A DNA stretch of 64,000 nt from Bacteroides sp. ET71 (GTDB taxonomy: Bacteria; Bacteroidota; Bacteroidia; Bacteroidales; Bacteroidaceae): positions 1-64,000 of the forward strand of contig NZ_JAMBLS010000012.1 of the NCBI RefSeq assembly GCF_023336905.1. The letters are read 5' to 3'. A program made the position numbers and the translations under genes. Numbering within the stretch: position 1 is the stretch's first letter; every line of letters starts with the position of its first letter. Of the stretch, positions 1 to 64,000 are shown in pieces. The notes under the pieces were generated by a model. That model was not told the DNA's origin and searched no databases. It was given only the letters and a program-made list of their open reading frames with translations.

Positions 1-218
1 TGATAACCAGAAAATAAAGCTCCGGAACTGTACACATGCTAAAGAGAAACGCTGATGACTGGTTATTTTTCATTACAAAAGAAAGGAACGGTCAGCCATG
101 CCTCCACTAAATAGTCAGGTAGTAGATTGTATCATCCAAAGATAAGGAGTAACAAGGATTTAACGGCTGTTATAGAGTGAAGTAGCAGCCTGGTATTCCC
201 AATACTTACACTCTTGTT

Positions 219-376
219 TTACAATCCTTTATTTATCAAATCATTAGAAATGGTTTCTAGAAGAAAACCAGTAGAAACCGCCTGATTTTCCTTTTTCATA
301 AGTATCTGCATTGCAGCAGAGAGCAGGTAAGGACCAAGTACAACCATATGCTTAGTTATGAAGCTTTTATAAGACA
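219..376 (-). pseudogene. Possible 3' end of an unidentified gene, cut at the SusC junction
   Basis: A minus-strand frame reads about 50 residues (KSFITKHMVVLGPYLLSA...) to a TAA at 219. It has AT-rich codons unlike the SusC gene next to it. The frame continues into antisense SusC sequence beyond about 376, so any real gene is broken there. I do not recognise the family. A mobile-element protein is possible but unproven. Bases 1-218 show no convincing coding sequence. Confidence 0.25.
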
Positions 377-409
377 CCGAGTTCGGCGGGGACTCTGGTA
401 GTTTCCTAC

Positions 410-3337
410 GTGGGTATGCATCAGCAGGAAGTTGAAATCCAGCCGAATGTGACAGTCCGGATGAAGACCAACGCCGAACTGCTGGACGAGGTGATGGTGG
501 TGGCTTATGGTACGGCCAAGAAGTCATCGTTTACGGGTTCGGCTTCGACCATCAGTAATGAGAAACTGGAGTCACGTCCTATTACGAATGTGACGAAAGG
601 TCTGGAAGGACAGGCTACGGGTATCTTGACGACTTCGGGTTCCGGCCAGCCGGGCGAATCGGCTTCGGTCATTATCCGTGGTTATGGCTCTATCAATGCT
701 TCGTCAAACCCGTTGTATGTAGTGGACGGTATTCCTTACGATGGTTCTTTGTCGGACATCAATCCTTCTGATATTGAATCTATGACTATCTTGAAGGATG
801 CTTCGGCCGGTGCGTTGTATGGTGCCCGCGGTGCCAATGGTGTGATTATGATTACAACCAAGCAGGGTAAAGAGGGTAAGACCAATGTGACGTGGCGTTC
901 TACCGTAGGTTGGTCGTCGCGTGCCATTGATGAGTATGCCATGGTAGGACAGAAGGACTTCGTGCAGTTGACGTACGAGGCTCTGCGCAATGGCTATGCC
1001 TTTACCAACGGTTATACTTGGGCGGAGGCTGAGGCTGCTGCCCGCGAGGATTTAGGCGGAACGCTGGGCGGCGAACTGTATAATCCGTTCAAGAATTATA
1101 CGTGGGATAATATTATTGATCCGGCCACAGGCATGGTACGTGCCGATGCTCAGTCTGCATGGAATGAAAACTGGATGGATGCTTTGTTGCAGAAACGGGC
1201 TTTCCGTCACGAGCATCAGTTCCAGTTGAGTGGTGGTACGGAGAAGACCAAGTATATGTTCTCACTGGGTTATGTGAACGAAGATGGTATCTTGACGACA
1301 ACGAACTTCCAGCGTTACAGTGGCCGTGCCAATATCACGTCCGAGGTGACGGATTGGTTCAAGGCTAACTTGAATGTGTCGTTGGCTCATTCTTATACGA
1401 ACTTCAGCCAGTACGACGGTTCCAGCACTTCCAATGTGTGGTATTCGGCACAGTTTGCTTCTCCCTTGTTCCCGATGTATGTGAAAGATGCTGATGGCAA
1501 CAATGTGTTGGATGCCAACGGTAATCCGCAGTTGGACTATGGTGAGGGCGGACGTCCGGGCAGTTACACCGACTACAACCCCTTGGGTGGCTTGGTGGAT
1601 GACAAGTCGAACGTGAAGAATGATGTGGCTGGTCTGCGTACCGGGCTCACCTTTGGCTCGGACAGTGATAAGTTTGGTGTGTTCAAAGGCTTGAAGCTGA
1701 GTGTGAACTTTGGTATGGACTATGTCAACCAGTTGCAGATGAACTATATGAACATGCATCATGGTAACCAGGCTGCTGCCGGTGGCTTGATTCAGAAGTA
1801 CAATGCCCGCACGCAGAGCTATACGTTCAACCAGTTGCTGACGTGGAATCGTTCTTTCGGTTTGCATAGTTTCGACATCTTGGCCGGTCATGAGTTTTAT
1901 GCATATAAATATGAATACCTGACAGCCGGTAAGACGAACCTGGTAGACGGCATTCTGGAACTCCGTCCTGGTACGACACTGTATGCAGCCGACTCTTATA
2001 CGGACAACTACCGCATCGAGTCTTGGTTGGGTCGTTTCAACTATAACTTCGACGAGAAATATTATTTCGATGCTTCGGTACGTACCGATGGTTCTTCCCG
2101 CTTCTACAAAGACAATCGTTGGGGTACATTCTGGTCGGTAGGCGCTAACTGGCGTGTGTCGAAAGAAGCTTTCATGGAAGACGTAGACTGGCTGGACAAC
2201 CTGTCGCTGAAACTCAGCTACGGACAGCAGGGTAACGACAACCTCCTGAATGGTGCATACCAGAACTTCTACGCTTGGCAGAGCCTTTATGACCTGAGTT
2301 GGGCGAATGAGGACATGATTGGTGCGTTCATCTCGACATTGGAGAACAGAGAAGTGTCGTGGGAAAAGAGCGGAAACTTCAACGTGGGCATTGAGGCTAC
2401 GCTGTTGGATGGCCGCTTGAGCGTGAACGCCGAGTATTATAATAAGAAGACGACGGACATGCTGTTGAATTACCCGATGGCTACATCTACCGGCTTCAAC
2501 GGTTACAGTGCCAACGTGGGCGACATGCGCAACAGTGGTTTCGAGTTTGAGATAAAGGCTACCCCTATTAAGACCAACGACTTGACGTGGAACATCACGT
2601 GGATGGGTTCTACGGTGAAGAACAAGGTGCTGAAGCTGACGGGCGAGTCGCCGGAAATCATCAGCGGCATTTACAGTATCAAGGAAGGTATGCCTATCAA
2701 CACGTTCTATATCTCGAAGAGCGCAGGCGTAGACCCGGCTACGGGCGCACAGCTCTACTGGGTGTATGACACCGATGCGCAGGGCAACCGCGTGGGCGAA
2801 GAGTACATCAGCAGTGACTATGAGAAGGCTACCAACAGCAAGTACTATATGGGCAGCCGTATCCCCGACCTGTACGGAAGCATCTCCACCGATTTGTCTT
2901 GGAAGGGCATTGATTTCTCTATCCTGGCTTCTTACTCCATCGGCGGTAAGATATTCGACAGCCTGTACCAAGCTTCTATGGAGAACCTGTACTATAACAA
3001 CGCCTGGAACGAACACGCTCTGCGCCGTTGGCAGAAGCCGGGCGACATCACCGACGTGCCGCGCATAGAGGTGGGTGGTGCATACGCCACGAGCGACCGT
3101 TTCCTAATAGATGCTTCTTACTTTGCCATCAAGAACATCACGCTGGGCTATACGCTGCCGAAGACTTGGATGAACAAGGCCCGGTTGAACTCCGTGCGTC
3201 TTTTCGCTTCGGTAGATAATCTGGCTATGTTCTCGCACTTGCAGGGTATGGACCCGCAGTACAACTTCAGCGGTTCTACCGATTATGTGTACACGCCGAA
3301 CAAGACTTGGTCACTCGGCTTTGAAATCAACTTCTAA
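410..3337 (+). CDS. SusC/RagA-like TonB-dependent receptor, 5'-truncated
   Basis: Outer-membrane TonB-dependent transporter of the SusC type, which imports glycans bound by a SusD partner. The sequence shows the end of a carboxypeptidase-regulatory-like domain (SYVGMHQQEVEIQP), then the plug (DEVMVVAYGTAKKSSFTGSA, VIIRGYGSINASSNPLYVVDG, DIESMTILKDASAGALYGARGANGVI) and a full beta-barrel ending in a C-terminal aromatic strand (SLGFEINF). In frame upstream of the GTG at 410, homology continues back to about base 377 (PSSAGTLVVSYVG) and then stops; an in-frame TGA lies at 359. The signal peptide and most of the N-terminal domain are missing, so this form could not be exported. SusD follows after 33 bp. 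It is a real family member, broken by rearrangement, insertion or assembly; the substrate is unknown. Confidence 0.88.
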   Translation: MGMHQQEVEIQPNVTVRMKTNAELLDEVMVVAYGTAKKSSFTGSASTISNEKLESRPITNVTKGLEGQATGILTTSGSGQPGESASVIIRGYGSINASSNPLYVVDGIPYDGSLSDINPSDIESMTILKDASAGALYGARGANGVIMITTKQGKEGKTNVTWRSTVGWSSRAIDEYAMVGQKDFVQLTYEALRNGYAFTNGYTWAEAEAAAREDLGGTLGGELYNPFKNYTWDNIIDPATGMVRADAQSAWNENWMDALLQKRAFRHEHQFQLSGGTEKTKYMFSLGYVNEDGILTTTNFQRYSGRANITSEVTDWFKANLNVSLAHSYTNFSQYDGSSTSNVWYSAQFASPLFPMYVKDADGNNVLDANGNPQLDYGEGGRPGSYTDYNPLGGLVDDKSNVKNDVAGLRTGLTFGSDSDKFGVFKGLKLSVNFGMDYVNQLQMNYMNMHHGNQAAAGGLIQKYNARTQSYTFNQLLTWNRSFGLHSFDILAGHEFYAYKYEYLTAGKTNLVDGILELRPGTTLYAADSYTDNYRIESWLGRFNYNFDEKYYFDASVRTDGSSRFYKDNRWGTFWSVGANWRVSKEAFMEDVDWLDNLSLKLSYGQQGNDNLLNGAYQNFYAWQSLYDLSWANEDMIGAFISTLENREVSWEKSGNFNVGIEATLLDGRLSVNAEYYNKKTTDMLLNYPMATSTGFNGYSANVGDMRNSGFEFEIKATPIKTNDLTWNITWMGSTVKNKVLKLTGESPEIISGIYSIKEGMPINTFYISKSAGVDPATGAQLYWVYDTDAQGNRVGEEYISSDYEKATNSKYYMGSRIPDLYGSISTDLSWKGIDFSILASYSIGGKIFDSLYQASMENLYYNNAWNEHALRRWQKPGDITDVPRIEVGGAYATSDRFLIDASYFAIKNITLGYTLPKTWMNKARLNSVRLFASVDNLAMFSHLQGMDPQYNFSGSTDYVYTPNKTWSLGFEINF

Positions 3338-3370
3338 TTCATTAACCTAACTAACGGAGAAAGAACAGAT

Positions 3371-4942
3371 ATGAAAAAGATATTCAACTATATGTTTGCC
3401 GCGCTGGTGGGCTGTGCCACGCTGACGTCTTGCCTGGACAGTGCACTCGAGACATCGCCGACCGATTCTATGTCCGGTGATGCCCTGCTGGGAAGTGCCA
3501 GCACGGCCATTATCCCCTTGAACGGTATATACCGCTCGATGTATGCTACTTGGTCGCCCCAGGCCAACGAGCACCAGAGTTTCGGCATCAGTTCGTACAA
3601 CCTGATGGCCGACGTGATGGGCGAGGACATGATTCAGGCTGCGCAGGGCAGCGGCTGGTTCTGGTTCGACTGCTTGTATCAGGTGAAAAGCCGCTTTGAG
3701 AGCACGGCCTGGCGTTCGTACGACGTGTGGAACTGTTACTACACGTGGATTTCCAATGCCAACTACATCATCGACCGTGAGGAGACAATGACGGGCGATG
3801 CCGACGACGTGGCCTACATCATCGGCCAGGCATACGCCATCCGCGCTTATTCGTACTTCATGCTGGCACAGACGTTTGCCCGCACCTACGACGGCCACGA
3901 GGACGAGCCTTGCTGTCCTATCTACACCGAGCCTACGCAGGCCGGCACGCAGGGTAATCCTCGTTCGACGGTGCGCCAGGTGTACGAGCAAATCGTGTCG
4001 GACATGGATGAACATGCATTGCCGCTGCTCGAGGGCAAGGCACGCCAGCACATCACGCACATCAGTTATGCCGTGGCTTGCGGTCTGCGTGCCCGTATCG
4101 CCCTGGTGATGAACGATTGGACTACGGCTCGCCAGGCAGCTATCAATGCCATCAACGCTGCGGGCCAAGAGGGTCGCGGTATCTTGCCCGTGGCCAGCTT
4201 CCGTGGTCTGCATGACGCCAGTGCTGCCAACGTCATGTGGGGGGCGAGCATCATTGCCGACCAGACGGGTGCGTATGCCAGCTTCTTCAGCCACATGGAT
4301 GCCTGTGACGAACTGGGACCGACGGCCGGTGCCTACGGTGCTTCTGCCCGCAAGCAGATCAGCCGCGACTTGTACAGCCTGATGAGTCCGACAGACACGC
4401 GCCGCGAGTGGTGGGACCCGAACAACGAGGAGAACGGTGAGGATGGCGGATACCAGCAGGAGAAGTTCAAATTCTCCAACCGCCAGACTTGGACGGGCGA
4501 CTACATCTGGATGCGTGTGGAAGAGATGTACCTGATGCTGGCCGAGGCCGAGTGCCGCTTGGACAACGATGCGGATGCCATCAACTACCTGACCCAACTG
4601 ATGGAGACGCGTGTAGAAGGCTATACGTGCACCAAGTCTGGGACATCGTTGGGCACGACGAGCAGCCAGCGCACGGGTTCGCTGCTGGAGGAAATCATCG
4701 ACCAGCGCCGCATTGAGCTGTGGGGTGAGTTCGGCCGTATCTACGACCTGCGCCGTCTGCACCAGGGCTTCCGCCGCACGGCTGCCATGGGCTGGCCGCG
4801 TGCTGCGCTGCTGGACGGACGTCCTTCGGACAATCCTGAATCGTACATGTGGGTACTGACCATCCCGCAGACGGAGTTCGACGGCAACATCAACATGAAT
4901 CCTTCGACCGACCAGAACCCGGTGGGCGACTTGGCCGATTAA
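3371..4942 (+). CDS. SusD/RagB-family outer-membrane lipoprotein
   Basis: Glycan-capturing lid protein that pairs with the SusC encoded 33 bp upstream. The 523-residue protein starts with a lipoprotein signal (MKKIFNYMFAALVGCATLTSC, lipobox LTSC). It has the RagB/SusD TPR-like N-terminal half (AYAIRAYSYFMLAQTFARTY) and the late motif seen in this family (RRIELWGEFGRIYDLRRL), close to the usual length. A GGAG-like sequence precedes the ATG. No glycosidase lies beside this pair inside the window, so the substrate cannot be inferred. Confidence 0.93.
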   Translation: MKKIFNYMFAALVGCATLTSCLDSALETSPTDSMSGDALLGSASTAIIPLNGIYRSMYATWSPQANEHQSFGISSYNLMADVMGEDMIQAAQGSGWFWFDCLYQVKSRFESTAWRSYDVWNCYYTWISNANYIIDREETMTGDADDVAYIIGQAYAIRAYSYFMLAQTFARTYDGHEDEPCCPIYTEPTQAGTQGNPRSTVRQVYEQIVSDMDEHALPLLEGKARQHITHISYAVACGLRARIALVMNDWTTARQAAINAINAAGQEGRGILPVASFRGLHDASAANVMWGASIIADQTGAYASFFSHMDACDELGPTAGAYGASARKQISRDLYSLMSPTDTRREWWDPNNEENGEDGGYQQEKFKFSNRQTWTGDYIWMRVEEMYLMLAEAECRLDNDADAINYLTQLMETRVEGYTCTKSGTSLGTTSSQRTGSLLEEIIDQRRIELWGEFGRIYDLRRLHQGFRRTAAMGWPRAALLDGRPSDNPESYMWVLTIPQTEFDGNINMNPSTDQNPVGDLAD

Positions 4943-4972
4943 TTACTAACCTTCAAAAAAGACAATAGCATT

Positions 4973-5788
4973 ATGAAGATACAAAACTATTTAGCAGGAA
5001 TGTGTGCCGCCCTGGGGCTGCTGCTCAGCTCGTGCGAGCAGGACAACGAGAACGCCGTCTACGGGGGCAGCACCATGGGTGTGACCTTCGGGTTTAATTC
5101 ACAATCGGTGAGCTTCCCGGCCGAGGGTTACGAGGGCTTTGACGTAGAGGTGATGCGTGCGCAGGCCGACGAGGCTGTGACGATTCCGCTTTCGGCTGTG
5201 ATGTTGGAGCAGGATGCCGAGGGGAACACCGTTCAGACACCGGTGCCGTCGACCATTCAAGTGCCCTCCAGCGTCAGCTTCGCGGCTGGTGAGAAGTTTA
5301 CTTCGTTCCATGTCAGCGTGGGCGACATCGAGTCGGGCATCACTTTCCGCCTGTATGTCACGATGGCTAACGAGGAGTATGCGCCGATAGACAACATCTC
5401 GTCCAAGACCATCAGCATCTACCGCGACTATACTTATAGTTCGATTGGTATGGGTATGTATGTGTCTAGTTTCTTCCAAGGGTATGGAGAAGTAGAAGTA
5501 CAGAAAGCCGACCAGATAACCTGGTATAAAGCTATTGCTCCGGTAGAGGAAGGATATGATATTACATTCCAAGTCGCAGATGATGGCCGTACAGTGACGG
5601 TTGCGTCACAGGAAATAGTAAGCTCTTATGGGCAATATGGTGCTGTTTCCGTGGCCGGAAGTGGCGAATTGGAGAATGGGGTAATTACGGTAGACCTTGA
5701 GTTTACGGTTGTGCTAGACGGCCAGGTTGGTACCTTCGGTGTGTTCGAAGAGCAACTTGTTCTGCCTGAGGCCATGCCCACGGAGTAA
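4973..5788 (+). CDS. Surface lipoprotein of the first SusCD operon
   Basis: A 271-residue lipoprotein (signal ending LLLSSC) 30 bp after SusD and probably co-transcribed. The middle part (TIQVPSSVSFAAGEKFTSFHVSVGD...) is a beta-sandwich pattern of the DUF1735/Calx-beta-like kind often found in PUL surface proteins. The last third is a different all-beta segment. Base and codon use change near 5440, from GC-rich to clearly AT-richer. Likely role: a cell-surface glycan-binding accessory protein. No catalytic motif is seen and the family is not firmly identified. Confidence 0.75.
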   Translation: MKIQNYLAGMCAALGLLLSSCEQDNENAVYGGSTMGVTFGFNSQSVSFPAEGYEGFDVEVMRAQADEAVTIPLSAVMLEQDAEGNTVQTPVPSTIQVPSSVSFAAGEKFTSFHVSVGDIESGITFRLYVTMANEEYAPIDNISSKTISIYRDYTYSSIGMGMYVSSFFQGYGEVEVQKADQITWYKAIAPVEEGYDITFQVADDGRTVTVASQEIVSSYGQYGAVSVAGSGELENGVITVDLEFTVVLDGQVGTFGVFEEQLVLPEAMPTE

Positions 5789-5827
5789 GCGTGTCTTGCT
5801 TCCGCACGGAAGCAGATGAATAGGAAA

Positions 5828-5860
5828 GGGAGTGCATCCGGTGCGATGCACTCCCTTTTT
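5828..5860 (+). terminator. Intrinsic terminator of the first SusCD operon
   Basis: Perfect 11-bp stem (gggagtgcatc at 5828-5838, its complement at 5845-5855) with a 6-nt loop, followed by TTTTT. It lies 40 bp after the lipoprotein stop codon. Confidence 0.93.
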
Positions 5861-5920
5861 CATGTTTCGGTCGATTAGCCTCGGAATCGTAGTCCGAGTA
5901 TTGTAGCTTCATCCTAAACA

Positions 5921-6029
5921 GTTCGTCCGAAAGTCTTTCGGAGGCTCGTCCGAAGGTTTTTCGGAGGTTCGTCCGAAAGTTTTTCGGAGGTTCGTCCGAA
6001 GGCTTTTCGGAGGTTCGTCCGAAGAGCTG
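5921..6029. repeat. 23-bp tandem repeat, about 4.7 copies, each with an internal dyad
   Basis: Units start at 5921, 5944, 5967 and 5990, with a partial copy at 6013. The consensus is gttcgtccgaaggtttttcggag with single-base variants. Each unit contains tccgaa...ttcgga, so each can form a short hairpin. The array sits between the convergent end of the SusCD operon and the 3' end of marC. Confidence 0.95.
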
Positions 6030-6038
6030 TCGTCCAGT

Positions 6039-6683
6039 CTATCGGCAGCCTTCGGCCAGCACTTCGATGAGGATGGGTTTCACGCCGCTGACGAAGCACT
6101 CTACGGCAATCACCATCAGGATGAGGCCCATGAGGCGCATCATGACGTTGTTGCCCGTCTCGCCCAGCAGGTCGACCAGGCGGGTGGAGGCACGCAGGAT
6201 GAAGTAGGTGAGCAGGTAGATGAAGGCGATGCTGCCGATGAGCACTCCCTTCAGCTCGACGGTCGTGGCGTCTTGCATCAGCACGATGGCGTTGGCAATG
6301 GCGCCCGGGCCGCACAGCATGGGGATGCCCAGCGGGGTGATGGAGATGTCGTTGGCGTAGGTTTTGATTTCCTCGTCCTTCAGCTTCATGGGCGTGTAGC
6401 GTGCTTGCAGCATGTCGAAGCCAATCTTGAAGATGATGAAGCCTCCGGCGATGCGGAAGCCGTTGGTCGAGATGCCGAAGAACTTGAACAGGAATTGCCC
6501 GCCGAAGGTGAAGACCATGATGATGATGAAGGCCGTCAGCGTGGCGCGTGTCACGATGAAGCGGCGCTCTTTCTCCGTCATGCCCTGTGTCATGGTCAGG
6601 AAGACGGGCATCGTGCCCAGCGGGTTGGTCAGGGTGAAGAACGACGTCAGGCAGAGCAGGGCGAAAGGTAAGAGGGTGTCCAT
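6039..6683 (-). CDS. MarC-family (UPF0056) integral membrane protein
   Basis: A 214-residue inner-membrane protein with about six hydrophobic segments and MarC-family sequences: FFTLTNPLGTMPVFLTMTQGM at the N-terminus and the second half starting ITPLGIPMLCGPGAI. The family's biochemical role is not established; the older link to multiple antibiotic resistance in E. coli was not upheld. It is the last gene of a minus-strand run, 3 bp after the HAD phosphatase gene, and runs towards the 23-bp repeat array. Confidence 0.93.
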   Translation of the reverse strand: MDTLLPFALLCLTSFFTLTNPLGTMPVFLTMTQGMTEKERRFIVTRATLTAFIIIMVFTFGGQFLFKFFGISTNGFRIAGGFIIFKIGFDMLQARYTPMKLKDEEIKTYANDISITPLGIPMLCGPGAIANAIVLMQDATTVELKGVLIGSIAFIYLLTYFILRASTRLVDLLGETGNNVMMRLMGLILMVIAVECFVSGVKPILIEVLAEGCR

Positions 6684-6686
6684 AGT

Positions 6687-7394
6687 TTATAAGAAATCTG
6701 TGAGTTCCGATAGGTCATGTATGCGGTAGGTGGGCCGGAAGGGCAGGGGAGTGCCGGTGTCGCTCCCGGGATGGTAGTACACCTGGTGCATGCCCACGCC
6801 CTGCGCCCCGGCGATATCCTTGTCCCAATCGTCGCCTATCATAAGCGATTCGTTCAGTTGCGACTGTGTGGCCGACAGGGCGAAGTGGAACAGTTCGGGC
6901 CAGGGCTTCAGCACGCCGATGTCTTCGGGCAGCACCACCTGGCGGAAGTATCCGTCGATGCCTGCCGCGCACATCTTGCGGTGCTGCAGCTCGCGGAAGC
7001 CATTGGACAGGATGTACAGGCGATAGTGTCCGGCCAGGTAGTCCAGCACTTCGCGGGCATGGGGCATCAGCTTGCGCTTGGTGGGAATTACGGCCAAGAA
7101 GTCTGCGGCAAAGCGTGCGGCCAGCGCAGCGTCCTCTACGCCCACTTGCAGGAGGGGGTAGAGGAAACGCTGGCGGTTGAGTTCTGTTTTCGTGACACGC
7201 CCTTGGCCGTATTCTTCCCACAACTGGGCGTTGCGCTGCCGGTAGAGCGAGTAGAAATGGTCGAACGAGTCGAAGTAGCGCCCGTAGCCATACTTGTCGT
7301 ACATCTCGCGGAAGGTGTCGAGGGCATTCTCCGAGAAGGCCCACAGCGTATCGTCCAGGTCGAAGAACAGGTTTCTGTAACGGGTGTTCGCCAC
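6687..7394 (-). CDS. YjjG-type HAD hydrolase (nucleotidase family)
   Basis: HAD-superfamily phosphatase of 235 residues. Motif I is FFDLDDTLW, motif II is the ILSNGF serine/asparagine segment, the motif III lysine is in DIGVLKPWPELF, and motif IV is MIGDDWDKDIAGA. Length and motifs fit the YjjG family, cytosolic 5'-nucleotidases acting on non-canonical pyrimidine nucleotides; substrate assignment is by family only. The start is GTG at 7394, 8 bp after the upstream lipoprotein gene, consistent with one operon. Confidence 0.9.
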   Translation of the reverse strand: MANTRYRNLFFDLDDTLWAFSENALDTFREMYDKYGYGRYFDSFDHFYSLYRQRNAQLWEEYGQGRVTKTELNRQRFLYPLLQVGVEDAALAARFAADFLAVIPTKRKLMPHAREVLDYLAGHYRLYILSNGFRELQHRKMCAAGIDGYFRQVVLPEDIGVLKPWPELFHFALSATQSQLNESLMIGDDWDKDIAGAQGVGMHQVYYHPGSDTGTPLPFRPTYRIHDLSELTDFL

Positions 7395-7402
7395 GCGGGT
7401 CT

Positions 7403-8284
7403 TTATTTCACTTGAATGACCAGATAGCGTGACACGCTCCAGAAGTTTGCGGGGTTGGTGATTTTCAGCGTCAGCAGTCCCTTGTTGTCTTTCTCCAGGG
7501 CGTACGAGCCGGCGGGATGGGTAGTCAGCAGGTCGGCAGCCTTGGAGTAGAGTTTGATTTCCTTCGTGGTGCGGATGTCTATCTGCGTGAAGTAATCTTT
7601 GTTCATCTTGGCGTCTTGCATCACTTCTCCTTTGCGGAACAGGCCTGTGTTGCTCAAGATGTGCTGGTCTTTCAGCTCTTTTTTGGTGCCGAAGACGAAC
7701 CAGGCGGCGTTCAGTGCCTTGTCCTGCTGGACCACGGTGCGTGCCTTGGCTTCGTTTTCTGCGGTCAGGGTCTCTTTCTCGGCCTTCAGCCCGCTTACGG
7801 CGGCGTCCAGCTCTTGGATGCGGATGTTCTTAGAGGCCAGTTCGGCTTGCAGTTCTTCGATGCGTTGTGTCTTTTCCACCAGTTCCTGCGTCAACGATTC
7901 GACGGCCCTCTTCAGTTGTGCCGAGTTGTTGCGGCTCGACTTCAGCATCTCTTGCAGCTTGGCTATCTGTTCTTTGTTCTCTTGCATTTGTTTCTGGATG
8001 AATTCGATGTCGGCGGCAATCTGCTGTTTGGCGCTCAGCGAGCCTTCGGACAGTGAGCCGCGCTGCAAGTCCACGCGGTTTTCTGCGGCGTTGATTTGCC
8101 GGAACCCTTCTGAGATTTCGTTGAATGTTCCCATCATTTCGTCCAGTTCTGCATCCCGTTGGTTCAATGCGGCTTGCAGTGAATCATTTTCTGCCTGCAG
8201 GCGGCTCTTTCCGCCGCCGCTCAGGCCGTCGCACGAGGCCAGTAGGGCCGCGCATGCCATGGCTGTTAATACGAGTTTTTTCAT
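7403..8284 (-). CDS. Coiled-coil lipoprotein, conserved Bacteroidales type
   Basis: A 293-residue lipoprotein with signal MKKLVLTAMACAALLASC. Residues 30-165 are a long heptad-rich coiled coil (for example KQMQENKEQIAKLQEMLKSS and RIEELQAELASKNIRIQEL). A compact C-terminal domain follows (ALNAAWFVFGTKKELKDQHIL ... NPANFWSVSRYLVIQVK). Lipid-anchored periplasmic location is inferred from the signal. The function is unknown; a structural or envelope-scaffolding role is only a guess. It sits between rsmI and the HAD gene on the same strand. Confidence 0.78.
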   Translation of the reverse strand: MKKLVLTAMACAALLASCDGLSGGGKSRLQAENDSLQAALNQRDAELDEMMGTFNEISEGFRQINAAENRVDLQRGSLSEGSLSAKQQIAADIEFIQKQMQENKEQIAKLQEMLKSSRNNSAQLKRAVESLTQELVEKTQRIEELQAELASKNIRIQELDAAVSGLKAEKETLTAENEAKARTVVQQDKALNAAWFVFGTKKELKDQHILSNTGLFRKGEVMQDAKMNKDYFTQIDIRTTKEIKLYSKAADLLTTHPAGSYALEKDNKGLLTLKITNPANFWSVSRYLVIQVK

Positions 8285-8324
8285 ACGTTTTGTTTTTATA
8301 AAGTGGGTTAATAGAGTAATGTCA

Positions 8325-9008
8325 TCATTCGTTCATTCCGGCCACGACGATTACTATCTCGCCTCGGGGCTCGTGGGCTGTGAAGTGTTCGGCCAGTTCG
8401 GCCAGTGTGCCCCGTACGGTTTCTTCGTGCACCTTCGAGATTTCCCTGGAGACGGAGGCCTGGCGTTCGGCGCCCAGGCAGTCGGCCAACTGCGTCAGGG
8501 TTTTCACCAGCCGGTAGGGCGACTCGTAGAAAATCATGGTACGGTGCTCGGAGGCCAGTGCCTGCAGCCGCGTCATTCTTCCTTTTTTCTGTGGCAGGAA
8601 GCCTTCGAAGCAGAACCGCTCGTCGGGCAGTCCCGAGGCCACTATGGCCGGCACGAAGGCGGTGGCGCCGGGCAGGCATTGTACTTCGATGCCGTTGCGC
8701 ACACATTCGCGCACCACCAGGAAGCCGGGGTCGGAGATGCCGGGTGTTCCGGCGTCTGAGATAAGGGCGACGGTTTCCCCTGCCTTTATTCTTGTTACAA
8801 CACTTTCCACCGTTTTATGTTCATTGAACTTGTGGTGCGACTGCAAGGCGTTCTTGATTTCGAAGTGTTTCAGCAGGATGCCCGACGTGCGGGTGTCTTC
8901 CGCCAGAATGAGGTCGGCCTCTTTCAAGATGCGGATGGCGCGGAAGGTCATGTCTTCCAGGTTGCCCACGGGGGTGGGGACGATGTATAGCTTCCCTTGG
9001 TTGCTCAT
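8325..9008 (-). CDS. rsmI: 16S rRNA (cytidine(1402)-2'-O)-methyltransferase
   Basis: SAM-dependent tetrapyrrole-methylase-fold enzyme that 2'-O-methylates C1402 in the 16S rRNA decoding centre. Motifs: LYIVPTPVGNLEDMTFRAI at the N-terminus, ILAEDTRTSGILLKHF, the SAM-binding ALISDAGTPGISDPG, and CLPGATAFVPAIVASGLP. The 227-residue length is that of the shorter family members, lacking the C-terminal extension of E. coli RsmI. The start overlaps the end of the upstream small gene by 4 bp (ATGA), indicating translational coupling. Confidence 0.97.
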   Translation of the reverse strand: MSNQGKLYIVPTPVGNLEDMTFRAIRILKEADLILAEDTRTSGILLKHFEIKNALQSHHKFNEHKTVESVVTRIKAGETVALISDAGTPGISDPGFLVVRECVRNGIEVQCLPGATAFVPAIVASGLPDERFCFEGFLPQKKGRMTRLQALASEHRTMIFYESPYRLVKTLTQLADCLGAERQASVSREISKVHEETVRGTLAELAEHFTAHEPRGEIVIVVAGMNE

Positions 9009-9559
9009 GGCTCGAAATATTTTTTCAGCAGTTCTTCAAATTCTGGTACGGCGGGGTTGTCTTCCGGCACGTGTATCGCTTGCACGAACAAGAGGCTCGC
9101 TTCTTCCAGGCAATGGGCGTCGTCCATGCGGGCAAGAAGCGCGTTCAGTGCAGACGTGTCTCCGCCGAACAGTTCGCGGGCAAAATGGAACGAGTCGTTC
9201 AGACTGAGGGCGTGGCGCAGTCCGCCCGCCGGGCGGATTCGTTCGGCCAGTATGGGTGAGCTGCCGGCAGGGGCCGCTTCGTGCACAGGCTCCTTGGCCG
9301 GGCGGGTATCTTCGTCTTCCTGCGGCAGAGGGGCAGCCTCTGCTTCTTCAGTGGTCGGGGTGGCGGCCGTTTGTGGCCGGTCGGCCGGGGAGGCTGGTTG
9401 GTGCAGGCTTTGTTTCAGTTCGTCCAGCCGTTGCTTCAGCCGTTCGATGCTGCGTTCGGCCACGGCCGTCAGCCGCGGGTCCGTCTCTGCCGGAAAAACT
9501 TGGAGCAGGCACTTCAGTTCGGCCACATCCAGTTCTATGTCGTTCAGAATGTCTTGCAT
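9005..9559 (-). CDS. Conserved hypothetical protein upstream of rsmI
   Basis: A 184-residue cytoplasmic protein with no signal peptide. It has a helical N-terminus (DIELDVAELKCLLQVFP), a low-complexity Pro/Ala/Glu linker at about residues 55-95, and a conserved-looking C-terminus (ALSLNDSFHFARELFGGDTSALNALLARM). I do not recognise a named domain. It is the promoter-proximal gene of the minus-strand run ending in marC. Confidence 0.75.
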   Translation of the reverse strand: MQDILNDIELDVAELKCLLQVFPAETDPRLTAVAERSIERLKQRLDELKQSLHQPASPADRPQTAATPTTEEAEAAPLPQEDEDTRPAKEPVHEAAPAGSSPILAERIRPAGGLRHALSLNDSFHFARELFGGDTSALNALLARMDDAHCLEEASLLFVQAIHVPEDNPAVPEFEELLKKYFEP

Positions 9560-9586
9560 AGTCGTAGTCTTGAACTCTTATGGCCA

Positions 9587-9594
9587 CAAAAATA
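9587..9594 (-). promoter_or_regulatory. Bacteroidetes -7 element of the rsmI/marC operon
   Basis: On the minus strand TATTTTTG matches TAnnTTTG. The predicted transcript start is about 20 nt upstream of the ATG at 9559. No clear -33 TTTG is seen. Confidence 0.55.
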
Positions 9595-9665
9595 GAAATA
9601 AATAATGGAATAACTTTGGAAAGGCGGCAAAAGTCTTTGTTTGATTCTGTTTTTCTTCCTAAATG

Positions 9666-9695
9666 TTTGTATCCGGCGGAAAAATGGTATTTTTG
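9666..9695 (+). promoter_or_regulatory. Promoter of tdk
   Basis: TTTG at 9666-9669 (-33) and TATTTTTG at 9688-9695 (-7) are separated by 18 bp, a good match to the Bacteroidetes sigma-ABfr consensus. The predicted start near 9702 rules out the upstream in-frame codons and favours the ATG at 9724. Confidence 0.75.
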
Positions 9696-9723
9696 CACCG
9701 TAACTCTACACATCTTTATTATT

Positions 9724-10335
9724 ATGGTAGTATTTTCTGAAGACCACATACAGGAAACGCGGCGCCGGGGGCGCATCGAAGTCATCTGCGGCTCTATGTT
9801 CTCCGGCAAGACGGAAGAACTGATACGCCGCCTGAAGCGGGCGCAGTTTGCCCATCAGCGCGTGGAAATCTACAAACCGGCCATCGACACGCGCTATTCG
9901 GAAGAGGCGGTGGTGTCGCACGACAGCCATGCCATCTCTTCTACACCCATTGACTCTTCGGCCAGCATCTTGTTGTTCACCTCCGAGGTCGATGTGGTGG
10001 GCATTGACGAGGCGCAGTTTTTCGACTCCGGGCTGGTGGACGTGTGCAACCAACTGGCCAACAACGGTGTGCGTGTCATCGTAGCCGGGCTTGACATGGA
10101 CTTCCTGGGCCGCCCGTTCGGCCCGATGCCGGCTCTGTGTGCCGTTGCCGACGAGGTGACCAAAGTGCACGCCATCTGTGTGAAGTGTGGCGAACTGGCC
10201 ACCTTCTCCCACCGCACCGTGAGAAACGACAAGCAAGTGATGCTGGGCGAAACGCAAGAATACGAACCCTTGTGCAGAGAGTGCTACCAACGTGCCATTT
10301 CGGCCGACCGACAACAACAGCCCGAAGAAGCATAA
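9724..10335 (+). CDS. tdk: Thymidine kinase (type II)
   Basis: Phosphorylates thymidine to dTMP in the salvage pathway. The protein has the P-loop [15 protein letters not shown], the Walker B/lid region [10 protein letters not shown], and the two CxxC zinc pairs typical of type II kinases (CVKCGEL and CRECY). About 203 residues is the usual size. The ATG at 9724 is chosen because the promoter -7 box ends at 9695. The AI-2E permease gene follows after 15 bp. Confidence 0.97.
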
Positions 10336-10350
10336 ACGAAAGACCAGACT

Positions 10351-11481
10351 ATGGAACGCAAAAAGATTACATTCGACAGCTTTATTCGAGGCATCATCGT
10401 GGTGCTCATCATGGTCGCCATCCTGATGCTTTTCAACCGTCTGAGCAGCGTTCTGCTGCCTTTCTTTGTGGCATGGGTGATAGCCTACCTGGTCTATCCG
10501 CTGGTAACCTTTTTCCAGTATCGGCTCCGGCTGAAGAGCCGGGCGGTTTCCATCTTCTGCGCCCTGTTTGCCATCCTGCTGGTGGGTGGACTGGCTTTCT
10601 ATCTGTTGGTGCCTCCCATGATTCAGGAATTTGCCCGCTTGAAAGATTTGTTGGTAGAATATTTCTCTAACGGCAACCGGGGCAGCACTGTCCCTTTGCA
10701 ACTGTCCGAATTTCTGCGTGAACATATCGACATCCAGGAGCTGACGAAAGTCTTGAACAGCAGTGACATATTGGCCGCCCTGAAAGCAGCCCTGCCACGG
10801 GTCTGGGGGCTGCTGTCCGAATCCATCAATATCCTCTTTAGCTTCTTTACCGTGTTTATGGTCCTGCTGTACGTCGTTTTCATCTTGTTGGACTATGAAA
10901 GCATTGCCAATGGGTGGGTACATCTGGTTCCCAGGCGTTACCGTCCTATTGTGGTGGGCATCTGCAACGATGTGAAAGACGGCATGAACCGTTATTTCCG
11001 CGGGCAAGCATTGGTCGCCCTTTGCGTCGGAATTCTGCATGCGGTAGGATTTCTCATCATAGACTTCCCGCTGGCAGTCGGTTTAGGCCTGCTGATAGGT
11101 CTTTTGAATATGGTGCCCTATCTGCAAATCATTGGTTACATTCCCACCGTTATCCTGGCCATGTTGAAAGCAGCCGATACTGGTGGTAACTTCTGGCTCA
11201 TCCTGCTGGGAGCTGTCATTGTGTTTGTGCTGGTGCAAGCCATCCAAGACATGATACTCGTTCCCCGCATTATGGGAAAAATAACCGGGCTGAATCCCGC
11301 CATTATTCTTCTCTCTCTTTCCGTATGGGGTTCCTTGATGGGGATGCTTGGCATGATCATCGCCCTTCCCCTGACCACCCTGATGCTCTCTTATTACCAA
11401 AGGTTCATTATAAATAAAGAAGATATCAGGGCCCGTCATCCTGCTGTTAATCAGGAAATTTCATCAGAAGAGGAAAAATAA
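10351..11481 (+). CDS. AI-2E family (PerM/YdiK-like) membrane transporter
   Basis: A 376-residue inner-membrane protein with about eight hydrophobic segments. It has the family layout: N-terminal helix pair (LLPFFVAWVIAYLVYPLV), a soluble middle region, and the C-terminal conserved block (PYLQIIGYIPTVILAML ... GLNPAIILLSLSVWGSLMGMLGMIIALPLTT). The family includes TqsA, an autoinducer-2 exporter, and other members linked to ion or small-molecule efflux; the substrate here is unknown. It follows tdk closely and may be co-transcribed. Confidence 0.92.
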   Translation: MERKKITFDSFIRGIIVVLIMVAILMLFNRLSSVLLPFFVAWVIAYLVYPLVTFFQYRLRLKSRAVSIFCALFAILLVGGLAFYLLVPPMIQEFARLKDLLVEYFSNGNRGSTVPLQLSEFLREHIDIQELTKVLNSSDILAALKAALPRVWGLLSESINILFSFFTVFMVLLYVVFILLDYESIANGWVHLVPRRYRPIVVGICNDVKDGMNRYFRGQALVALCVGILHAVGFLIIDFPLAVGLGLLIGLLNMVPYLQIIGYIPTVILAMLKAADTGGNFWLILLGAVIVFVLVQAIQDMILVPRIMGKITGLNPAIILLSLSVWGSLMGMLGMIIALPLTTLMLSYYQRFIINKEDIRARHPAVNQEISSEEEK

Positions 11482-11527
11482 ATCAAAAAAAACATGCAAA
11501 AGCTATTGCAGATTTCGCAAAAATGCC

Positions 11528-11535
11528 TACCTTTG
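11528..11535 (+). promoter_or_regulatory. -7 element of the tRNA-Lys promoter
   Basis: TACCTTTG matches TAnnTTTG and ends 25 bp before the mature tRNA 5' end. An ATTG 19 bp upstream is a plausible -33 box. Confidence 0.6.
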
Positions 11536-11560
11536 CACTCGCTTAACAGCAATAAGGTTT

Positions 11561-11636
11561 GATTCGCTAGCTCAGCAGGTAGAGCACAACACTTTTAATG
11601 TTGGGGTCTTGGGTTCGAGCCCCAAGCGGATCACCA
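11561..11636 (+). tRNA. tRNA-Lys (anticodon UUU), CCA encoded
   Basis: The cloverleaf is complete: acceptor GATTCGC/GCGGATC, D-arm GCTC...GAGC, anticodon stem CAACA/TGTTG with loop CTTTTAA (anticodon TTT), and T-arm TTGGG-TTCGAGC-CCCAA. The discriminator A is at 11633 and CCA at 11634-11636. Integrase debris follows directly, so this tRNA may have served as an attachment site. Confidence 0.97.
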
Positions 11637-11669
11637 AAAGAAAAGCCAAAAGGCGACAACAAAAGACAG

Positions 11670-11704
11670 GTCCTACAAAATCAATATTTTGTGGGACTTT
11701 TTTT
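11670..11704 (+). terminator. Terminator after tRNA-Lys
   Basis: A 12-bp stem (gtcctacaaaat / attttgtgggac, one G-T pair) with a 4-nt loop, followed by seven T residues. Confidence 0.9.
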
Positions 11705-11843
11705 ATTGTCCTTTGGCGGCTTTGCTCACCCAAAAGCGGACATTGACGGACAAAAAATAGTACTCAATTCGTACTCCCGACAAGATTTTCAAAAAAGGGG
11801 TACGATTTGTCGGAAGTTGGCGGAACGCTGTCGTGGGAGGCCC

Positions 11844-12050
11844 TTTTTGAAGCGGGGCAAGGTAAAAAAGAACGGTAATATGCCTATCATGGCACGTATT
11901 ACCATTGACGGGAAACTGGCGCAGTTCAACACCAAACTTGAAGTCAATCCCAAGAACTGGCAAGTCAAGACGGGAAAGGTGTCCGGACGTGGAGCGGAGT
12001 TTACCCGCATGAATGAAACGCTGGATGGTGTCAGAGTTATCCGGCATTAA
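11844..12050 (+). pseudogene. Tyrosine-recombinase (integrase) remnant, arm-type DNA-binding domain only
   Basis: About 68 residues (FLKRGKVKKNGNMPIMARIT, then KLAQFNTKLEVNPKNWQVKT ... TRMNETLDGVRV) match the N-terminal arm-binding domain of Bacteroides mobile-element integrases. The frame then ends at a TAA at 12048. The core-binding and catalytic domains (the R-H-R-Y residues) are absent downstream, so it cannot recombine DNA. The start is unclear because the frame runs back through the tRNA terminator. Its position just after tRNA-Lys fits an old tRNA-targeted element. Confidence 0.75.
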
Positions 12051-12059
12051 CTCTTAAAG

Positions 12060-12188
12060 AATCGTTTAGCTGGATATATCCGCATGAACTGCCATGTGGA
12101 GGACAGCAATCTTCGGGAAATAAACGTGGTGTCCGTCGGGGGCTTTTGCCTGCTTGTCCGTGAGAAGTTTCAGACGTGCGCAATTTGA
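12060..12188 (+). pseudogene. Unidentified gene fragment in the decayed island
   Basis: In the same frame as the integrase remnant, after its stop codon, a 42-codon segment reads NRLAGYIRMNCHVEDSNLRE ... GGFCLLVREKFQTC to a TGA at 12186. The residue pattern looks like a genuine protein end rather than noise. I do not recognise the family. Confidence 0.3.
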
Positions 12189-12259
12189 GCTGCACAGCAA
12201 AGCCGATGTGGACGGAACTTTCTATCTTTGCGGGCAGAAGGATTGCTAATTATAGGAAT

Positions 12260-12682
12260 ATGGAAAAGTTAGATTTGTTTGACTGTTCGAACGTTCTCAT
12301 TGCAAGTTATTTTACGGACGATAGGGGCTGTGCGCATGAAAATCGTGAGCATACGCTCATTTACATCTGTTCCGGGCTGTTGGAGATAGAGGAACGTGGA
12401 AAGAAGGTGTTTCTCCGGGCTGGCGACTGCACTTTCATGAGGCGCGACACCAGTTACACGGGGCGTAGTCTGGCTACCTTTAAACGCGATTTTGCGAAGA
12501 TAAGCGACCTTTCTCCCCGGAAATGGCTCATACGGCGCAGGCTGGAGGCGGCGCATCAGCTTATCCAATCCGGCAAAAAGAAGGTGACGGACATCTGCTA
12601 TGCGGTAGGCTTCAAAAACCTATCCCACTTTTCCAAGGTTTACAAAGAGATGTATGGCGCTTCTCCGGTAAATGGCTGTTGA
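12260..12682 (+). pseudogene. AraC-family regulator with the middle deleted
   Basis: The 140-residue product keeps the cupin-like N-terminus (EHTLIYICSGLLEIEERGKK, VFLRAGDCTFMRRD). It then jumps directly to the second half of the AraC DNA-binding domain (GRSLATFKRDFAKISDLSPRKWLIRRRLEAAHQL, ... VTDICYAVGFKNLSHFSKVYKEMYGASP). Normal relatives are about 260-280 residues; roughly 120 residues, including the dimer region and part of the first helix-turn-helix, are missing between MRRD and SYTGRS. The reading frame survives the deletion. It was probably a regulator of the reductase gene downstream. Confidence 0.75.
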
Positions 12683-12781
12683 GCCAAGCAACAAAGCAGA
12701 TTGAGCCAAGCAACAAAGCCGTTGACGGGCGTTCGTCCTATCTTTGCACCGATGAAACCAATCTTATAAAGCAAGAGTATT

Positions 12782-13033
12782 ATGGACGAAGATTTTCAGA
12801 GAAAAGAAGGATGCAGCCGGCGTGGCTTTTTGAAGACGGCTGCGGCGATTGGAACGGCGCTGGCCATCGGTCCGGTTATAGACCAAGCTATCGCATTTGG
12901 AGGAGAATCTGTGTACGCTTGATTTTCCTCTCTCTCACCCGAAGCCTGGAAGAAGTTGGAAGATGAAGTGGCCGCCATTCCCATTGTGGGCGACCGTTAT
13001 AATGCCGAGCAGCAGAGACAAGTGCAGGGATGA
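12782..13033 (+). pseudogene. Tat-exported aldo/keto reductase reduced to its two ends
   Basis: It starts with a twin-arginine signal (CSRRGFLKTAAAIGTALAIG) and meets a TGA after 46 codons (12920). In the same frame right after it, FSSLSPEAWKKLEDEVAAIP-IVGDRYNAEQQRQVQG matches the C-terminal tail of aldo/keto reductases (x-V/I-x-G-x-RY). The whole catalytic barrel of about 250 residues is missing. An AraC gene next to a Tat-signal reductase is a familiar Bacteroidales arrangement, which supports reading both as remnants of one cassette. The C-terminal family call is from motif memory and is moderately sure. Confidence 0.6.
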
Positions 13034-13040
13034 AGGGCGA

Positions 13041-13332
13041 AGCCCCATTCCGTGCAGACTGTCCGAAAAGCACCCCGTTCTCTCGTCAGGGAGAAGCGGG
13101 GCGCTCTTGTTCGCCGGAAGGACGCTTCTTGTTCGGCAGAAGGACGGCTCTTGCGGAGTAGGGCAGGAGGCGCCGGGCATCCGCCTCATTCTGTTTTTGC
13201 TTCATGGGGCATTTCCGAGGGAATCTTTCCGATTGGCCATCCGTGATTGTTTCTCATGGTTCCTTTTAGACAAAAGCGGTTGCCATTTGTTTCATCCTGG
13301 TTTGACTGAAGGCGCATCGCTCGGGCTGAGAG
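13041..13332. other. Gap without recognisable genes
   Basis: GC-rich at first, with an imperfect hairpin (ccccg-ttctc ... gagaagcgggg, 13073-13104). No frame with protein-like composition is seen. It is the right margin of the decayed island. Confidence 0.5.
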
Positions 13333-13980
13333 TCAGGACTTCTGTACAGCCTTCAGGTTGGCCGACAGTCCTTCTAAGTCTCCGCTCGTTAGAAAAGGCA
13401 GAGACTCGCGTATCTTATCCACAGGCCAGTCCCACCACCTCCATGCTTGCAGTCGTTTGATGACTTCGGGGCTGAATCGTTTCCGTATCTCTTTGGCCGG
13501 AACGCCGCCTACTATGGCATACGGGGCTACGTCTTTGGTCACAACGGCCCTCGCGCCTATAATGGCTCCGTCGCCGATGTGTACGCCTGCCATGACCACA
13601 GCCTCATAGCCTATCCACACATCGTTGCCTATCGTGATGTCTCCTTTATGGTCCCAGGCAGAAGCCACGTCTTTCTTATCCAGCTCCCAATCGTCGTAAA
13701 ACAAGGGAAAGGTATAGGTGGACAGAGACCTCAGTGTGTGGTTGGCACAGTTGAAGAGGAACTTCGCTCCGCAGGCAATGGAGCAGAACTTACCGATTAT
13801 CAGCCGTTCGTGGTTTATGGGGTAATGATACAATACGTTGTTTTTCTCGAACAGTCGAGGGTCGGACCGGAAGTCGTTGTAGACAGTGAAGTCGCCGACC
13901 ACGATGGAAGGGTCTTTTACTACGGCGTTCAGATAGACGGTTTGAAGGTCGTTGCTGCGGGGATATGTTTTTGTCATCAT
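13333..13980 (-). CDS. Vat/CatB-type xenobiotic O-acetyltransferase
   Basis: Left-handed beta-helix acetyltransferase of 215 residues. The hexapeptide core is GDITIGNDVWIGYEAVVMAG-VHIGDGAIIGARAVVTKDVAPYAIVGGVPAKEIRKRF. The family's catalytic histidine is probably the one in FLFNCANHTLRS, and the N-terminal YHYPINHERLIIGKFCSIA is also typical. Members acetylate streptogramin A (Vat) or chloramphenicol (CatB) with acetyl-CoA; the actual substrate cannot be read from the sequence. It ends a probable two-gene operon with the MATE pump 16 bp upstream, a pairing that suggests a drug-defence role. Confidence 0.88.
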   Translation of the reverse strand: MMTKTYPRSNDLQTVYLNAVVKDPSIVVGDFTVYNDFRSDPRLFEKNNVLYHYPINHERLIIGKFCSIACGAKFLFNCANHTLRSLSTYTFPLFYDDWELDKKDVASAWDHKGDITIGNDVWIGYEAVVMAGVHIGDGAIIGARAVVTKDVAPYAIVGGVPAKEIRKRFSPEVIKRLQAWRWWDWPVDKIRESLPFLTSGDLEGLSANLKAVQKS

Positions 13981-13996
13981 AGCTTTCAGTTCGTTT

Positions 13997-15286
13997 TCAG
14001 TATCGTTTGTATTTTAGATAAATGACAGACTGCATGCCAAGCAATATCACAAACACGTATTCTACGGCCCAATAAGCAGCCAGCGGGACATCGCGGGAAC
14101 TTAATAGCCACAGGCAGAACAGGTAGGCAATGGTTGTTGTCACTTGGAAAGCGAATACCGTGCGTGTCGCCCCCGTTCCGGTTACAGCGTTCAGATAGAC
14201 ATAGCCGGGCAGTGCAAAGAAGTAATTCAACAGCATGACGGCCAATGGCGGCCAGGCAGCTTGCACGATGGCCGGAGTGTCCGTATAAGCTCCGATAATG
14301 GCCGGGTGGAAAAGCAAGGCGGAAATGATCAAGGGGATGCCCGCCAGATAGCCTAAGCGGATAATCCGGTGGCAAAGAGTGAACACGCTCTTTTTCTCGT
14401 TTGCTCCAAGTAGATTGCTAACCAGAGAACTGGTTACGGCGGCCAGCGCATTGACAATGACAGAGAATAAGGCAGAGATGCTCCGGATGATATTAGACAC
14501 TGCCAGTTCTGTTTCTCCCAAGCGCTCGATTGCTAAGAAAAAGAGAAACCAGATAACCACACTCATGAAAAACTGGAGCATGCTCCACACCGACACCCTG
14601 AAAACTTCTTTCAGAATACTCATGTCAATACTGCAACGCAAGGCGTACTGCCTTCTGTCAACATGCCTGAGTAGGTACATAGTCAATACTGCCAAAGAGC
14701 ACAACTCCGCCAGAGACGAGGCAATGGCAGCCCCCGATATATTCAAGCCGAGGCCGAAAATGAAGAGCCCATTCAGCGGGATATTTACCAATACAGCCGT
14801 AAGAGCCGCAATGTTCAGGGCTTTGGTTCGTGTGATGCCTACCAAAAAAGAACGCAAGGCAAGAAACGGAAAGGAAAAGAGCAATCCCCAGATGCGCCAG
14901 TCCAGATAGCGGATGACTGCGTGATATACTTCATCCGAGCTGATTAGAAATCTCAGCAGATAGGGGGAACACAAGCGGGATAGTAAACAAAGGCTGACGG
15001 CCAGCAGAGACAAAAACAACAGGCCTTGGAAGAAGGTTTTTCCTGTTTCCGCATACCGCTGCTCTCCGTTGCGGCGTGCGATTACTACTTGTAGTCCTAA
15101 GCTGAATCCGAATCCAAGCATGTAGATGGCCAAGAACCAGATTCCGGCAAGGGCTGACGCACCCAGTTCTACGGCGCCTACATGGCCTAAGAACAGGGCA
15201 TCGGTAATGTTGATTAGTTGTTCCACCAGGATACTCATCATTACAGGAAAAGCGATGAGTCCTATTTCCTTATAGGTATAGTTCAT
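13997..15286 (-). CDS. MATE-family multidrug efflux transporter
   Basis: Inner-membrane cation-coupled exporter of 429 residues with twelve hydrophobic segments in two halves (LIAFPVMMSILVEQLINITD at the N-terminus, typical of MATE proteins; second half from EVFRVSVWSMLQFFMSVVIW). The start MNYTYKEIGL at 15286 is chosen because family similarity begins there; an upstream in-frame codon would add 33 atypical residues. The likely promoter lies far upstream, leaving a leader of about 220 nt with a strong hairpin. The acetyltransferase gene follows after 16 bp. Confidence 0.92.
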   Translation of the reverse strand: MNYTYKEIGLIAFPVMMSILVEQLINITDALFLGHVGAVELGASALAGIWFLAIYMLGFGFSLGLQVVIARRNGEQRYAETGKTFFQGLLFLSLLAVSLCLLSRLCSPYLLRFLISSDEVYHAVIRYLDWRIWGLLFSFPFLALRSFLVGITRTKALNIAALTAVLVNIPLNGLFIFGLGLNISGAAIASSLAELCSLAVLTMYLLRHVDRRQYALRCSIDMSILKEVFRVSVWSMLQFFMSVVIWFLFFLAIERLGETELAVSNIIRSISALFSVIVNALAAVTSSLVSNLLGANEKKSVFTLCHRIIRLGYLAGIPLIISALLFHPAIIGAYTDTPAIVQAAWPPLAVMLLNYFFALPGYVYLNAVTGTGATRTVFAFQVTTTIAYLFCLWLLSSRDVPLAAYWAVEYVFVILLGMQSVIYLKYKRY

Positions 15287-15373
15287 TTGTTCAGAGCAAT
15301 ATGATGCGGTGAGCCATGCGGCCTGGCGCTGCATGACGTTTCGCGGATTTATGAATAGGGATAATGGCACGAC

Positions 15374-15417
15374 ATTCAGAGGCAAACTTATGCCAGAAGT
15401 TTGCCTTGTGGCTGAAT
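15374..15417 (-). promoter_or_regulatory. Long hairpin in the MATE gene leader
   Basis: ggcaaactt (15381-15389) pairs with aagtttgcc (15397-15405) across a 7-nt loop. An outer arm attcag/ctgaat (15374-15379, 15412-15417) extends the stem. It lies between the predicted promoter and the MATE start codon. No T-run follows, so it is not a plain terminator. Confidence 0.55.
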
Positions 15418-15510
15418 AGCGTTAAAGAGAGGTGCTATTCATTGCGGGTAGCTATATGCACACTTGCCATTTCATATTGTTGAACAGTTGCATGGAAGAG
15501 TTATCGTGGG

Positions 15511-15518
15511 CAAATATA
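15511..15518 (-). promoter_or_regulatory. Predicted -7 element of the MATE operon
   Basis: Minus-strand TATATTTG matches TAnnTTTG. Transcription would start near 15504, about 218 nt before the MATE ATG. No convincing -33 box is seen. Confidence 0.45.
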
Positions 15519-15641
15519 GGAAAAATGGCAGAACGTTGTGAGTTTTCTCCTCATTTTATGTCGGAGGGCCGATGCCGGGGGGTGGCACTAGCTTGGCCTC
15601 TCCCCGGGTTTGAACGTATCGGGGTGTGTGGGGAAAAGTTT

Positions 15642-16268
15642 TTAAAGTTCGTCCATCTCTTCTCCGCTACGTTCCATGATGCTGGCGGCCAGCTTGTCGG
15701 CTGCCTGTACGATAGATACCAGCGGGTATAGCTTTTGAGCCGTGTCGAAGCTGCGTTGGTCTTCGAAGCTGTTCATGTTGATTCCCCACGCACCCATGTG
15801 CCAGCGGATGGCCAGCATCTCGTCGTCGGTCATTTCGAGTCCGTTGCAAAGAAGCAGGATGACCGATTTTTCGCCGTGCCCCATGGGGAAGTTCCGGTAA
15901 GACACTTTGTAGCCTTCGCTGTCCTCCCACTGTCCCAGCGCGTTTTTCTTCTTTTTGACAGAGCGGATGTAGATGTCGCTTTTGCAAACATCGTGCAGCA
16001 GGCTGGCGATGATGACACTGTCTTTTTGCACTTCTTTCTCCAGGCCGGGTTCCAAACCTTTCATGCCTTCCCATATCATCAGGGCAGCCTTGCAGGTGTT
16101 GACCGAGTGCTGTAACAGTCCGCCTTCCGTATTCAGGTGATGGTTGGCCGATGCGGGAGCGGTGAAGAAGCCCATTTCTTCCAGGCCTTGGATAAGGTCT
16201 TCCACTCCGTCGCGCCCTGTGGAGCGCAGCAGTTCTAAAAATTCTTCTTTGCTCTTTTTAATGTCCAT
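15642..16268 (-). CDS. HD-domain hydrolase
   Basis: A 208-residue cytosolic protein with an HD phosphohydrolase signature: NHHLNTEGGLLQHSVNTCKA followed by VIIASLLHDVCKSD, the metal-binding histidines and the HD pair. Such proteins cleave phosphate esters of nucleotides; the substrate here is unknown. The ATG at 16268 (MDIKKSKEEF) is preferred because the longer frame upstream has no family-like residues and would run towards the sigma-54 control region of the divergent gene. Confidence 0.8.
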   Translation of the reverse strand: MDIKKSKEEFLELLRSTGRDGVEDLIQGLEEMGFFTAPASANHHLNTEGGLLQHSVNTCKAALMIWEGMKGLEPGLEKEVQKDSVIIASLLHDVCKSDIYIRSVKKKKNALGQWEDSEGYKVSYRNFPMGHGEKSVILLLCNGLEMTDDEMLAIRWHMGAWGINMNSFEDQRSFDTAQKLYPLVSIVQAADKLAASIMERSGEEMDEL

Positions 16269-16341
16269 GGTGTGAATGGTTCTGAAAACGGCGGCAAGGT
16301 AGCAAGAAATTTGTGAATAGGCAAGCCGGAGGCGCAAATAA

Positions 16342-16380
16342 TGTCCGTTTGCGGACAGGGGAATTGTCCGATAACGGACA
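16342..16380 (+). promoter_or_regulatory. Two identical palindromes, likely activator-binding sites (UAS)
   Basis: TGTCCG-N4-CGGACA occurs twice, at 16342-16357 and 16365-16380. The centres are 23 bp apart (about two helix turns), so both face the same side. They lie 55-85 bp upstream of a sigma-54 promoter, as expected for a dimeric enhancer-binding protein. The regulator encoded downstream at 18233 is the natural candidate. Confidence 0.8.
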
Positions 16381-16411
16381 CCTCCCCCTCTCAGAAGCCA
16401 TTCTGGGCACT

Positions 16412-16426
16412 TGGCATGGTCTTTGC
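16412..16426 (+). promoter_or_regulatory. Sigma-54 (RpoN) promoter
   Basis: TGGCATGGTCTTTGC matches the -24/-12 consensus TGGCAC-N5-TTGC: the GG at 16413-16414 and the GC at 16425-16426 are exactly 10 bp apart. The predicted start near 16438 leaves a 5' leader of about 23 nt before the ATG at 16461. Confidence 0.88.
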
Positions 16427-16460
16427 CTGACGATGGGAGAACATTGTAAAGATAGAGAAC

Positions 16461-17948
16461 ATGAGAAAGATTTTATTCCTGGCCGTTTATCTGTGCATGC
16501 CCTTGGCAGTGTGTGCCCAAGCGGACACGTTGGGATACGAACGCGACATTACGTTGGACGAAGCCATTGCTTTGGCGCGGGTGCAGTCGGTAGATGCGGC
16601 TGTGGCCTTGAACGAATTGAAGACCGCTTATTGGGAATACAGGACGTTCCGGGCTAATCAGTTGCCGGAGGTGACCTTCACGGGGACGATACCCGACTAC
16701 GGTAAGTCGTACAATTCCTATCAGAACTCGGATGGTTCGTACACCTTTGTGCGCAACAGTACGCTGGGCATGTCGGGGCAACTTTCCGTCACGCAGAACA
16801 TCTGGCTGACGGGAGGAACGCTGTCGCTGAACTCGTCGTTGGACTATCTGCGCCAGTTGGGCAGCGGGGGGACCAGGCAATTCATGTCCGTCCCCGTCAG
16901 TCTGCAACTGACGCAACCCATCTTCGGGGTGAACACCATCAAGTGGGATAGACGCATCGAGCCTGTGCGCTATGCCGAGGCCAAAGCTGCGTTTATCACC
17001 GCCACCGAGGAGGTGACGATGAGCACCATCACGTATTTCTTCAACCTCCTCCTGGCCAAGGAGAGCCTGGCCACGGCGCGGCAGAACAAGGAGAACGCCG
17101 ACCGCCTCTACGAAGTGGCCAAGGCCAAGCGCAAGATGGGGCAGATATCGGAGAACGACTTGCTGCAGTTGAAGCTCAACGCCCTGCAAGGGAAGGCTGA
17201 CGTGACGGAGGCGGAGAGCAACCTGAACGCGCAGATGTTTCAGTTGCGCTCGTTCCTGGGTGTTTCCGAGCAGGAGAACCTGAACCCCATCGTGCCCGAA
17301 GCCGTGCCCGGCATCAACATAAGCTATGACGACGTGCTGGCCAAGGCCCTCGAACGTAACTCGTTTGCGCAGAACATACGCCGCCGGCAGCTCGAGGCCG
17401 ACTACCAGGTGGCCACAGCCAAGGGAAACCTGCGCAGCATCAACCTCACGGCCAGCATCGGATATACGGGGATGAACCGCAACTTCCGCTCGGCCTATGA
17501 CAACCTGGTGGACAATCAGGTGGTGGAAATCGGTTTCTCCATCCCCATCCTGGACTGGGGCAAACGGCGCGGGCAGGTAAAGGTGGCCAAGAGCAACCGC
17601 GAGCTGGAACTGTCGCGCATCAAGCAGGAGCAGATGAACTTCAACCAGAACATCTTCCTGCTGGTGGCCAACTTCAACAACCAGGCTCAGCAGCTTGGCA
17701 TAGCCGAAGAGGCCGACCAGATTGCCGAGAAACGCTATAAGAGCAGCGTGGAGACCTTCATGATTGGCCGCATCAGTACCCTCGACCTGAACGATGCCCG
17801 CGACTCGAAGGACGAAGCGCGCCAGCAACACATCTCCGAGCTTTACTACTATTGGTATTATTTCTACCAAATCAGAAGCCTGACGCTTTGGGATTTCGAG
17901 CGCAACACAGCTTTGGAAGCCGACTTCGAGGACGTGGTCAGACGCTGA
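16461..17948 (+). CDS. TolC-family outer-membrane efflux protein
   Basis: A 495-residue precursor with signal peptide (MRKILFLAVYLCMPLAVCAQ). It has two repeats of the outer-membrane-factor fold with long helical coiled-coil stretches (RQNKENADRLYEVAKAKRKM, LLQLKLNALQGKADVTEAES) and the second-half landmark VVEIGFSIPILDWGKRRGQV. It would form a trimeric channel across the outer membrane and periplasm for an ABC or RND pump. No pump or HlyD-type adaptor is adjacent, so its partner is encoded elsewhere. A sigma-54 promoter and paired palindromes lie upstream, and the regulator and kinase follow. Confidence 0.93.
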   Translation: MRKILFLAVYLCMPLAVCAQADTLGYERDITLDEAIALARVQSVDAAVALNELKTAYWEYRTFRANQLPEVTFTGTIPDYGKSYNSYQNSDGSYTFVRNSTLGMSGQLSVTQNIWLTGGTLSLNSSLDYLRQLGSGGTRQFMSVPVSLQLTQPIFGVNTIKWDRRIEPVRYAEAKAAFITATEEVTMSTITYFFNLLLAKESLATARQNKENADRLYEVAKAKRKMGQISENDLLQLKLNALQGKADVTEAESNLNAQMFQLRSFLGVSEQENLNPIVPEAVPGINISYDDVLAKALERNSFAQNIRRRQLEADYQVATAKGNLRSINLTASIGYTGMNRNFRSAYDNLVDNQVVEIGFSIPILDWGKRRGQVKVAKSNRELELSRIKQEQMNFNQNIFLLVANFNNQAQQLGIAEEADQIAEKRYKSSVETFMIGRISTLDLNDARDSKDEARQQHISELYYYWYYFYQIRSLTLWDFERNTALEADFEDVVRR

Positions 17949-18194
17949 CGCCATGCCATCCGTCCCCGCCGACTCCCTACCTCTTCCCCGTCGTGTAGTA
18001 TGGGAGGGACAGTCATCCTGCTTACTGGTCAGAGCATTATTGCCGATGTTACCTATCATCATTGCCGATGATGCCCTATTGGGCATCCGGCCGAACGGCG
18101 TTGAGCCAGTACAAGAACCGCGTCGAGGATGCAGAAGAACGGGGCATCGCAGCAAATTCTTCCCGGCCGGGTGCGCAGAAACGCGAACTTTCAC

Positions 18195-18202
18195 TACTTT
18201 TG
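18195..18202 (+). promoter_or_regulatory. -7 element of the two-component regulator genes
   Basis: TACTTTTG matches TAnnTTTG. Transcription would start near 18209, so translation starts at the ATG at 18233. The stretch 17949-18194 holds no gene. Confidence 0.6.
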
Positions 18203-18232
18203 TACACACAATTTGCAGAAAGAATAAGAGAT

Positions 18233-19591
18233 ATGATACTGATTATTGACGATGACAACATCGTGCGCTCCTCGCTGCTGTTCATGCTGAAGCGGGCGGG
18301 CTACGAGGCCAAAGCCGTCACCGGTCCCCGCGAGGCCATGGACGTGGTGCGCGTCGAGGCGCCGGAACTGATACTGATGGACATGAACTTCTCCCTGTCC
18401 ACCAGCGGCGAAGAAGGGCTGACGCTGCTGAAGCAAGTCAAGTTGTTCCGTCCCGACGTGCCGGTCATCCTGATGACGGCCTGGGGCAGCATCCAACTGG
18501 CCGTCCAGGGGATGCGTGCCGGAGCTTTCGACTTCATCACCAAACCCTGGAACAATGCCGCCCTGCTGCAACGCATCGAAACCGCCCTCCAGCTTTCTCC
18601 ACCCTCCGCCGGGACTCCGGCCGGGCCCGCCTTGAAGCTGGACAGGGGCCACATCGTGGGCAGCTCGAAGGGACTGACAGCCGTGCTGGACACCGTGGCC
18701 CGCATTGCTCCCACCAACGCCTCCGTGCTGGTCACAGGCGAAAGCGGGACAGGCAAGGAACTCATCGCAGAAGCCATCCACCGCAACAGCCGCCGGGCCT
18801 CGCAGCCCTTCGTCAAGGTCAACCTGGGCGGCATCTCGCAAAGCCTCTTCGAAAGCGAGATGTTCGGCCACAAGAAAGGTGCCTTTACCGATGCCGTGGC
18901 CGACCGCACGGGGCGTTTCGAACTGGCAGACCAGGGCACCATCTTCTTGGACGAGATTGGCGACCTTGACCTCTCGTGCCAGGTGAAGCTGCTGCGCGTG
19001 CTGCAAGACCAGACATTCGAAGTGCTGGGCGACAGCCGGCCACGCAAGGTCAACGTGCGGGTCGTCTCGGCCACCAACGCCGACCTGCGCCGCATGGTGG
19101 GTGAGCATACCTTCCGTGAAGACCTCTTCTATCGCATCAACCTGATAACCATCCATCTGCCGGCCCTGCGTGAACGCCGCGAAGACATACCGCTTCTGGC
19201 CCGCCACTTTGCCGACCGCCAGGCCGAGGCAAACGGCTTGCGCCGGACGGACTTTTCGGCCGACGCCCTCCAATTCTTGTCCGCCTTGCCCTATCCCGGC
19301 AATATCCGCGAACTGAAGAACCTGGTGGAACGCACCATCCTGGTCAGCAACAAACCCGTGCTGGATGCAGCCGACTTCGAAGCCCAATACCAGCCCCGCG
19401 AGGCAGGTGGGAGCCCGGAGAAAACAGGCGCTTTTGCCGGCATGACATTGAACGAGATTGAACGGCAGACCATTTTGCAGACCTTGGACTCGTACAAAGG
19501 AAATCTGACCCAGGTGGCTGCGGCATTGGGCATCAGTCGGGCTGCCCTTTATCGCCGCTTGGAGAAGTATGGGATTAGTGTAAACGATTAA
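18233..19591 (+). CDS. Sigma-54-dependent response regulator (NtrC family)
   Basis: A 452-residue enhancer-binding protein. Domains: receiver at 1-120 with the phospho-acceptor aspartate in LILMDMNFS and lysine in ITKPW; AAA+ domain at about 145-385 with Walker A GESGTGKE, Walker B TIFLDEIGDL and arginine-finger region FREDLFYRIN; Fis-type helix-turn-helix at the end (NLTQVAAALGISRAALYRRLEKYGI). The sigma-54 contact loop reads GAFTDA instead of GAFTGA. It probably binds the palindromes before the TolC gene and opens the sigma-54 promoter. Its kinase follows after 12 bp. Confidence 0.95.
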   Translation: MILIIDDDNIVRSSLLFMLKRAGYEAKAVTGPREAMDVVRVEAPELILMDMNFSLSTSGEEGLTLLKQVKLFRPDVPVILMTAWGSIQLAVQGMRAGAFDFITKPWNNAALLQRIETALQLSPPSAGTPAGPALKLDRGHIVGSSKGLTAVLDTVARIAPTNASVLVTGESGTGKELIAEAIHRNSRRASQPFVKVNLGGISQSLFESEMFGHKKGAFTDAVADRTGRFELADQGTIFLDEIGDLDLSCQVKLLRVLQDQTFEVLGDSRPRKVNVRVVSATNADLRRMVGEHTFREDLFYRINLITIHLPALRERREDIPLLARHFADRQAEANGLRRTDFSADALQFLSALPYPGNIRELKNLVERTILVSNKPVLDAADFEAQYQPREAGGSPEKTGAFAGMTLNEIERQTILQTLDSYKGNLTQVAAALGISRAALYRRLEKYGISVND

Positions 19592-19603
19592 AAACAACGT
19601 CGC

Positions 19604-20920
19604 GTGCGCATCAAGTTTTTCTTTTTCATACTTGTGCTTTTGCTGTTGGGGCTGGGCATCTATTGGGGAATTATCAGCCGCGACATCCCTCGCCTCTATC
19701 TCGTTTTGGGCGAAGGAGCTGTCATCCTGATTCTTTTCTATCTGTCCGTCTTCTACCGCAAGATAGTGAAGCCGTTGAACAGCATTGGCAACGGCATGGA
19801 CCTGTTGCGCGAACAAGATTTCAGCAGCCGCCTCAGTCCGGTAGGGCAGTATGAAGCCGACCGCATCGTGAACATCTTCAACCGCATGATGGACCAACTG
19901 AAGAACGAACGCCTTCGGATGCGCGAACAGAACAGCTTTCTCGAATTGCTGATTCAGGCCTCGCCCATGGGAGTCATTATCCTGAACCTGAGCGAAAAAA
20001 TCTCTCAACTGAATCCGATGGCCGTGAAGATGCTGGGCGTACATGCCGATTTAGCCGTCGGCAAACAACTGAAAACGCTGGACTCGTCCTTGGCTGCCGA
20101 ACTGGATACGATTGACAACGAAGAAACCAAAATCGTGCGTCTGAACGATGCAAACGTCTACAAGTGTACCCGTTCCTATTTCATTGATTGTGGCTTCAAG
20201 CACCCCTTCTTCTTGATAGAGCGGATGACGGACGAAGTGATGCGTGTCGAAAAGAAAGCCTACGAGAAGGTTATCCGCATGATAGCCCACGAGGTGAACA
20301 ACACGACGGCCGGCATCACTTCAACGTTGGATACCGTGGAACAGACTCTTGCCTCGGAGCAGGGCATGGAAGACCTCTGCGAAGTCATGCGTGTCTGTGT
20401 GGAGCGCTGCTTCTCGATGAGCCGTTTCATAACCCGCTTTGCCGATGTGGTGAAGATTCCCGAACCCAACCTGGTGCCGTTGTCTTTGAATGAGATGGCG
20501 GCCACTTGCAAACGCTTCATGGAGGGCATGTGTGCCGATGCCGGAATCAGCCTGACGTTGGAGTGCGACGAGCTGGCCAGGCCAGTCAAGATGGATGCGG
20601 CACTTTTCGAGCAAGTATTGGTGAACATCATCAAAAACGCAGCCGAGAGCATATCTTCTTCTGAAAGCGCGCGGCAAAACGGGCAAATCATCGTGCGGAC
20701 GCAGTCTCCTGCTTCTATCGAAGTGGTGGATAACGGGCCGGGCATCAGCAAGGAGGTAGAATCGAAGCTGTTCACCCCTTTCTTTTCCACCAAACCCGAT
20801 GGACAAGGCATCGGCTTGGTTTTCATCCGCGAAGTGTTGAGCAAGCATGGTTGTACATTTTCCTTGCGCACCTATGCCGACGGATTGACACGTTTCCGCA
20901 TCCTCTTCCCGTTTCCTTGA
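19604..20920 (+). CDS. Membrane sensor histidine kinase, partner of the NtrC-type regulator
   Basis: A 438-residue protein with two N-terminal transmembrane helices separated by a very short outer loop (about residues 5-25 and 30-50). A HAMP-like linker (KPLNSIGNGMDLLREQDFSS) and a PAS-like domain (LELLIQASPMGVIILNLSEK) follow. The H-box is RMIAHEVNNTTAGI. The ATPase has an N-box (VNIIKNAAESI), G1 (EVVDNGPGI), F-box (FTPFFSTK) and G2 (GQGIGL). The tiny outer loop suggests it senses membrane or cytoplasmic cues rather than a periplasmic ligand. The start is GTG at 19604, 12 bp after the regulator, so one operon is likely. Confidence 0.94.
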   Translation: MRIKFFFFILVLLLLGLGIYWGIISRDIPRLYLVLGEGAVILILFYLSVFYRKIVKPLNSIGNGMDLLREQDFSSRLSPVGQYEADRIVNIFNRMMDQLKNERLRMREQNSFLELLIQASPMGVIILNLSEKISQLNPMAVKMLGVHADLAVGKQLKTLDSSLAAELDTIDNEETKIVRLNDANVYKCTRSYFIDCGFKHPFFLIERMTDEVMRVEKKAYEKVIRMIAHEVNNTTAGITSTLDTVEQTLASEQGMEDLCEVMRVCVERCFSMSRFITRFADVVKIPEPNLVPLSLNEMAATCKRFMEGMCADAGISLTLECDELARPVKMDAALFEQVLVNIIKNAAESISSSESARQNGQIIVRTQSPASIEVVDNGPGISKEVESKLFTPFFSTKPDGQGIGLVFIREVLSKHGCTFSLRTYADGLTRFRILFPFP

Positions 20921-21043
20921 ACAAAGGGCAAATACGGCTTTTTCTGTAACTGTCCGGGAAACTGTTAACCGTTTTCTGGTTTTTTATTTGTTAAACAGTC
21001 GCAAAAAAAAGAAGAAATAGGTTTCTGTTCGGGAAAGAAGATG

Positions 21044-21051
21044 TAATTTTG
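21044..21051 (+). promoter_or_regulatory. -7 element of the CDP-alcohol phosphotransferase/GtrA operon
   Basis: TAATTTTG matches TAnnTTTG. It overlaps an apparent upstream TTG start, so translation must begin at the ATG at 21079. An imperfect dyad (actgttaac ... gttaaacagt, 20961-20999) lies just upstream. Confidence 0.6.
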
Positions 21052-21078
21052 CCGAACAATTTAGAAAAAGAAGTAAAT

Positions 21079-21780
21079 ATGGGAAAAGAACTGTCGGCCA
21101 GGATTCAGACCTCAATTCTTAATGCAGCAGAAAAGAAGGCTCTCGTATGGCTTGCCGAGAGGCAACCCCGATGGGTGACATCGGACTTACTGACTTACTT
21201 GGGGGTATTGGGTGCAGTGGTTTGCGCAGTAGGATGCATACTGTCTAACATAAACGTGAATTATCTGTGGATATCCTCGTTGGGCTTGGTTATTAATTGG
21301 TATGGCGACAGTCTGGACGGAACGTTGGCTCGCGTGCGTCATACGCAGCGGCCGTTATATGGTTTCTTCATCGATCATACGTTGGATGCCATTACCATTT
21401 GCATCATGTGCATAGGGTTTGGCCTGTCTTCGGCTTTTCGCCTGGATGTCACCCTGTTGGTGCTGGCTGGCTATCTGGTACTTTCTATTTATACTTATAT
21501 CTGTACGATTCTGAAGGATGAGTTCCGGTTGACGTACAGCAGTTTCGGCCCTACCGAGTTCCGCTTGGTGGTCATCATTCTCAATACGATATACATGTAC
21601 GTGCCGGGATCTTCCAATCGCTATATGGTTTGGGGATGTGATTTTGGAGTGTTCGATTTCATAGGCTTGGCCATTGCCGCATTTCTTTTTATCATTCATC
21701 TCTGTCAGTTTGCAAAAGACCGCAAGACCTTGTCTATGCGTGATCCTCTCAAACCCTATCATCCCGAAGATAAAGAATGA
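21079..21780 (+). CDS. CDP-alcohol phosphatidyltransferase family protein
   Basis: Inner-membrane enzyme of 233 residues with about six helices. It carries the family signature D-G-x2-A-R-x8-G-x3-D-x3-D in GDSLDGTLARVRHTQRPLYG followed by FFIDHTLDA. Such enzymes join an alcohol headgroup to a CDP-activated lipid or polyol, or the reverse. The substrate is not readable; the neighbour GtrA points to lipid-linked sugar or envelope lipid metabolism. The next gene overlaps by 4 bp, so the two are translationally coupled. Confidence 0.9.
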   Translation: MGKELSARIQTSILNAAEKKALVWLAERQPRWVTSDLLTYLGVLGAVVCAVGCILSNINVNYLWISSLGLVINWYGDSLDGTLARVRHTQRPLYGFFIDHTLDAITICIMCIGFGLSSAFRLDVTLLVLAGYLVLSIYTYICTILKDEFRLTYSSFGPTEFRLVVIILNTIYMYVPGSSNRYMVWGCDFGVFDFIGLAIAAFLFIIHLCQFAKDRKTLSMRDPLKPYHPEDKE

Positions 21781-22220
21781 AGGCTGCTACCTTATTTAAA
21801 ACCTATCTCGAGTTTCTGGTGACTCGTTTGTTCGGAACAGGTGTCGATACATTGGTGCTCTGGATATGTTCAGACTTTCTGTTCAGCTCTTACTGGACGG
21901 TCTATGTACTTTCTCCCATCATCTCGTTCGAATTTGCAGTTCTGAGCAATTTCTTATGGTCCTATTGTTGGATATGGAAAAGCCGTGTAGGCGAACGCAG
22001 TACGCGTGACTTTTGTTATCGTTTCTTTATCTTCAATCTTTCTTCGGGAGTCGGATTCCTGGTAAAGATGCTGTTCCTGCTGTTGTTCGAAAAGATTTTC
22101 GGCTGGGATGTTATTTATTGTAATTTTGCTGCATTGCTCATCTCCGGGCTATTCAATTACTTCTTGGCAGATGCTGTGGTGTTTCGTAAACGAGCCTTGG
22201 CCTCTTCGAAAACAGAATAA
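21777..22220 (+). CDS. GtrA-like membrane protein
   Basis: A 147-residue protein with four transmembrane helices of the GtrA/DPMS type: FLVTRLFGTGVDTLVLWICS near the start, ISFEFAVLSNFLWSYCWIW in the middle, and FAALLISGLFNYFLADAVVF at the end. GtrA proteins are thought to help move polyprenyl-linked sugars across the membrane. It overlaps the CDP-alcohol phosphotransferase by 4 bp and converges with ogt 5 bp away. Confidence 0.88.
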   Translation: MKAATLFKTYLEFLVTRLFGTGVDTLVLWICSDFLFSSYWTVYVLSPIISFEFAVLSNFLWSYCWIWKSRVGERSTRDFCYRFFIFNLSSGVGFLVKMLFLLLFEKIFGWDVIYCNFAALLISGLFNYFLADAVVFRKRALASSKTE

Positions 22221-22225
22221 GGCCT

Positions 22226-22738
22226 TTAATCATTTTCCAGGGTCAGCAACATTTTCTTGGCTTCCAAGCCACCTGCATATCCTGTAAGTGTATGGTTGCT
22301 GCCAATAACCCGATGGCAGGGCACAAAGATGGAAATGGCGTTTGCACCGTTAGCGTTGGCTACGGCTCTTACGGCATTGGGAATATCCAATTGGCAAGCC
22401 AGCTCTCGGTATGAGACGGTCTTTCCGTAAGGAATTTCCAATAATTTGTTCCATACTTTCTTCTGAAAAACTGTACCTGTGAACAGCAGCGGCAGGTCGA
22501 AGTTGATTCGTTGTTTCCTGAAATACTCGTCCAATTGTCTGGAAGCTTTCAGGGTAATTTCCGAGGCTTCTTCTTCATAATCTGCCTGAAGGTTCCTTTG
22601 CAGTCTTTGATATATAGCCTCCTTATGCCTTCTTGTTACCCAATCGCAAAGACAAAGTTTGTCTTCGAATGAGCCAAGCATTAAGTCGCCGCAGGGTGAA
22701 TGATACAGTTGCAGATAAATTGTGTTAAGACGTTTCAT
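22226..22738 (-). CDS. ogt: Methylated-DNA--protein-cysteine methyltransferase
   Basis: Suicide repair protein that moves the methyl group from O6-methylguanine to its own cysteine. The active site is IFVPCHRVIGSNHTLTGYAGG, preceded by the helix-turn-helix region (IPYGKTVSYRELACQLDIPNAVRAVANANGAN). The ATG at 22738 (MKRLNTIYLQ) gives 170 residues, normal for Ogt; a longer start would run into the rng terminator. Confidence 0.96.
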   Translation of the reverse strand: MKRLNTIYLQLYHSPCGDLMLGSFEDKLCLCDWVTRRHKEAIYQRLQRNLQADYEEEASEITLKASRQLDEYFRKQRINFDLPLLFTGTVFQKKVWNKLLEIPYGKTVSYRELACQLDIPNAVRAVANANGANAISIFVPCHRVIGSNHTLTGYAGGLEAKKMLLTLEND

Positions 22739-22779
22739 GTTGTTGACAGTAGCTTCGATTGGTGTGATTTTGTAATGCA

Positions 22780-22824
22780 AAGGCGGTGAAGCTTTATTCT
22801 GGCATATGCTTCACCGCCTTTTTT
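22780..22824 (-). terminator. Terminator of rng
   Basis: Perfect 13-bp stem (aaggcggtgaagc at 22780-22792, complement at 22808-22820) with a 15-nt loop. Its right arm ends just before the rng stop codon. T-rich on the plus strand and shorter on the minus strand, so partly bidirectional. Confidence 0.8.
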
Positions 22825-24397
22825 ACTTGATTTCGATTTCTTCCTTCATGTCGATCTCTTCACCGTGTTGGTCGTAGAAGACATATTGCAGGAACGCGAG
22901 TTTCTGGTTCGGAATAATCTTAATGCCTAATCCGTACTTCATCTGCCATTTGCGTTTCAGCGACATGAGCCCCTGATTTACGTAGGCGGCGATATACGGG
23001 TGGATGTGTAATGAGAATTTCTTTATCTTCAGTTTGTTTACCAGGTAGTCTATTTTGCTCTCCAGCGTGTCCGTAAAGAGGATGGATGGTTTAATGGTTC
23101 CCTTTCCGAAACAAGTGGGACAAGTCTCTGCTGTATTGACATCCATAGCTGGACGTACGCGTTGGCGCGTGATTTGCATCAGCCCGAATTTACTGAGTGG
23201 CAGAATGTTGTGCCTAGCCCGGTCTTTCTGCATGTTCTGGCACATGCGTTCGTAAAGCTTTTGCCGGTTTTCGGCCAATGCCATATCGATGAAATCTACC
23301 ACGATGATGCCGCCCATGTCTCTCAGGCGCAACTGACGTGCCAGCTCATCGGCAGCTCCTAGATTTACTTCCAATGCGTTGGCTTCTTGTCCGTTGGCAT
23401 TCTTGGTTCGGTTACCGCTGTTTACGTCCACCACATGGAGTGCTTCCGTGTGTTCAATAATCAGGTAAGCACCACTTTTGTATGAAACGGTTCTGCCAAA
23501 TGAAGACTTGATTTGTTTGGTGATGCCGAAATTGTCAAAGATGGGAAGTTTGCCTTTATACAATTTTACGATGTTGGCACGTTCGGGTGCTATTAGTGCC
23601 ACGTAATCCTTTATTTCTTGAAATACAGCCTCGTTGTTTACGTGGATGCTCTCAAAAGAAGGATTAAACAAATCGCGCAGCAGCCCTACGGCACGGCTCG
23701 TTTCTTCGTAAATAAGTGTAGGAAACTTGGTGGCCTTCTGGATTTTTGCCACAGCGTCTTCCCAATGTTTGACCAAAACTTTAAGCTCTCCATCGAGTTC
23801 AGCCACGCGTTTGCCTTCAGCCACTGTGCGTACGATGACACCGAAGTTTTTAGGCTTTATGCTCATCAGCAATTGTTTTAGGCGTGCCCGTTCTTCACTC
23901 GACTTAATTTTTTGCGATACGGAAACCTTGTCGTTGAAAGGGATGAGCACCAGATATCTTCCGGCAAAAGAAAGTTCGGAAGTCAGCCTCGGCCCTTTGG
24001 TAGAAATAGGTTCCTTGACAATCTGTACCACTACTTCTTGCCCTACCTTTAGGGTATTGGATACCGTTCCGTCTTTTTCCAGATCGGGAAGTATGGTAGC
24101 TTTAGTGATGGGGGTAAGCTTTTTTTTGTCGCTTAAAGTTTGTTTTACGTATTTTTCCAGCGAGTTGAACTGAGGACCTAAGTCCTGGTAGTGAAGAAAA
24201 GCGTCTTTCTCATAACCTACGTCCACGAAGCAGGCATTCAGGCCTGGCATCAGTTTCCTGATGCGCCCTAAATACATGTTACCCACCGAGAAGGAGATAT
24301 TTCTTCCTTCGCTTTGCAGTTCCACCAAGCTCTTGTCTTCCAACAAGGCGATGGTAACCTCTTTGGGTTGTACGTCTACAACGAGTTCGTTTGTCAC
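22823..24397 (-). CDS. rng: Ribonuclease G/E family endoribonuclease
   Basis: A 524-residue RNase G-type enzyme for rRNA and mRNA processing in the cytoplasm. It shows an N-terminal S1-like RNA-binding region (GNMYLGRIRKLMPGLNACFVDVG), the DNase-I-like catalytic domain with metal-binding aspartates in GGIIVVDFIDMALAENRQKL, and the zinc-link cysteines in CPTCFGKG. It lacks the long RNase E scaffold tail. The start is GTG at 24397. It ends the HU / small basic protein / rng group. Confidence 0.96.
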   Translation of the reverse strand: MTNELVVDVQPKEVTIALLEDKSLVELQSEGRNISFSVGNMYLGRIRKLMPGLNACFVDVGYEKDAFLHYQDLGPQFNSLEKYVKQTLSDKKKLTPITKATILPDLEKDGTVSNTLKVGQEVVVQIVKEPISTKGPRLTSELSFAGRYLVLIPFNDKVSVSQKIKSSEERARLKQLLMSIKPKNFGVIVRTVAEGKRVAELDGELKVLVKHWEDAVAKIQKATKFPTLIYEETSRAVGLLRDLFNPSFESIHVNNEAVFQEIKDYVALIAPERANIVKLYKGKLPIFDNFGITKQIKSSFGRTVSYKSGAYLIIEHTEALHVVDVNSGNRTKNANGQEANALEVNLGAADELARQLRLRDMGGIIVVDFIDMALAENRQKLYERMCQNMQKDRARHNILPLSKFGLMQITRQRVRPAMDVNTAETCPTCFGKGTIKPSILFTDTLESKIDYLVNKLKIKKFSLHIHPYIAAYVNQGLMSLKRKWQMKYGLGIKIIPNQKLAFLQYVFYDQHGEEIDMKEEIEIK

Positions 24398-24542
24398 AAT
24401 GATTTCGCTTTTAGTTTGAATGAGTTGTACCGCCTCTGGCGGTTGTTACATACTGTTATTATTATTATTTGCTTAAACAAAGAACAAACTCGCGAAATTT
24501 TGATTCACAAGTTTGTTCTTTGTTTGCCTTTTGACTTAGAAA

Positions 24543-24635
24543 TTACTTCTTGCTTTTGTGCCTGTTCTTTCTCAGTCTTTTTTTACGCTTGTGCGTAGAC
24601 ATTTTATGTCTTTTTTTCTTCTTACCGCTTGGCAT
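24543..24635 (-). CDS. Very small basic protein, AURKAIP1/COX24 (mS38-like) type
   Basis: A 30-residue ORF (MPSGKKKKRHKMSTHKRKKR, then LRKNRHKSKK) of which almost two thirds is Lys or Arg. The KRHKMSTHKRKKRLRKNRHK pattern is that of the AURKAIP1/COX24 domain, related to the mitochondrial ribosomal protein mS38, and conserved small proteins like this occur in Bacteroidetes. It lies between HU and rng on the same strand. A role as a ribosome-bound peptide is inferred from composition and family. Confidence 0.8.
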   Translation of the reverse strand: MPSGKKKKRHKMSTHKRKKRLRKNRHKSKK

Positions 24636-24670
24636 AGTTCTTACATTTTATGAGTTAATACTATTGTTTA

Positions 24671-24946
24671 TTATTTTTTCACTGAAAGAGTGAAAGTCTT
24701 GGCAGGTTTAAAGGCCGGAATATTGTGTTCCGGAATAATGATAGTAGTGTTCTTAGAAATGTTGCGAGCGGTCTTTTGTGCTCTTTTCTTCACAATAAAA
24801 CTGCCAAATCCGCGGAGATAAACGTTCTCATCTTTTGCTAAAGATGATTTTACTGCCTCCATGAACGCTTCTACAGTTGCAAGCACAGTGACTTTGTCAA
24901 TCCCGGTGTTTTTTGTAATTTCGTTTACAATATCAGCTTTAGTCAT
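24671..24946 (-). CDS. HU/IHF-family DNA-binding protein
   Basis: A 91-residue nucleoid protein with the family fold: helical N-terminus (MTKADIVNEITKNTGIDKVT) and beta-arm region (VYLRGFGSFIVKKRAQKTAR-NISKNTTIIIPEHNIPAFKPAK). It bends and compacts DNA. It is the first gene of the HU / small basic protein / rng group, with its own promoter box about 50 bp upstream. Confidence 0.96.
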   Translation of the reverse strand: MTKADIVNEITKNTGIDKVTVLATVEAFMEAVKSSLAKDENVYLRGFGSFIVKKRAQKTARNISKNTTIIIPEHNIPAFKPAKTFTLSVKK

Positions 24947-24997
24947 TTTTCTTTAAAAAAAATATTATTACTAATGTGTTCCTAATTTTTTGGACTG

Positions 24998-25005
24998 CAA
25001 ATATA
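24998..25005 (-). promoter_or_regulatory. -7 element of the HU gene
   Basis: Minus-strand TATATTTG matches TAnnTTTG. The start near 24991 leaves a leader of about 45 nt. Confidence 0.55.
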
Positions 25006-25437
25006 TAGCTTTTCGACGGCTCTTAAAAATATATTTCGGACTATTTTTTCAGAAAGTAGTTGATTTGTAAGCTATCTTGTTGATTAATAAGATATTCCTG
25101 AATTAGAAGATACGAAGGAAAAACTCCTTCTTAGGGAAAAGTGATGGCATACAACTTGTTTTCTTCTGACTGGCAAGCTGATAGGAAGAGAACCGTGCAA
25201 TATCTGCATGATGTCGGGCTGTTGCTTTGTCTGTTCCAGGCGAAAACGCAAATTTTGTAGAGCTGCTCTTTTTCACCCGTCAATATGGCATAACAAGAAG
25301 AATGAGGATTTCAGGTTGCATACTTGGAACTGCTGATGATGCTATGGCTGTGTCATATTTATCATCATGCTCAAATCCCTCTTTAGAGTTCTTAAATCCC
25401 TCTTTAGCTTTGTCAAGAGCCACTTCAGGTGCTTAAT
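25006..25437. other. Long gap between HU and the acidic protein gene
   Basis: No frame looks like a conserved protein; one 69-codon plus frame (25227-25436) has noise-like composition. A 14-bp motif aaatccctctttag occurs twice, 21 bp apart (25373 and 25394). The gap may hold a lost gene, but nothing identifies it. Confidence 0.5.
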
Positions 25438-25881
25438 CTATTTTTCCAACAGGTCCTTTAAGAATGTGTCCAGTTCCTCGTCCAATCCCTTCAGTAGTTC
25501 GTCGTTCAGCAGCAGGGTATCATCGTCCATCAGCAACAGTTCGGCAATGGTTTCTTTGTCATCGTCTACTAGAACGAAGGAGTAAGGCTTCATCAGTGCC
25601 AGCTTATCCAGGTCGCCGGCAGTCTTCATGTTGTTTAACAGCGTGGATAAGACACGTTCCACGTCGGTGTAAAAGTCGTCGCCGTCGTAGTTTGTCCATT
25701 CGTCGATGGTTATGGCGGCCAGTTGATTGTCGTCATCGTCAAAAAGCAGCAATTCGCCCGATTCGGGGTGTGCTTGCAGGTGAATGTCCGTTACGATGGT
25801 TTCCTCGCAACCATGGTACTTGCTAATGGCTTCTTCGATGGCTTTTTCTATTTGTGTTAAAGATGACTGGCTTAATTTCAT
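25438..25881 (-). CDS. Acidic conserved hypothetical protein
   Basis: A 147-residue, strongly acidic cytoplasmic protein without a signal peptide. Notable stretches are LLLFDDDDNQLAAITIDEWT, SFVLVDDDKETIAELLLMDD and a helical acidic tail (LLKGLDEELDTFLKDLLEK). I do not recognise a domain. A TAnnTTTG box lies 27 bp upstream of the ATG, which supports the start and the reality of the gene. Confidence 0.7.
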   Translation of the reverse strand: MKLSQSSLTQIEKAIEEAISKYHGCEETIVTDIHLQAHPESGELLLFDDDDNQLAAITIDEWTNYDGDDFYTDVERVLSTLLNNMKTAGDLDKLALMKPYSFVLVDDDKETIAELLLMDDDTLLLNDELLKGLDEELDTFLKDLLEK

Positions 25882-25907
25882 ATGTTTCTTTGCTAATTGA
25901 TTGGTGT

Positions 25908-25915
25908 CAAAGGTA
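25908..25915 (-). promoter_or_regulatory. -7 element of the acidic protein gene
   Basis: Minus-strand TACCTTTG matches TAnnTTTG; predicted start near 25901. Confidence 0.55.
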
Positions 25916-25952
25916 CGGATTTTCCTTGGAATATCCTTGGAAAACGATTGAT

Positions 25953-26342
25953 TTAAGCGGTCAAGGCAGTTCTTTTAGCTGCTTTTTTCCGGTCGCCGAT
26001 GATGGCGTCTTTGTTTTCCACTGCCCATTCTATCAGAGCATTGATATGTGGAATCAGCGAATGTGCCCGGGCTGTCAGTGCATATTCCACTCGAGGAGGC
26101 ACTTCTGGATAAACTGTGCGGGTGATGTAGCCGTCTTCTTCCAAAGCACGGAGGGTAACGGTCAACATTTTCTGGGAGATGTCGGGTATTTCGCGTTGCA
26201 ATTCTTTGAATCGTATAGCTTGTTTGTCAGAGCGGTCTAAAGTATAGATGACCAATAGTGACCATTTATCGCTGATGCGTGCCAGGATGTTTCGTATGGG
26301 ACATTCTGGGTGTTGTGAATCCTCGATGATTGTTCTGTTCAT
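25953..26342 (-). CDS. HxlR-family transcriptional regulator
   Basis: Winged helix-turn-helix protein of 129 residues. The signature is CPIRNILARISDKWSLLVIYTL-DRSDKQAIRFKELQREIPDISQKMLTVTLRALEEDGYITRTVYPEVPPRVEY. The N-terminal cysteine (ECPIRN) is the residue that in several family members senses electrophiles or redox change. The ATG at 26342 is chosen because the -7 box at 26369-26376 excludes the longer frame. A stub of an SDR-type gene stands divergently, the usual target of such regulators. Confidence 0.93.
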   Translation of the reverse strand: MNRTIIEDSQHPECPIRNILARISDKWSLLVIYTLDRSDKQAIRFKELQREIPDISQKMLTVTLRALEEDGYITRTVYPEVPPRVEYALTARAHSLIPHINALIEWAVENKDAIIGDRKKAAKRTALTA

Positions 26343-26368
26343 AAAAGATTGTATTTCATATCGGTCTA

Positions 26369-26376
26369 CAAAGGTA
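26369..26376 (-). promoter_or_regulatory. -7 element of the HxlR gene
   Basis: Minus-strand TACCTTTG; predicted start near 26362, about 20 nt before the ATG. Confidence 0.55.
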
Positions 26377-26534
26377 AGCAAACTTCTTTTGAATATCAAT
26401 GGGGAAAATTTTTTTTCAAAAAAGTGCAATTCTTAACCCGTTCACATACAGCAATGCTTGCCTGTTTGTAACAGCCTGACATTTAGGCTTCTACTTGCAA
26501 GAGCGAAAAATGTGTATTATGAAAATATAAGAGT

Positions 26535-26672
26535 ATGAAGAAAGTAGCATTGATTGGAGCAAGCGGATTCGTAGGAACTGTTATTCTGAATGAGTTAATG
26601 AGGGGGACAAAGTGGCTGCTGCAGTCATTTACAGAAAGACCTCGGTTTTACCGAGGTCTTTTTTATTTGTAA
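26535..26672 (+). pseudogene. NAD(P)-binding SDR/NmrA-type gene reduced to its first ~22 codons
   Basis: It opens with a perfect Rossmann N-terminus (MKKVALIGASGFVGTVILNE, glycine motif GASGFVG), then loses family character after about residue 22 and runs into the terminator hairpin at 26636. Intact relatives have about 210 residues. The rest appears deleted, leaving a 45-codon frame. It stands divergent from HxlR, which commonly controls exactly this type of oxidoreductase. Confidence 0.75.
26636..26664. terminator. Bidirectional terminator between the SDR stub and the GH130 gene
   Basis: An 11-bp perfect stem (aagacctcggt / accgaggtctt) with a 3-nt loop. T-rich on the plus side (26659-26664) and preceded by AAAG, so usable from either strand. 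Confidence 0.88.
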
Positions 26673-26679
26673 GGTGGAA

Positions 26680-27651
26680 TCAGACGATGGACGTCCGCTT
26701 CACGAAGTCGATAATTTCCGGGATATATCCGAAAGCCATGCTCACCACCGTGTCGGCTGCGCCGTAATAGACAGCCACGCGCTGTCCGTCTTGCACGGCT
26801 GCACAGGGGAATACTACGTTGGGCACGTCCCCTTGCAACTCGTAAGGGGCAGCAGGCCCAATCAGATATTCCTGGGTGCGGTACAATACTTTGGCGGGAT
26901 TGTCGGTGTCGAGAATGGCTGCTCCCATAGCATAGCGGAAGCCGTTGCACGTAGTAATCACGCCGTGATAGAACAAGAGCCAGCCTTCTTCCGTTAGGAA
27001 TGGCACGGAACCTGCCCCAATCTTGGTGCATTGCCAGGCACTCTGTTCGAAGGGCGTTACCTTCATCACACAGCGGTGCTCGCCCCAATATTTCATGTCC
27101 GGGCTATAACTGATGTAGATATCGCCGAAGGGTGTATGTCCATTGTCGCTCGGTCGGCTCAGCATGGCATATTTCCCGTCGATTTTCTGTGGAAACAATA
27201 CGCCGTTTCGGTTGAAGGGCAGAAAGGCGTTCTCGCATTGGAAGAACTCCTTGAAATCAAATGTGTATCCGATTCCAATAGTCGGGCCGTTGTAGCCATT
27301 ACACCAGGTTATCCAATAGCGGTCTTCTATCCACGTCACTCGTGGGTCGTATTTATAGTCCGAATCAATCATTTCCGTGTTTCCCGGCTTAAACTGAATC
27401 GGGTTGTGCTGTATGTCCCAATGGATGCCATCTTTGCTGAATCCTGCGAAAATGTTCATCTGCACGGCTTTGTTGTCACAGCGGAATACTCCGGCAAAGC
27501 CATCTCCAAAAGGCACTACTGCGCTGTTGAAAATGCTGTTGGACGACGGGATGTCATAGCGCCCGATGATGGGATTTTTAGAATATCTCCACATCACGTC
27601 CGTGCATCCGGCCGGGCGTTCTTCCCAAGGAATATTAATTTGTTTGCTCAT
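26680..27651 (-). CDS. GH130 mannoside phosphorylase (Man-beta-1,4-GlcNAc type)
   Basis: Cytosolic enzyme of 323 residues without signal peptide. The five-bladed propeller motifs of GH130 are present: [20 protein letters not shown], the catalytic aspartate D102 in [15 protein letters not shown], and [14 protein letters not shown] followed later by [10 protein letters not shown]. The sequence resembles the B. thetaiotaomicron BT1033 type, which phosphorolyses Man-beta-1,4-GlcNAc from the N-glycan core to Man-1-P and GlcNAc. The neighbours (MFS transporter, three GH92 mannosidases, GH18 endoglycosidase) support that role; exact specificity is inferred. Confidence 0.9.
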
Positions 27652-27679
27652 AATGTTATACTATGGTTGGTTAATCATT

Positions 27680-29047
27680 TCATTCTCTCTCACCTTTCAA
27701 TAACGAGCCGTCGGTGGCATATTTGAATGGTACGAAATAAGTCATCAGAAAAGCCGGAATGGTAGCTATCAGCACGAAGATGAAAAACGGTTCATAACCT
27801 CCGGGCTTGTCGAACCATTTGCCCAACGTTTCGCATACCCAGCCGCTCATCATGCCCGGCAACATCACTCCCAGGTTCATGATGCCCGAAGCAAATGCAT
27901 AGTGTGCCATTGGGTGCTTGCCGGGTGCCACCTGCTGCATCATAAATAGTGTCAGTCCGACGAACCCGAATCCATACCCGAAATATTCGAACACAATACC
28001 TCCGGCAATCAGTACGTGGCTTTCCGGCTGGAAAGTGGCCAGCAGGGCATAGACCACGAACGGCAGGTTGAAGATGCAGCAGAGTGAAAACAGTGTCTTT
28101 TTCAATCCCCGTGCCGAGATATAATACCCCGCCAGCAGCGAACCCAGCACAAAGGCCGCTGCCCCGTATATGCCGTAATACAGCCCGATTTCTTTCTCAC
28201 TCAGGCCCAATCCGCCCATTGCCCTGTCTGCTTTCAGAAACAAGGGCACAATCTTCATCACAAAACCCTCGGCAAAACGGTAAAGTATGATGAACAGCAA
28301 GTAATAGACGATATGGCTTTTGCGGAAGAAGTCCGTCAACACGCCTATCAGTTCCCGCATCACCTGCCGGGCATTCCGGCTATTTTCGCCTTTCTTTTGA
28401 GGAGTGGATGGCAGCATAAAGATGTGATAGATGCCCAGCAATACCATTGTGCCGCAAAGCATGGCCATGATAATCATCCATGCCTTTTGGTTAGCAGCCA
28501 AGACCACTGCACTCTCCTGGCTTCCTTGGCTGAAATGTTCGATGACTATCCCCGCCACATAAACCAATCCACCGGTAGCTATAACCTTGGCGATATTGTA
28601 AAAGGCGCCTTGCCAACCGATGTATTTGGCTTGCTCGGAAGAGGAAAGCTCGCTCATATACACCCCGTCACAAGCGATATCATGAGTAGCGCCGCTGAAG
28701 GCGATGATAGCCAGTAATGCTATGGATATGCTGAAAAAGTGGGGCAGGTTCAGCGAAAAGGCCACCAGCCCGAAAGTGACGCCCGTAATTAACTGCGTGG
28801 TTACCACAAAAAACTTTTTGGTCTTGAATAATTCAAGGAAAGGGCTCCACAACGGCTTCAGTGTCCAAGGCAGCAAGATGAGGGAAGTCCAGAAGGTAAT
28901 CAGCTTATCATCCACTCCCAGCCCCTTGAACATCAGTACCGTCACCATGTTCAGCACGACAAAGGGAAGTCCCATTGCAAAATAAGCGGTCGGTACCCAT
29001 GTAATAGGACTTCGGCGGTTGCTTGCGTTATTCTGATTGTTTTTCAT
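27680..29047 (-). CDS. MFS sugar transporter of the N-glycan locus
   Basis: A 455-residue inner-membrane protein with twelve helices and an AmpG-like start (VPTAYFAMGLPFVVLNMVTV). Other family landmarks are ILLPWTLKPLWSPFLELF and GYGFGFVGLTLFMMQQVAPGKHPMAHYAFA. It lies 28 bp upstream of the GH130 phosphorylase gene and just downstream of GH92 genes. It is the likely importer for the trimmed core disaccharide, or for mannose, from the periplasm. Substrate assignment is by context. Confidence 0.88.
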   Translation of the reverse strand: MKNNQNNASNRRSPITWVPTAYFAMGLPFVVLNMVTVLMFKGLGVDDKLITFWTSLILLPWTLKPLWSPFLELFKTKKFFVVTTQLITGVTFGLVAFSLNLPHFFSISIALLAIIAFSGATHDIACDGVYMSELSSSEQAKYIGWQGAFYNIAKVIATGGLVYVAGIVIEHFSQGSQESAVVLAANQKAWMIIMAMLCGTMVLLGIYHIFMLPSTPQKKGENSRNARQVMRELIGVLTDFFRKSHIVYYLLFIILYRFAEGFVMKIVPLFLKADRAMGGLGLSEKEIGLYYGIYGAAAFVLGSLLAGYYISARGLKKTLFSLCCIFNLPFVVYALLATFQPESHVLIAGGIVFEYFGYGFGFVGLTLFMMQQVAPGKHPMAHYAFASGIMNLGVMLPGMMSGWVCETLGKWFDKPGGYEPFFIFVLIATIPAFLMTYFVPFKYATDGSLLKGERE

Positions 29048-29062
29048 GACCGTTAGTTTAGC

Positions 29063-31348
29063 TTACTTCTTCCTTTCTTTACTGAACGAGTAGGGAGCAT
29101 CGTCCGCAGAGATTCCTCGATGCCTGTTCGGCTCATCTCCCATAGAGATTTCGATTCTTCCTCCCTGTTGCAGCATGGAATGAGTCACGTAATTTCGCGT
29201 ATAGTTTTGCCCGTTTACGGTCATGGACTCGATGTACAGGTTCTTTTCGCTGTTTTCCGGTGCTTGGATAAGCAATGTATTTCCGTTTTCAAAATGCAAG
29301 GTCGCTTTTTGGAATAGCGGTGCCCCCATGACATATTGGTCGGTGCCCGGGCACACAGGATAGAAGCCCAATGCGGAAAACACATACCAGGCAGAAGTTT
29401 GTCCGTTGTCTTCATCTCCGCAATAGCCGTCGGGAGTAGGAGAGTACATCCTGTTCATCACCTGGCGCAACCAATATTGCGCTTTCCAAGGTTGTTTCGC
29501 ATAGTTATACAGATAAATCATGTGTTGCACCGGTTGGTTTCCGTGCGCATAATTTCCCATATTCATCACAGTCATCTCACGGATTTCATGGATGGGGAAA
29601 CCGTAATAACTGTCGTCAAATAGAGGAGGAACAGCAAATACCGAGTCCATCATCTGCACAAACATCTCGTCTCCTCCCATTAAGTCAATCAGTCCCTGTG
29701 GGTCATGGAATACTGACCATGAGTAATGCCAACTGTTCCCTTCAGTAAAAGCATCGCCCCATTTCAGGGGAGAGAACGGCGATTGGAAAGAGCCGTCGGC
29801 ATTTTTGCCACGCATCAGCTTGCTTTCCGCATCAAACAGGTTCTGGTAGTTCATCGCACGCTGGGCAAACCGTTCTATTTCTTTCTGTGGACGGTTCAAG
29901 GCTTTGGCCAACTGATAGATGCACCAGTCATCGTAGGCATATTCCAACGTGCGGGCCGCATTTTCATTAATGCCTACATTGTAGGGCACATAACCCAACT
30001 TATTGTAATATTCATGGCCTAAACGTCCGGTTGAAGACACTTCCGGATGTACGTGTTCCGTGCCGTAAAGCAAACCTTTATAAAGTGTTTCCACGTCTTC
30101 TACTTTCACCCCTTTTAGATAAGCATCAACCAATACAGAAGCAGAATTGTTGCCTACCATACAGCCCCGGTGTCCCGGACTGGCCCATTCAGGAAAGAAG
30201 TTACTTTCTTTATAGGTATTTATCAATCCCTCTTGAATCTCCTTGTTGACAGAAGGATACATTAGGTTCAGCAGCGGAAACAGGCAACGGAACGTATCCC
30301 AGAATCCGGTATCTGTATACATATAGCCAGGCAATACCTGCCCGTTGTAGGGACTGTAATGAACGATTTGTCCATTTCGGTCTATTTCATAAAATTTGCG
30401 TGGAAATAATAAGGAGCGATATAGGCAGGAATAGAACGTGCGGTATTGGTCCAAGTTGCCACCTTCTACTTCGATGCGTCCCAATACTTTGTTCCAAGCT
30501 TCGCGGCCTTCTTGCACCAGCGTGTCGAAAGAATCATCGCCCAGTTCTGTCAGGTTTTGCATGGCCTGTTCATAACTGATGAAAGAAGATGCCACACGCA
30601 CATGTACCGATTCACCCTTGTGGGTACTGAAGCCTATGACTGCTCCTGCGTGATGAGCCTGTTGTTCTGTTCCGTTTTCAACGAATACACTATCGTTTAC
30701 AGTAGCCTGGTAAGTGAAAGGCTTGTCAAACTCCAATACGAAATAATTCTTGAAGTTGGCTGGAACTCCACCGCTGTTGCGGGTCGAATACCCTATAATC
30801 CGTCTGTTTTCTTTGTCTATCTTTACGTATGAGCCTTTGTCGAAGGCATCTATCACAATATACGATTGTTTGTTTTCAGGGAAGGTAAAGCGGAACATGG
30901 CAGCCCGTTCAGTCGGCGTCATTTCTGTTACGATGTCATAGTCTGCCAGATACACCTTGTAATAATAAGCCTTGGCTTCTTCGCCCTTGTGCGAGAACCA
31001 ACTGGCTCGTTTCTCTTCATCAAATTCCGCTTTCCCCACCATCGGCATGATGGAAAACTGCCCATAATCATTAATCCAAGGGCTGGGCTGATGAGTCTGT
31101 TTGAAACCACGTATTTTGTTGGCCGTATAAGTATATTGCCAGCCGTCTCCCATCTTTCCGGTTTGGGGTGTCCAGAAGTTCATTCCCCAAGGGCGTGCAA
31201 TGGCCGGATAGGTATTACCCGTAGACAATTCAAATGTAGATTGAGTTCCTACCAATGGATTCACGTAGTCTGCATAATCCTTTGCCTGGGCAAGACTGAT
31301 GAATCCGGCAAGCAAAAACGTTACTAACGAATATTTTTTCATGGTCAT
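29063..31348 (-). CDS. GH92 alpha-mannosidase (first of three; atypical active-site motif)
   Basis: Calcium-dependent GH92 exo-alpha-mannosidase of about 761 residues. It carries a type I signal peptide (KKYSLVTFLLAGFISLAQA), so it is probably soluble in the periplasm, unlike the two lipoprotein paralogues. Family landmarks: DYVNPLVGTQ at the mature start, GFWDTFRCLFPLL, EGNSWHYSWSVFHD, and CGDEDNGQTSAWYVFSALGF. The usual HGNEP is HGNQP here and the usual GNEDCGQ is GDEDNGQ, which suggests a linkage other than alpha-1,2. ATG 31348 overlaps the preceding stop codon (ATGA); a second ATG at 31342 is equally possible. Confidence 0.93.
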   Translation of the reverse strand: MTMKKYSLVTFLLAGFISLAQAKDYADYVNPLVGTQSTFELSTGNTYPAIARPWGMNFWTPQTGKMGDGWQYTYTANKIRGFKQTHQPSPWINDYGQFSIMPMVGKAEFDEEKRASWFSHKGEEAKAYYYKVYLADYDIVTEMTPTERAAMFRFTFPENKQSYIVIDAFDKGSYVKIDKENRRIIGYSTRNSGGVPANFKNYFVLEFDKPFTYQATVNDSVFVENGTEQQAHHAGAVIGFSTHKGESVHVRVASSFISYEQAMQNLTELGDDSFDTLVQEGREAWNKVLGRIEVEGGNLDQYRTFYSCLYRSLLFPRKFYEIDRNGQIVHYSPYNGQVLPGYMYTDTGFWDTFRCLFPLLNLMYPSVNKEIQEGLINTYKESNFFPEWASPGHRGCMVGNNSASVLVDAYLKGVKVEDVETLYKGLLYGTEHVHPEVSSTGRLGHEYYNKLGYVPYNVGINENAARTLEYAYDDWCIYQLAKALNRPQKEIERFAQRAMNYQNLFDAESKLMRGKNADGSFQSPFSPLKWGDAFTEGNSWHYSWSVFHDPQGLIDLMGGDEMFVQMMDSVFAVPPLFDDSYYGFPIHEIREMTVMNMGNYAHGNQPVQHMIYLYNYAKQPWKAQYWLRQVMNRMYSPTPDGYCGDEDNGQTSAWYVFSALGFYPVCPGTDQYVMGAPLFQKATLHFENGNTLLIQAPENSEKNLYIESMTVNGQNYTRNYVTHSMLQQGGRIEISMGDEPNRHRGISADDAPYSFSKERKK

Positions 31349-33639
31349 TTTATGTTTGATGTTTTTGTTCCCCATTGAGTGGGTTTGTTGGTCATCACGA
31401 TTTCAAGAGTACCTCCAGACACGATGTCCTTGTGATGGAAGAACGGTTCGTTTAAAGATTTCCCGTTCAATGTCGCCGATTCGATATATTTATTTTCACT
31501 CGAATTGTTTTGGGTGATGATTTTGAATGTTTCTTTATTGGGCAGATGAATAACAGCCTGGTCAAAAATCGGACGCCCGATTGAATAGACCGGTTTGCCG
31601 GGACATACCTGATAGAATCCCATAGCATTCAGAATATACCAGGCCGACATTTGGCCACAGTCTTCGTTGCCCGACAGTCCGTCAGGGGCGTTGCGGTATT
31701 GCTCTTTCAGCACCTGGTCTATCAGCTCCTGAGTCTTCCACGGGCGGTGGATGTAGTTATATAGGTGGATGACGTGGTGACTGGGTTCATTGCCATGTGC
31801 ATATTGCCCGATTAAACCGCTAATGTCTGCAGAGACCAATTCCCCTTCGATGGTTGAATCTTCTGTGAACAGCGAATCCAGTTTGCCGGCGAAAGCTTCT
31901 TCTCCTCCCATCAGTTCTACCAGGCCTTCCACATCTTGTGGTACGAACCATGTCCATTGCCAGGCATTTCCTTCGCAATAATCGTCATTCCGGTGGTTGG
32001 ATGCTTTCGGATTAAAAGGAGTGCGCCAGTTGCCTTCCGAATCAACCCCTCTCATGAATCGGACAGAAGGATCGAAATAAAGAGTATAGGCTTTGGCGAA
32101 TTTGGAATATTCTTCATACTTTTTATGATCGCCGGTGGCTTTTGCCAATATCGAGATGCAGTAATCATCGTAGGCATATTCCAATGCTTTGGCTACCGAT
32201 TCATTCTCTTTGTCGCAGGGAATATAGCCGATTGTATTTTTGTAATATTTGGCTTGAGGCATCAGGTGTGGCAATACGGCTGGAGGACAAACGATGCCCG
32301 TCGTATCATATTCGGCAGCCCGCAAGCAAGCATCGTAAGCTTCTTGCAGGTCGAAATCGGCATATCCTTTGGTATAAGCATCTGCAATCAGAGACACCGC
32401 ATGATAACCAATCATCGTTCCTGTATAATTAGACGCCAGGTCCCACATGGGGAATATGCCTCCTTCCTGGCTTTTCAGCAGCAGCGACCGGATAAAGTCA
32501 TTATTCAGTTGCGGGTCGATGATGGAAAGCAAGGGGTGCAAAGCGCGGAAAGTGTCCCACAACGAAAAGGTGGTATATACCGGCTTATTGACATCCCCCT
32601 GGTGAATCTTCTGGTTCATTCCCCAATATCTTCCGTCCACATCAGTAAAGAGGTTCGGACTGATGGCTGTGTGATACATGGCCGTATAGAAGATATTTTT
32701 ATCCACTTCGTTAGGGGTTGATACGTCGATTTTAGCCAGATATTGGTTCCAAGCCTTACGGGCGTTTGCGTGTACCCGTTCGAAATCCCATTCCGGAATT
32801 TCTGCTTCCAGGTTCTTTTGGGCGCCCTCAGTGTCGACGGCCGAGAAGCCTACCTTTACCAGTACCTGTTCATCCTTTTCTGTATGGAAGTTTAGCAAGA
32901 CCTTGCAACGGGGTTGTCTCTTTCCGTTCCGGTCTGTCAACGTATCCCGCACGATGGTAGAAGTAAATGGTTTGGAGAATTTGGCATAGAAATTGGCTCG
33001 TTGGTCGAAAGCCCAATATTTGGTCAGCTTATAACCTTTGATTTCCGTATCGCTCACTACCTCTACCTGCATGTCCAGGTTATCTTGGTGTTGTATGGAG
33101 TAGTCCATATCTAAAATGAAGCCGGCTTTTTCCGCTTCAGGGAAAGTATAGCGGTGCAACGCTGCCCGTTGGGTAGCGGTCAATTCTGCTTTGACCTGGT
33201 AGCGCTCCAGAAATACCGAGTAATATCCAGGTGTTGCCACCTCGTTCTCGTGCGAGAAAGGGGAAGCATAAGGAAGAGTCTGCGATGAATAATCTTGCGG
33301 ATCATACTGTTGTTGCCCTACTGTCGGCATCAGTAAAAAGTCGCCGTAATCGGCACATCCTGTTCCGCTGACGTGTGTATGCGAAAAACCGTTGATGGTG
33401 GAATCCGCATAATAATATCCTGAGCAGGCATCCCAACCGTCGATACGGGTATCAGGACTGGGTTGAATCATTCCGTGAGGCACCACGGCACCTGGAAAAG
33501 TGTGTCCGTGTCCTCCTGTTCCGATTAGAGGGTTCACATACGAAGTATAGTCGGTATTCTGTTCCTCTTTCGTACACGATGACAGACAGAATATTCCTCC
33601 GCACAAACTTATCGCAATGGCAGCAACTGCATTTTTCAT
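31345..33639 (-). CDS. GH92 alpha-mannosidase lipoprotein (second of three)
   Basis: A 764-residue enzyme with lipobox LSSC (MKNAVAAIAISLCGGIFCLS-SC). GH92 landmarks: YVNPLIGTGGHGHTFPGAVV, GFSHTHVSGTGCADYGDFLL, SLWDTFRALHPLL, CEGNAWQWTWFVPQD, AHGNEPSHHVIHLYNY and SGNEDCGQMSAWYILNAMGF. The His-Glu pair in HGNEP is the one associated with alpha-1,2-mannosidases in characterised B. thetaiotaomicron enzymes. Translationally coupled to the next GH92 gene and 30 bp after fecR. Likely a periplasm-facing trimming enzyme for high-mannose glycans. Confidence 0.95.
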   Translation of the reverse strand: MKNAVAAIAISLCGGIFCLSSCTKEEQNTDYTSYVNPLIGTGGHGHTFPGAVVPHGMIQPSPDTRIDGWDACSGYYYADSTINGFSHTHVSGTGCADYGDFLLMPTVGQQQYDPQDYSSQTLPYASPFSHENEVATPGYYSVFLERYQVKAELTATQRAALHRYTFPEAEKAGFILDMDYSIQHQDNLDMQVEVVSDTEIKGYKLTKYWAFDQRANFYAKFSKPFTSTIVRDTLTDRNGKRQPRCKVLLNFHTEKDEQVLVKVGFSAVDTEGAQKNLEAEIPEWDFERVHANARKAWNQYLAKIDVSTPNEVDKNIFYTAMYHTAISPNLFTDVDGRYWGMNQKIHQGDVNKPVYTTFSLWDTFRALHPLLSIIDPQLNNDFIRSLLLKSQEGGIFPMWDLASNYTGTMIGYHAVSLIADAYTKGYADFDLQEAYDACLRAAEYDTTGIVCPPAVLPHLMPQAKYYKNTIGYIPCDKENESVAKALEYAYDDYCISILAKATGDHKKYEEYSKFAKAYTLYFDPSVRFMRGVDSEGNWRTPFNPKASNHRNDDYCEGNAWQWTWFVPQDVEGLVELMGGEEAFAGKLDSLFTEDSTIEGELVSADISGLIGQYAHGNEPSHHVIHLYNYIHRPWKTQELIDQVLKEQYRNAPDGLSGNEDCGQMSAWYILNAMGFYQVCPGKPVYSIGRPIFDQAVIHLPNKETFKIITQNNSSENKYIESATLNGKSLNEPFFHHKDIVSGGTLEIVMTNKPTQWGTKTSNIK

Positions 33640-33668
33640 TTTACTTGGGCTTTAAGATTAATAATATT

Positions 33669-34673
33669 TTATTCCGGGGATATGAAAACGATATCCTTGT
33701 GTTTCCTGTACTTGATGTGAAGTGTATGTTTCAGGGCATCCAGCATGTCTGTGGCCGTTCCCTTCTTCTTTAATTCGCCGGAATAGGTCGATGTTTTCTC
33801 CACTCCTGGCGAAAGAATCACTTTTACGTCATATACTTCTTCCAGTAATTGGGCAATTTGAGTGATGCTTGCATTTTGCAACTTAACCATGCTGCTGTGC
33901 CATACGGCATCCAGCATGGCGTTTGTATCCATCACTTTCATCTTGCCTGTATCTTTGTTCAGTTCCACCTTTTGTCCCGGCGAGAGTGTGATGGCACCCT
34001 CTTCATGTGTTCCTGAAGCTTTTACTTCTCCTTCCAGCAAAGACACCTCCACTATTCTGTCAGTCTGTGTACTCCTGAAATTGAATTTAGTGCCGAGTAC
34101 CGCCACGTTCATGTCTTTACTGCTGACAATGAAGGGCCTGTGCTTGTCTTTGGTTACTTCAAAGTACGCTTCGCCGGACAGTTTCAGTTGCCTGTGTCCT
34201 TTCTCAAATTGTTCCGGATATTGCAGGACCGAATTTTCATTCAGCCAAACCCAACTGCTGTCGGGCAGCAGAAACTCTTTAACCTCCCCATCTGCCGTAG
34301 CCAATGTTTTCCATTCTTGTTGCAGATTATGGGTGAAATACCACATTCCTAATCCGCAGGAAGTGATGAGCAGCGTAACGGCTGCCGCATACTTGGTCCA
34401 TGTCCGGAGGCGGAAAACTTTCCGGCCTCTGTTTTCTTCCTGTCTTAGCTCCTCCTGTCTTATCCGGTTGAAAAGCCGTTCTTCAGCTTCCTGTGTTTTG
34501 AACTGTTCGGTTCCACTGCTCCGTTTCCCCAGGAAATACAGTTCTTCCCATTCGAAAAGTTGCCGTGCATGCTCTTCCGATTCATTGGCCCAACGGATTA
34601 CATGCAATTTTTCTTCTTCGTTGCATGTACCGTTCAAATAGCGTACGATTATTTTGTAGTCAATATTACCCAT
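33669..34673 (-). CDS. FecR-family anti-sigma factor
   Basis: A 334-residue inner-membrane protein. A cytoplasmic N-terminal sigma-binding region (MGNIDYKIIVRYLNGTCNEE) is followed by one transmembrane helix near residue 95-115 (YAAAVTLLITSCGLGMWYF), a periplasmic FecR domain (EFLLPDSSWVWLNENSVLQY ... SGEAYFEVTKDKHRPFIV) and a C-terminal DUF4974/STN-like domain (SITQIAQLLEEVYDVKVIL). It should hold the ECF sigma factor until the SusC STN domain signals substrate. Unusually it lies between GH92 genes on the opposite strand from the sigma gene at 37434. Confidence 0.95.
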   Translation of the reverse strand: MGNIDYKIIVRYLNGTCNEEEKLHVIRWANESEEHARQLFEWEELYFLGKRSSGTEQFKTQEAEERLFNRIRQEELRQEENRGRKVFRLRTWTKYAAAVTLLITSCGLGMWYFTHNLQQEWKTLATADGEVKEFLLPDSSWVWLNENSVLQYPEQFEKGHRQLKLSGEAYFEVTKDKHRPFIVSSKDMNVAVLGTKFNFRSTQTDRIVEVSLLEGEVKASGTHEEGAITLSPGQKVELNKDTGKMKVMDTNAMLDAVWHSSMVKLQNASITQIAQLLEEVYDVKVILSPGVEKTSTYSGELKKKGTATDMLDALKHTLHIKYRKHKDIVFISPE

Positions 34674-34786
34674 CTTTTTACCTAAAACTAACTCTTATAT
34701 TATCCTTTTTCTATACAAGAGAACAAGTGTGGTCAAAGAAATACTTACGTGATGTCTGTTAAAAAGACGTTTTTTCTTAAAAAAAG

Positions 34787-37003
34787 TCACCACCATGTTT
34801 TCCCGGGCGAGCTTCCCATCTCAATATCCAGCGTTCCGCCTTCCATGATTTGTTGGTGCGTGATGTAGCTTTTGCCTAATGGTTGTCCATTCAGTTTTAC
34901 AGATTGGATGTAGGTGTTCTCCGGGTTCATGTTGTGAGCTGTTATTTTGAATGTTTTTCCGTTTGTCAGTTGCAGAACCGTTTCCGGGAACAGGGGGCTG
35001 CCTATTTCATATTCTCCGGATACGGGGTTGACCGGATAAAATCCCATGGCGCTGAACACGTACCAGGCAGACATCTGTCCGCAGTCTTCATTGCCACACA
35101 GTCCGGCCGGTGTGTTCGTATAGAGGGTTGTCATGATTTGCCGGAGGTATTTTTGTCCTTTCCACGGTTGGTTTACCTTATTATATAGGTAGGCTACGTG
35201 GTGTCCCGGCTCATTTCCGTGTGCATATTGCCCTATCATGCCTGTGCTGAAGATGGGCAACTTGCTCTTGTCCGAAGGCTGGAACGTGAACATGCTGTCC
35301 AGTTTCTGCGCAAAGCGTTCTTGTCCGCCGGACAAGGCTATCAGTCCGTTGATATCGTGTTGTACAGACCAGAAATATTGCCATCCGTTGCTTTCACAGA
35401 TGTGCGGCGTATAGTCTTCCGCTTGGAAATCTTTGACGAATTGTCCGGCTTTGTCTTTGGGCTGCATGAATGTAGAGGTCGGATTGTACACGTTCCGGTA
35501 ATTCTGCGAGCGGGCGTAAAACTCTTCCGCTATATCTTTTTTCCCCATTTTGTCTGCCATGACGGCAATGCAATAATCGTCGAAAGCATATTCCAAGGTT
35601 TTGGAGAGCGACCAGTCGTCCCCTCCGGAGGGATTGTCCAAATCGAAGGGAACATACCCATTCTTCTTGTAGAAGCCGATGCCCCGGTAGTTGTCCAGAT
35701 TGGCCGTCGCCACACAGGCAGCCAAGGCTTTTTCTGCATCAAAATCGCCTATACCTTTCAGGTAAGCGTCGGCAATCACGGCTACGGCATGATAGCCTAT
35801 CATCATGTCTGTTTCGCTTCCGTAGAAATTCCATACGGGCAATCTTCCGTTTTGCTCGGAAAAAGCCAACAGCGATTTGACCATGTCGTTCACCCGTTCC
35901 GGTTGTGTCAGTGTGAAGAGAGGGTGTGCGGCCCGGTAGGTGTCCCACAGCGAGAAGGTGCTGTAATGGGTCCAGCCGTCGGTCTGGTGGTTTTTCCCGT
36001 CGGGTCCGTAATACTGCCCGTCCACATCGTCATAAATGGTAGGTGCCAGCATGCTGTGGTATAGGGCTGTGTAGAAAACCACCTTTTCGTCGTGGTTGTC
36101 TGTTTTTATCTGTATATTTCCCAGGGCCTTGTTCCAGGCAGCTTCCGCTTTTTGCCGGTAAGTGTCGAAATCATTGTCCGGCGCTTCGGCTCTCAGGTTT
36201 CTTTCCGCTCCTTCCATGCTGACGCCTGACAGGGCGGTGACAAGGGTTATCTGTTCTCCTTGCTGCGTGGAATAGTCGAAGCGGGCTATTGTCCCTGTCC
36301 CGATGCGTTTCCCGTCTTTTTCCAAGGCTGTGGTGTCGAGCGACATTTGGGTGAAGGGGCGTGAGAAGCGTGTGCAGAAATAGATTTTCTGGTTGCGGGC
36401 CCATCCGTCAGAATAGCGGTAGCCGCGGATGGTCACCGAGTCTATCACTTCGATGTGCGAGTCTTGCGTAGCGTCCCAGTTCATCGCTTTGGCCAGATTC
36501 AGGAAGATGGCCGACTGTGCCTGCGGGAATGTATAGCGTTGGATGCCGCAGCGTTCGGTGGCAGTCAGTTCTACGTTGATGTCATAATCGGTCAGCCTGA
36601 CCTGGTAATATCCGGCAGAAGCCTGCTCGTCTTGATGGGAGAAACGGGAATGAATCCCCAGGGGGGCTTCTGCTTCCTCATAAGGCAGGGTGACAGGCAG
36701 GAACGAAATGTCATACAAGTCTCCGGCTCCTGTGCCCGACAAATGGGTATGGCTGAAACCGGCTATGGTGCTGTCCGGATAAAAGTAGCCGGCAATCCTG
36801 TCCCATCCGGGCAGGCCGTTGTCCGGACTTAGTTGTACCATCCCGAAAGGCACTTGTGCCCCCGGATAGGTGTTCCCCGTAAAATCGGTGCCAATCAGGG
36901 GATTGACCAGTGAGGCATAATCTTCATTCGTGCTTTTCGGCTGGTTGGTACAAGCAGCGAATAGAAGGCCGGCCAACCACAATGCGGACGTGGAAAGTTT
37001 CAT
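34787..37003 (-). CDS. GH92 alpha-mannosidase lipoprotein (third of three)
   Basis: A 738-residue enzyme with lipobox FAAC. Landmarks: LVNPLIGTDFTGNTYPGAQV, GFSHTHLSGTGAGDLYDISF, SLWDTYRAAHPLF, CESNGWQYFWSVQHD, AHGNEPGHHVAYLYNK and CGNEDCGQMSAWYVFSAMGF. HGNEP is intact, so alpha-1,2 activity is plausible. It has ESNGW where its paralogue has EGNAW. It is the promoter-proximal gene of the minus-strand half of the PUL, divergent from the ECF sigma gene, with a 113-bp gap before fecR that could hold a second promoter. Confidence 0.95.
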   Translation of the reverse strand: MKLSTSALWLAGLLFAACTNQPKSTNEDYASLVNPLIGTDFTGNTYPGAQVPFGMVQLSPDNGLPGWDRIAGYFYPDSTIAGFSHTHLSGTGAGDLYDISFLPVTLPYEEAEAPLGIHSRFSHQDEQASAGYYQVRLTDYDINVELTATERCGIQRYTFPQAQSAIFLNLAKAMNWDATQDSHIEVIDSVTIRGYRYSDGWARNQKIYFCTRFSRPFTQMSLDTTALEKDGKRIGTGTIARFDYSTQQGEQITLVTALSGVSMEGAERNLRAEAPDNDFDTYRQKAEAAWNKALGNIQIKTDNHDEKVVFYTALYHSMLAPTIYDDVDGQYYGPDGKNHQTDGWTHYSTFSLWDTYRAAHPLFTLTQPERVNDMVKSLLAFSEQNGRLPVWNFYGSETDMMIGYHAVAVIADAYLKGIGDFDAEKALAACVATANLDNYRGIGFYKKNGYVPFDLDNPSGGDDWSLSKTLEYAFDDYCIAVMADKMGKKDIAEEFYARSQNYRNVYNPTSTFMQPKDKAGQFVKDFQAEDYTPHICESNGWQYFWSVQHDINGLIALSGGQERFAQKLDSMFTFQPSDKSKLPIFSTGMIGQYAHGNEPGHHVAYLYNKVNQPWKGQKYLRQIMTTLYTNTPAGLCGNEDCGQMSAWYVFSAMGFYPVNPVSGEYEIGSPLFPETVLQLTNGKTFKITAHNMNPENTYIQSVKLNGQPLGKSYITHQQIMEGGTLDIEMGSSPGKTWW

Positions 37004-37147
37004 AATAAGATTTTTTTTCTTCTATTTTTTTGTAAAGAAACAGATTTCTGCTGAAAAACACTTAGCGGATTCTCTTATTTTAACAAATTAAAACGTTGCA
37101 TGTTCGTATTTGATTCGTTCCTTCTTCGTTTCTAAGGACTCGGGGCA

Positions 37148-37191
37148 GGAACGAATTTGGTACGACTTTGGAACGAACTTGGTACGACTTT
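37148..37191. repeat. 22-bp direct repeat, two copies, in the divergent PUL control region
   Basis: ggaacgaatttggtacgactt is followed directly by a second copy with one T-to-C change (37148-37169 and 37170-37191). It sits midway between the divergent GH92 and ECF sigma starts, 75 bp upstream of the sigma -7 box, where a regulator could bind. The rest of 37004-37433 holds no gene. Confidence 0.9.
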
Positions 37192-37265
37192 GGTCGGGAC
37201 GTTTCCAGGCGATTTTTTGTCTTGTTTTATTTTTCGGGAATAATTGTATTTTCATGAAAAAATCC

Positions 37266-37273
37266 TAACTTTG
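37266..37273 (+). promoter_or_regulatory. -7 element of the ECF sigma gene
   Basis: TAACTTTG matches TAnnTTTG, with an ATTG 19 bp upstream as a weak -33 box. The leader to the ATG at 37434 would be about 155 nt. Confidence 0.6.
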
Positions 37274-37433
37274 GGGCGCGTATCTACATGTTTGTCGGCA
37301 AGACGCGTGCCTGTCGATTTTTTATCATTTTCCGGGTAAGTGTTTTTGGGGGTTGGCTTGTTATATGTCATATTGGTGAAGAATAATCATTGCATTGCCA
37401 GTTTGTTTGTTGAGAAGGAGGCAGAACCAGACC

Positions 37434-38006
37434 ATGAAAAATAGTTTTGAAGAGGATTATAGGATGTTGTTTCGGCGTTATTATGCCGGATTGTCTTTCT
37501 ATGCTTCGCGGCTTGTAGGGGAAGATGATGCGGAGGATATTGTGCAGGACGTGTTCATGGAAATCTGGAAGCGGAAGGACGATATCGAACTGGGTGAGCA
37601 GGCGCAGTCTCTTCTTTACAGGTCGGTTTATGCCCGTGCCATTAATCTTATCAATCACCGTGCCGTGGTGGAAAAATACAATGCGGAAGAGGCGGAGTTG
37701 TTGAAGAAGAAGATGGAATATTACGAGCCGGATCGTTCGGAGGTGTTGAAGCGCATTGAAAACCGTGAATTGCGCGTGGAGATTTATAAAGCCATCAACG
37801 CCTTGCCGGACAAATGCAGGGAGGTGTTCAAGCTGAGTTATCTGTATGATATGAAGAACAAGGAGATTGCCGATGCCTTGAATATCTCGGCTCGGACGGT
37901 GGAGGCGCACATGTATAAGGCTTTGAAGATTTTGCGCGGGGCGCTGGCTCATCTGCGCGGGATGCTCTTGCTTCTTTTATTTTTTCTCCAAGGATTTGTA
38001 GATTAG
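37434..38006 (+). CDS. ECF RNA polymerase sigma-70 factor
   Basis: A 190-residue ECF sigma. Region 2 is FRRYYAGLSFYASRLVGEDD-AEDIVQDVFMEIWKR. Region 4 is ALPDKCREVFKLSYLYDMKN followed by KEIADALNISARTVEAHMYKALKILR. The ATG at 37434 follows AGGAGG 12 bp upstream. With FecR and the STN-bearing SusC it forms a trans-envelope signalling set that should activate the PUL when glycan binds. SusC follows after a repeat-filled 530-bp gap. Confidence 0.96.
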   Translation: MKNSFEEDYRMLFRRYYAGLSFYASRLVGEDDAEDIVQDVFMEIWKRKDDIELGEQAQSLLYRSVYARAINLINHRAVVEKYNAEEAELLKKKMEYYEPDRSEVLKRIENRELRVEIYKAINALPDKCREVFKLSYLYDMKNKEIADALNISARTVEAHMYKALKILRGALAHLRGMLLLLLFFLQGFVD

Positions 38007-38050
38007 AAAATGAAAAATTAGATAAGCTCTTAAGAGTCCGTTTGAATTTC

Positions 38051-38409
38051 CATTGGCTCTGTCATTCTGAGCGAAGTGAAGAATCTCCCTATGTGCCGGG
38101 CGTATTCGGGAGATGTTTCGACTTCGCTGCGCTCCGCTCAACATGACAGAGAAAGCGGTTCTGAATGCTCCATTGGTTCTGTCATTCTGAACGCAGTGAA
38201 GAATCTTACTATGTGCCGAGTGTATTCAGGAGATGTTTCGACTCCGCTTTGCTGCGCTCAACATGACAGAGAACACGGTTGCTAAATGCCCCCATTGGCT
38301 CTGTCATTCTGAACGAAGTGAAGAATCTCCCTATGTGCTGGGCGTATTCAGGAGATATTTCGACTTCTCAATGCTCCGCTCAACATGACAGAGAAAGTAA
38401 TTTCTGAAC
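38051..38409. repeat. Three tandem copies of a ~120-bp palindromic repeat element
   Basis: Copies start at 38051, 38171 and 38293. Each begins with cattggctctgtcattctga, continues to gaagaatctcc, and ends with the near-complement ggagatgtttcgact ... gctcaacatgacagag, so each unit can fold into one long imperfect hairpin. Copies differ at several positions. The element lies between the ECF sigma gene and its SusC target. Similar tgtcattctgagcgaag elements are scattered in many bacterial genomes. Confidence 0.93.
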
Positions 38410-38479
38410 GGTCTCTGAACGGCCTCGAATATTTTTCGGAAAAAAACTTTTTGAGAGGATAAGTGTTTTCCCGAAGACG

Positions 38480-38516
38480 GCTGTTATAAGAGTGTTATCC
38501 AAATCGGAATAACAGC
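38480..38516 (+). promoter_or_regulatory. Inverted repeat before the N-glycan SusC gene
   Basis: gctgttat (38480-38487) and ataacagc (38509-38516) form a perfect dyad with a 21-bp spacer, ending 21 bp before the SusC ATG. Its place fits an operator, the ECF promoter region or a leader hairpin. No TAnnTTTG box is visible here, as expected if the ECF factor drives this gene. Confidence 0.5.
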
Positions 38517-38537
38517 TAAAAATACTAGTAAAATGTA

Positions 38538-41500
38538 ATGTATAACCTTAAAAAGTTCAGTATGAGAAGCAAAAACTCGTGCAGACGCTCGTTGATTCGA
38601 GCGATGGTGGTTGCGGCCATGCTGACTGCCTCGACGCAGTTCGCATCCGCCCAACTGAATGTCTCTTTATCTAATTCCACTGTCGGGACGATGATAAAGC
38701 AGATTCAATCTCAATCCCAGTATCGTTTTTTCTATGACGATGAATTAGAGTCAATCCCGGTAGCGACTTTGAAACTGACAGACGCGTCTATTGAAGAAGT
38801 GCTGGAGAAGGCTTTGGCCGGCAAGAACATTTCGTACAAGGTGGACGAGAATGTCGTATATCTGTCCAAGCCGGGTGAGCAGGCACCTCAGGAACCGAAG
38901 CAGGAAAAGCCTTCCAAAAAGGTGACCGGGACAATCGTGGACAGCAACGGCGAGCCGCTGATTGGTGTTTCTATTGTGGTGAAAGGTACTACAAGCGGTA
39001 CGATTACCGACATCGACGGCAATTACACGCTGACAGTGCCCGAAGATGCTACCCTGCAATTTTCTTACGTGGGTTTCCGTAATGAGGAGATGTCCGTATC
39101 GGGACAAGATGCCCTCAACCTGACGATGGTGGAAGACACGAAGCTGCTGGATGAAGTGGTGGTGACGGCCTTGGGTATCAAACGCTCGGAGAAGGCCCTG
39201 TCTTACAACGTGCAGGAAGTGAAGTCCGACGCTGTGACGACCAACAAGGATGCTAACTTCATCAACGCCTTGAGCGGTAAGGTGGCCGGTGTGAACATCA
39301 ATGCCTCTTCTTCCGGTGTGGGTGGTGTATCAAAAGTTGTGATGCGTGGTACGAAGTCCATCATGCAGTCGTCCAACGCCTTGTATGTCATCGACGGTGT
39401 GCCTGTCTTCACGGGACGTTCCAGCTCGGACGACCGGACTGAGTTCGACTCAAGGGGCAGTTCAGAGCCTATCGCCGACCTTAATCCCGAGGATATTGAG
39501 TCGATGTCTGTGTTGACGGGTGCGGCCGCTGCCGCCCTTTACGGTTCAGATGCCGCCAACGGTGCCATCATCATTACGACCAAAAAGGGACAGGCCGGCA
39601 AACTGAGCATCACGGTGAGCAGCAATACCGAGTTTTCCAGACCTTTCGTGATGCCTGAGTTCCAGAACCGCTACGGCACGGGCAACGGAGGCGTATATTC
39701 TACTACGGGTACCAGCAGTTGGGGCGCACGGCTGAATGCTGCCAACTCTTATGGCTATGACCCGAAATCCGATTATTTCCAGACGGGTATCATAGGTACG
39801 GAGAGCATCTCGCTGTCTACGGGTACGGAAAAGAACCAGACGTATGCTTCGGCTGCTGCCTTGAACTCGAAGGGTATCGTGCCCAACAACAAATACAACC
39901 GCTATAACTTTACGGTGCGCAACACGACGTCGTTTCTTAACGACAAGATGAAACTGGACATCGGTGCCAGCTATATCTTGCAGAACGACCGTAACATGAC
40001 CAACCAGGGTCTGTACAACAACCCGCTGGTGGGCGCCTATCTGTTCCCGCGTGGCAATGATTGGGCCGACATCGAGATGTACGAGCGTTATGATCCGGCA
40101 CGTAAAATCTACACGCAATATTGGCCGGTGGGCGATGCTGGCATGACCATGCAGAATCCTTACTGGATTAACTACCGCAACTTGCGCGAGAACAAGAAGG
40201 AACGCTACATGCTGAATGCCGGGCTGAGCTATGAAATCTTCGACTGGTTGAGTGTTTCGGGCCGTGTACGCGTGGACAACTCTATCAATGACTATACGCA
40301 GAAGTTCTATGCCACGACCAATACGCAGTTGACGGGCGACTCCAACAACGGTTATTATGGCATTACCCGTACCACGGACAAGCAGTTGTACGCCGACTTC
40401 CTGGTAAACATCAACAAGACGTTTAACGAAGACTGGTCGCTGTCGGCCAATATCGGTGCATCTATCTCCGACGTGCGTCAGGATGCCATGGCGGTCGAAG
40501 GGCCCATTGCCGACGGTTCCAGCCGTTTTGCCGACGAACCGGTGGGATTGACCAACTGGTTCAACATTCAGAACTTGAGCCGTACAAGTACCCGTATGCA
40601 GAGCGGATACCGTGAACAGACGCAGTCTATCTTCGCTTCGGCCGAACTGGGTTACAAGAACACCTATTACCTGACGCTGACGGGACGTAACGACTGGCCT
40701 TCTCAGTTGGCCGGGCCTAATTCCAGCAGCAAGTCTTTCTTCTATCCTTCGGTGGGTGTGTCTGTGCTCCTTTCCGAACTGATGCCGAACCTCAACAAAG
40801 ATTACTTGTCTTACCTGAAGGTGCGTGGTTCGTGGGCATCCGTAGGTACTCCGTTCCAGCGCTATCTGGCCAATCCGCGCTATACCTGGAACGGCAGCCA
40901 GTGGAGCCAGTTGACAACGTACCCCATGTATAACCTGAAGCCGGAACGCACCGAGTCGTTCGAAGTAGGTTTGACCATGCGCTTCCTGAAGGACTTCAAC
41001 CTGGACGTGACGTATTACAATGCCAAAACCAAGAACCAGACGTTTGACCCGCAGTTGTCCGTCAGTGGTTATTCGAGAATTTATGTGCAGACGGGTGCTG
41101 TGCGCAACCAGGGTCTGGAACTTTCTTTGAGCTACTCGCATACGTGGAACAAGTTCACGTGGGACAGCGGTTTTACTTATTCGATGAACCGCAATAAGAT
41201 TCTGGAGCTGGCAGACAATGCAGTCAATCCTGCTACCGGCGAACTTTTCTCGGCCGGCGACTTGAATGTGGGTGGCTTGGGTGAAGCCCGTTTCCGTCTG
41301 CGTGAAGGCGGCAGCATGGGCGACCTTTATTCGCAGATTGATTTGGTCCGCGACAGCGAAGGAAAAATCTATGTGGATCCCAACGGGAATGTGGCTACGC
41401 GTACCATTGAAAATCCGGATAATTATATCAAGTTGGGCAGCGTACTCCCGAAGGGTAACCTGGCTTGGCGCAATACCTTCCGTTGGAACGGCATCGACTT

Positions 41501-41942
41501 GGGCTTCATGGTTTCGGCCCGCTTGGGTGGCATCGTGTTCTCGCGCACACAGGCTATTCTGGATTACTATGGCGTGTCCGAGGCTACGGCGGCTGCGCGC
41601 GACCAAGGCTATGTCAGCATCAACGGCGGCGACCAGGTTGTCCCGGAAAACTGGTACAACGTAGTGGCCGGAGGTACTTCCATTCCTCAGTATTACACGT
41701 ATTCGGCAACGAATGTCCGCTTGCAGGAAGTTTCGTTGGGCTATACCATCCCGAGAAAGAAGTTGCGTGACATTTGCGACATCCGTGTGGCCATTGTAGG
41801 ACGCAACCTCTGGATGATTTACAACAAGGCTCCTTTCGACCCCGAATCGGTGGCTACGACAGACAACTTCTATCAGGGAATCGATTATTTCATGATGCCG
41901 GCTCTGCGCAACGTGGGTGTAAACGTTAGTTTCAAATTTTAA
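38538..41942 (+). CDS. SusC-like TonB-dependent receptor with STN signalling domain
   Basis: A 1134-residue outer-membrane transporter. Order: signal peptide ending TQFASAQ (about residue 39); STN domain at about 45-110 (VGTMIKQIQSQSQYRFFYDD, ISYKVDENVVYLSK); carboxypeptidase-like domain at about 128-205 (VTGTIVDSNGEPLIGVSIVV); plug (LLDEVVVTALGIKRSEKALS ... DIESMSVLTGAAAAALYGSD); then the beta-barrel ending NVGVNVSFKF. The STN domain contacts FecR for induction. With SusD 13 bp downstream it should import oligomannose glycans released by the GH18 enzyme. Confidence 0.96.
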   Translation: MYNLKKFSMRSKNSCRRSLIRAMVVAAMLTASTQFASAQLNVSLSNSTVGTMIKQIQSQSQYRFFYDDELESIPVATLKLTDASIEEVLEKALAGKNISYKVDENVVYLSKPGEQAPQEPKQEKPSKKVTGTIVDSNGEPLIGVSIVVKGTTSGTITDIDGNYTLTVPEDATLQFSYVGFRNEEMSVSGQDALNLTMVEDTKLLDEVVVTALGIKRSEKALSYNVQEVKSDAVTTNKDANFINALSGKVAGVNINASSSGVGGVSKVVMRGTKSIMQSSNALYVIDGVPVFTGRSSSDDRTEFDSRGSSEPIADLNPEDIESMSVLTGAAAAALYGSDAANGAIIITTKKGQAGKLSITVSSNTEFSRPFVMPEFQNRYGTGNGGVYSTTGTSSWGARLNAANSYGYDPKSDYFQTGIIGTESISLSTGTEKNQTYASAAALNSKGIVPNNKYNRYNFTVRNTTSFLNDKMKLDIGASYILQNDRNMTNQGLYNNPLVGAYLFPRGNDWADIEMYERYDPARKIYTQYWPVGDAGMTMQNPYWINYRNLRENKKERYMLNAGLSYEIFDWLSVSGRVRVDNSINDYTQKFYATTNTQLTGDSNNGYYGITRTTDKQLYADFLVNINKTFNEDWSLSANIGASISDVRQDAMAVEGPIADGSSRFADEPVGLTNWFNIQNLSRTSTRMQSGYREQTQSIFASAELGYKNTYYLTLTGRNDWPSQLAGPNSSSKSFFYPSVGVSVLLSELMPNLNKDYLSYLKVRGSWASVGTPFQRYLANPRYTWNGSQWSQLTTYPMYNLKPERTESFEVGLTMRFLKDFNLDVTYYNAKTKNQTFDPQLSVSGYSRIYVQTGAVRNQGLELSLSYSHTWNKFTWDSGFTYSMNRNKILELADNAVNPATGELFSAGDLNVGGLGEARFRLREGGSMGDLYSQIDLVRDSEGKIYVDPNGNVATRTIENPDNYIKLGSVLPKGNLAWRNTFRWNGIDLGFMVSARLGGIVFSRTQAILDYYGVSEATAAARDQGYVSINGGDQVVPENWYNVVAGGTSIPQYYTYSATNVRLQEVSLGYTIPRKKLRDICDIRVAIVGRNLWMIYNKAPFDPESVATTDNFYQGIDYFMMPALRNVGVNVSFKF

Positions 41943-41955
41943 TCAGTAGATAGGT

Positions 41956-43536
41956 ATGAAAAGATATATAGTAAACACATTGATGTGGGGTGTCCTGGCA
42001 TTGGGAGCTTCCGGATGTACGGAGAAATACTTGGACATCAACTCCAACCCTTATGAACCGGGAGACTTGAATCCGGACGACTATGCGTTGGGTTCGGCCA
42101 TGAACAACTTGGCGGGCACCGTAGTGTCGGCAGACGTCAATACGGCGCAGTTTACGGACTGTCTGTTGGGTGGGCCTTGCGGCGGTTATTTTGCCGATTC
42201 CGGCGCTTGGGCATTTTCGATATCCAATTTCAATGCTACGAATGACTGGACGCGCGTGTTCATGATGAGTGACCAGATTATCCCGGTATTGTATTCGAAC
42301 TTGAACCAGGTGCAGATTGTTTCGCAGAATACGGACAATCCGGTGCCCTATGCCATAGCCATGATTATCAAGGTGGCTGCGATGAGCCGTGTTACGGACA
42401 CATACGGCCCGATTCCTTATACGCAGATTGGCGTCGATGGTCGGGTGACGGTGCCTTATGATTCGCAAGAGACTGTTTACAATGCTTTCTTCGACGAACT
42501 GGATGAAGCAATCGCTACCTTGAGCGAGAACAGCTCTTCGGCTTTGGTGCCCACCGCCGACTATGTGTACAGCGGTAATGTGCAGCAGTGGATTAAGTTT
42601 GCCAATTCGCTGAAACTTCGCCTGGCCATGCGTATTTCGTATGCCAATCCGGCTAAGGCCCGGGAGATGGCGGAAAGTGCCGTCAACCAAGAGTTCGGTG
42701 TCATCGAGAGCAACGAAGACAATGCGGCCTGGCATTATTTTGGCAGCATCACCAATCCGTTGTTCACGGCTATCAACTACAACGGCGACGAAAGCCGTCC
42801 GTCGGCTGAAATCGTGTGCTACATGAACGGCTACAACGACAACCGCCGTGCCAGCTATTTTGTGAATGAAGACGGGGCGTTCGATTCCGATGTCTATGTC
42901 GGCTTGCGCCGTAGCATTGACCGTACCGATGAGGCCCGTGCTTATTTCCCGAGCTATTCGGCCATCAACATTTCCGCGAACGATGCCATCCAGTGGATGA
43001 ATGCGGCCGAAGTGGCTTTCTTGCGTGCAGAAGGCGTGGCTGTGTTCGGGTTCAACCTGGGTGGGACAGCCAAGGATTTCTACGAACAGGGCATCCGTCT
43101 TTCTTTCGCGCAATGGGGTGCCAGCGGCGAAGACGACTACATCGAAGACGACCGGAGCGTGCCGCAAACTTACACCGACCCTGCGGGACTCAACTCTTAT
43201 GCTTCTACCATCAGCGACATTACCATCAAATGGGATGAAAGCGCTTCTACCGAAGAGAAGCAGGAACGCATCATCACGCAGAAGTGGATTGCCAACTGGA
43301 TGCTGGGCAGCGAGGCTTGGGCCGACTATCGCCGCACAGGTTATCCGCGCCTGATACCTGCCCCGGCAGCCGGCAACAAGAGCGGAGGCGTGGTGGACAG
43401 CAACCGCGGTGCGCGCCGTATGCCTTATCCGAGCGAAGAGAATGCTAACAACTACGAGAACGTGCAGTATGCCCGCGACCATTATCTGAACGGACCGGAC
43501 AATATGGCTACCGACGTTTGGTGGGCTTGCAAGTAA
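41956..43536 (+). CDS. SusD/RagB-family glycan-binding lipoprotein of the N-glycan PUL
   Basis: A 526-residue lipoprotein (MKRYIVNTLMWGVLALGASG-C, lipobox GASGC). The start KYLDINSNPYEPGDLNPDDY and the core MIIKVAAMSRVTDTYGPIPY belong to the SusD-like_2 branch. Another landmark is KFANSLKLRLAMRISYANPA. It is the surface lid for the SusC encoded 13 bp upstream. Four more lipoprotein genes follow on the same strand. Confidence 0.95.
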   Translation: MKRYIVNTLMWGVLALGASGCTEKYLDINSNPYEPGDLNPDDYALGSAMNNLAGTVVSADVNTAQFTDCLLGGPCGGYFADSGAWAFSISNFNATNDWTRVFMMSDQIIPVLYSNLNQVQIVSQNTDNPVPYAIAMIIKVAAMSRVTDTYGPIPYTQIGVDGRVTVPYDSQETVYNAFFDELDEAIATLSENSSSALVPTADYVYSGNVQQWIKFANSLKLRLAMRISYANPAKAREMAESAVNQEFGVIESNEDNAAWHYFGSITNPLFTAINYNGDESRPSAEIVCYMNGYNDNRRASYFVNEDGAFDSDVYVGLRRSIDRTDEARAYFPSYSAINISANDAIQWMNAAEVAFLRAEGVAVFGFNLGGTAKDFYEQGIRLSFAQWGASGEDDYIEDDRSVPQTYTDPAGLNSYASTISDITIKWDESASTEEKQERIITQKWIANWMLGSEAWADYRRTGYPRLIPAPAAGNKSGGVVDSNRGARRMPYPSEENANNYENVQYARDHYLNGPDNMATDVWWACK

Positions 43537-43554
43537 TGGAAAACCTTTAAAAAC

Positions 43555-44637
43555 ATGGATATTATGAAGAAGTATAAACAACTGATTAAGTGTTTGATGA
43601 TGGCTGTGCTGGCCGTTCCGGCGCTGTCGTCGTGCTCGGACTGGACGGACACGGAATCCTTGGAGTTCGACTACGTGCTTCCTTCGGAGCAGGACCCGGA
43701 TGCCTACAATGCTTACCTGGGGTTGCTGAGGGAGTATAAGCAGTCGCAGCACAAGATAATGATAGCAAAGTTTGACAACAGCGGAGACCTGGTAAGCGGA
43801 CAATCTGACCGTTTGGCTGCGTTGCCCGACAGCATTGATTACGTGGTGTTGCAGGAAGCAGACAATCTGAAGTCGCTCTTGGTACAAGATATGAATGACA
43901 TCCGCCAGCAGAAGGGCACCCGTACACTCTATGCCATCAGTTATGCCGATGCGTTGGCCAAGTACCAGGCCATTCTGGATGAGGAGGGGGCTGCCGCCCA
44001 AGACCCGGAAGCACAGGCGGACGGAGAGGGCGAGGAACAGCCCGAAACACCGGCCGTAGACCGCTTCCTGGAAGTGGCTGCCCAATATGTGAACGACAGG
44101 CTGGCGCTGTATGACAAGTATGGCTATGACGGTATCGTGGTGATTTATAGCGACCCCGCTTATCCGGCCGGATTGTCGGAAGAAGAGTATGCCCAGTTGC
44201 AGGCCCGCCAGGAAGCTTTTTTTGCTCCCATCCAGGCATGGGCGGAGAGTCATCAGGAGGCGGCTTTCATTTTCGAGGGTTATCCGCAGAATGTCATCGA
44301 CCCCGCTGTATTCACGCAGGCTGATTACGTGGTGGTGACGATGCTTGACGCCGTTTCGTCCGATGAACTGGTGTGGGCTGCCGAAATGGCTTTGACCGAA
44401 GGCGTGCCTTCTGATCGCATTGTCTTTGGCGTAACCATTCCCGACATGACCGATGACAAAGCTACCGACGGCTATTGGGGCTCGGACTATGCCGTGGTTG
44501 GAGCAGCCTACACGGTCATTTCGGCAAACGGCTCTTTCACCAAAGCCGGGCTTTGTGTGGACAATGTAGAGGATGATTATTTCAATGTGGATTATATTTA
44601 TCCGCACGTCCGTGAGGCAATACAAATTATGAACTAA
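43555..44637 (+). CDS. GH18-fold surface glycan-binding protein without catalytic acids
   Basis: A 360-residue lipoprotein (lipobox ALSSC; an alternative ATG nine bases in gives the same signal). The TIM-barrel pattern of GH18 is visible (HKIMIAKFDNSGDLVSGQSD, YDKYGYDGIVVIYSDPAYPA, TQADYVVVTMLDAVSSDELV). The catalytic strand that should read DGxDxDxE is DGIVVIYS, so it cannot hydrolyse. An acidic linker (residues about 142-168, with EGEEQPETPA) is inserted in the barrel. Such GH18-like proteins serve as lectins in N-glycan PULs such as BT3983-BT3994. It stands 18 bp after SusD. Confidence 0.82.
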   Translation: MDIMKKYKQLIKCLMMAVLAVPALSSCSDWTDTESLEFDYVLPSEQDPDAYNAYLGLLREYKQSQHKIMIAKFDNSGDLVSGQSDRLAALPDSIDYVVLQEADNLKSLLVQDMNDIRQQKGTRTLYAISYADALAKYQAILDEEGAAAQDPEAQADGEGEEQPETPAVDRFLEVAAQYVNDRLALYDKYGYDGIVVIYSDPAYPAGLSEEEYAQLQARQEAFFAPIQAWAESHQEAAFIFEGYPQNVIDPAVFTQADYVVVTMLDAVSSDELVWAAEMALTEGVPSDRIVFGVTIPDMTDDKATDGYWGSDYAVVGAAYTVISANGSFTKAGLCVDNVEDDYFNVDYIYPHVREAIQIMN

Positions 44638-44658
44638 CTTTTCTAATGGATAAACACC

Positions 44659-45840
44659 ATGAAACTGAAAAAACTGAATATAATGCTCTTGGCATCCGTG
44701 GCGTTGGCCATGAGCGGATGCAAGACCAATGATGAGTTGGACAAGCATCATTTCGACAACAAGCTTTTTGTAGACGTGGAAACTCCGGTGACCAACCTGG
44801 TGTTTGAGGCGGCAGGTGAGCCGGAATCGACTACGCAGGAACTTTACCTGGCTACGGCCATCGAGGCGGAAAATACCATTACGGCGCGTTTCGCCGCGGC
44901 GCCTTCCAAGGTGTCTGTGTATAATGCTTCCTATGGGACGGATGCCGTAGAGTTGCCGTCGGACATGTGTGTCATCGAATCGCCGGAGGCTACCATAGAC
45001 GCCGGAGCTACAAGGTCTAATGCTGTGACGGTATCGTTTGTCAACCTGGAGACGCTGAACCGTGACCTGACCTACGTGATGCCGGTAGAGGTGACGGATG
45101 TGCAGGGCATCGGTGTGCTGGCTTCGAAAAACACGACTTACTTCGTGTTCAAGGGCGCATCGCTGATCAACGTGGTGGCCGACATCGCGCAGAACTACCT
45201 GCCGATTACCTGGACAAGCACGGATTTGGTGCGCAACATGAGCGCCATCACCGTGGAAGCTCTGATACGGGTACGCGACTTCGGTACGGTAGACGGACTG
45301 AAGGGTGAAGCCATGAGCACCATCTTCGGCATCGAAGGTACCTTCCTGGTGCGTATCGGTGACAGCGGATTCCCGCAGAACCAGGTGCAGTTGGTGAACC
45401 CGGGCGGTAACTTCCCGGACGCTAACTCTGCCTTGGGACTGCCCACCAACGAATGGGTACATGTGGCTGTGGTATATGACACGACGACGGGCGACCGCAT
45501 CATCTATACGAATGGTGAGGAGGTGGCTCATGACACGGGTGCTACCAGAAGCGTGAGCCTGACAAGCAATTGCTACATAGGCTATGCGTGGAACGACCAG
45601 CGTTGGCTGGAAGGCGAGATTTCGGAAGTACGCGTATGGAACGTGCAGCGCACGCAGGAAGAAATCGCTTCCCACATCTACCAGGTAGACCCGGAGACGG
45701 CCGAAGGCTTGGTGGCTTACTGGAAGTTTGACGAAGGTGCCGGACGCAACATCCATGATTACAGTGGCAACGGCAATGACATCACGGCCAACAGTGACCT
45801 GACATGGACAGAGGTGGCTTTGCCCGAGAGTGGAAATTAA
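44659..45840 (+). CDS. DUF1735-LamG surface glycan-binding lipoprotein
   Basis: A 393-residue lipoprotein (lipobox AMSGC). N-terminal half: a DUF1735-type beta-sandwich (about 30-170). C-terminal half: a concanavalin/LamG-like domain (about 185-385) with TNEWVHVAVVYDTTTGDRII, CYIGYAWNDQRWLEGEISEV and a closing GLVAYWKFDEGAGRNIHDYS. Domain order matches surface glycan-binding proteins placed directly before the GH18 enzyme in B. thetaiotaomicron N-glycan loci. It should bind the mannose branches or the glycoprotein at the cell surface. Confidence 0.88.
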   Translation: MKLKKLNIMLLASVALAMSGCKTNDELDKHHFDNKLFVDVETPVTNLVFEAAGEPESTTQELYLATAIEAENTITARFAAAPSKVSVYNASYGTDAVELPSDMCVIESPEATIDAGATRSNAVTVSFVNLETLNRDLTYVMPVEVTDVQGIGVLASKNTTYFVFKGASLINVVADIAQNYLPITWTSTDLVRNMSAITVEALIRVRDFGTVDGLKGEAMSTIFGIEGTFLVRIGDSGFPQNQVQLVNPGGNFPDANSALGLPTNEWVHVAVVYDTTTGDRIIYTNGEEVAHDTGATRSVSLTSNCYIGYAWNDQRWLEGEISEVRVWNVQRTQEEIASHIYQVDPETAEGLVAYWKFDEGAGRNIHDYSGNGNDITANSDLTWTEVALPESGN

Positions 45841-45861
45841 CAGGTAACAGATTTAAACCGA

Positions 45862-47304
45862 ATGACGATTATGAAACATACAATCAAACAATACTTGCTG
45901 GCGTGGCCGTTGGCCATGCTGGCCCTGGCGATGGGCACGTCGTGCGAAGACGCCATTGTGCGCTCGGACAGTGAATCGCCTTATGCGGACATGATACGCC
46001 TGGAAGGCAAGCTGGTCGACGTAGAGACGCTGCGCAACAGCGCCGTGGTGGAGATGCGTGCCGATGAATATACGGCCGATGTCATGTTCAAGTTGTCCAC
46101 CCGTCCCAACAAGGGCGTGGACATCCGGGTAGCCGTGGATGAGGCGTATGCACAGACGTACAACACGCTGCACGAGACGGACTACGAGCTGTTTCCCACA
46201 GCCAACGTCAGCCTGAATAACGGTGGTGCCTATGTGTTGGCTCCCGATGACCAGAAGCTGCCGGACATCCGGGTGACGCTGACTGCCTTTGCGGACATGC
46301 AGGAAGACCAGACGTATATTGTGCCGCTGACGGTGACCACCTCTACCGAAGGGGTGACGTTGAGCGAGGAGATGCAGCACATGGTGCTCCTGGTGAAGGA
46401 CTACCGCAACATGCCGAACCACGACAAGGGCCCGGATGCGGTGCAGACGGTGCTCTATTTCGAGGTGAACGACGTGAACCCGCTGAACGCCCTGGAGTTT
46501 GTGACCGAGAGCGGCAAGTACTTCTTCGACCACGTGGTGCTCTTTGCCGCCAACATCAACTGGGATGCCGAGCGTAAGCGCGTCTATGTCTACAACAACC
46601 CGAACGTGCAGTTCCTCTTGGATAACAACGAGGAATACTTGCAGCCGCTGCGCAAGGCCGGCATGAAGGTGATTGTCAGCATCCTGGGTAACCACGACCA
46701 AGCAGGTGTGGCCCAACTTTCCGACTGGGGTGCCCGTGAGTTTGCCCGTGAACTGGCTGCTTATTGCGATGCCTACAACTTGGACGGTGTGACATTTGAT
46801 GATGAGTATTCCTCTTCCCCGGATTTGGACAATCCTTGGTTGACTTCTCGGAGTTATGCTGCTGCTGCCCGTTTGGTATATGAGTGCAAGCGGGCGATGC
46901 CTGATAAGATTGTATCTGTTTTTAGTTACGAACATATGAATACGAGCGGTTTCATGTCGATTGACGGCACAGAACCGGGTGATTATATTGACTATGCGGT
47001 AGGTGATTATTCTGCATGGGGTGACTATTTTACCTATTTTTATCATGAGACTTTGGATAAGAAGCAATGTTCCGGAATGTCCATTGAGTTGAACTTAGGA
47101 CGTGGCGATTCAAGCGAATCTACGGCACGAAGCCGGAAGGAAGAGGGGTATGGTTATTACATGTTCTTTGCATTGAATCCTAATCAGTATTCTTCCCGAG
47201 TTTCCCGTTGTCAAAATGTTTGCCGTGGTTTGTATGACGAAGAATTAGTTTATCCGTCTTATTACTACCCCAAAAACAGCACAGTGCGTACATTTCTTAA
47301 TTGA
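45862..47304 (+). CDS. Endo-beta-N-acetylglucosaminidase (DUF1735 + GH18), high-mannose N-glycan type
   Basis: A 480-residue surface lipoprotein (lipobox GTSC). DUF1735 domain at about 45-180, then a GH18 barrel (YFFDHVVLFAANINWDAERK, MKVIVSILGNHDQAG) with an intact catalytic motif LDGVTFDDEYS: D308, D313 and the acid E315. The architecture equals that of BT3987, which cuts the chitobiose core of high-mannose N-glycans. It would release the oligomannose for SusCD import. Base composition changes from GC-rich to AT-rich near 46780, just at the catalytic motif. Confidence 0.93.
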   Translation: MTIMKHTIKQYLLAWPLAMLALAMGTSCEDAIVRSDSESPYADMIRLEGKLVDVETLRNSAVVEMRADEYTADVMFKLSTRPNKGVDIRVAVDEAYAQTYNTLHETDYELFPTANVSLNNGGAYVLAPDDQKLPDIRVTLTAFADMQEDQTYIVPLTVTTSTEGVTLSEEMQHMVLLVKDYRNMPNHDKGPDAVQTVLYFEVNDVNPLNALEFVTESGKYFFDHVVLFAANINWDAERKRVYVYNNPNVQFLLDNNEEYLQPLRKAGMKVIVSILGNHDQAGVAQLSDWGAREFARELAAYCDAYNLDGVTFDDEYSSSPDLDNPWLTSRSYAAAARLVYECKRAMPDKIVSVFSYEHMNTSGFMSIDGTEPGDYIDYAVGDYSAWGDYFTYFYHETLDKKQCSGMSIELNLGRGDSSESTARSRKEEGYGYYMFFALNPNQYSSRVSRCQNVCRGLYDEELVYPSYYYPKNSTVRTFLN

Positions 47305-47330
47305 TATTTGACTTTTAAAAAGAACCAAAG

Positions 47331-48836
47331 ATGAAACAACTGAAATATTATATGATGATGTTGGCGGCGCTCTTGACTTTCGGGAGCTGCTCCGACGATG
47401 ACGACCCTGCCGGTGAAGCGGGTGCGGGCACGCAGATTTCGTTGTCATCCAATACGCTTCAGGTAGGCGAAGCGGGTGGCACGGTTTCGGTAACAGTGAC
47501 CAGTGATGCCGATTGGCGGTTGGCCGGGATTTGCGATTGGGCACGTCCTTCGGCCACGGAAGGCCAAAGCGGCGATGAGGTGACCTTTACGGTAGATAAG
47601 AATACGACCGGTGAGAAACTCAGCACGACTTTCAAGTTCTTCACGGGTGCCAGCGTGGCTCCGCTGGTCATTGAGTCGGTGATGGGCAATACGTTTGCCT
47701 TGTCCAGCGAAGAGACAATGGAAGTAGAGCAGGCCGGTGGTCAAGTAGTAATCAAGTTGAAGAGTAACATTGCAAACCTGGACGTGGCTTTCGGTGAAGG
47801 CGGTGCCGAATGGTTGACATTCGACCGTCAGAGCTCGTTCGCCGATGAGCAATTGGTCATCCTGAATGTAAGTGCCAACGAAGGTTACTTGGAGCGCTTT
47901 GCCACGGTTACGGTTTCCAGTTCATTGGTGGAAGAAACAGCTCAAGTCACAATAAGCCAAGCTCCGACTGAAATGTTTGAGGTTACTCAAGAAAATTTGG
48001 AAGATGACATGATTATTGGCGATTTGTCGGCACAGACCATTCAATTCCAGGTAGTTACTAACTTGGAGTTTACTGCAAGTATTACAGAAGGAAGTGAGTG
48101 GATTTCTGAACCCCAAATTTCTGAACCGGTAACTGCAGAAAACGGCTTATCTACCTATACGGTTTCTGTTAATTTGGAGAGTAGTACAATTACGCGTGCA
48201 GGTAGTATAACATTCAATGCTAATGGAACTCAATCTTATTCTATAATTCAAAAAGATCCGAATGTAGAATTGGTGGAAATCTCAAGCGATTTCTCGGATG
48301 AACTGGTAGATATGGGTTGGATTCTTCCTATTGGAGAGCGTTTCATTGTTCTTGACGCAGGATTGAATGCTACTGTTTTTGACGTAAATGTTGGTTGGAG
48401 TGGTATTGAAGATTTGACAGGAATAGACCAATTCCCTAATCTGGAGACGATTCAAATATCTTGTAGCTATTATTTGGAAACATTCGATATTTCTGGTTTG
48501 CATAAGGTGAATACGCTTAACTTGAGTTATGCTAGCAGTGTTGAACTTTATAATCTTGGTGATAATCCGATTGTATCTATCAATTACGATGATTATGTAG
48601 GTTCTACTACACCCATCAGTGTTAAGTTTGTCAGTGAAAAGCTGGAAACTTTAAATTGTAATATATCTGATTGGGAGTGGGATGGTTCTATTGAAACCAT
48701 AGATGTCTCTGAATGTCCGGCATTGAAGACCTTGGTGGCAGATCAATGTAGCTCTTATTTGGAAACCATCATCGTCAAGGAAGGCCAGAACATCGATATC
48801 ACGAAGCCTGACGATGTGGCAATAGAGTATAGATAA
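47331..48836 (+). CDS. BACON-domain surface lipoprotein, last gene of the N-glycan operon
   Basis: A 501-residue lipoprotein (lipobox TFGSC). About three BACON-like Ig repeats cover residues 35-310 (GTVSVTVTSDADWRLAG, VEQAGGQVVIKLKSNI, IQFQVVTNLEFTASITEGSE). A C-terminal region with leucine-rich-like regularity follows (FPNLETIQISCSYYLETFDI, LHKVNTLNLSYASSVELYNL). BACON domains bind mucin or other glycoproteins, so it may hold host glycoproteins near the endoglycosidase. From about 47950 codon use is AT-rich, unlike the start of the gene. Confidence 0.85.
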   Translation: MKQLKYYMMMLAALLTFGSCSDDDDPAGEAGAGTQISLSSNTLQVGEAGGTVSVTVTSDADWRLAGICDWARPSATEGQSGDEVTFTVDKNTTGEKLSTTFKFFTGASVAPLVIESVMGNTFALSSEETMEVEQAGGQVVIKLKSNIANLDVAFGEGGAEWLTFDRQSSFADEQLVILNVSANEGYLERFATVTVSSSLVEETAQVTISQAPTEMFEVTQENLEDDMIIGDLSAQTIQFQVVTNLEFTASITEGSEWISEPQISEPVTAENGLSTYTVSVNLESSTITRAGSITFNANGTQSYSIIQKDPNVELVEISSDFSDELVDMGWILPIGERFIVLDAGLNATVFDVNVGWSGIEDLTGIDQFPNLETIQISCSYYLETFDISGLHKVNTLNLSYASSVELYNLGDNPIVSINYDDYVGSTTPISVKFVSEKLETLNCNISDWEWDGSIETIDVSECPALKTLVADQCSSYLETIIVKEGQNIDITKPDDVAIEYR

Positions 48837-48868
48837 CTCGCTTAATCTATATATATCATTGCAGATCC

Positions 48869-48911
48869 GCCTCCCTGCTTGCGGCATAGCCGTGGGTGGG
48901 GAGGCTTTTTT
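48869..48911 (+). terminator. Terminator of the N-glycan PUL
   Basis: Stem gcctccc (48869-48875) / gggaggc (48899-48905), extended by partial pairing inside (gcggc/gccgt), followed by six T residues. It lies 33 bp after the BACON gene stop. Confidence 0.9.
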
Positions 48912-49055
48912 GTGCCCGTCCGTGGCAGGCTGTCCCTGTCACCCCTCGATTTTGTTCAACCGACGGGGGGGGAAATGCACGGGGAAGTGCGCATTGGGGT
49001 GGGGCAGAGGTGTCCCACCTTTTGTTTCGGATGTCCCCCTTCCTCTCGGTACTAT

Positions 49056-49151
49056 GGTATATCCCCTGTATAGGGGACAGGTATATCCTCTATATAGAGG
49101 ACAGATATATCCCCTACGTAGGGGATAGGTATATCCTCTATATAGGGGATG
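49056..49151. repeat. Four tandem 24-bp units, each itself palindromic
   Basis: Units at 49056, 49080, 49104 and 49128 follow ggtatatccYctRtataggggaca. Within each, tatcccct/aggggata or tcctctatatagagga is a near-perfect palindrome. The array lies between the PUL terminator and the 3' end of the frameshifted HU-like gene. On the minus strand it would encode an 8-residue repeat (YRGYTCPL), but the frame has no protein-like surroundings. The rest of 48912-49234 shows no gene. Confidence 0.93.
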
Positions 49152-49234
49152 GGGTGTGGGAAGGGAGGGATGTGCATCTGGATGTCGCAGGCGATGAGTG
49201 TCCCTTACCTTGCGGGTGGTGTGGCGGCAACCGG

Positions 49235-50031
49235 TTATTCTTCGGGGAGAACCTGTACGGGCTGTTCGTCGGTGCGGGGCGTCTGTGTGAGGCGATTCCG
49301 GCTTCTGTATTGCGTGCTGACCCGCAGCGTCCACAGCCCCGGCGTCACCTCGGGCGGCAGGATGAAGTAGAGCGTCTTCGGCTCGTTGGGCATGACTTCG
49401 GTGGGCGGGATGAAGACGGTGCGCCCGTCGTCGGCCGAGGTGAGGGTGATGCCCACGTCGGGGTGCGTGCCCCGCAGCTTGAGGTTAAGGCCGCCCACCA
49501 TGCAGGTCTGACCGGCGCAGAGGGGGCGTCGTTGGCCGTCGGCGTCGCAGGGGGCGAGCCTACGAAGGTGATGAGAGGACCCACGGGGGCGGGTTGGCTG
49601 AAGAGGGTGAGCTGCGTGTCGTTCATGGCCTGGTGGAGCAGGGGGCCTTGCTCGATGGCGGCATAGACCGAGATGCGGTCGCGGTCGATGGGGGCGGTCA
49701 GCTCTTCGGGTTTCAGCGTGCCGCGGGCCATGGGGATGGAGCGGAAGTAGGGTGTGTTGACCACGAAGCCTTGGGCGTTGGCTTCGGCCATCACCTTCCA
49801 GGCTGTTTGCAGGACGCTGAGCGCCTGGGCGGGTTCGATGTTGAGGCGCGAGGCCACGTGGCTGGCCACTTCTTCGGTGTCGATGCGGGTGCTTTGCAAG
49901 TGGACGCGCAGGTAATAGGCGTCCGTGCCTGTGCGTCTGGACTGCAGGTAGTCGCGGTAAGCCTTCAGGCGGAGCTGGGGTTTGATGGGGCGGGACATGG
50001 GGTTGGTGGGTGCTTTAGGGTTATTCCTCAA
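49235..50031 (-). pseudogene. HU-like/DUF4469 DNA-binding protein, frameshifted
   Basis: The first frame (from 50031) gives an HU-like DNA-binding domain (LRLKAYRDYLQSRRTGTDAY, VVNTPYFRSIPMARGTL, SVYAAIEQGPLLHQAM) up to about 49520. The second frame continues with the Ig-like DUF4469 (Bvu_2165_C-type) domain (GGLNLKLRGTHPDVGIT ... LWTLRVSTQYRSRNRL) to a stop at 49235. The frames join if one base is added in the gccggtcag stretch near 49515. Intact relatives are single proteins of about 240-260 residues. Either the gene is broken or the assembly has a one-base error. It overlaps the next gene upstream by 11 bp. Confidence 0.8.
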
Positions 50032-51124
50032 ACCGTTGCATCTGTGCCTTCAGCCGTGCCATGCCTTTCTGGCGCTCTTGCAGCTCTTGCAGGTAGCGGT
50101 AGGCCAGTACGTAGTACGACAGGTCGGAGGGGTCGATGTCGTCGGCATCCATCTTCTCGGTACGTCCTTTGGCCTGGGCGTGTGCGGCTTGCACGGCTTT
50201 CTCTGCCCATTGGATGGCGGTGTCTATGTCGTCCTGCATCTCATAGCCCAGGGCGATGTTGCAGGCGGCATATATCTTCTGCTTTCCCTTCTTCTGGTCG
50301 TACAGGCGTTTCCACAGGGTGATGGCTTCGGGCCAGTTCTGTTCGCGGACGTAGACGGCGGCATCGCGCATGTCCACCGTGCCCCCGGTGAAGAGATAGC
50401 GTGTGGCCGTCACCCAATGGGGCAGCAGGTAGCGGGCAGGCGACGCGCCGGCAAAGTCGGAGGCGGCCTCTATCAGCTCTTTCTGCGGGACTATGGGAGC
50501 CTGTGTCCTGTCTGCCGGCAGGTTGGGCTCTTCCCAATAGATGCTGTCGAGGCAGTGGATGGTGCCTGCGGGGCCTTGGCGGCCGGGCAGGTAGATGCGG
50601 CAGGTGGTGTAGGTCTTGACGTCTACCGTGCCGTAGTGCAGGGGGATTTCGGGGATGTAGTGCAGGCGGGTGGTGGAGCGCAGTTGCACGTCTTCCACGG
50701 CGATGAGGAAGTCTGCCTTTAAGTCGCGAATCAGCTCGTCAGCCTCTTCGGTCGACAGGGTGCTTTCGCGGGGCACCGTGTCGTGGGCTCGCAGGGCCGA
50801 GTCGCAGATGATGACCTGGTCGAAGTAGTTGCCTTCGGCCAGTGCCTCGGCCAGTGCTTCGGTGGCAATGGCGGCGTTGCCCGTATGTACTTCACTCTTC
50901 CGGGCTATCTCGTCGGGTGCCGGTAGCGTGTCGTTGTCTGCGGGTACCAGGCCTGTCCCGAACGCAGAAGGCATGTTGTTTACCACAGCCACACTGCGTA
51001 GCGTGGCAGGAAAACTGGCCTCGGCGGGCAGCATATAGTCGATGGAGAGCGGTTGTATGCTCTGGCAGGCGGCCAGCAGCCCGGTCAGGGCCATCAGGGG
51101 GAGGATGATGTAGTTTCTTCTCAT
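50021..51124 (-). CDS. DUF6340-family lipoprotein
   Basis: A 367-residue lipoprotein with lipobox LLAAC (MRRNYIILPLMALTGLLAAC). It has the family's opening LSIDYMLPAEASFPATLRSV-AVVNN and a C-terminal TPR-like helical part (AAVYVREQNWPEAITLWKRL ... GYEMQDDIDTAIQWAEKAVQ). The ATG at 51124 is preferred over an upstream codon because the -7 box at 51146-51153 places the transcript start near 51139. The function of the family is unknown; an outer- or inner-membrane-anchored periplasmic role is inferred. Confidence 0.85.
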   Translation of the reverse strand: MRRNYIILPLMALTGLLAACQSIQPLSIDYMLPAEASFPATLRSVAVVNNMPSAFGTGLVPADNDTLPAPDEIARKSEVHTGNAAIATEALAEALAEGNYFDQVIICDSALRAHDTVPRESTLSTEEADELIRDLKADFLIAVEDVQLRSTTRLHYIPEIPLHYGTVDVKTYTTCRIYLPGRQGPAGTIHCLDSIYWEEPNLPADRTQAPIVPQKELIEAASDFAGASPARYLLPHWVTATRYLFTGGTVDMRDAAVYVREQNWPEAITLWKRLYDQKKGKQKIYAACNIALGYEMQDDIDTAIQWAEKAVQAAHAQAKGRTEKMDADDIDPSDLSYYVLAYRYLQELQERQKGMARLKAQMQRFEE

Positions 51125-51145
51125 GGTGCACACTGTATTTGCGGA

Positions 51146-51153
51146 CAAAAATA
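51146..51153 (-). promoter_or_regulatory. -7 element of the DUF6340 gene
   Basis: Minus-strand TATTTTTG matches TAnnTTTG; predicted start near 51139. Confidence 0.55.
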
Positions 51154-51164
51154 CGCTTTTGCGG

Positions 51165-51209
51165 GGAAAAATAAAAGAGGGTGTGCCCGGAAATAAGAAG
51201 GCACACCCT
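51165..51209 (-). terminator. Terminator of secA
   Basis: Perfect 10-bp stem (ggcacaccct on the plus strand at 51200-51209, complement at 51178-51187) with a 12-nt loop. Reading the minus strand, a T-rich tract (CTTTTATTTTT) follows. It sits 28 bp after the secA stop. Confidence 0.85.
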
Positions 51210-51236
51210 ACTGTTTGGAGAATTGCGTACGGAGGC

Positions 51237-54533
<3,297 letters not shown>

Positions 54534-54596
54534 TCTTGTTGTATATGTTTTTTGTTATTATTCTATCGGTTGGCCGCGTGATGTGAAACGGCGCGG

Positions 54597-54604
54597 CAAA
54601 GTTA
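54597..54604 (-). promoter_or_regulatory. -7 element of secA
   Basis: Minus-strand TAACTTTG matches TAnnTTTG; predicted start near 54590, leader about 57 nt. Confidence 0.6.
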
Positions 54605-54706
54605 CTTAATTCGTTACAGATAACCCGCATAAACGCTTATAAAATCTGCTGGAAAGATGCAGAAAACGTGCGTCTGTCGGGATTGCCGGAAGGTGGAAAA
54701 GCCTTC

Positions 54707-56275
54707 TCAGAAGTCAAGGGGAAGTTCCGTGCAGGCATTGGGTGCCCGGATGCGCAAGGCACTGGCCAGGGTGGGGGCGATGCGTGCTGCGCTGACGGGG
54801 ATGCGGATGGTCTCTGCCTGGATGCCGCTGCCCCATAAGATGAGGGGTGAGGGTATGTTGGCGGTGCGGACGGTGTGGTGTTCCGCGCCGTTTTCTTGCA
54901 TGATGGTCCAGCCGGGCAGTACTTCTATGAGGAGGTCGCCCGAGCGGAGGCGGTGGTAGCTGTTGCGTATGCGGTCTGCCTGTGGCGACCATGAGCCTAA
55001 GAGCAGGCGGTGGGCGGAGTAGACTTCGTTGACTCCGCTGAATTGTACCAAAAACTCGGCGGCTTTCTCCTGAAGCTCTGTCAGGTTCAGTTGCTTTTCT
55101 TCGATGAGTTTATGGTTCAGGTAGATTTGCTGGTCGTAGTAGGCTTCCACGTATTTCCCTTCGCCGTAGGTGGCCATGAGGTACATGTTGAGCAGCGTGG
55201 CGCAGCGGTTCAGGTAAAACTCGCCGCCGGGTATGTGGTAGATGTCCGTGTCGGCCGGTTGTGGTTCGGTATGCCCCGTGGCAGTGAGGCAGAAGAGCAC
55301 GTTGCGCAGTCCCACTTGGCGGTCCAGCAGGTCCAGCAGGTCGGCGATGCTGCGGTCTATGCGGACGTAGGTATCTTGTATCTCGGCCGATTGCGACAGG
55401 GTTGGGGCGGGGTGAAAGATGCCTGCGTAGTAGGTGAGCGATAAGAGGTCGGGGATGCTGTCGCGCCCCACTTGGCTTTGTTTCAGCAGTTCGGCTGCCA
55501 GGCGGTTGACTTCATCGTTGATGAAGGGTGTGCGTGTCAGCCGGCGGTATTTGTTGATTCCTTCGCCGGTCAGTCCGTAGCGGAAGGATTCGGTCGTCTC
55601 GCCCGGCAGGCAGTTGTAGCGTTCGGGTGAATAGAGCGGTGTCCACATCATGGCGCGGGTGTGGATGTCCGGCGCGTTGTTTTCGTTGAAGCCGTCTACC
55701 CACCACGGCAGGTTTTCGTAATAAGTGGTGCTGCACCATTTGCCCGTCTGCGTATTGAGCCAGAAAGCTCCGTTGCCCGCGTGGCCGGCTGCCAGGACGG
55801 CTGCTTCGCGGAAGGGGGCGATGGCATAGACCAGGCTGCGGTTGCGGGTGGCGATGCGCAGTTCGTCGGCTACGGTCGAGGTCAGCAGCCGGGCGGGTGA
55901 GGTGTTTTCTTTTGTATAGTTGCCCATGAAGGCGGGATCGTCCACGCAATTGATGGGGCGTAGGGTCTGCGCATCCATCCAGTTTTCGCCGATGATGCCG
56001 TGGACGGACGGGGTGCTGCCCGTGTAGAGCGTGGCCAGGGCCGAGGCACGGTCGGCGTTGGCAAAGGGCATTTCGGTCTGGCAAAAGACTTTTCCTTCGC
56101 GCATCAGCCGGCGGAAGCCTTTGTCGCCGTACAAGGGGGCGAAGTGCTCCAGGTAGTCGGTGCGCAATTGGTCTACCGTCAGCATCACCACCAGTTTGGG
56201 GATAACCGGTTGTGGCTGGGCCTGGAGGCTGCTGAAGGTCAAAGCCAAGATGGATGTAATCAGTCCTTTTTTCAT
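54707..56275 (-). CDS. Alkaline-phosphatase-fold protein (PafA-like) lacking metal ligands
   Basis: A 522-residue exported protein (signal MKKGLITSILALTFSSLQAQ). The fold is that of PafA-type phosphatases: KLVVMLTVDQLRTDYLEHFA, TLYTGSTPSVHGIIGENWMD, and IQDTYVRIDRSIADLLDLLD. Key positions are changed. The nucleophile segment reads NADRASALATLYTG instead of a Thr-x-x-Gly-His form. The usual DYxGH is YYAGI (Y282, I286), and the usual TADH is TATG (T333, G334). Only D34 and N98 of the expected metal or active-site residues remain. It is probably not a working phosphatase. The start overlaps the DUF4105 gene stop (ATGA). Confidence 0.82.
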   Translation of the reverse strand: MKKGLITSILALTFSSLQAQPQPVIPKLVVMLTVDQLRTDYLEHFAPLYGDKGFRRLMREGKVFCQTEMPFANADRASALATLYTGSTPSVHGIIGENWMDAQTLRPINCVDDPAFMGNYTKENTSPARLLTSTVADELRIATRNRSLVYAIAPFREAAVLAAGHAGNGAFWLNTQTGKWCSTTYYENLPWWVDGFNENNAPDIHTRAMMWTPLYSPERYNCLPGETTESFRYGLTGEGINKYRRLTRTPFINDEVNRLAAELLKQSQVGRDSIPDLLSLTYYAGIFHPAPTLSQSAEIQDTYVRIDRSIADLLDLLDRQVGLRNVLFCLTATGHTEPQPADTDIYHIPGGEFYLNRCATLLNMYLMATYGEGKYVEAYYDQQIYLNHKLIEEKQLNLTELQEKAAEFLVQFSGVNEVYSAHRLLLGSWSPQADRIRNSYHRLRSGDLLIEVLPGWTIMQENGAEHHTVRTANIPSPLILWGSGIQAETIRIPVSAARIAPTLASALRIRAPNACTELPLDF

Positions 56276-57495
56276 TGTTGTTTTCTTTTTGCAAGAAGAA
56301 GGTTGCCTATGCTGCGGATGTACAAACTTAGTGCCAAAGGTACGACCGTTAGGGGAAATTCTTGCGGAATAAGCGCCCAAAATGCCATAAATAAAGTTAA
56401 AACAAGTACATTCGCCCCTAAATAGAGGTTGCACCGCTGCTTTCGTTCGTCGTAGATGACCCACGGCAGGCAAAGGAGGTGCAGGGGGTGGAAGACGAAA
56501 AGCAGGTAATTGGGACTCATGCAAGGGTGTTGGGACAGGAAGACGAGGAAGGCCAGTATGCAGCCCGCCAGGCCGGCCGTGGTGAACAGTACGGCGTCAA
56601 ACACCCAGAAGGATTTCCGGCGGCGGAGGCCATAGTACGTCAGAAGCGCGGTCATTCCGAACACGAGCCACGCCCAAAGTTCGGGAGAGGGAAGGCTGTC
56701 GTGCGCGGGAGATTTTTCGAGTGCTTTCAGCATCAGTCCTTCGTTCGCGACCAGCGGGCGCGTATGCCCTGCAGAATCGGTGATTTGTGCGTGGGAGAAG
56801 TAGTCTTTCAGGCAGAAAGGCACGAACATCTGTGTTCGCCGGTTGATGGGCTTGTCTGCTTCGCTGCCCAGGCAGAGGTTCATGGCCAGGCGCGACCACG
56901 GGTGTCCCTGGCTGTACTGGTCGATGAGGTCGCGGAAGGTGGTGTCCGTGGCGGCGTCCATGTCTGCCCCGTAGTCCACGCTGCCTTGCACGGCCTCTTC
57001 CACCTTGTCGCGCGGGCGGGTGGAGCAGTTGTCGTAGAAGAAGTTGTAGCGGTAGACGCGGTTTTCGGGTCGGAAGTTCTCTTCCAGCAGACCGATGAGG
57101 CGCAGCTTCTCTTCCTGCGTCAAGTTGAGGGTTTGCTTCCACACGTCGCGCCCGTGGTAGTAGTAGGCATAGTTGAAATAGTCGGTCGGCTCCCGGTCTA
57201 AGCGGTAGTCCGTCTCGCCCAAGGCGAAACGCAGGACGAACCCGCCCGAGCTGAAATCGAAGATGCCGTAGTTGTACACCACGTCCGTCCCCCGTGTCAA
57301 ATTCTCGCACCGGATGGCCGTGTGTCCGAAGAGGCTATATATCTCGTCGCCCGCCGCGCAGGTCAGCAGACTGATGCGCAACGAGTCGCCCGGCTCAGCG
57401 CTTACTTCCGTCGCCCGTCCGGGGGCTGCGGAAAACCACAGGACCAACAGGGCGATGAGGCATTTTATGGAAAGATAGCGGCGTTTCTGTTTCAT
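56272..57495 (-). CDS. DUF4105 (Lnb N-terminal-type) membrane protein
   Basis: A 407-residue protein with signal peptide, a periplasmic DUF4105 domain at about 30-290 (LLTCAAGDEIYSLFGHTAIR, VVYNYGIFDFSSGGFVLRFA, YNFFYDNCSTRPRD) and three or four C-terminal transmembrane helices. The FGHTAIR and NCST motifs provide the His/Cys pair of a papain-like fold related to the Lnb N-terminal domain, so a hydrolase or acyltransferase role is possible but unproven. It is translationally coupled to the phosphatase-fold gene. The ATG lies only 5 nt from its -7 box. Confidence 0.85.
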   Translation of the reverse strand: MKQKRRYLSIKCLIALLVLWFSAAPGRATEVSAEPGDSLRISLLTCAAGDEIYSLFGHTAIRCENLTRGTDVVYNYGIFDFSSGGFVLRFALGETDYRLDREPTDYFNYAYYYHGRDVWKQTLNLTQEEKLRLIGLLEENFRPENRVYRYNFFYDNCSTRPRDKVEEAVQGSVDYGADMDAATDTTFRDLIDQYSQGHPWSRLAMNLCLGSEADKPINRRTQMFVPFCLKDYFSHAQITDSAGHTRPLVANEGLMLKALEKSPAHDSLPSPELWAWLVFGMTALLTYYGLRRRKSFWVFDAVLFTTAGLAGCILAFLVFLSQHPCMSPNYLLFVFHPLHLLCLPWVIYDERKQRCNLYLGANVLVLTLFMAFWALIPQEFPLTVVPLALSLYIRSIGNLLLAKRKQQ

Positions 57496-57500
57496 GGGCG

Positions 57501-57508
57501 CAAAGATA
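57501..57508 (-). promoter_or_regulatory. -7 element next to the DUF4105 start codon
   Basis: Minus-strand TATCTTTG ends 5 nt before the ATG at 57495. A start about 7 nt downstream of the box would fall at the start codon, so the mRNA may be leaderless. Confidence 0.55.
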
Positions 57509-57541
57509 GGCTTTTGCTTGCTTTTTTCAAATAATATTCCT

Positions 57542-57549
57542 TATATTTG
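57542..57549 (+). promoter_or_regulatory. -7 element of the kinase operon
   Basis: TATATTTG matches TAnnTTTG; predicted start near 57556. This fixes the ATG at 57569 as the first start codon. Confidence 0.65.
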
Positions 57550-57568
57550 CCCAATCAAAACGTATGTC

Positions 57569-58147
57569 ATGAATATCTATAAGCCTGAAATAGCTGAACT
57601 TCTGCGGTTGGTGGAGCTGCGTTATCCCAAATCGTTGAACACGTCGACCGATTTTGACGAGTTCTCCTTGTACCTGCGCAAAACCTTGGAAGAGAGCGTT
57701 TCCACCTCAACCTTGAAACGCCTGTGGGGGTACGTTGGCGACAGCCATTTGCCCCGCCTGCAAACGCTGGATATCCTGGCACGCTACGTGGGACACGAGG
57801 ACTTCAAGCAGTTCTGCCTTTGGCTGAAGACCAGCACGGCCTACAATTCGTCTTTCTTCTCCACCGAACAGATATTGACCAGCGACCTGCAACCCGGGTG
57901 CGAACTCGAGATAGGCTGGTCGCCCAACCGCTACCTGCGTTTGCGCTATCAGGGGCTGGGGATTTTTGAAGTCGAGGAAGCACGCCAGTCCAAGCTGCTG
58001 GCAGGCGACCGCTTCGAGGCCGTCTCTTTCCTGATGGGTCAGCCTTTGTTCCTGCCCTATGTGCTGCGCGACGGCATGCGCCTTTCTCCTTTCATCGCAG
58101 GCCGTAACGGCGGCTTGACGTTCTTAAACAGTCTGCTTCATGGGTGA
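57569..58147 (+). CDS. Small conserved protein encoded before the Hanks-type kinase
   Basis: A 192-residue cytoplasmic protein. The N-terminal half is helical (YKPEIAELLRLVELRYPKSL ... STSTLKRLWGYVGDSHLPRL, QTLDILARYVGHEDFKQFCL). This TLKRLWGY...LDILARYxGxxDF pattern recurs at the start of several Bacteroidetes proteins of unknown function and looks like a helix-turn-helix. The C-terminal half is a beta-rich domain (LQPGCELEIGWSPNRYLRLR). It overlaps the kinase gene by 8 bp. Likely a regulatory partner or substrate of the kinase; this is inferred from coupling only. Confidence 0.75.
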   Translation: MNIYKPEIAELLRLVELRYPKSLNTSTDFDEFSLYLRKTLEESVSTSTLKRLWGYVGDSHLPRLQTLDILARYVGHEDFKQFCLWLKTSTAYNSSFFSTEQILTSDLQPGCELEIGWSPNRYLRLRYQGLGIFEVEEARQSKLLAGDRFEAVSFLMGQPLFLPYVLRDGMRLSPFIAGRNGGLTFLNSLLHG

Positions 58148-59081
58148 CGCTGACATTTCATCGGGATTCATAGACGTCGCACAGCAGACCGGTGAACAAC
58201 TCTTCACGGAGCTTCGCGAAGTGTATGTCTCGTCTGCAGGTTACGAACGCCTGTTCTACGGCCGCCGCTACGGCCGGCTGCACATCCTGAAAACGCTCAA
58301 GCCCGCCTATGCGGGCAATCCGTTTTACGAAGAGGCACTGCACAAAGAGTTCAGCATAGGTTACCGGTTGGAGCATCCGCATATTGTCCGGGTCTTGGGC
58401 TGGGAGACGTTGCCGGATTTGGGGCATTGCATCGTCATGGAATATATAGACGGAATGACGTTGAGGCAATTCATGGAACAAGGAAAGCTGACTCCCGAAC
58501 TGGCGCGTAAGTTTGTCTGCGAGCTGTGTGACGCATTGGGCTATCTGCATAACAAACAGATTGTGCACCGCGACCTGAAGCCGGAAAACATCCTGATAAC
58601 GCACAATGGCTGCAACGTGAAGCTGATAGACTTTGGCTTGTCTGACAGCGATGACTACGATATCTTGAAACTGCCGGCCGGAACACGCTACTACCTGGCA
58701 CCGGAAGCCTTGACGCCGGGGCAACCGCTCGATTGCCGGGCTGACATCTTTTCGTTGGGCGTCATCATGGGCGAGATGGCGGAACTGCTGAAAGACAAGC
58801 AACTGGCCGTCGTTTCACGCAAGTGTACCCGGCAAAAGCCTGCCCAACGTTACGTCTCGGCAAGAGCAGTGGCGCAAGCCCTGTGTGCGAAGGCATCCTA
58901 TCGCGGCAGAACTTGGCTGCTGGCGGCCGCCGTCTTGTTACTGTTTGTCCTCTACATCTTCTATCGCTATGGGGTGACAGACGAGCGCGCGGTCTCGTTT
59001 CCCGTCTACGGCAACCGCTCGATGCCCATCGAACAGTGGGGAGATTCTGCGGCTCTTACAGGTCAGCCACAATCGTTTTGA
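58140..59081 (+). CDS. Hanks-type Ser/Thr protein kinase with C-terminal membrane anchor
   Basis: A 313-residue eukaryotic-like kinase. The nucleotide lysine is probably K51 (LHILKTLKP). The catalytic loop is IVHRDLKPENILI (D145, N150), DFG is present (IDFGLSD, 164-166), and APE at 187-189. The glycine loop is poorly conserved (GRRYGRLHI). A single transmembrane helix at about 259-276 leaves roughly 37 residues outside, with no PASTA or other sensor domain. Translationally coupled to the small gene before it. The last 26 bp overlap the 3' end of the convergent lipoprotein gene. Confidence 0.92.
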   Translation: MGDADISSGFIDVAQQTGEQLFTELREVYVSSAGYERLFYGRRYGRLHILKTLKPAYAGNPFYEEALHKEFSIGYRLEHPHIVRVLGWETLPDLGHCIVMEYIDGMTLRQFMEQGKLTPELARKFVCELCDALGYLHNKQIVHRDLKPENILITHNGCNVKLIDFGLSDSDDYDILKLPAGTRYYLAPEALTPGQPLDCRADIFSLGVIMGEMAELLKDKQLAVVSRKCTRQKPAQRYVSARAVAQALCAKASYRGRTWLLAAAVLLLFVLYIFYRYGVTDERAVSFPVYGNRSMPIEQWGDSAALTGQPQSF

Positions 59082-60708
59082 ACAGTCCCCATATCCGATG
59101 ATTCCGATAGCGCGTTGCACTTCCCGCAGGCACGTGCAGTGTGCCGTCTTGCAGCAGTTGTTCGGCTCCGGCAAAAGTCTCGTCTGTGCAATAAGGCGGA
59201 AAATCGGCGTCTTGGACATACAGCTCGCCAAGGGCGGGACAGTCTTTGAAACAGTATTCAGACAAGTAGGACGTGCCTTTGCCAAGAACTACTGATTCCA
59301 GGCGGGTACAAGACTGGAAACATCCGTATGGCACGGTGGAGATGCCGTCCGGCAGGTTTATGTGCACGAGGCAGGCTCCGCTGAAGCTTGCCTGTCCTAA
59401 TTGTGTGACAGACTGGGGCAGGAAGATTTCGCTGGCAGGGGCGTTGCGGAAAGCATAATCGCCTATGACCTGCACACCGGAAGGAACGGTGAACTGTTCG
59501 TCGGCTTTCCCTTCCGGAAACCAAAGCAATGTGGAAGCATCGGCGTTATAGAGCACACCGTCGGTGGTGCTGAAATGTGTGCAGGAAGCGGGCACCTCTA
59601 TCTGCGCAAGGTTGACACATCCGGCCGAAGGACTGAAATGAGCCAAGGCCGAAGACAAGCGGAGCCGCTGAAGATTGGAACAACCGTCGAAAGCGTTGAC
59701 TTCTACCGTTTCTGTATTGTCTGGCAAAATCAATTCCTTCAGTGCGGTGCATTGGGCAAACAAGCCGTTGCCTGCACAGCGGTCGGTCGTGTAATGGTGT
59801 CCGTCGTAGCTACTGCCTCCCGCTTCGATGGAAGCGTCGCTCAGGTTCAGCGTTTGCAGTTGGCCGGGAGTGTCCTTTCCGTCCATTCCCCGTCCCATCA
59901 TGTCGCGCAGAAAAAAGAAATCCGTTCCGTTCAGCGGGCCTGCAATGCTGAGTGTGGTGAAGCTGTATTTCCCGTCTTCGCCTACGGCTTCCGGCAAATC
60001 CCCTGCTTCGGTCAGGATGACTGCCTGCGAAGTGTGGAAATGATAGGGTTCGCTGCGCGTTTCGCCGATGCTGTTGGCGGCAAACGCCTGCACGACGTAA
60101 TCCGTCTCCATCTGTAACCCGCTGATGCGTGCGCGCAGCAGTCCTTCCGCATCTGTTTCCAATAAGAGGCATTGTTCTTCCGAACTTCCTTCTATGTAAT
60201 AGTACAGTCCGGTGGATGTAATTGTTTCTCCGCCATTGTCAGTGATTTCATAAGACACGGTGATGCTGAGCGGGCTTTGGTTGATTCGGGTGATATGGCT
60301 GACCGTGGGTACTTTGTTAGGCAGGGTGGTGAATGTCTGTGTGTCGCTGTGGACGGCACTGTAGCCGTTGCTAGCTTCCAGGCAAAAATAATACGTTGTG
60401 CCCGGTTGCAAGTCATTTAAACGGGCCATGGCTTGCAACGTGCCTTCCGGGCAGGACGCCACTTGTTCCATGCTTTCTGTTGTTCCGTAGCGGAAATGCA
60501 CATCGCTGACCGTTCCATTGCCGTGCAGGATAACCTCACCGGTCAGCAAGGCACTGGTGCGCGTCACTTCGGTTGCTTCGTTCACTTGGAAGGAAGGCAA
60601 TAAGTAATCGGGACGTTCGTCTTCGCTACAAGCTGCCAGCAGACAGCTTATGAGACTTGTTGTGAATAAGAATAGGCGATAAATGTGTTTCATGTTCATA
60701 TCTTTCAT
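59056..60708 (-). CDS. FN3 plus BspA-like leucine-rich repeat lipoprotein
   Basis: A 550-residue lipoprotein (lipobox LLAAC; the real start may be the ATG five codons in). Two fibronectin-III-like domains come first (EATEVTRTSALLTGEVILHG, NDLQPGTTYYFCLEASNGYS; SITVSYEITDNGGETITSTG). A BspA-type LRR region follows from about residue 270 (LFAQCTALKELILPDNTETV, VEVNAFDGCSNLQRLRLSSA, VQVIGDYAFRNAPASEIFLP). Such surface proteins mediate adhesion or protein contacts. Its 3' end overlaps the kinase gene in antisense by 26 bp. Confidence 0.88.
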   Translation of the reverse strand: MKDMNMKHIYRLFLFTTSLISCLLAACSEDERPDYLLPSFQVNEATEVTRTSALLTGEVILHGNGTVSDVHFRYGTTESMEQVASCPEGTLQAMARLNDLQPGTTYYFCLEASNGYSAVHSDTQTFTTLPNKVPTVSHITRINQSPLSITVSYEITDNGGETITSTGLYYYIEGSSEEQCLLLETDAEGLLRARISGLQMETDYVVQAFAANSIGETRSEPYHFHTSQAVILTEAGDLPEAVGEDGKYSFTTLSIAGPLNGTDFFFLRDMMGRGMDGKDTPGQLQTLNLSDASIEAGGSSYDGHHYTTDRCAGNGLFAQCTALKELILPDNTETVEVNAFDGCSNLQRLRLSSALAHFSPSAGCVNLAQIEVPASCTHFSTTDGVLYNADASTLLWFPEGKADEQFTVPSGVQVIGDYAFRNAPASEIFLPQSVTQLGQASFSGACLVHINLPDGISTVPYGCFQSCTRLESVVLGKGTSYLSEYCFKDCPALGELYVQDADFPPYCTDETFAGAEQLLQDGTLHVPAGSATRYRNHRIWGLFKTIVADL

Positions 60709-60714
60709 CCTTTG

Positions 60715-61707
60715 TCAGAAATGCCATCCGATGCCTATGGCTGCTTCCCAATATTTTCCTTGTATGGTCATGACACCTGCAGAGACGGCTATGCGGTAGA
60801 AACGGTATAGTCCTCCGATTTCAGCACAGATTCCCTGGTAGGTATAATACGTGTTGCGTGTCCAAAGTCCTTCGCTCTGTTCCCATGCCAAAAGACGCTG
60901 CCCGTAGCCAAGTCCTTCGTATAAACAAAAGTCACCCGCTATCCGGTGGATGCCTCCGGCCATGACCATCCATCGTCCTTCTTCCGTCTGTCCGGTGTAG
61001 TAAGGTGTTTCACCATTGCTCAACGTGCCGTAGCGGTCACACTCACCTTGTGTATGGGGAGTAGAGTGAAAATCGGTCTGTGCCAACAGGTAAGCACCGT
61101 GCCGTCGCATAAGTGCCAGCCTGATGCCGGCAGACGGCCGGTCGCTATGAATACCAGCGTTGAGCATCAGCAGACCCTGGAGCCGTTCGCGAGGGCGACT
61201 GGGGCGGAGAGGGGCAGGCTCGGGCAATGATTTCACGGCATGTAAGCAAGTGTCCAAAGGGTATGGATGGGGTGATAACGCAGGCATCTCTTGGGGGCGA
61301 CGGTAGTCTAATGGAGGCGTCAGCCATAATTCGTATGTCATGCGTGATTCTAATGGAACGGAAAACCGATAGTCGCGCATCACTCCCCATTGAGGATGCT
61401 TAATGGTAATCATTACGCTTCCAGCCGGTAGATATAACCAAATTTCACCTACCTCGTTTTGGCGTTTCACGATGCCTAACGGCGATGAAAAAACAAAGTC
61501 AGGGTCTCCTACTACTTTTATTAACGCACAGGCTTCGTCGTTGAGGTCGCGCACGGGGGCAATGTAAGCCGTAATATCGTTGGGTAGTGCACGGAATGAA
61601 CGTACACTGAAGTCTTGTGCTTTTGCGTTCTCTATTTCCAGGCTTGCGAAGATTATTAATAAGAGACAAACCCAGGCAGATGGCAGACTGATGAGGCGTT
61701 GTTTCAT
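60715..61707 (-). CDS. Exported PEGA-like conserved protein
   Basis: A 330-residue protein with a type I signal (ending IENAKAQ). The N-terminal half, DFSVRSFRALPNDITAYIAP-VRDLNDEACALIKVV ... GEIWLYLPAGSVMITIKHPQWGVMRDY, is a small beta-domain of the PEGA-like kind common in Bacteroidales exported proteins. The C-terminal half looks like short amphipathic beta strands (GRWMVMAGGIHRIAGDFCLY ... GKYWEAAIGIGWHF), possibly an outer-membrane barrel ending in an aromatic residue. The function is unknown. It overlaps the WG-repeat gene by 4 bp and precedes the FN3/BspA gene by 6 bp: one operon. Confidence 0.78.
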   Translation of the reverse strand: MKQRLISLPSAWVCLLLIIFASLEIENAKAQDFSVRSFRALPNDITAYIAPVRDLNDEACALIKVVGDPDFVFSSPLGIVKRQNEVGEIWLYLPAGSVMITIKHPQWGVMRDYRFSVPLESRMTYELWLTPPLDYRRPQEMPALSPHPYPLDTCLHAVKSLPEPAPLRPSRPRERLQGLLMLNAGIHSDRPSAGIRLALMRRHGAYLLAQTDFHSTPHTQGECDRYGTLSNGETPYYTGQTEEGRWMVMAGGIHRIAGDFCLYEGLGYGQRLLAWEQSEGLWTRNTYYTYQGICAEIGGLYRFYRIAVSAGVMTIQGKYWEAAIGIGWHF

Positions 61708-63554
61708 TGCAGGTTGAAATTACGGATGCTGAATATCTCGTTTTCGGGCAACAGCGTATGGTCTGGTTGCATACGCGGTTGCCAAGTGCGTACATGTATC
61801 TTGGGGGCTGTTTCATCCCGGAAATCCCATAATAAGAACAGGTAACCGTCGTCAGAATAAAGGTCTGAGTGATATTCTTGTCGGAGGCTGACTCCATAAA
61901 TACCCTGTTGGGTAGGGTGCCGCATGATGTGGAATTTGCTGAACTTCACATCAATGTTCTGGTTCGCCTTGAAAACTTCCTTCAGACGGTCCAGGTATTG
62001 TCGCTTGCTTTTGACGTTGTATACCACTTGGGCAGAGGGCAGATAGTTGGCTTCTTTTTGCGGCGTGGTGTGTACGACTGTACCTACCACTATCAGTGCG
62101 TTTTCACTGAAAAGTTGTTCCAAGAAGTCTATGTCTTTGGTTGTGTATGAGGTGCGCAAATGCTCTACGTAATTCAATATCATCCGTCGGTTTTTGCTGT
62201 CTTGCTCTTCCAGTTTACCTGATACTACTTTGGCTGCTTCTTGGTAGAATGGGTGTCGGCGTGTTATTTTTTTCCAGTCTTTATTCTCAATCTGAGTGTG
62301 TGAAGATGCGCGCAGAGGGGTATGTCCCGTAGTCGTTTCTGGCTGTTTTTCTTGTTTTTCTTCGGTAGCCTTGGACATGAGATGCGAGCTGAGTGAGGTG
62401 CTGCCTTCACTTTCTTGTGTGATGGTGAATAGCTGAGGCTTGAGACGTTGGGCTATACTGTCTTCTGCAATAAAGGCAAAGCTGCTGTCTGTCAGTTTAC
62501 CTTTGCGGTTGATGAAGCGATAGTGTGTTTTGTCTTTGACTATGGCGTATCCATCTGCATAGAAGTGGCTGATGGTATCGAAGCAAAAGGAGGTTATGGC
62601 TTTCCCTGAAACATTCAACAATCCCCATTGGTTTCCGTGACGGGCAGCCACTCGGCTTTCATCCGCCATAAAAGCATCTTGGTAGATGGACGGGATGCAG
62701 ATTTGCCCTTTGTCATCCATGCAACCGGTTCCCTTGTTGGTACGTATCGTTATCGTTTGGTGACAGAAACGTGAAGCTTGCAGGACAGAGGTCGGAAGAT
62801 AGAGCACGGCATCGCCCTGTTTGTTTAGAAAACCAAGATGCCCGTTGTGCAGTTCCTTGAATAGAAGCTTGTTGCCGGAAAAACGAGTGTCGAGCAGGCA
62901 ACCGGACAGACGGACATTGCCGGTCACTTGACCGTCAGGATCTATCAGTTGGTAACCGGTTTCTCCTTGACTGTTGTTCATACCTACTAACGCTACCTCT
63001 TCACAAAAATCGTATGCTATGTCGTAAATGGGTGGAATGGTGACATTGCCCTCCGTGTCCATATAGCCGTACTTGCCTTCACGTGTGACGAAAAGTGCTC
63101 TCTCATTGCTGAAATTGTGCATTTGTACGATGTCGTATTGGGGATATTGTGCGGTAGAAGAGATGTCATGCCCTTCTTTGTCAATAATCAATATCGGGCC
63201 GTTGGGCGTTTCTTGGGCAAGTGTGACTTTATCGAAAAAGTAGCCGATGCGGGTGAATGTACGCAAGGTGACCGGAGTTGCCGGTTGGCCGATTGTATAG
63301 AGTTGTAGCAATCCTTGGCTGGAAGGCAAGGTAAACATGTCCCCTACTACTGCCGATGGTTGCACATTAAAGCTGCCGGCTGGTATGCAAACACTGCCAT
63401 CGGTGTTAACCAATCCCCATGCATTTTCCTGCCCATTGTGAAAAGGCAATGCTTTCACAATTCCCTTGTCTGGCTGTTGGCAGGCTACTAACAGGTAGCA
63501 CAAGCTGGCGGCAAGTGTGAGGAGGCTGAGGTAATAACTTGTCTTGCGTATCAT
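61704..63554 (-). CDS. WG-repeat lipoprotein with NTF2-like C-terminal domain
   Basis: A 616-residue lipoprotein (lipobox LLVAC). Repeated WG units occur at about residues 35-370 (ENAWGLVNTDGSVCIP, GKYGYMDTEGNVTIPPIYDI, GHLGFLNKQGDAVLYLP, NQWGLLNVSGKAITSF). A charged linker follows, then a C-terminal NTF2-like domain (RRMILNYVEHLRTSYTTKDI, DFLEQLFSENALIVVGTVVH). The start at 63554 is chosen from the lipoprotein signal. Likely a cell-envelope protein; its binding partner is unknown. First gene of the three-gene minus-strand operon. Confidence 0.85.
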   Translation of the reverse strand: MIRKTSYYLSLLTLAASLCYLLVACQQPDKGIVKALPFHNGQENAWGLVNTDGSVCIPAGSFNVQPSAVVGDMFTLPSSQGLLQLYTIGQPATPVTLRTFTRIGYFFDKVTLAQETPNGPILIIDKEGHDISSTAQYPQYDIVQMHNFSNERALFVTREGKYGYMDTEGNVTIPPIYDIAYDFCEEVALVGMNNSQGETGYQLIDPDGQVTGNVRLSGCLLDTRFSGNKLLFKELHNGHLGFLNKQGDAVLYLPTSVLQASRFCHQTITIRTNKGTGCMDDKGQICIPSIYQDAFMADESRVAARHGNQWGLLNVSGKAITSFCFDTISHFYADGYAIVKDKTHYRFINRKGKLTDSSFAFIAEDSIAQRLKPQLFTITQESEGSTSLSSHLMSKATEEKQEKQPETTTGHTPLRASSHTQIENKDWKKITRRHPFYQEAAKVVSGKLEEQDSKNRRMILNYVEHLRTSYTTKDIDFLEQLFSENALIVVGTVVHTTPQKEANYLPSAQVVYNVKSKRQYLDRLKEVFKANQNIDVKFSKFHIMRHPTQQGIYGVSLRQEYHSDLYSDDGYLFLLWDFRDETAPKIHVRTWQPRMQPDHTLLPENEIFSIRNFNLQ

Positions 63555-63559
63555 GGGGA

Positions 63560-63567
63560 CAAAGATA
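63560..63567 (-). promoter_or_regulatory. -7 element next to the WG-repeat gene start codon
   Basis: Minus-strand TATCTTTG, again only 5 nt before the ATG (63554), as at 57501. Suggests a leaderless transcript. Confidence 0.5.
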
Positions 63568-63665
63568 GCTGAAAAATGGGATGCTTTCTCTTTTCTATTC
63601 ACTAAAAGAAGAAAGAAAATATAGAAAACATCCCCATGTGAAGTGAAGTTTGCGTGGGAGTATCT

Positions 63666-64000
63666 TTAGTTGTTCCAGTCTTCCAGTTCCCCACCTATTT
63701 CTATCTTTATCTGTTCTGGGTTCTTGGATACGACTAATTGGACGTTATGCTGAATACCTTGTTTGAATATAAACTTGCTTTCATATAAATAAGATACCCC
63801 TTGCATGATAACTTCTACTAATGGCTGACGGTTATCCAGACGTTGAGGTACAACGATGGCTGTATATCGGTGGTTGCCTAAACTCTGAGCTCGTATGCTC
63901 TGCGTTGTGGCATAGGGATCGCGTGTCACGATTCCCACACTTAAATCGATTGTAGCTTGAGGCACGGTATTGTGTATATACACTTCTGCGTCTTCTGGCA
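63666..64000 (-). CDS. Fimbrillin-like protein, C-terminal part (cut by window edge)
   Basis: The open frame enters from beyond 64000 and ends at 63666. The visible 111 residues are all-beta (VYIHNTVPQATIDLSVGIVT, SLGNHRYTAIVVPQRLDNRQ) and end KNPEQIKIEIGGELEDWNN. This resembles the closing strand of Bacteroidales fimbrillin/Mfa-type pilin proteins, where a final beta strand is followed by a DWN motif. The length of the full protein and its signal cannot be seen. The family call rests on the tail pattern only. Confidence 0.6.
   Translation of the reverse strand, partial: PEDAEVYIHNTVPQATIDLSVGIVTRDPYATTQSIRAQSLGNHRYTAIVVPQRLDNRQPLVEVIMQGVSYLYESKFIFKQGIQHNVQLVVSKNPEQIKIEIGGELEDWNN

Follow-up and report, generated by a model that had tools for sequence, protein, structure and literature searches.

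A TolC promoter of Bacteroides sp. ET71 that very probably belongs to a dispersed sigma-54 regulon for a MacAB-TolC-like exporter

The promoter of a TolC-family gene in Bacteroides sp. ET71 very probably belongs to a dispersed sigma-54 regulon that serves a MacAB-TolC-like exporter. The gene lies within the first 64,000 nucleotides of contig NZ_JAMBLS010000012.1 (assembly GCF_023336905.1), and this whole stretch is referred to as the window. In the mechanism that we propose from the sequence, an intramembrane-sensing kinase would respond to an envelope-stress signal and phosphorylate the adjacent NtrC-type regulator, which would bind tandem TGTCCG-N4-CGGACA operators and, by means of its AAA+ domain, open sigma-54 polymerase at a -24/-12 promoter. 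One operator would drive TolC and, on other contigs of the genome, a MacA-like adaptor together with two FtsX-type permeases, a LolD-like ATPase accompanied by a DUF2807 protein, and another DUF2807 protein. The parts of a tripartite ABC exporter, presumably for envelope-damaging molecules, would in this way rise together though their genes are no longer adjacent. At most promoters with an operator 60 bp upstream, DNA bending at an IHF-like site would bring the activator to the polymerase; TolC promoters of the window type have no such site, and their operators are placed 47 and 70 bp upstream. The regulator and kinase genes would be read from a housekeeping promoter, and the pair would be ready to sense. 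The operators, their spacing, the promoters, the gene partners and the co-occurrence are observed in sequence; binding, phosphorylation, the part played by IHF, the stress signal and the exported molecules are proposals built on them.

The initial annotation described a textbook sigma-54 promoter with two identical palindromes upstream of an orphan TolC gene. The twin operators and the -24/-12 element with GG-N10-GC spacing are found letter for letter (Table 1), with GG at 16413-14 and GC at 16425-26. The operators are separated by 23 bp from start to start, and are identical in their 6-bp arms, but not in their N4 loops. Similarly, "textbook" is appropriate for the -24/-12 element but less so for the promoter as a whole, which lacks the IHF-like element of most 60-bp siblings. 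The element ends 34 bases before the TolC ATG (16461), the transcript start is predicted near 16438, and a -24/-12 element is also present upstream of orthologous TolC genes. The score of the TolC protein is under the cut-off of TIGR01844. There are no exact operators in the window other than the TolC promoter pair; with up to two mismatches, seven places match compared with 2.63 expected, and 2 of 100 shuffles reach seven.

Table 1. Positions of the promoter elements and genes discussed; positions with the prefix C4, C18, C28 or C29 are on other contigs of the same genome.
Feature	Position	Strand	Basis and remarks
Distal operator TGTCCG-N4-CGGACA, TGTCCGTTTGCGGACA	16342-16357	.	Exact; starts 70 bp before TGGC of the -24 element
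Proximal operator TGTCCG-N4-CGGACA, TGTCCGATAACGGACA	16365-16380	.	Exact; starts 47 bp before TGGC
Spacer without IHF-like site (variant class)	16381-16410	+	
Sigma-54 -24/-12 element TTGGCAT-N5-TTGC, TTGGCATGGTCTTTGC	16411-16426	+	Exact GG-N10-GC
TolC-family outer-membrane channel, 495 aa	16461-17948	+	Pfam OEP 1.8e-43, two stretches
Housekeeping-type -7 box of the regulator/kinase pair, TACTTTTG	18195-18202	+	TAnnTTTG match
NtrC-type response regulator (receiver, sigma-54 AAA+, Fis-type HTH)	18233-19591	+	Pfam
Sensor histidine kinase (HAMP and PAS-like domain, GTG start)	19604-20920	+	Pfam
HU/IHF-family protein	24680-24946	-	One of the two strongest matches in the genome
Promoter before the adaptor gene	C29:7641		Exact operator; TTGGCAC-N5-TCGC; spacing 60 bp
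Promoter before the LolD-like ATPase gene (with DUF2807 gene)	C29:3101		One-mismatch operator; TTGGCAC-N5-TTGG; spacing 61 bp
Promoter before the second DUF2807/Toastrack gene	C4:98891		TTGGCAC-N5-TTGA; spacing 60 bp
Exact operators besides the window pair	C29:7626, C4:98891, C18:6189		Five in the genome with the window pair
rpoN	C28:15324-15797		The one PF04552 gene

Contig C29 carries, all on one strand, genes for a HlyD/MacA-like adaptor, two FtsX-type permeases, an ABC ATPase and a DUF2807 protein. As anticipated from the palindrome in the window, the same operator followed by a -24/-12-like element precedes partner pump genes at two promoters on C29, and it also precedes one DUF2807 gene on C4. 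All three sister promoters have an imperfect -12 element (TCGC, TTGG and TTGA, respectively), and an IHF-like motif that matches 8, 9 and 8 of 9 positions is placed 19 bp before TGGC. The site before the C4 gene is found in this genome only, and the encoded DUF2807/Toastrack protein has relatives of solved structure. With respect to the kind of partner, proposed to be of HlyD/ABC/RND type, a MacA/FtsX-type ABC pump is found and an RND pump is not. An RND adaptor/pump operon preceded by a -24/-12-like string at C24:37601-37616 (L062) has no operator, and was rejected as a member.

All components expected for a tripartite exporter are present according to Pfam, i.e., adaptor, MacB_PCD/FtsX permease, ATPase and TolC, and we infer that they assemble into one pump. 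The likeness to MacAB-TolC lies in the adaptor, the ATPase, TolC and an FtsX-type permease with the MacB core domain, which is carried by the first permease on C29; the difference is that the ATPase and two unlike permeases are encoded here by separate genes, and that the parts reside at separate loci. Because the scores for the MacA and MacB equivalog models are far under cut-off, the exporter should be regarded as kin by type, and not as MacAB itself. The strongest alternative, although we consider it unlikely, is that the exporter maintains lipids or lipoproteins and is not a stress or peptide pump, with a kinase that senses envelope growth. The ATPase has a high LolD score (236 bits, under the cut-off of 307.75), and one permease gives a weak score with the LolCE model. 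However, the best-scoring model for the ATPase is darobactin export (255 of 375 bits, also under cut-off), of the eight solved structures matched by the first permease, seven carry the name MacB or YknZ, and the combination of adaptor and TolC suggests a tripartite exporter. Taken together, the family models, the MacB structures, the DUF2807/Toastrack proteins and the short-loop plan of the kinase favour an envelope-stress exporter, an assignment that we make with moderate confidence.

A sigma-54 activator and its kinase do follow the TolC gene, as had been noted, and the regulator is likely to be the activator that binds the operators. Its best named match among the matches listed is from Candidatus Bacteroides merdipullorum (94% identity). 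The loop by which sigma-54 activators contact the sigma factor has the canonical sequence GAFTGA. This sequence is present in 1 of 81 orthologues of the regulator, and 78 of 81 have GAFTDA, which is a natural variant of the activator loop. Like the imperfect -12 elements of the three sister promoters, this departure speaks against the proposed mechanism. Inspection by eye places two hydrophobic stretches and a very short loop within about 57 residues before the HAMP domain of the kinase, and among the 77 orthologues with the juxtamembrane motif (79 examined), 76 have its end at residue 54-61. By this predicted topology, the kinase is of the intramembrane-sensing plan, and such kinases are tied to envelope stress in other phyla.

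The genome has five strong matches to sigma-54 activators, one of which is partial. Since three of them are full-profile activators other than the regulator, the link between regulator and operator rests on co-occurrence and adjacency. The partial match (C43:15678-16064, L042) is part of a 289-aa open frame and spans positions 39-167 of the domain model. With these other candidates at hand, the palindromes might be sites of a different regulator, either a repressor or another sigma-54 activator, while the adjacent pair controls something else; we find this improbable. In a scan of 201 genomes of the family, 24 operator+promoter sites were found in 22 genomes (one in the control), and a regulator orthologue, defined by at least 62% identity over its length, was found in 53 of the 201. 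Paralogues of the regulator have 40-44% identity, and a fragment with 59% identity is present in one other genome. All 22 operator genomes hold the orthologue (hypergeometric 3.7e-15 with kinship ignored, and kinship contributes to the co-occurrence as the genomes are not independent of each other); 31 of the 53 regulator-bearing genomes have no site under the family-scan pattern. The sites were not selected by gene, and all 24 precede genes of the pump; by tblastn, the downstream gene encodes the adaptor in 18 cases, TolC in 4, and the ATPase and a permease in one each, the last in genome G457, where the site is 292 bp before the permease match. A scan of 295 genomes of the order, stricter at -12, gave seven sites in four genomes and none in the control, with TolC as target in four (two of these being the window's own pair), the adaptor in two and the ATPase in one. 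Furthermore, the main operators are located 46-71 bp before the -24 element, a position typical of an enhancer-binding protein and rarely of a repressor.

The loci of relatives were taken from the best 80 of at least 571 confirmed regulator orthologues. Because these loci were chosen by regulator, their gene content near the regulator is as expected, which does not apply to the genome scans. TolC is present in 69 of the 80 loci, as in the window, and this adjacency also argues against a different regulator. An operator+promoter precedes TolC in 50 of 81 loci; in the remaining 20 of 70 TolC loci, the pair precedes the adaptor in 8 and the ATPase in 1, and is found nowhere in the locus in 11. 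The search for pairs set mismatch limits on operator and promoter, demanded the -24 bases, allowed at most one mismatch in -24/-12, and left the spacing between operator and TGGC free over 40-75 bp. In 1.80 Mb of loci it returned 122 pairs, region repeats included, compared with none in the reversed sequence of these loci.

Within the range allowed, the spacings fall only at 46-47, 58-61 and 69-71 bp, the last in 22 of the 122 pairs (window and repeats included). Two promoter classes can be distinguished. The 60-bp class comprises 69 unique promoters, before TolC (30), adaptor (28), ATPase (7), permease (3) and DUF2807 (1) genes, such that one operator is common to all five kinds of gene. The 21 unique promoters of the 46-47-bp class all precede TolC; counted with repeats (24), 22 have both operators and 2 have the proximal one only. 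The GG-N10-GC spacing is observed in 17/21 and 51/69 promoters of the 47-bp and 60-bp classes, respectively, in a set that allowed up to one mismatch. In the 60-bp class, a weaker second operator (at most 5 mismatches of 12) is located exactly 19 bp upstream of the first in 45 of 67 promoters, against 0-5 at each other offset from 8 to 45. Tandem operators are thus common to both classes, and the pair at 47 and 70 bp in the window appears as a shifted form of the same arrangement. In a tree of the regulators, the two classes of TolC promoter require 2 changes compared with about 16 in shuffles; all 20 rows of the 47-bp class, including the window, are placed in one group of 39 rows (support 91/90, not starred) that also contains 5 rows of the 60-bp class.

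The IHF-like motif divides the two classes. In regulons of NtrC-type enhancer-binding proteins, it is common, though not a rule, for IHF to have a site between the activator sites and the -24 element. WATCAR-N4-TTR is the Escherichia coli IHF consensus as given in PMC3897727, and is given with A for R in PMC5963220. In the 60-bp class the motif is complete in 25 of 69 promoters and matches at least 8 of 9 positions in 54, compared with means of 0.2 and 4.0 (maxima 2 and 10) when the spacer letters were shuffled 500 times, and in 51 of the 69 the site is exactly 19 bp before TGGC. By gene, at least 8 of 9 positions match before the adaptor in 26/28, TolC in 18/30, ATPase in 5/7, permease in 2/3 and DUF2807 in 1/1. 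The motif is absent from all 21 promoters of the 47-bp class, even at 7 of 9 positions. As the motif had already been spotted when it came to be tested, and the sequences tested are related and overlap with those in which it was spotted, these counts describe the pattern rather than prove it. IHF may have a role at the 60-bp promoters. The genome has 14 matches to the HU/IHF family, two of them strong, and the protein encoded in the window is a candidate for binding the site.

Two sigma factors are probably involved. In Bacteroides, TAnnTTTG is the housekeeping -7 box, and the TTTGC of the -12 element might be part of such a box, in which case the promoter would not be of sigma-54 type. We judge this very improbable. 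TTTG is present in 21/21 and 50/69 promoters of the two classes, and overlap between the two patterns does occur, since the string before the RND operon on C24 (TATCTTTG / TTGGCATTATCTTTGC) fits -24/-12 and TAnnTTTG equally and is ambiguous as to sigma factor. The -24 bases, which the scan demanded, cannot count against the housekeeping reading. However, none of the 90 unique promoters has TA at the required place relative to -12, and within 150 bp before TolC, TAnnTTTG is found in 2 of 68 loci (best TolC match), compared with 4.6-4.7 in shuffles. The initial annotation had named a sigma-A type transcript start as a finding that would speak against its proposal, and such a promoter is not indicated before TolC by these counts. 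In contrast, 69 of 80 loci have TAnnTTTG no more than 110 bp upstream of the regulator, where shuffles give 5.0. With the box frequent before the regulator and rare before TolC, expression of the sensor pair is probably constitutive, and that of TolC probably inducible. In 26 of the 69 boxed loci (window, L067-L146), a mere 12-17 bp separate the start of the box from the ATG of the regulator, which suggests nearly leaderless regulator transcripts.

Chance, in the sense of a GC-rich genome that throws up palindromes and -24/-12-like strings, is compatible with the modest excess of single exact operators (five in the genome of 3.63 Mb, one for the reversed pattern) and could explain the exact operator on C18, but is a negligible explanation of combined sites that are seen at fixed spacings in both Bacteroidaceae and Tannerellaceae and are absent from the reversed sequence of the loci. 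The number of single operators exceeds chance moderately at most, and with up to two mismatches the genome has fewer of them than the control (193 and 252, respectively), so loose matches were rejected as regulon members. It is therefore the pair of operator and -24/-12 element, together with its conservation, that counts. Bare -24/-12 strings are not informative: YTGGCAYN5TTGCW occurs at 6 places (6 in the control) and TTGGCAN6TTGC at 17 (6 in the control). Scans of this genome that fixed the spacing and tolerated as many as three mismatches gave 13 matches each (controls 6 and 3), from which the three with 0-1 mismatches were accepted; no further operator+promoter site with 0-1 mismatches was present in these scans of the whole genome. 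A two-mismatch match at C12:16291-16357, on the opposite strand of a window operator, was rejected as noise, and 14 of 15 one-mismatch operators (the exception being C29:3086) were rejected for want of a -24/-12 pair, many of them lying inside genes. The exact operator at C18:6189-6204 (L049) was rejected because it has no -24/-12 pair at the usual spacing, and is probably a chance occurrence; a short gene whose product is rich in glycine lies close to it.

Mechanisms of this kind are already known. At the orp1 and orp2 promoters of Desulfovibrio vulgaris, the activator DVU2106 acts together with IHF and sigma-54 (PMC3897727). Like the 60-bp promoters, orp1/orp2 have palindromic activator sites and several operons per activator, and where the 60-bp promoters have an IHF-like site, orp1/orp2 have an IHF site between the activator sites and the sigma-54 element, at about -42/-43. 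The IHF sites there matter by mutation, but at orp1 the functional one is at -79, and not at -42 (PMC3897727). The phylum, activator and targets are also different, the role of IHF is here a proposal, and the promoter of the window is without the site. Closer in phylogeny, sigma-54 control of COG0577 FtsX-type ABC permeases in Bacteroidia has been predicted statistically, and was called first evidence (PMC12316311). The sigma factor, permease type and class are the same as here; the earlier prediction was made from statistical promoter scores, and TolC, IHF, UAS and COG1538 are not mentioned in its main text, and no operator or activator is named in the available sections. The view that sigma-54 targets are little described in this phylum must be qualified accordingly, as control of FtsX-type permeases was already predicted there. 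In Flavobacterium psychrophilum, sigma-54 promoters have been mapped at protein-quality and envelope-stress genes, and one operon was tested by mutation (PMC9723704). This is the same phylum with -24/-12 promoters, but the targets are different, and no operator or activator is assigned in the available sections of that report. None of the iron-responsive TolC genes of Bacteroides thetaiotaomicron in the available part of PMC10434189 could be tied to the present regulon, and they were rejected as members. No literature that names the operator, the activator or the TolC link in Bacteroidales was found in a search whose coverage of subscription journals was thin, and we tentatively take the regulon, the operator and the two promoter forms to be without earlier report.

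Similarities are also noted to stress modules of other bacteria. LiaS has the short-loop kinase plan. DUF2807 has been classed together with Toastrack, which is known to accompany PSP/Lia stress systems, and Lia/PSP modules likewise contain a two-component system with DUF2807/Toastrack partners (PMC11237479). The difference is that the output here would pass through sigma-54 and an NtrC-type regulator. A wider reading, to which we give somewhat less than even weight, is that kinase, sigma-54 activator, scattered exporter and DUF2807 proteins, joined by one operator, may form the Bacteroidales counterpart of the Gram-positive Bce/Lia circuits, and that the two architectures, IHF-bent at 60 bp and IHF-free at 47/70 bp, may let one activator produce outputs that differ between TolC and the pump. 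For gut Bacteroidales, the analysis provides a sigma-54 regulon in which activator, operator, spacing rule and targets are all named, and which is directly testable. It illustrates how a single operator can keep scattered pump genes under common control, and the two promoter forms provide a natural system in which IHF-type and IHF-free activation by one activator can be compared.

The description of TolC as an orphan is valid for its position in the window, but not for its relatives in general. Among 50 loci of at least 20 kb, the adaptor or the first permease is present in the same locus in 25, and no pump gene is near in the other 25; linkage between pump and TolC is far from universal. In 12 loci viewed for extra operators, the pump genes run straight into TolC, regulator and kinase in 8 (L090, L100, L101, L103, L119, L126, L138 and L141), are apart from them in three (L085, L127 and L131) and are divergent in one (L108). 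At the Bacteroides fragilis locus L084, TolC has a good -24/-12 element whose operator-like sites, about 205 and 224 bp upstream, do not fit the usual classes, and the ATPase has a 61-bp promoter.
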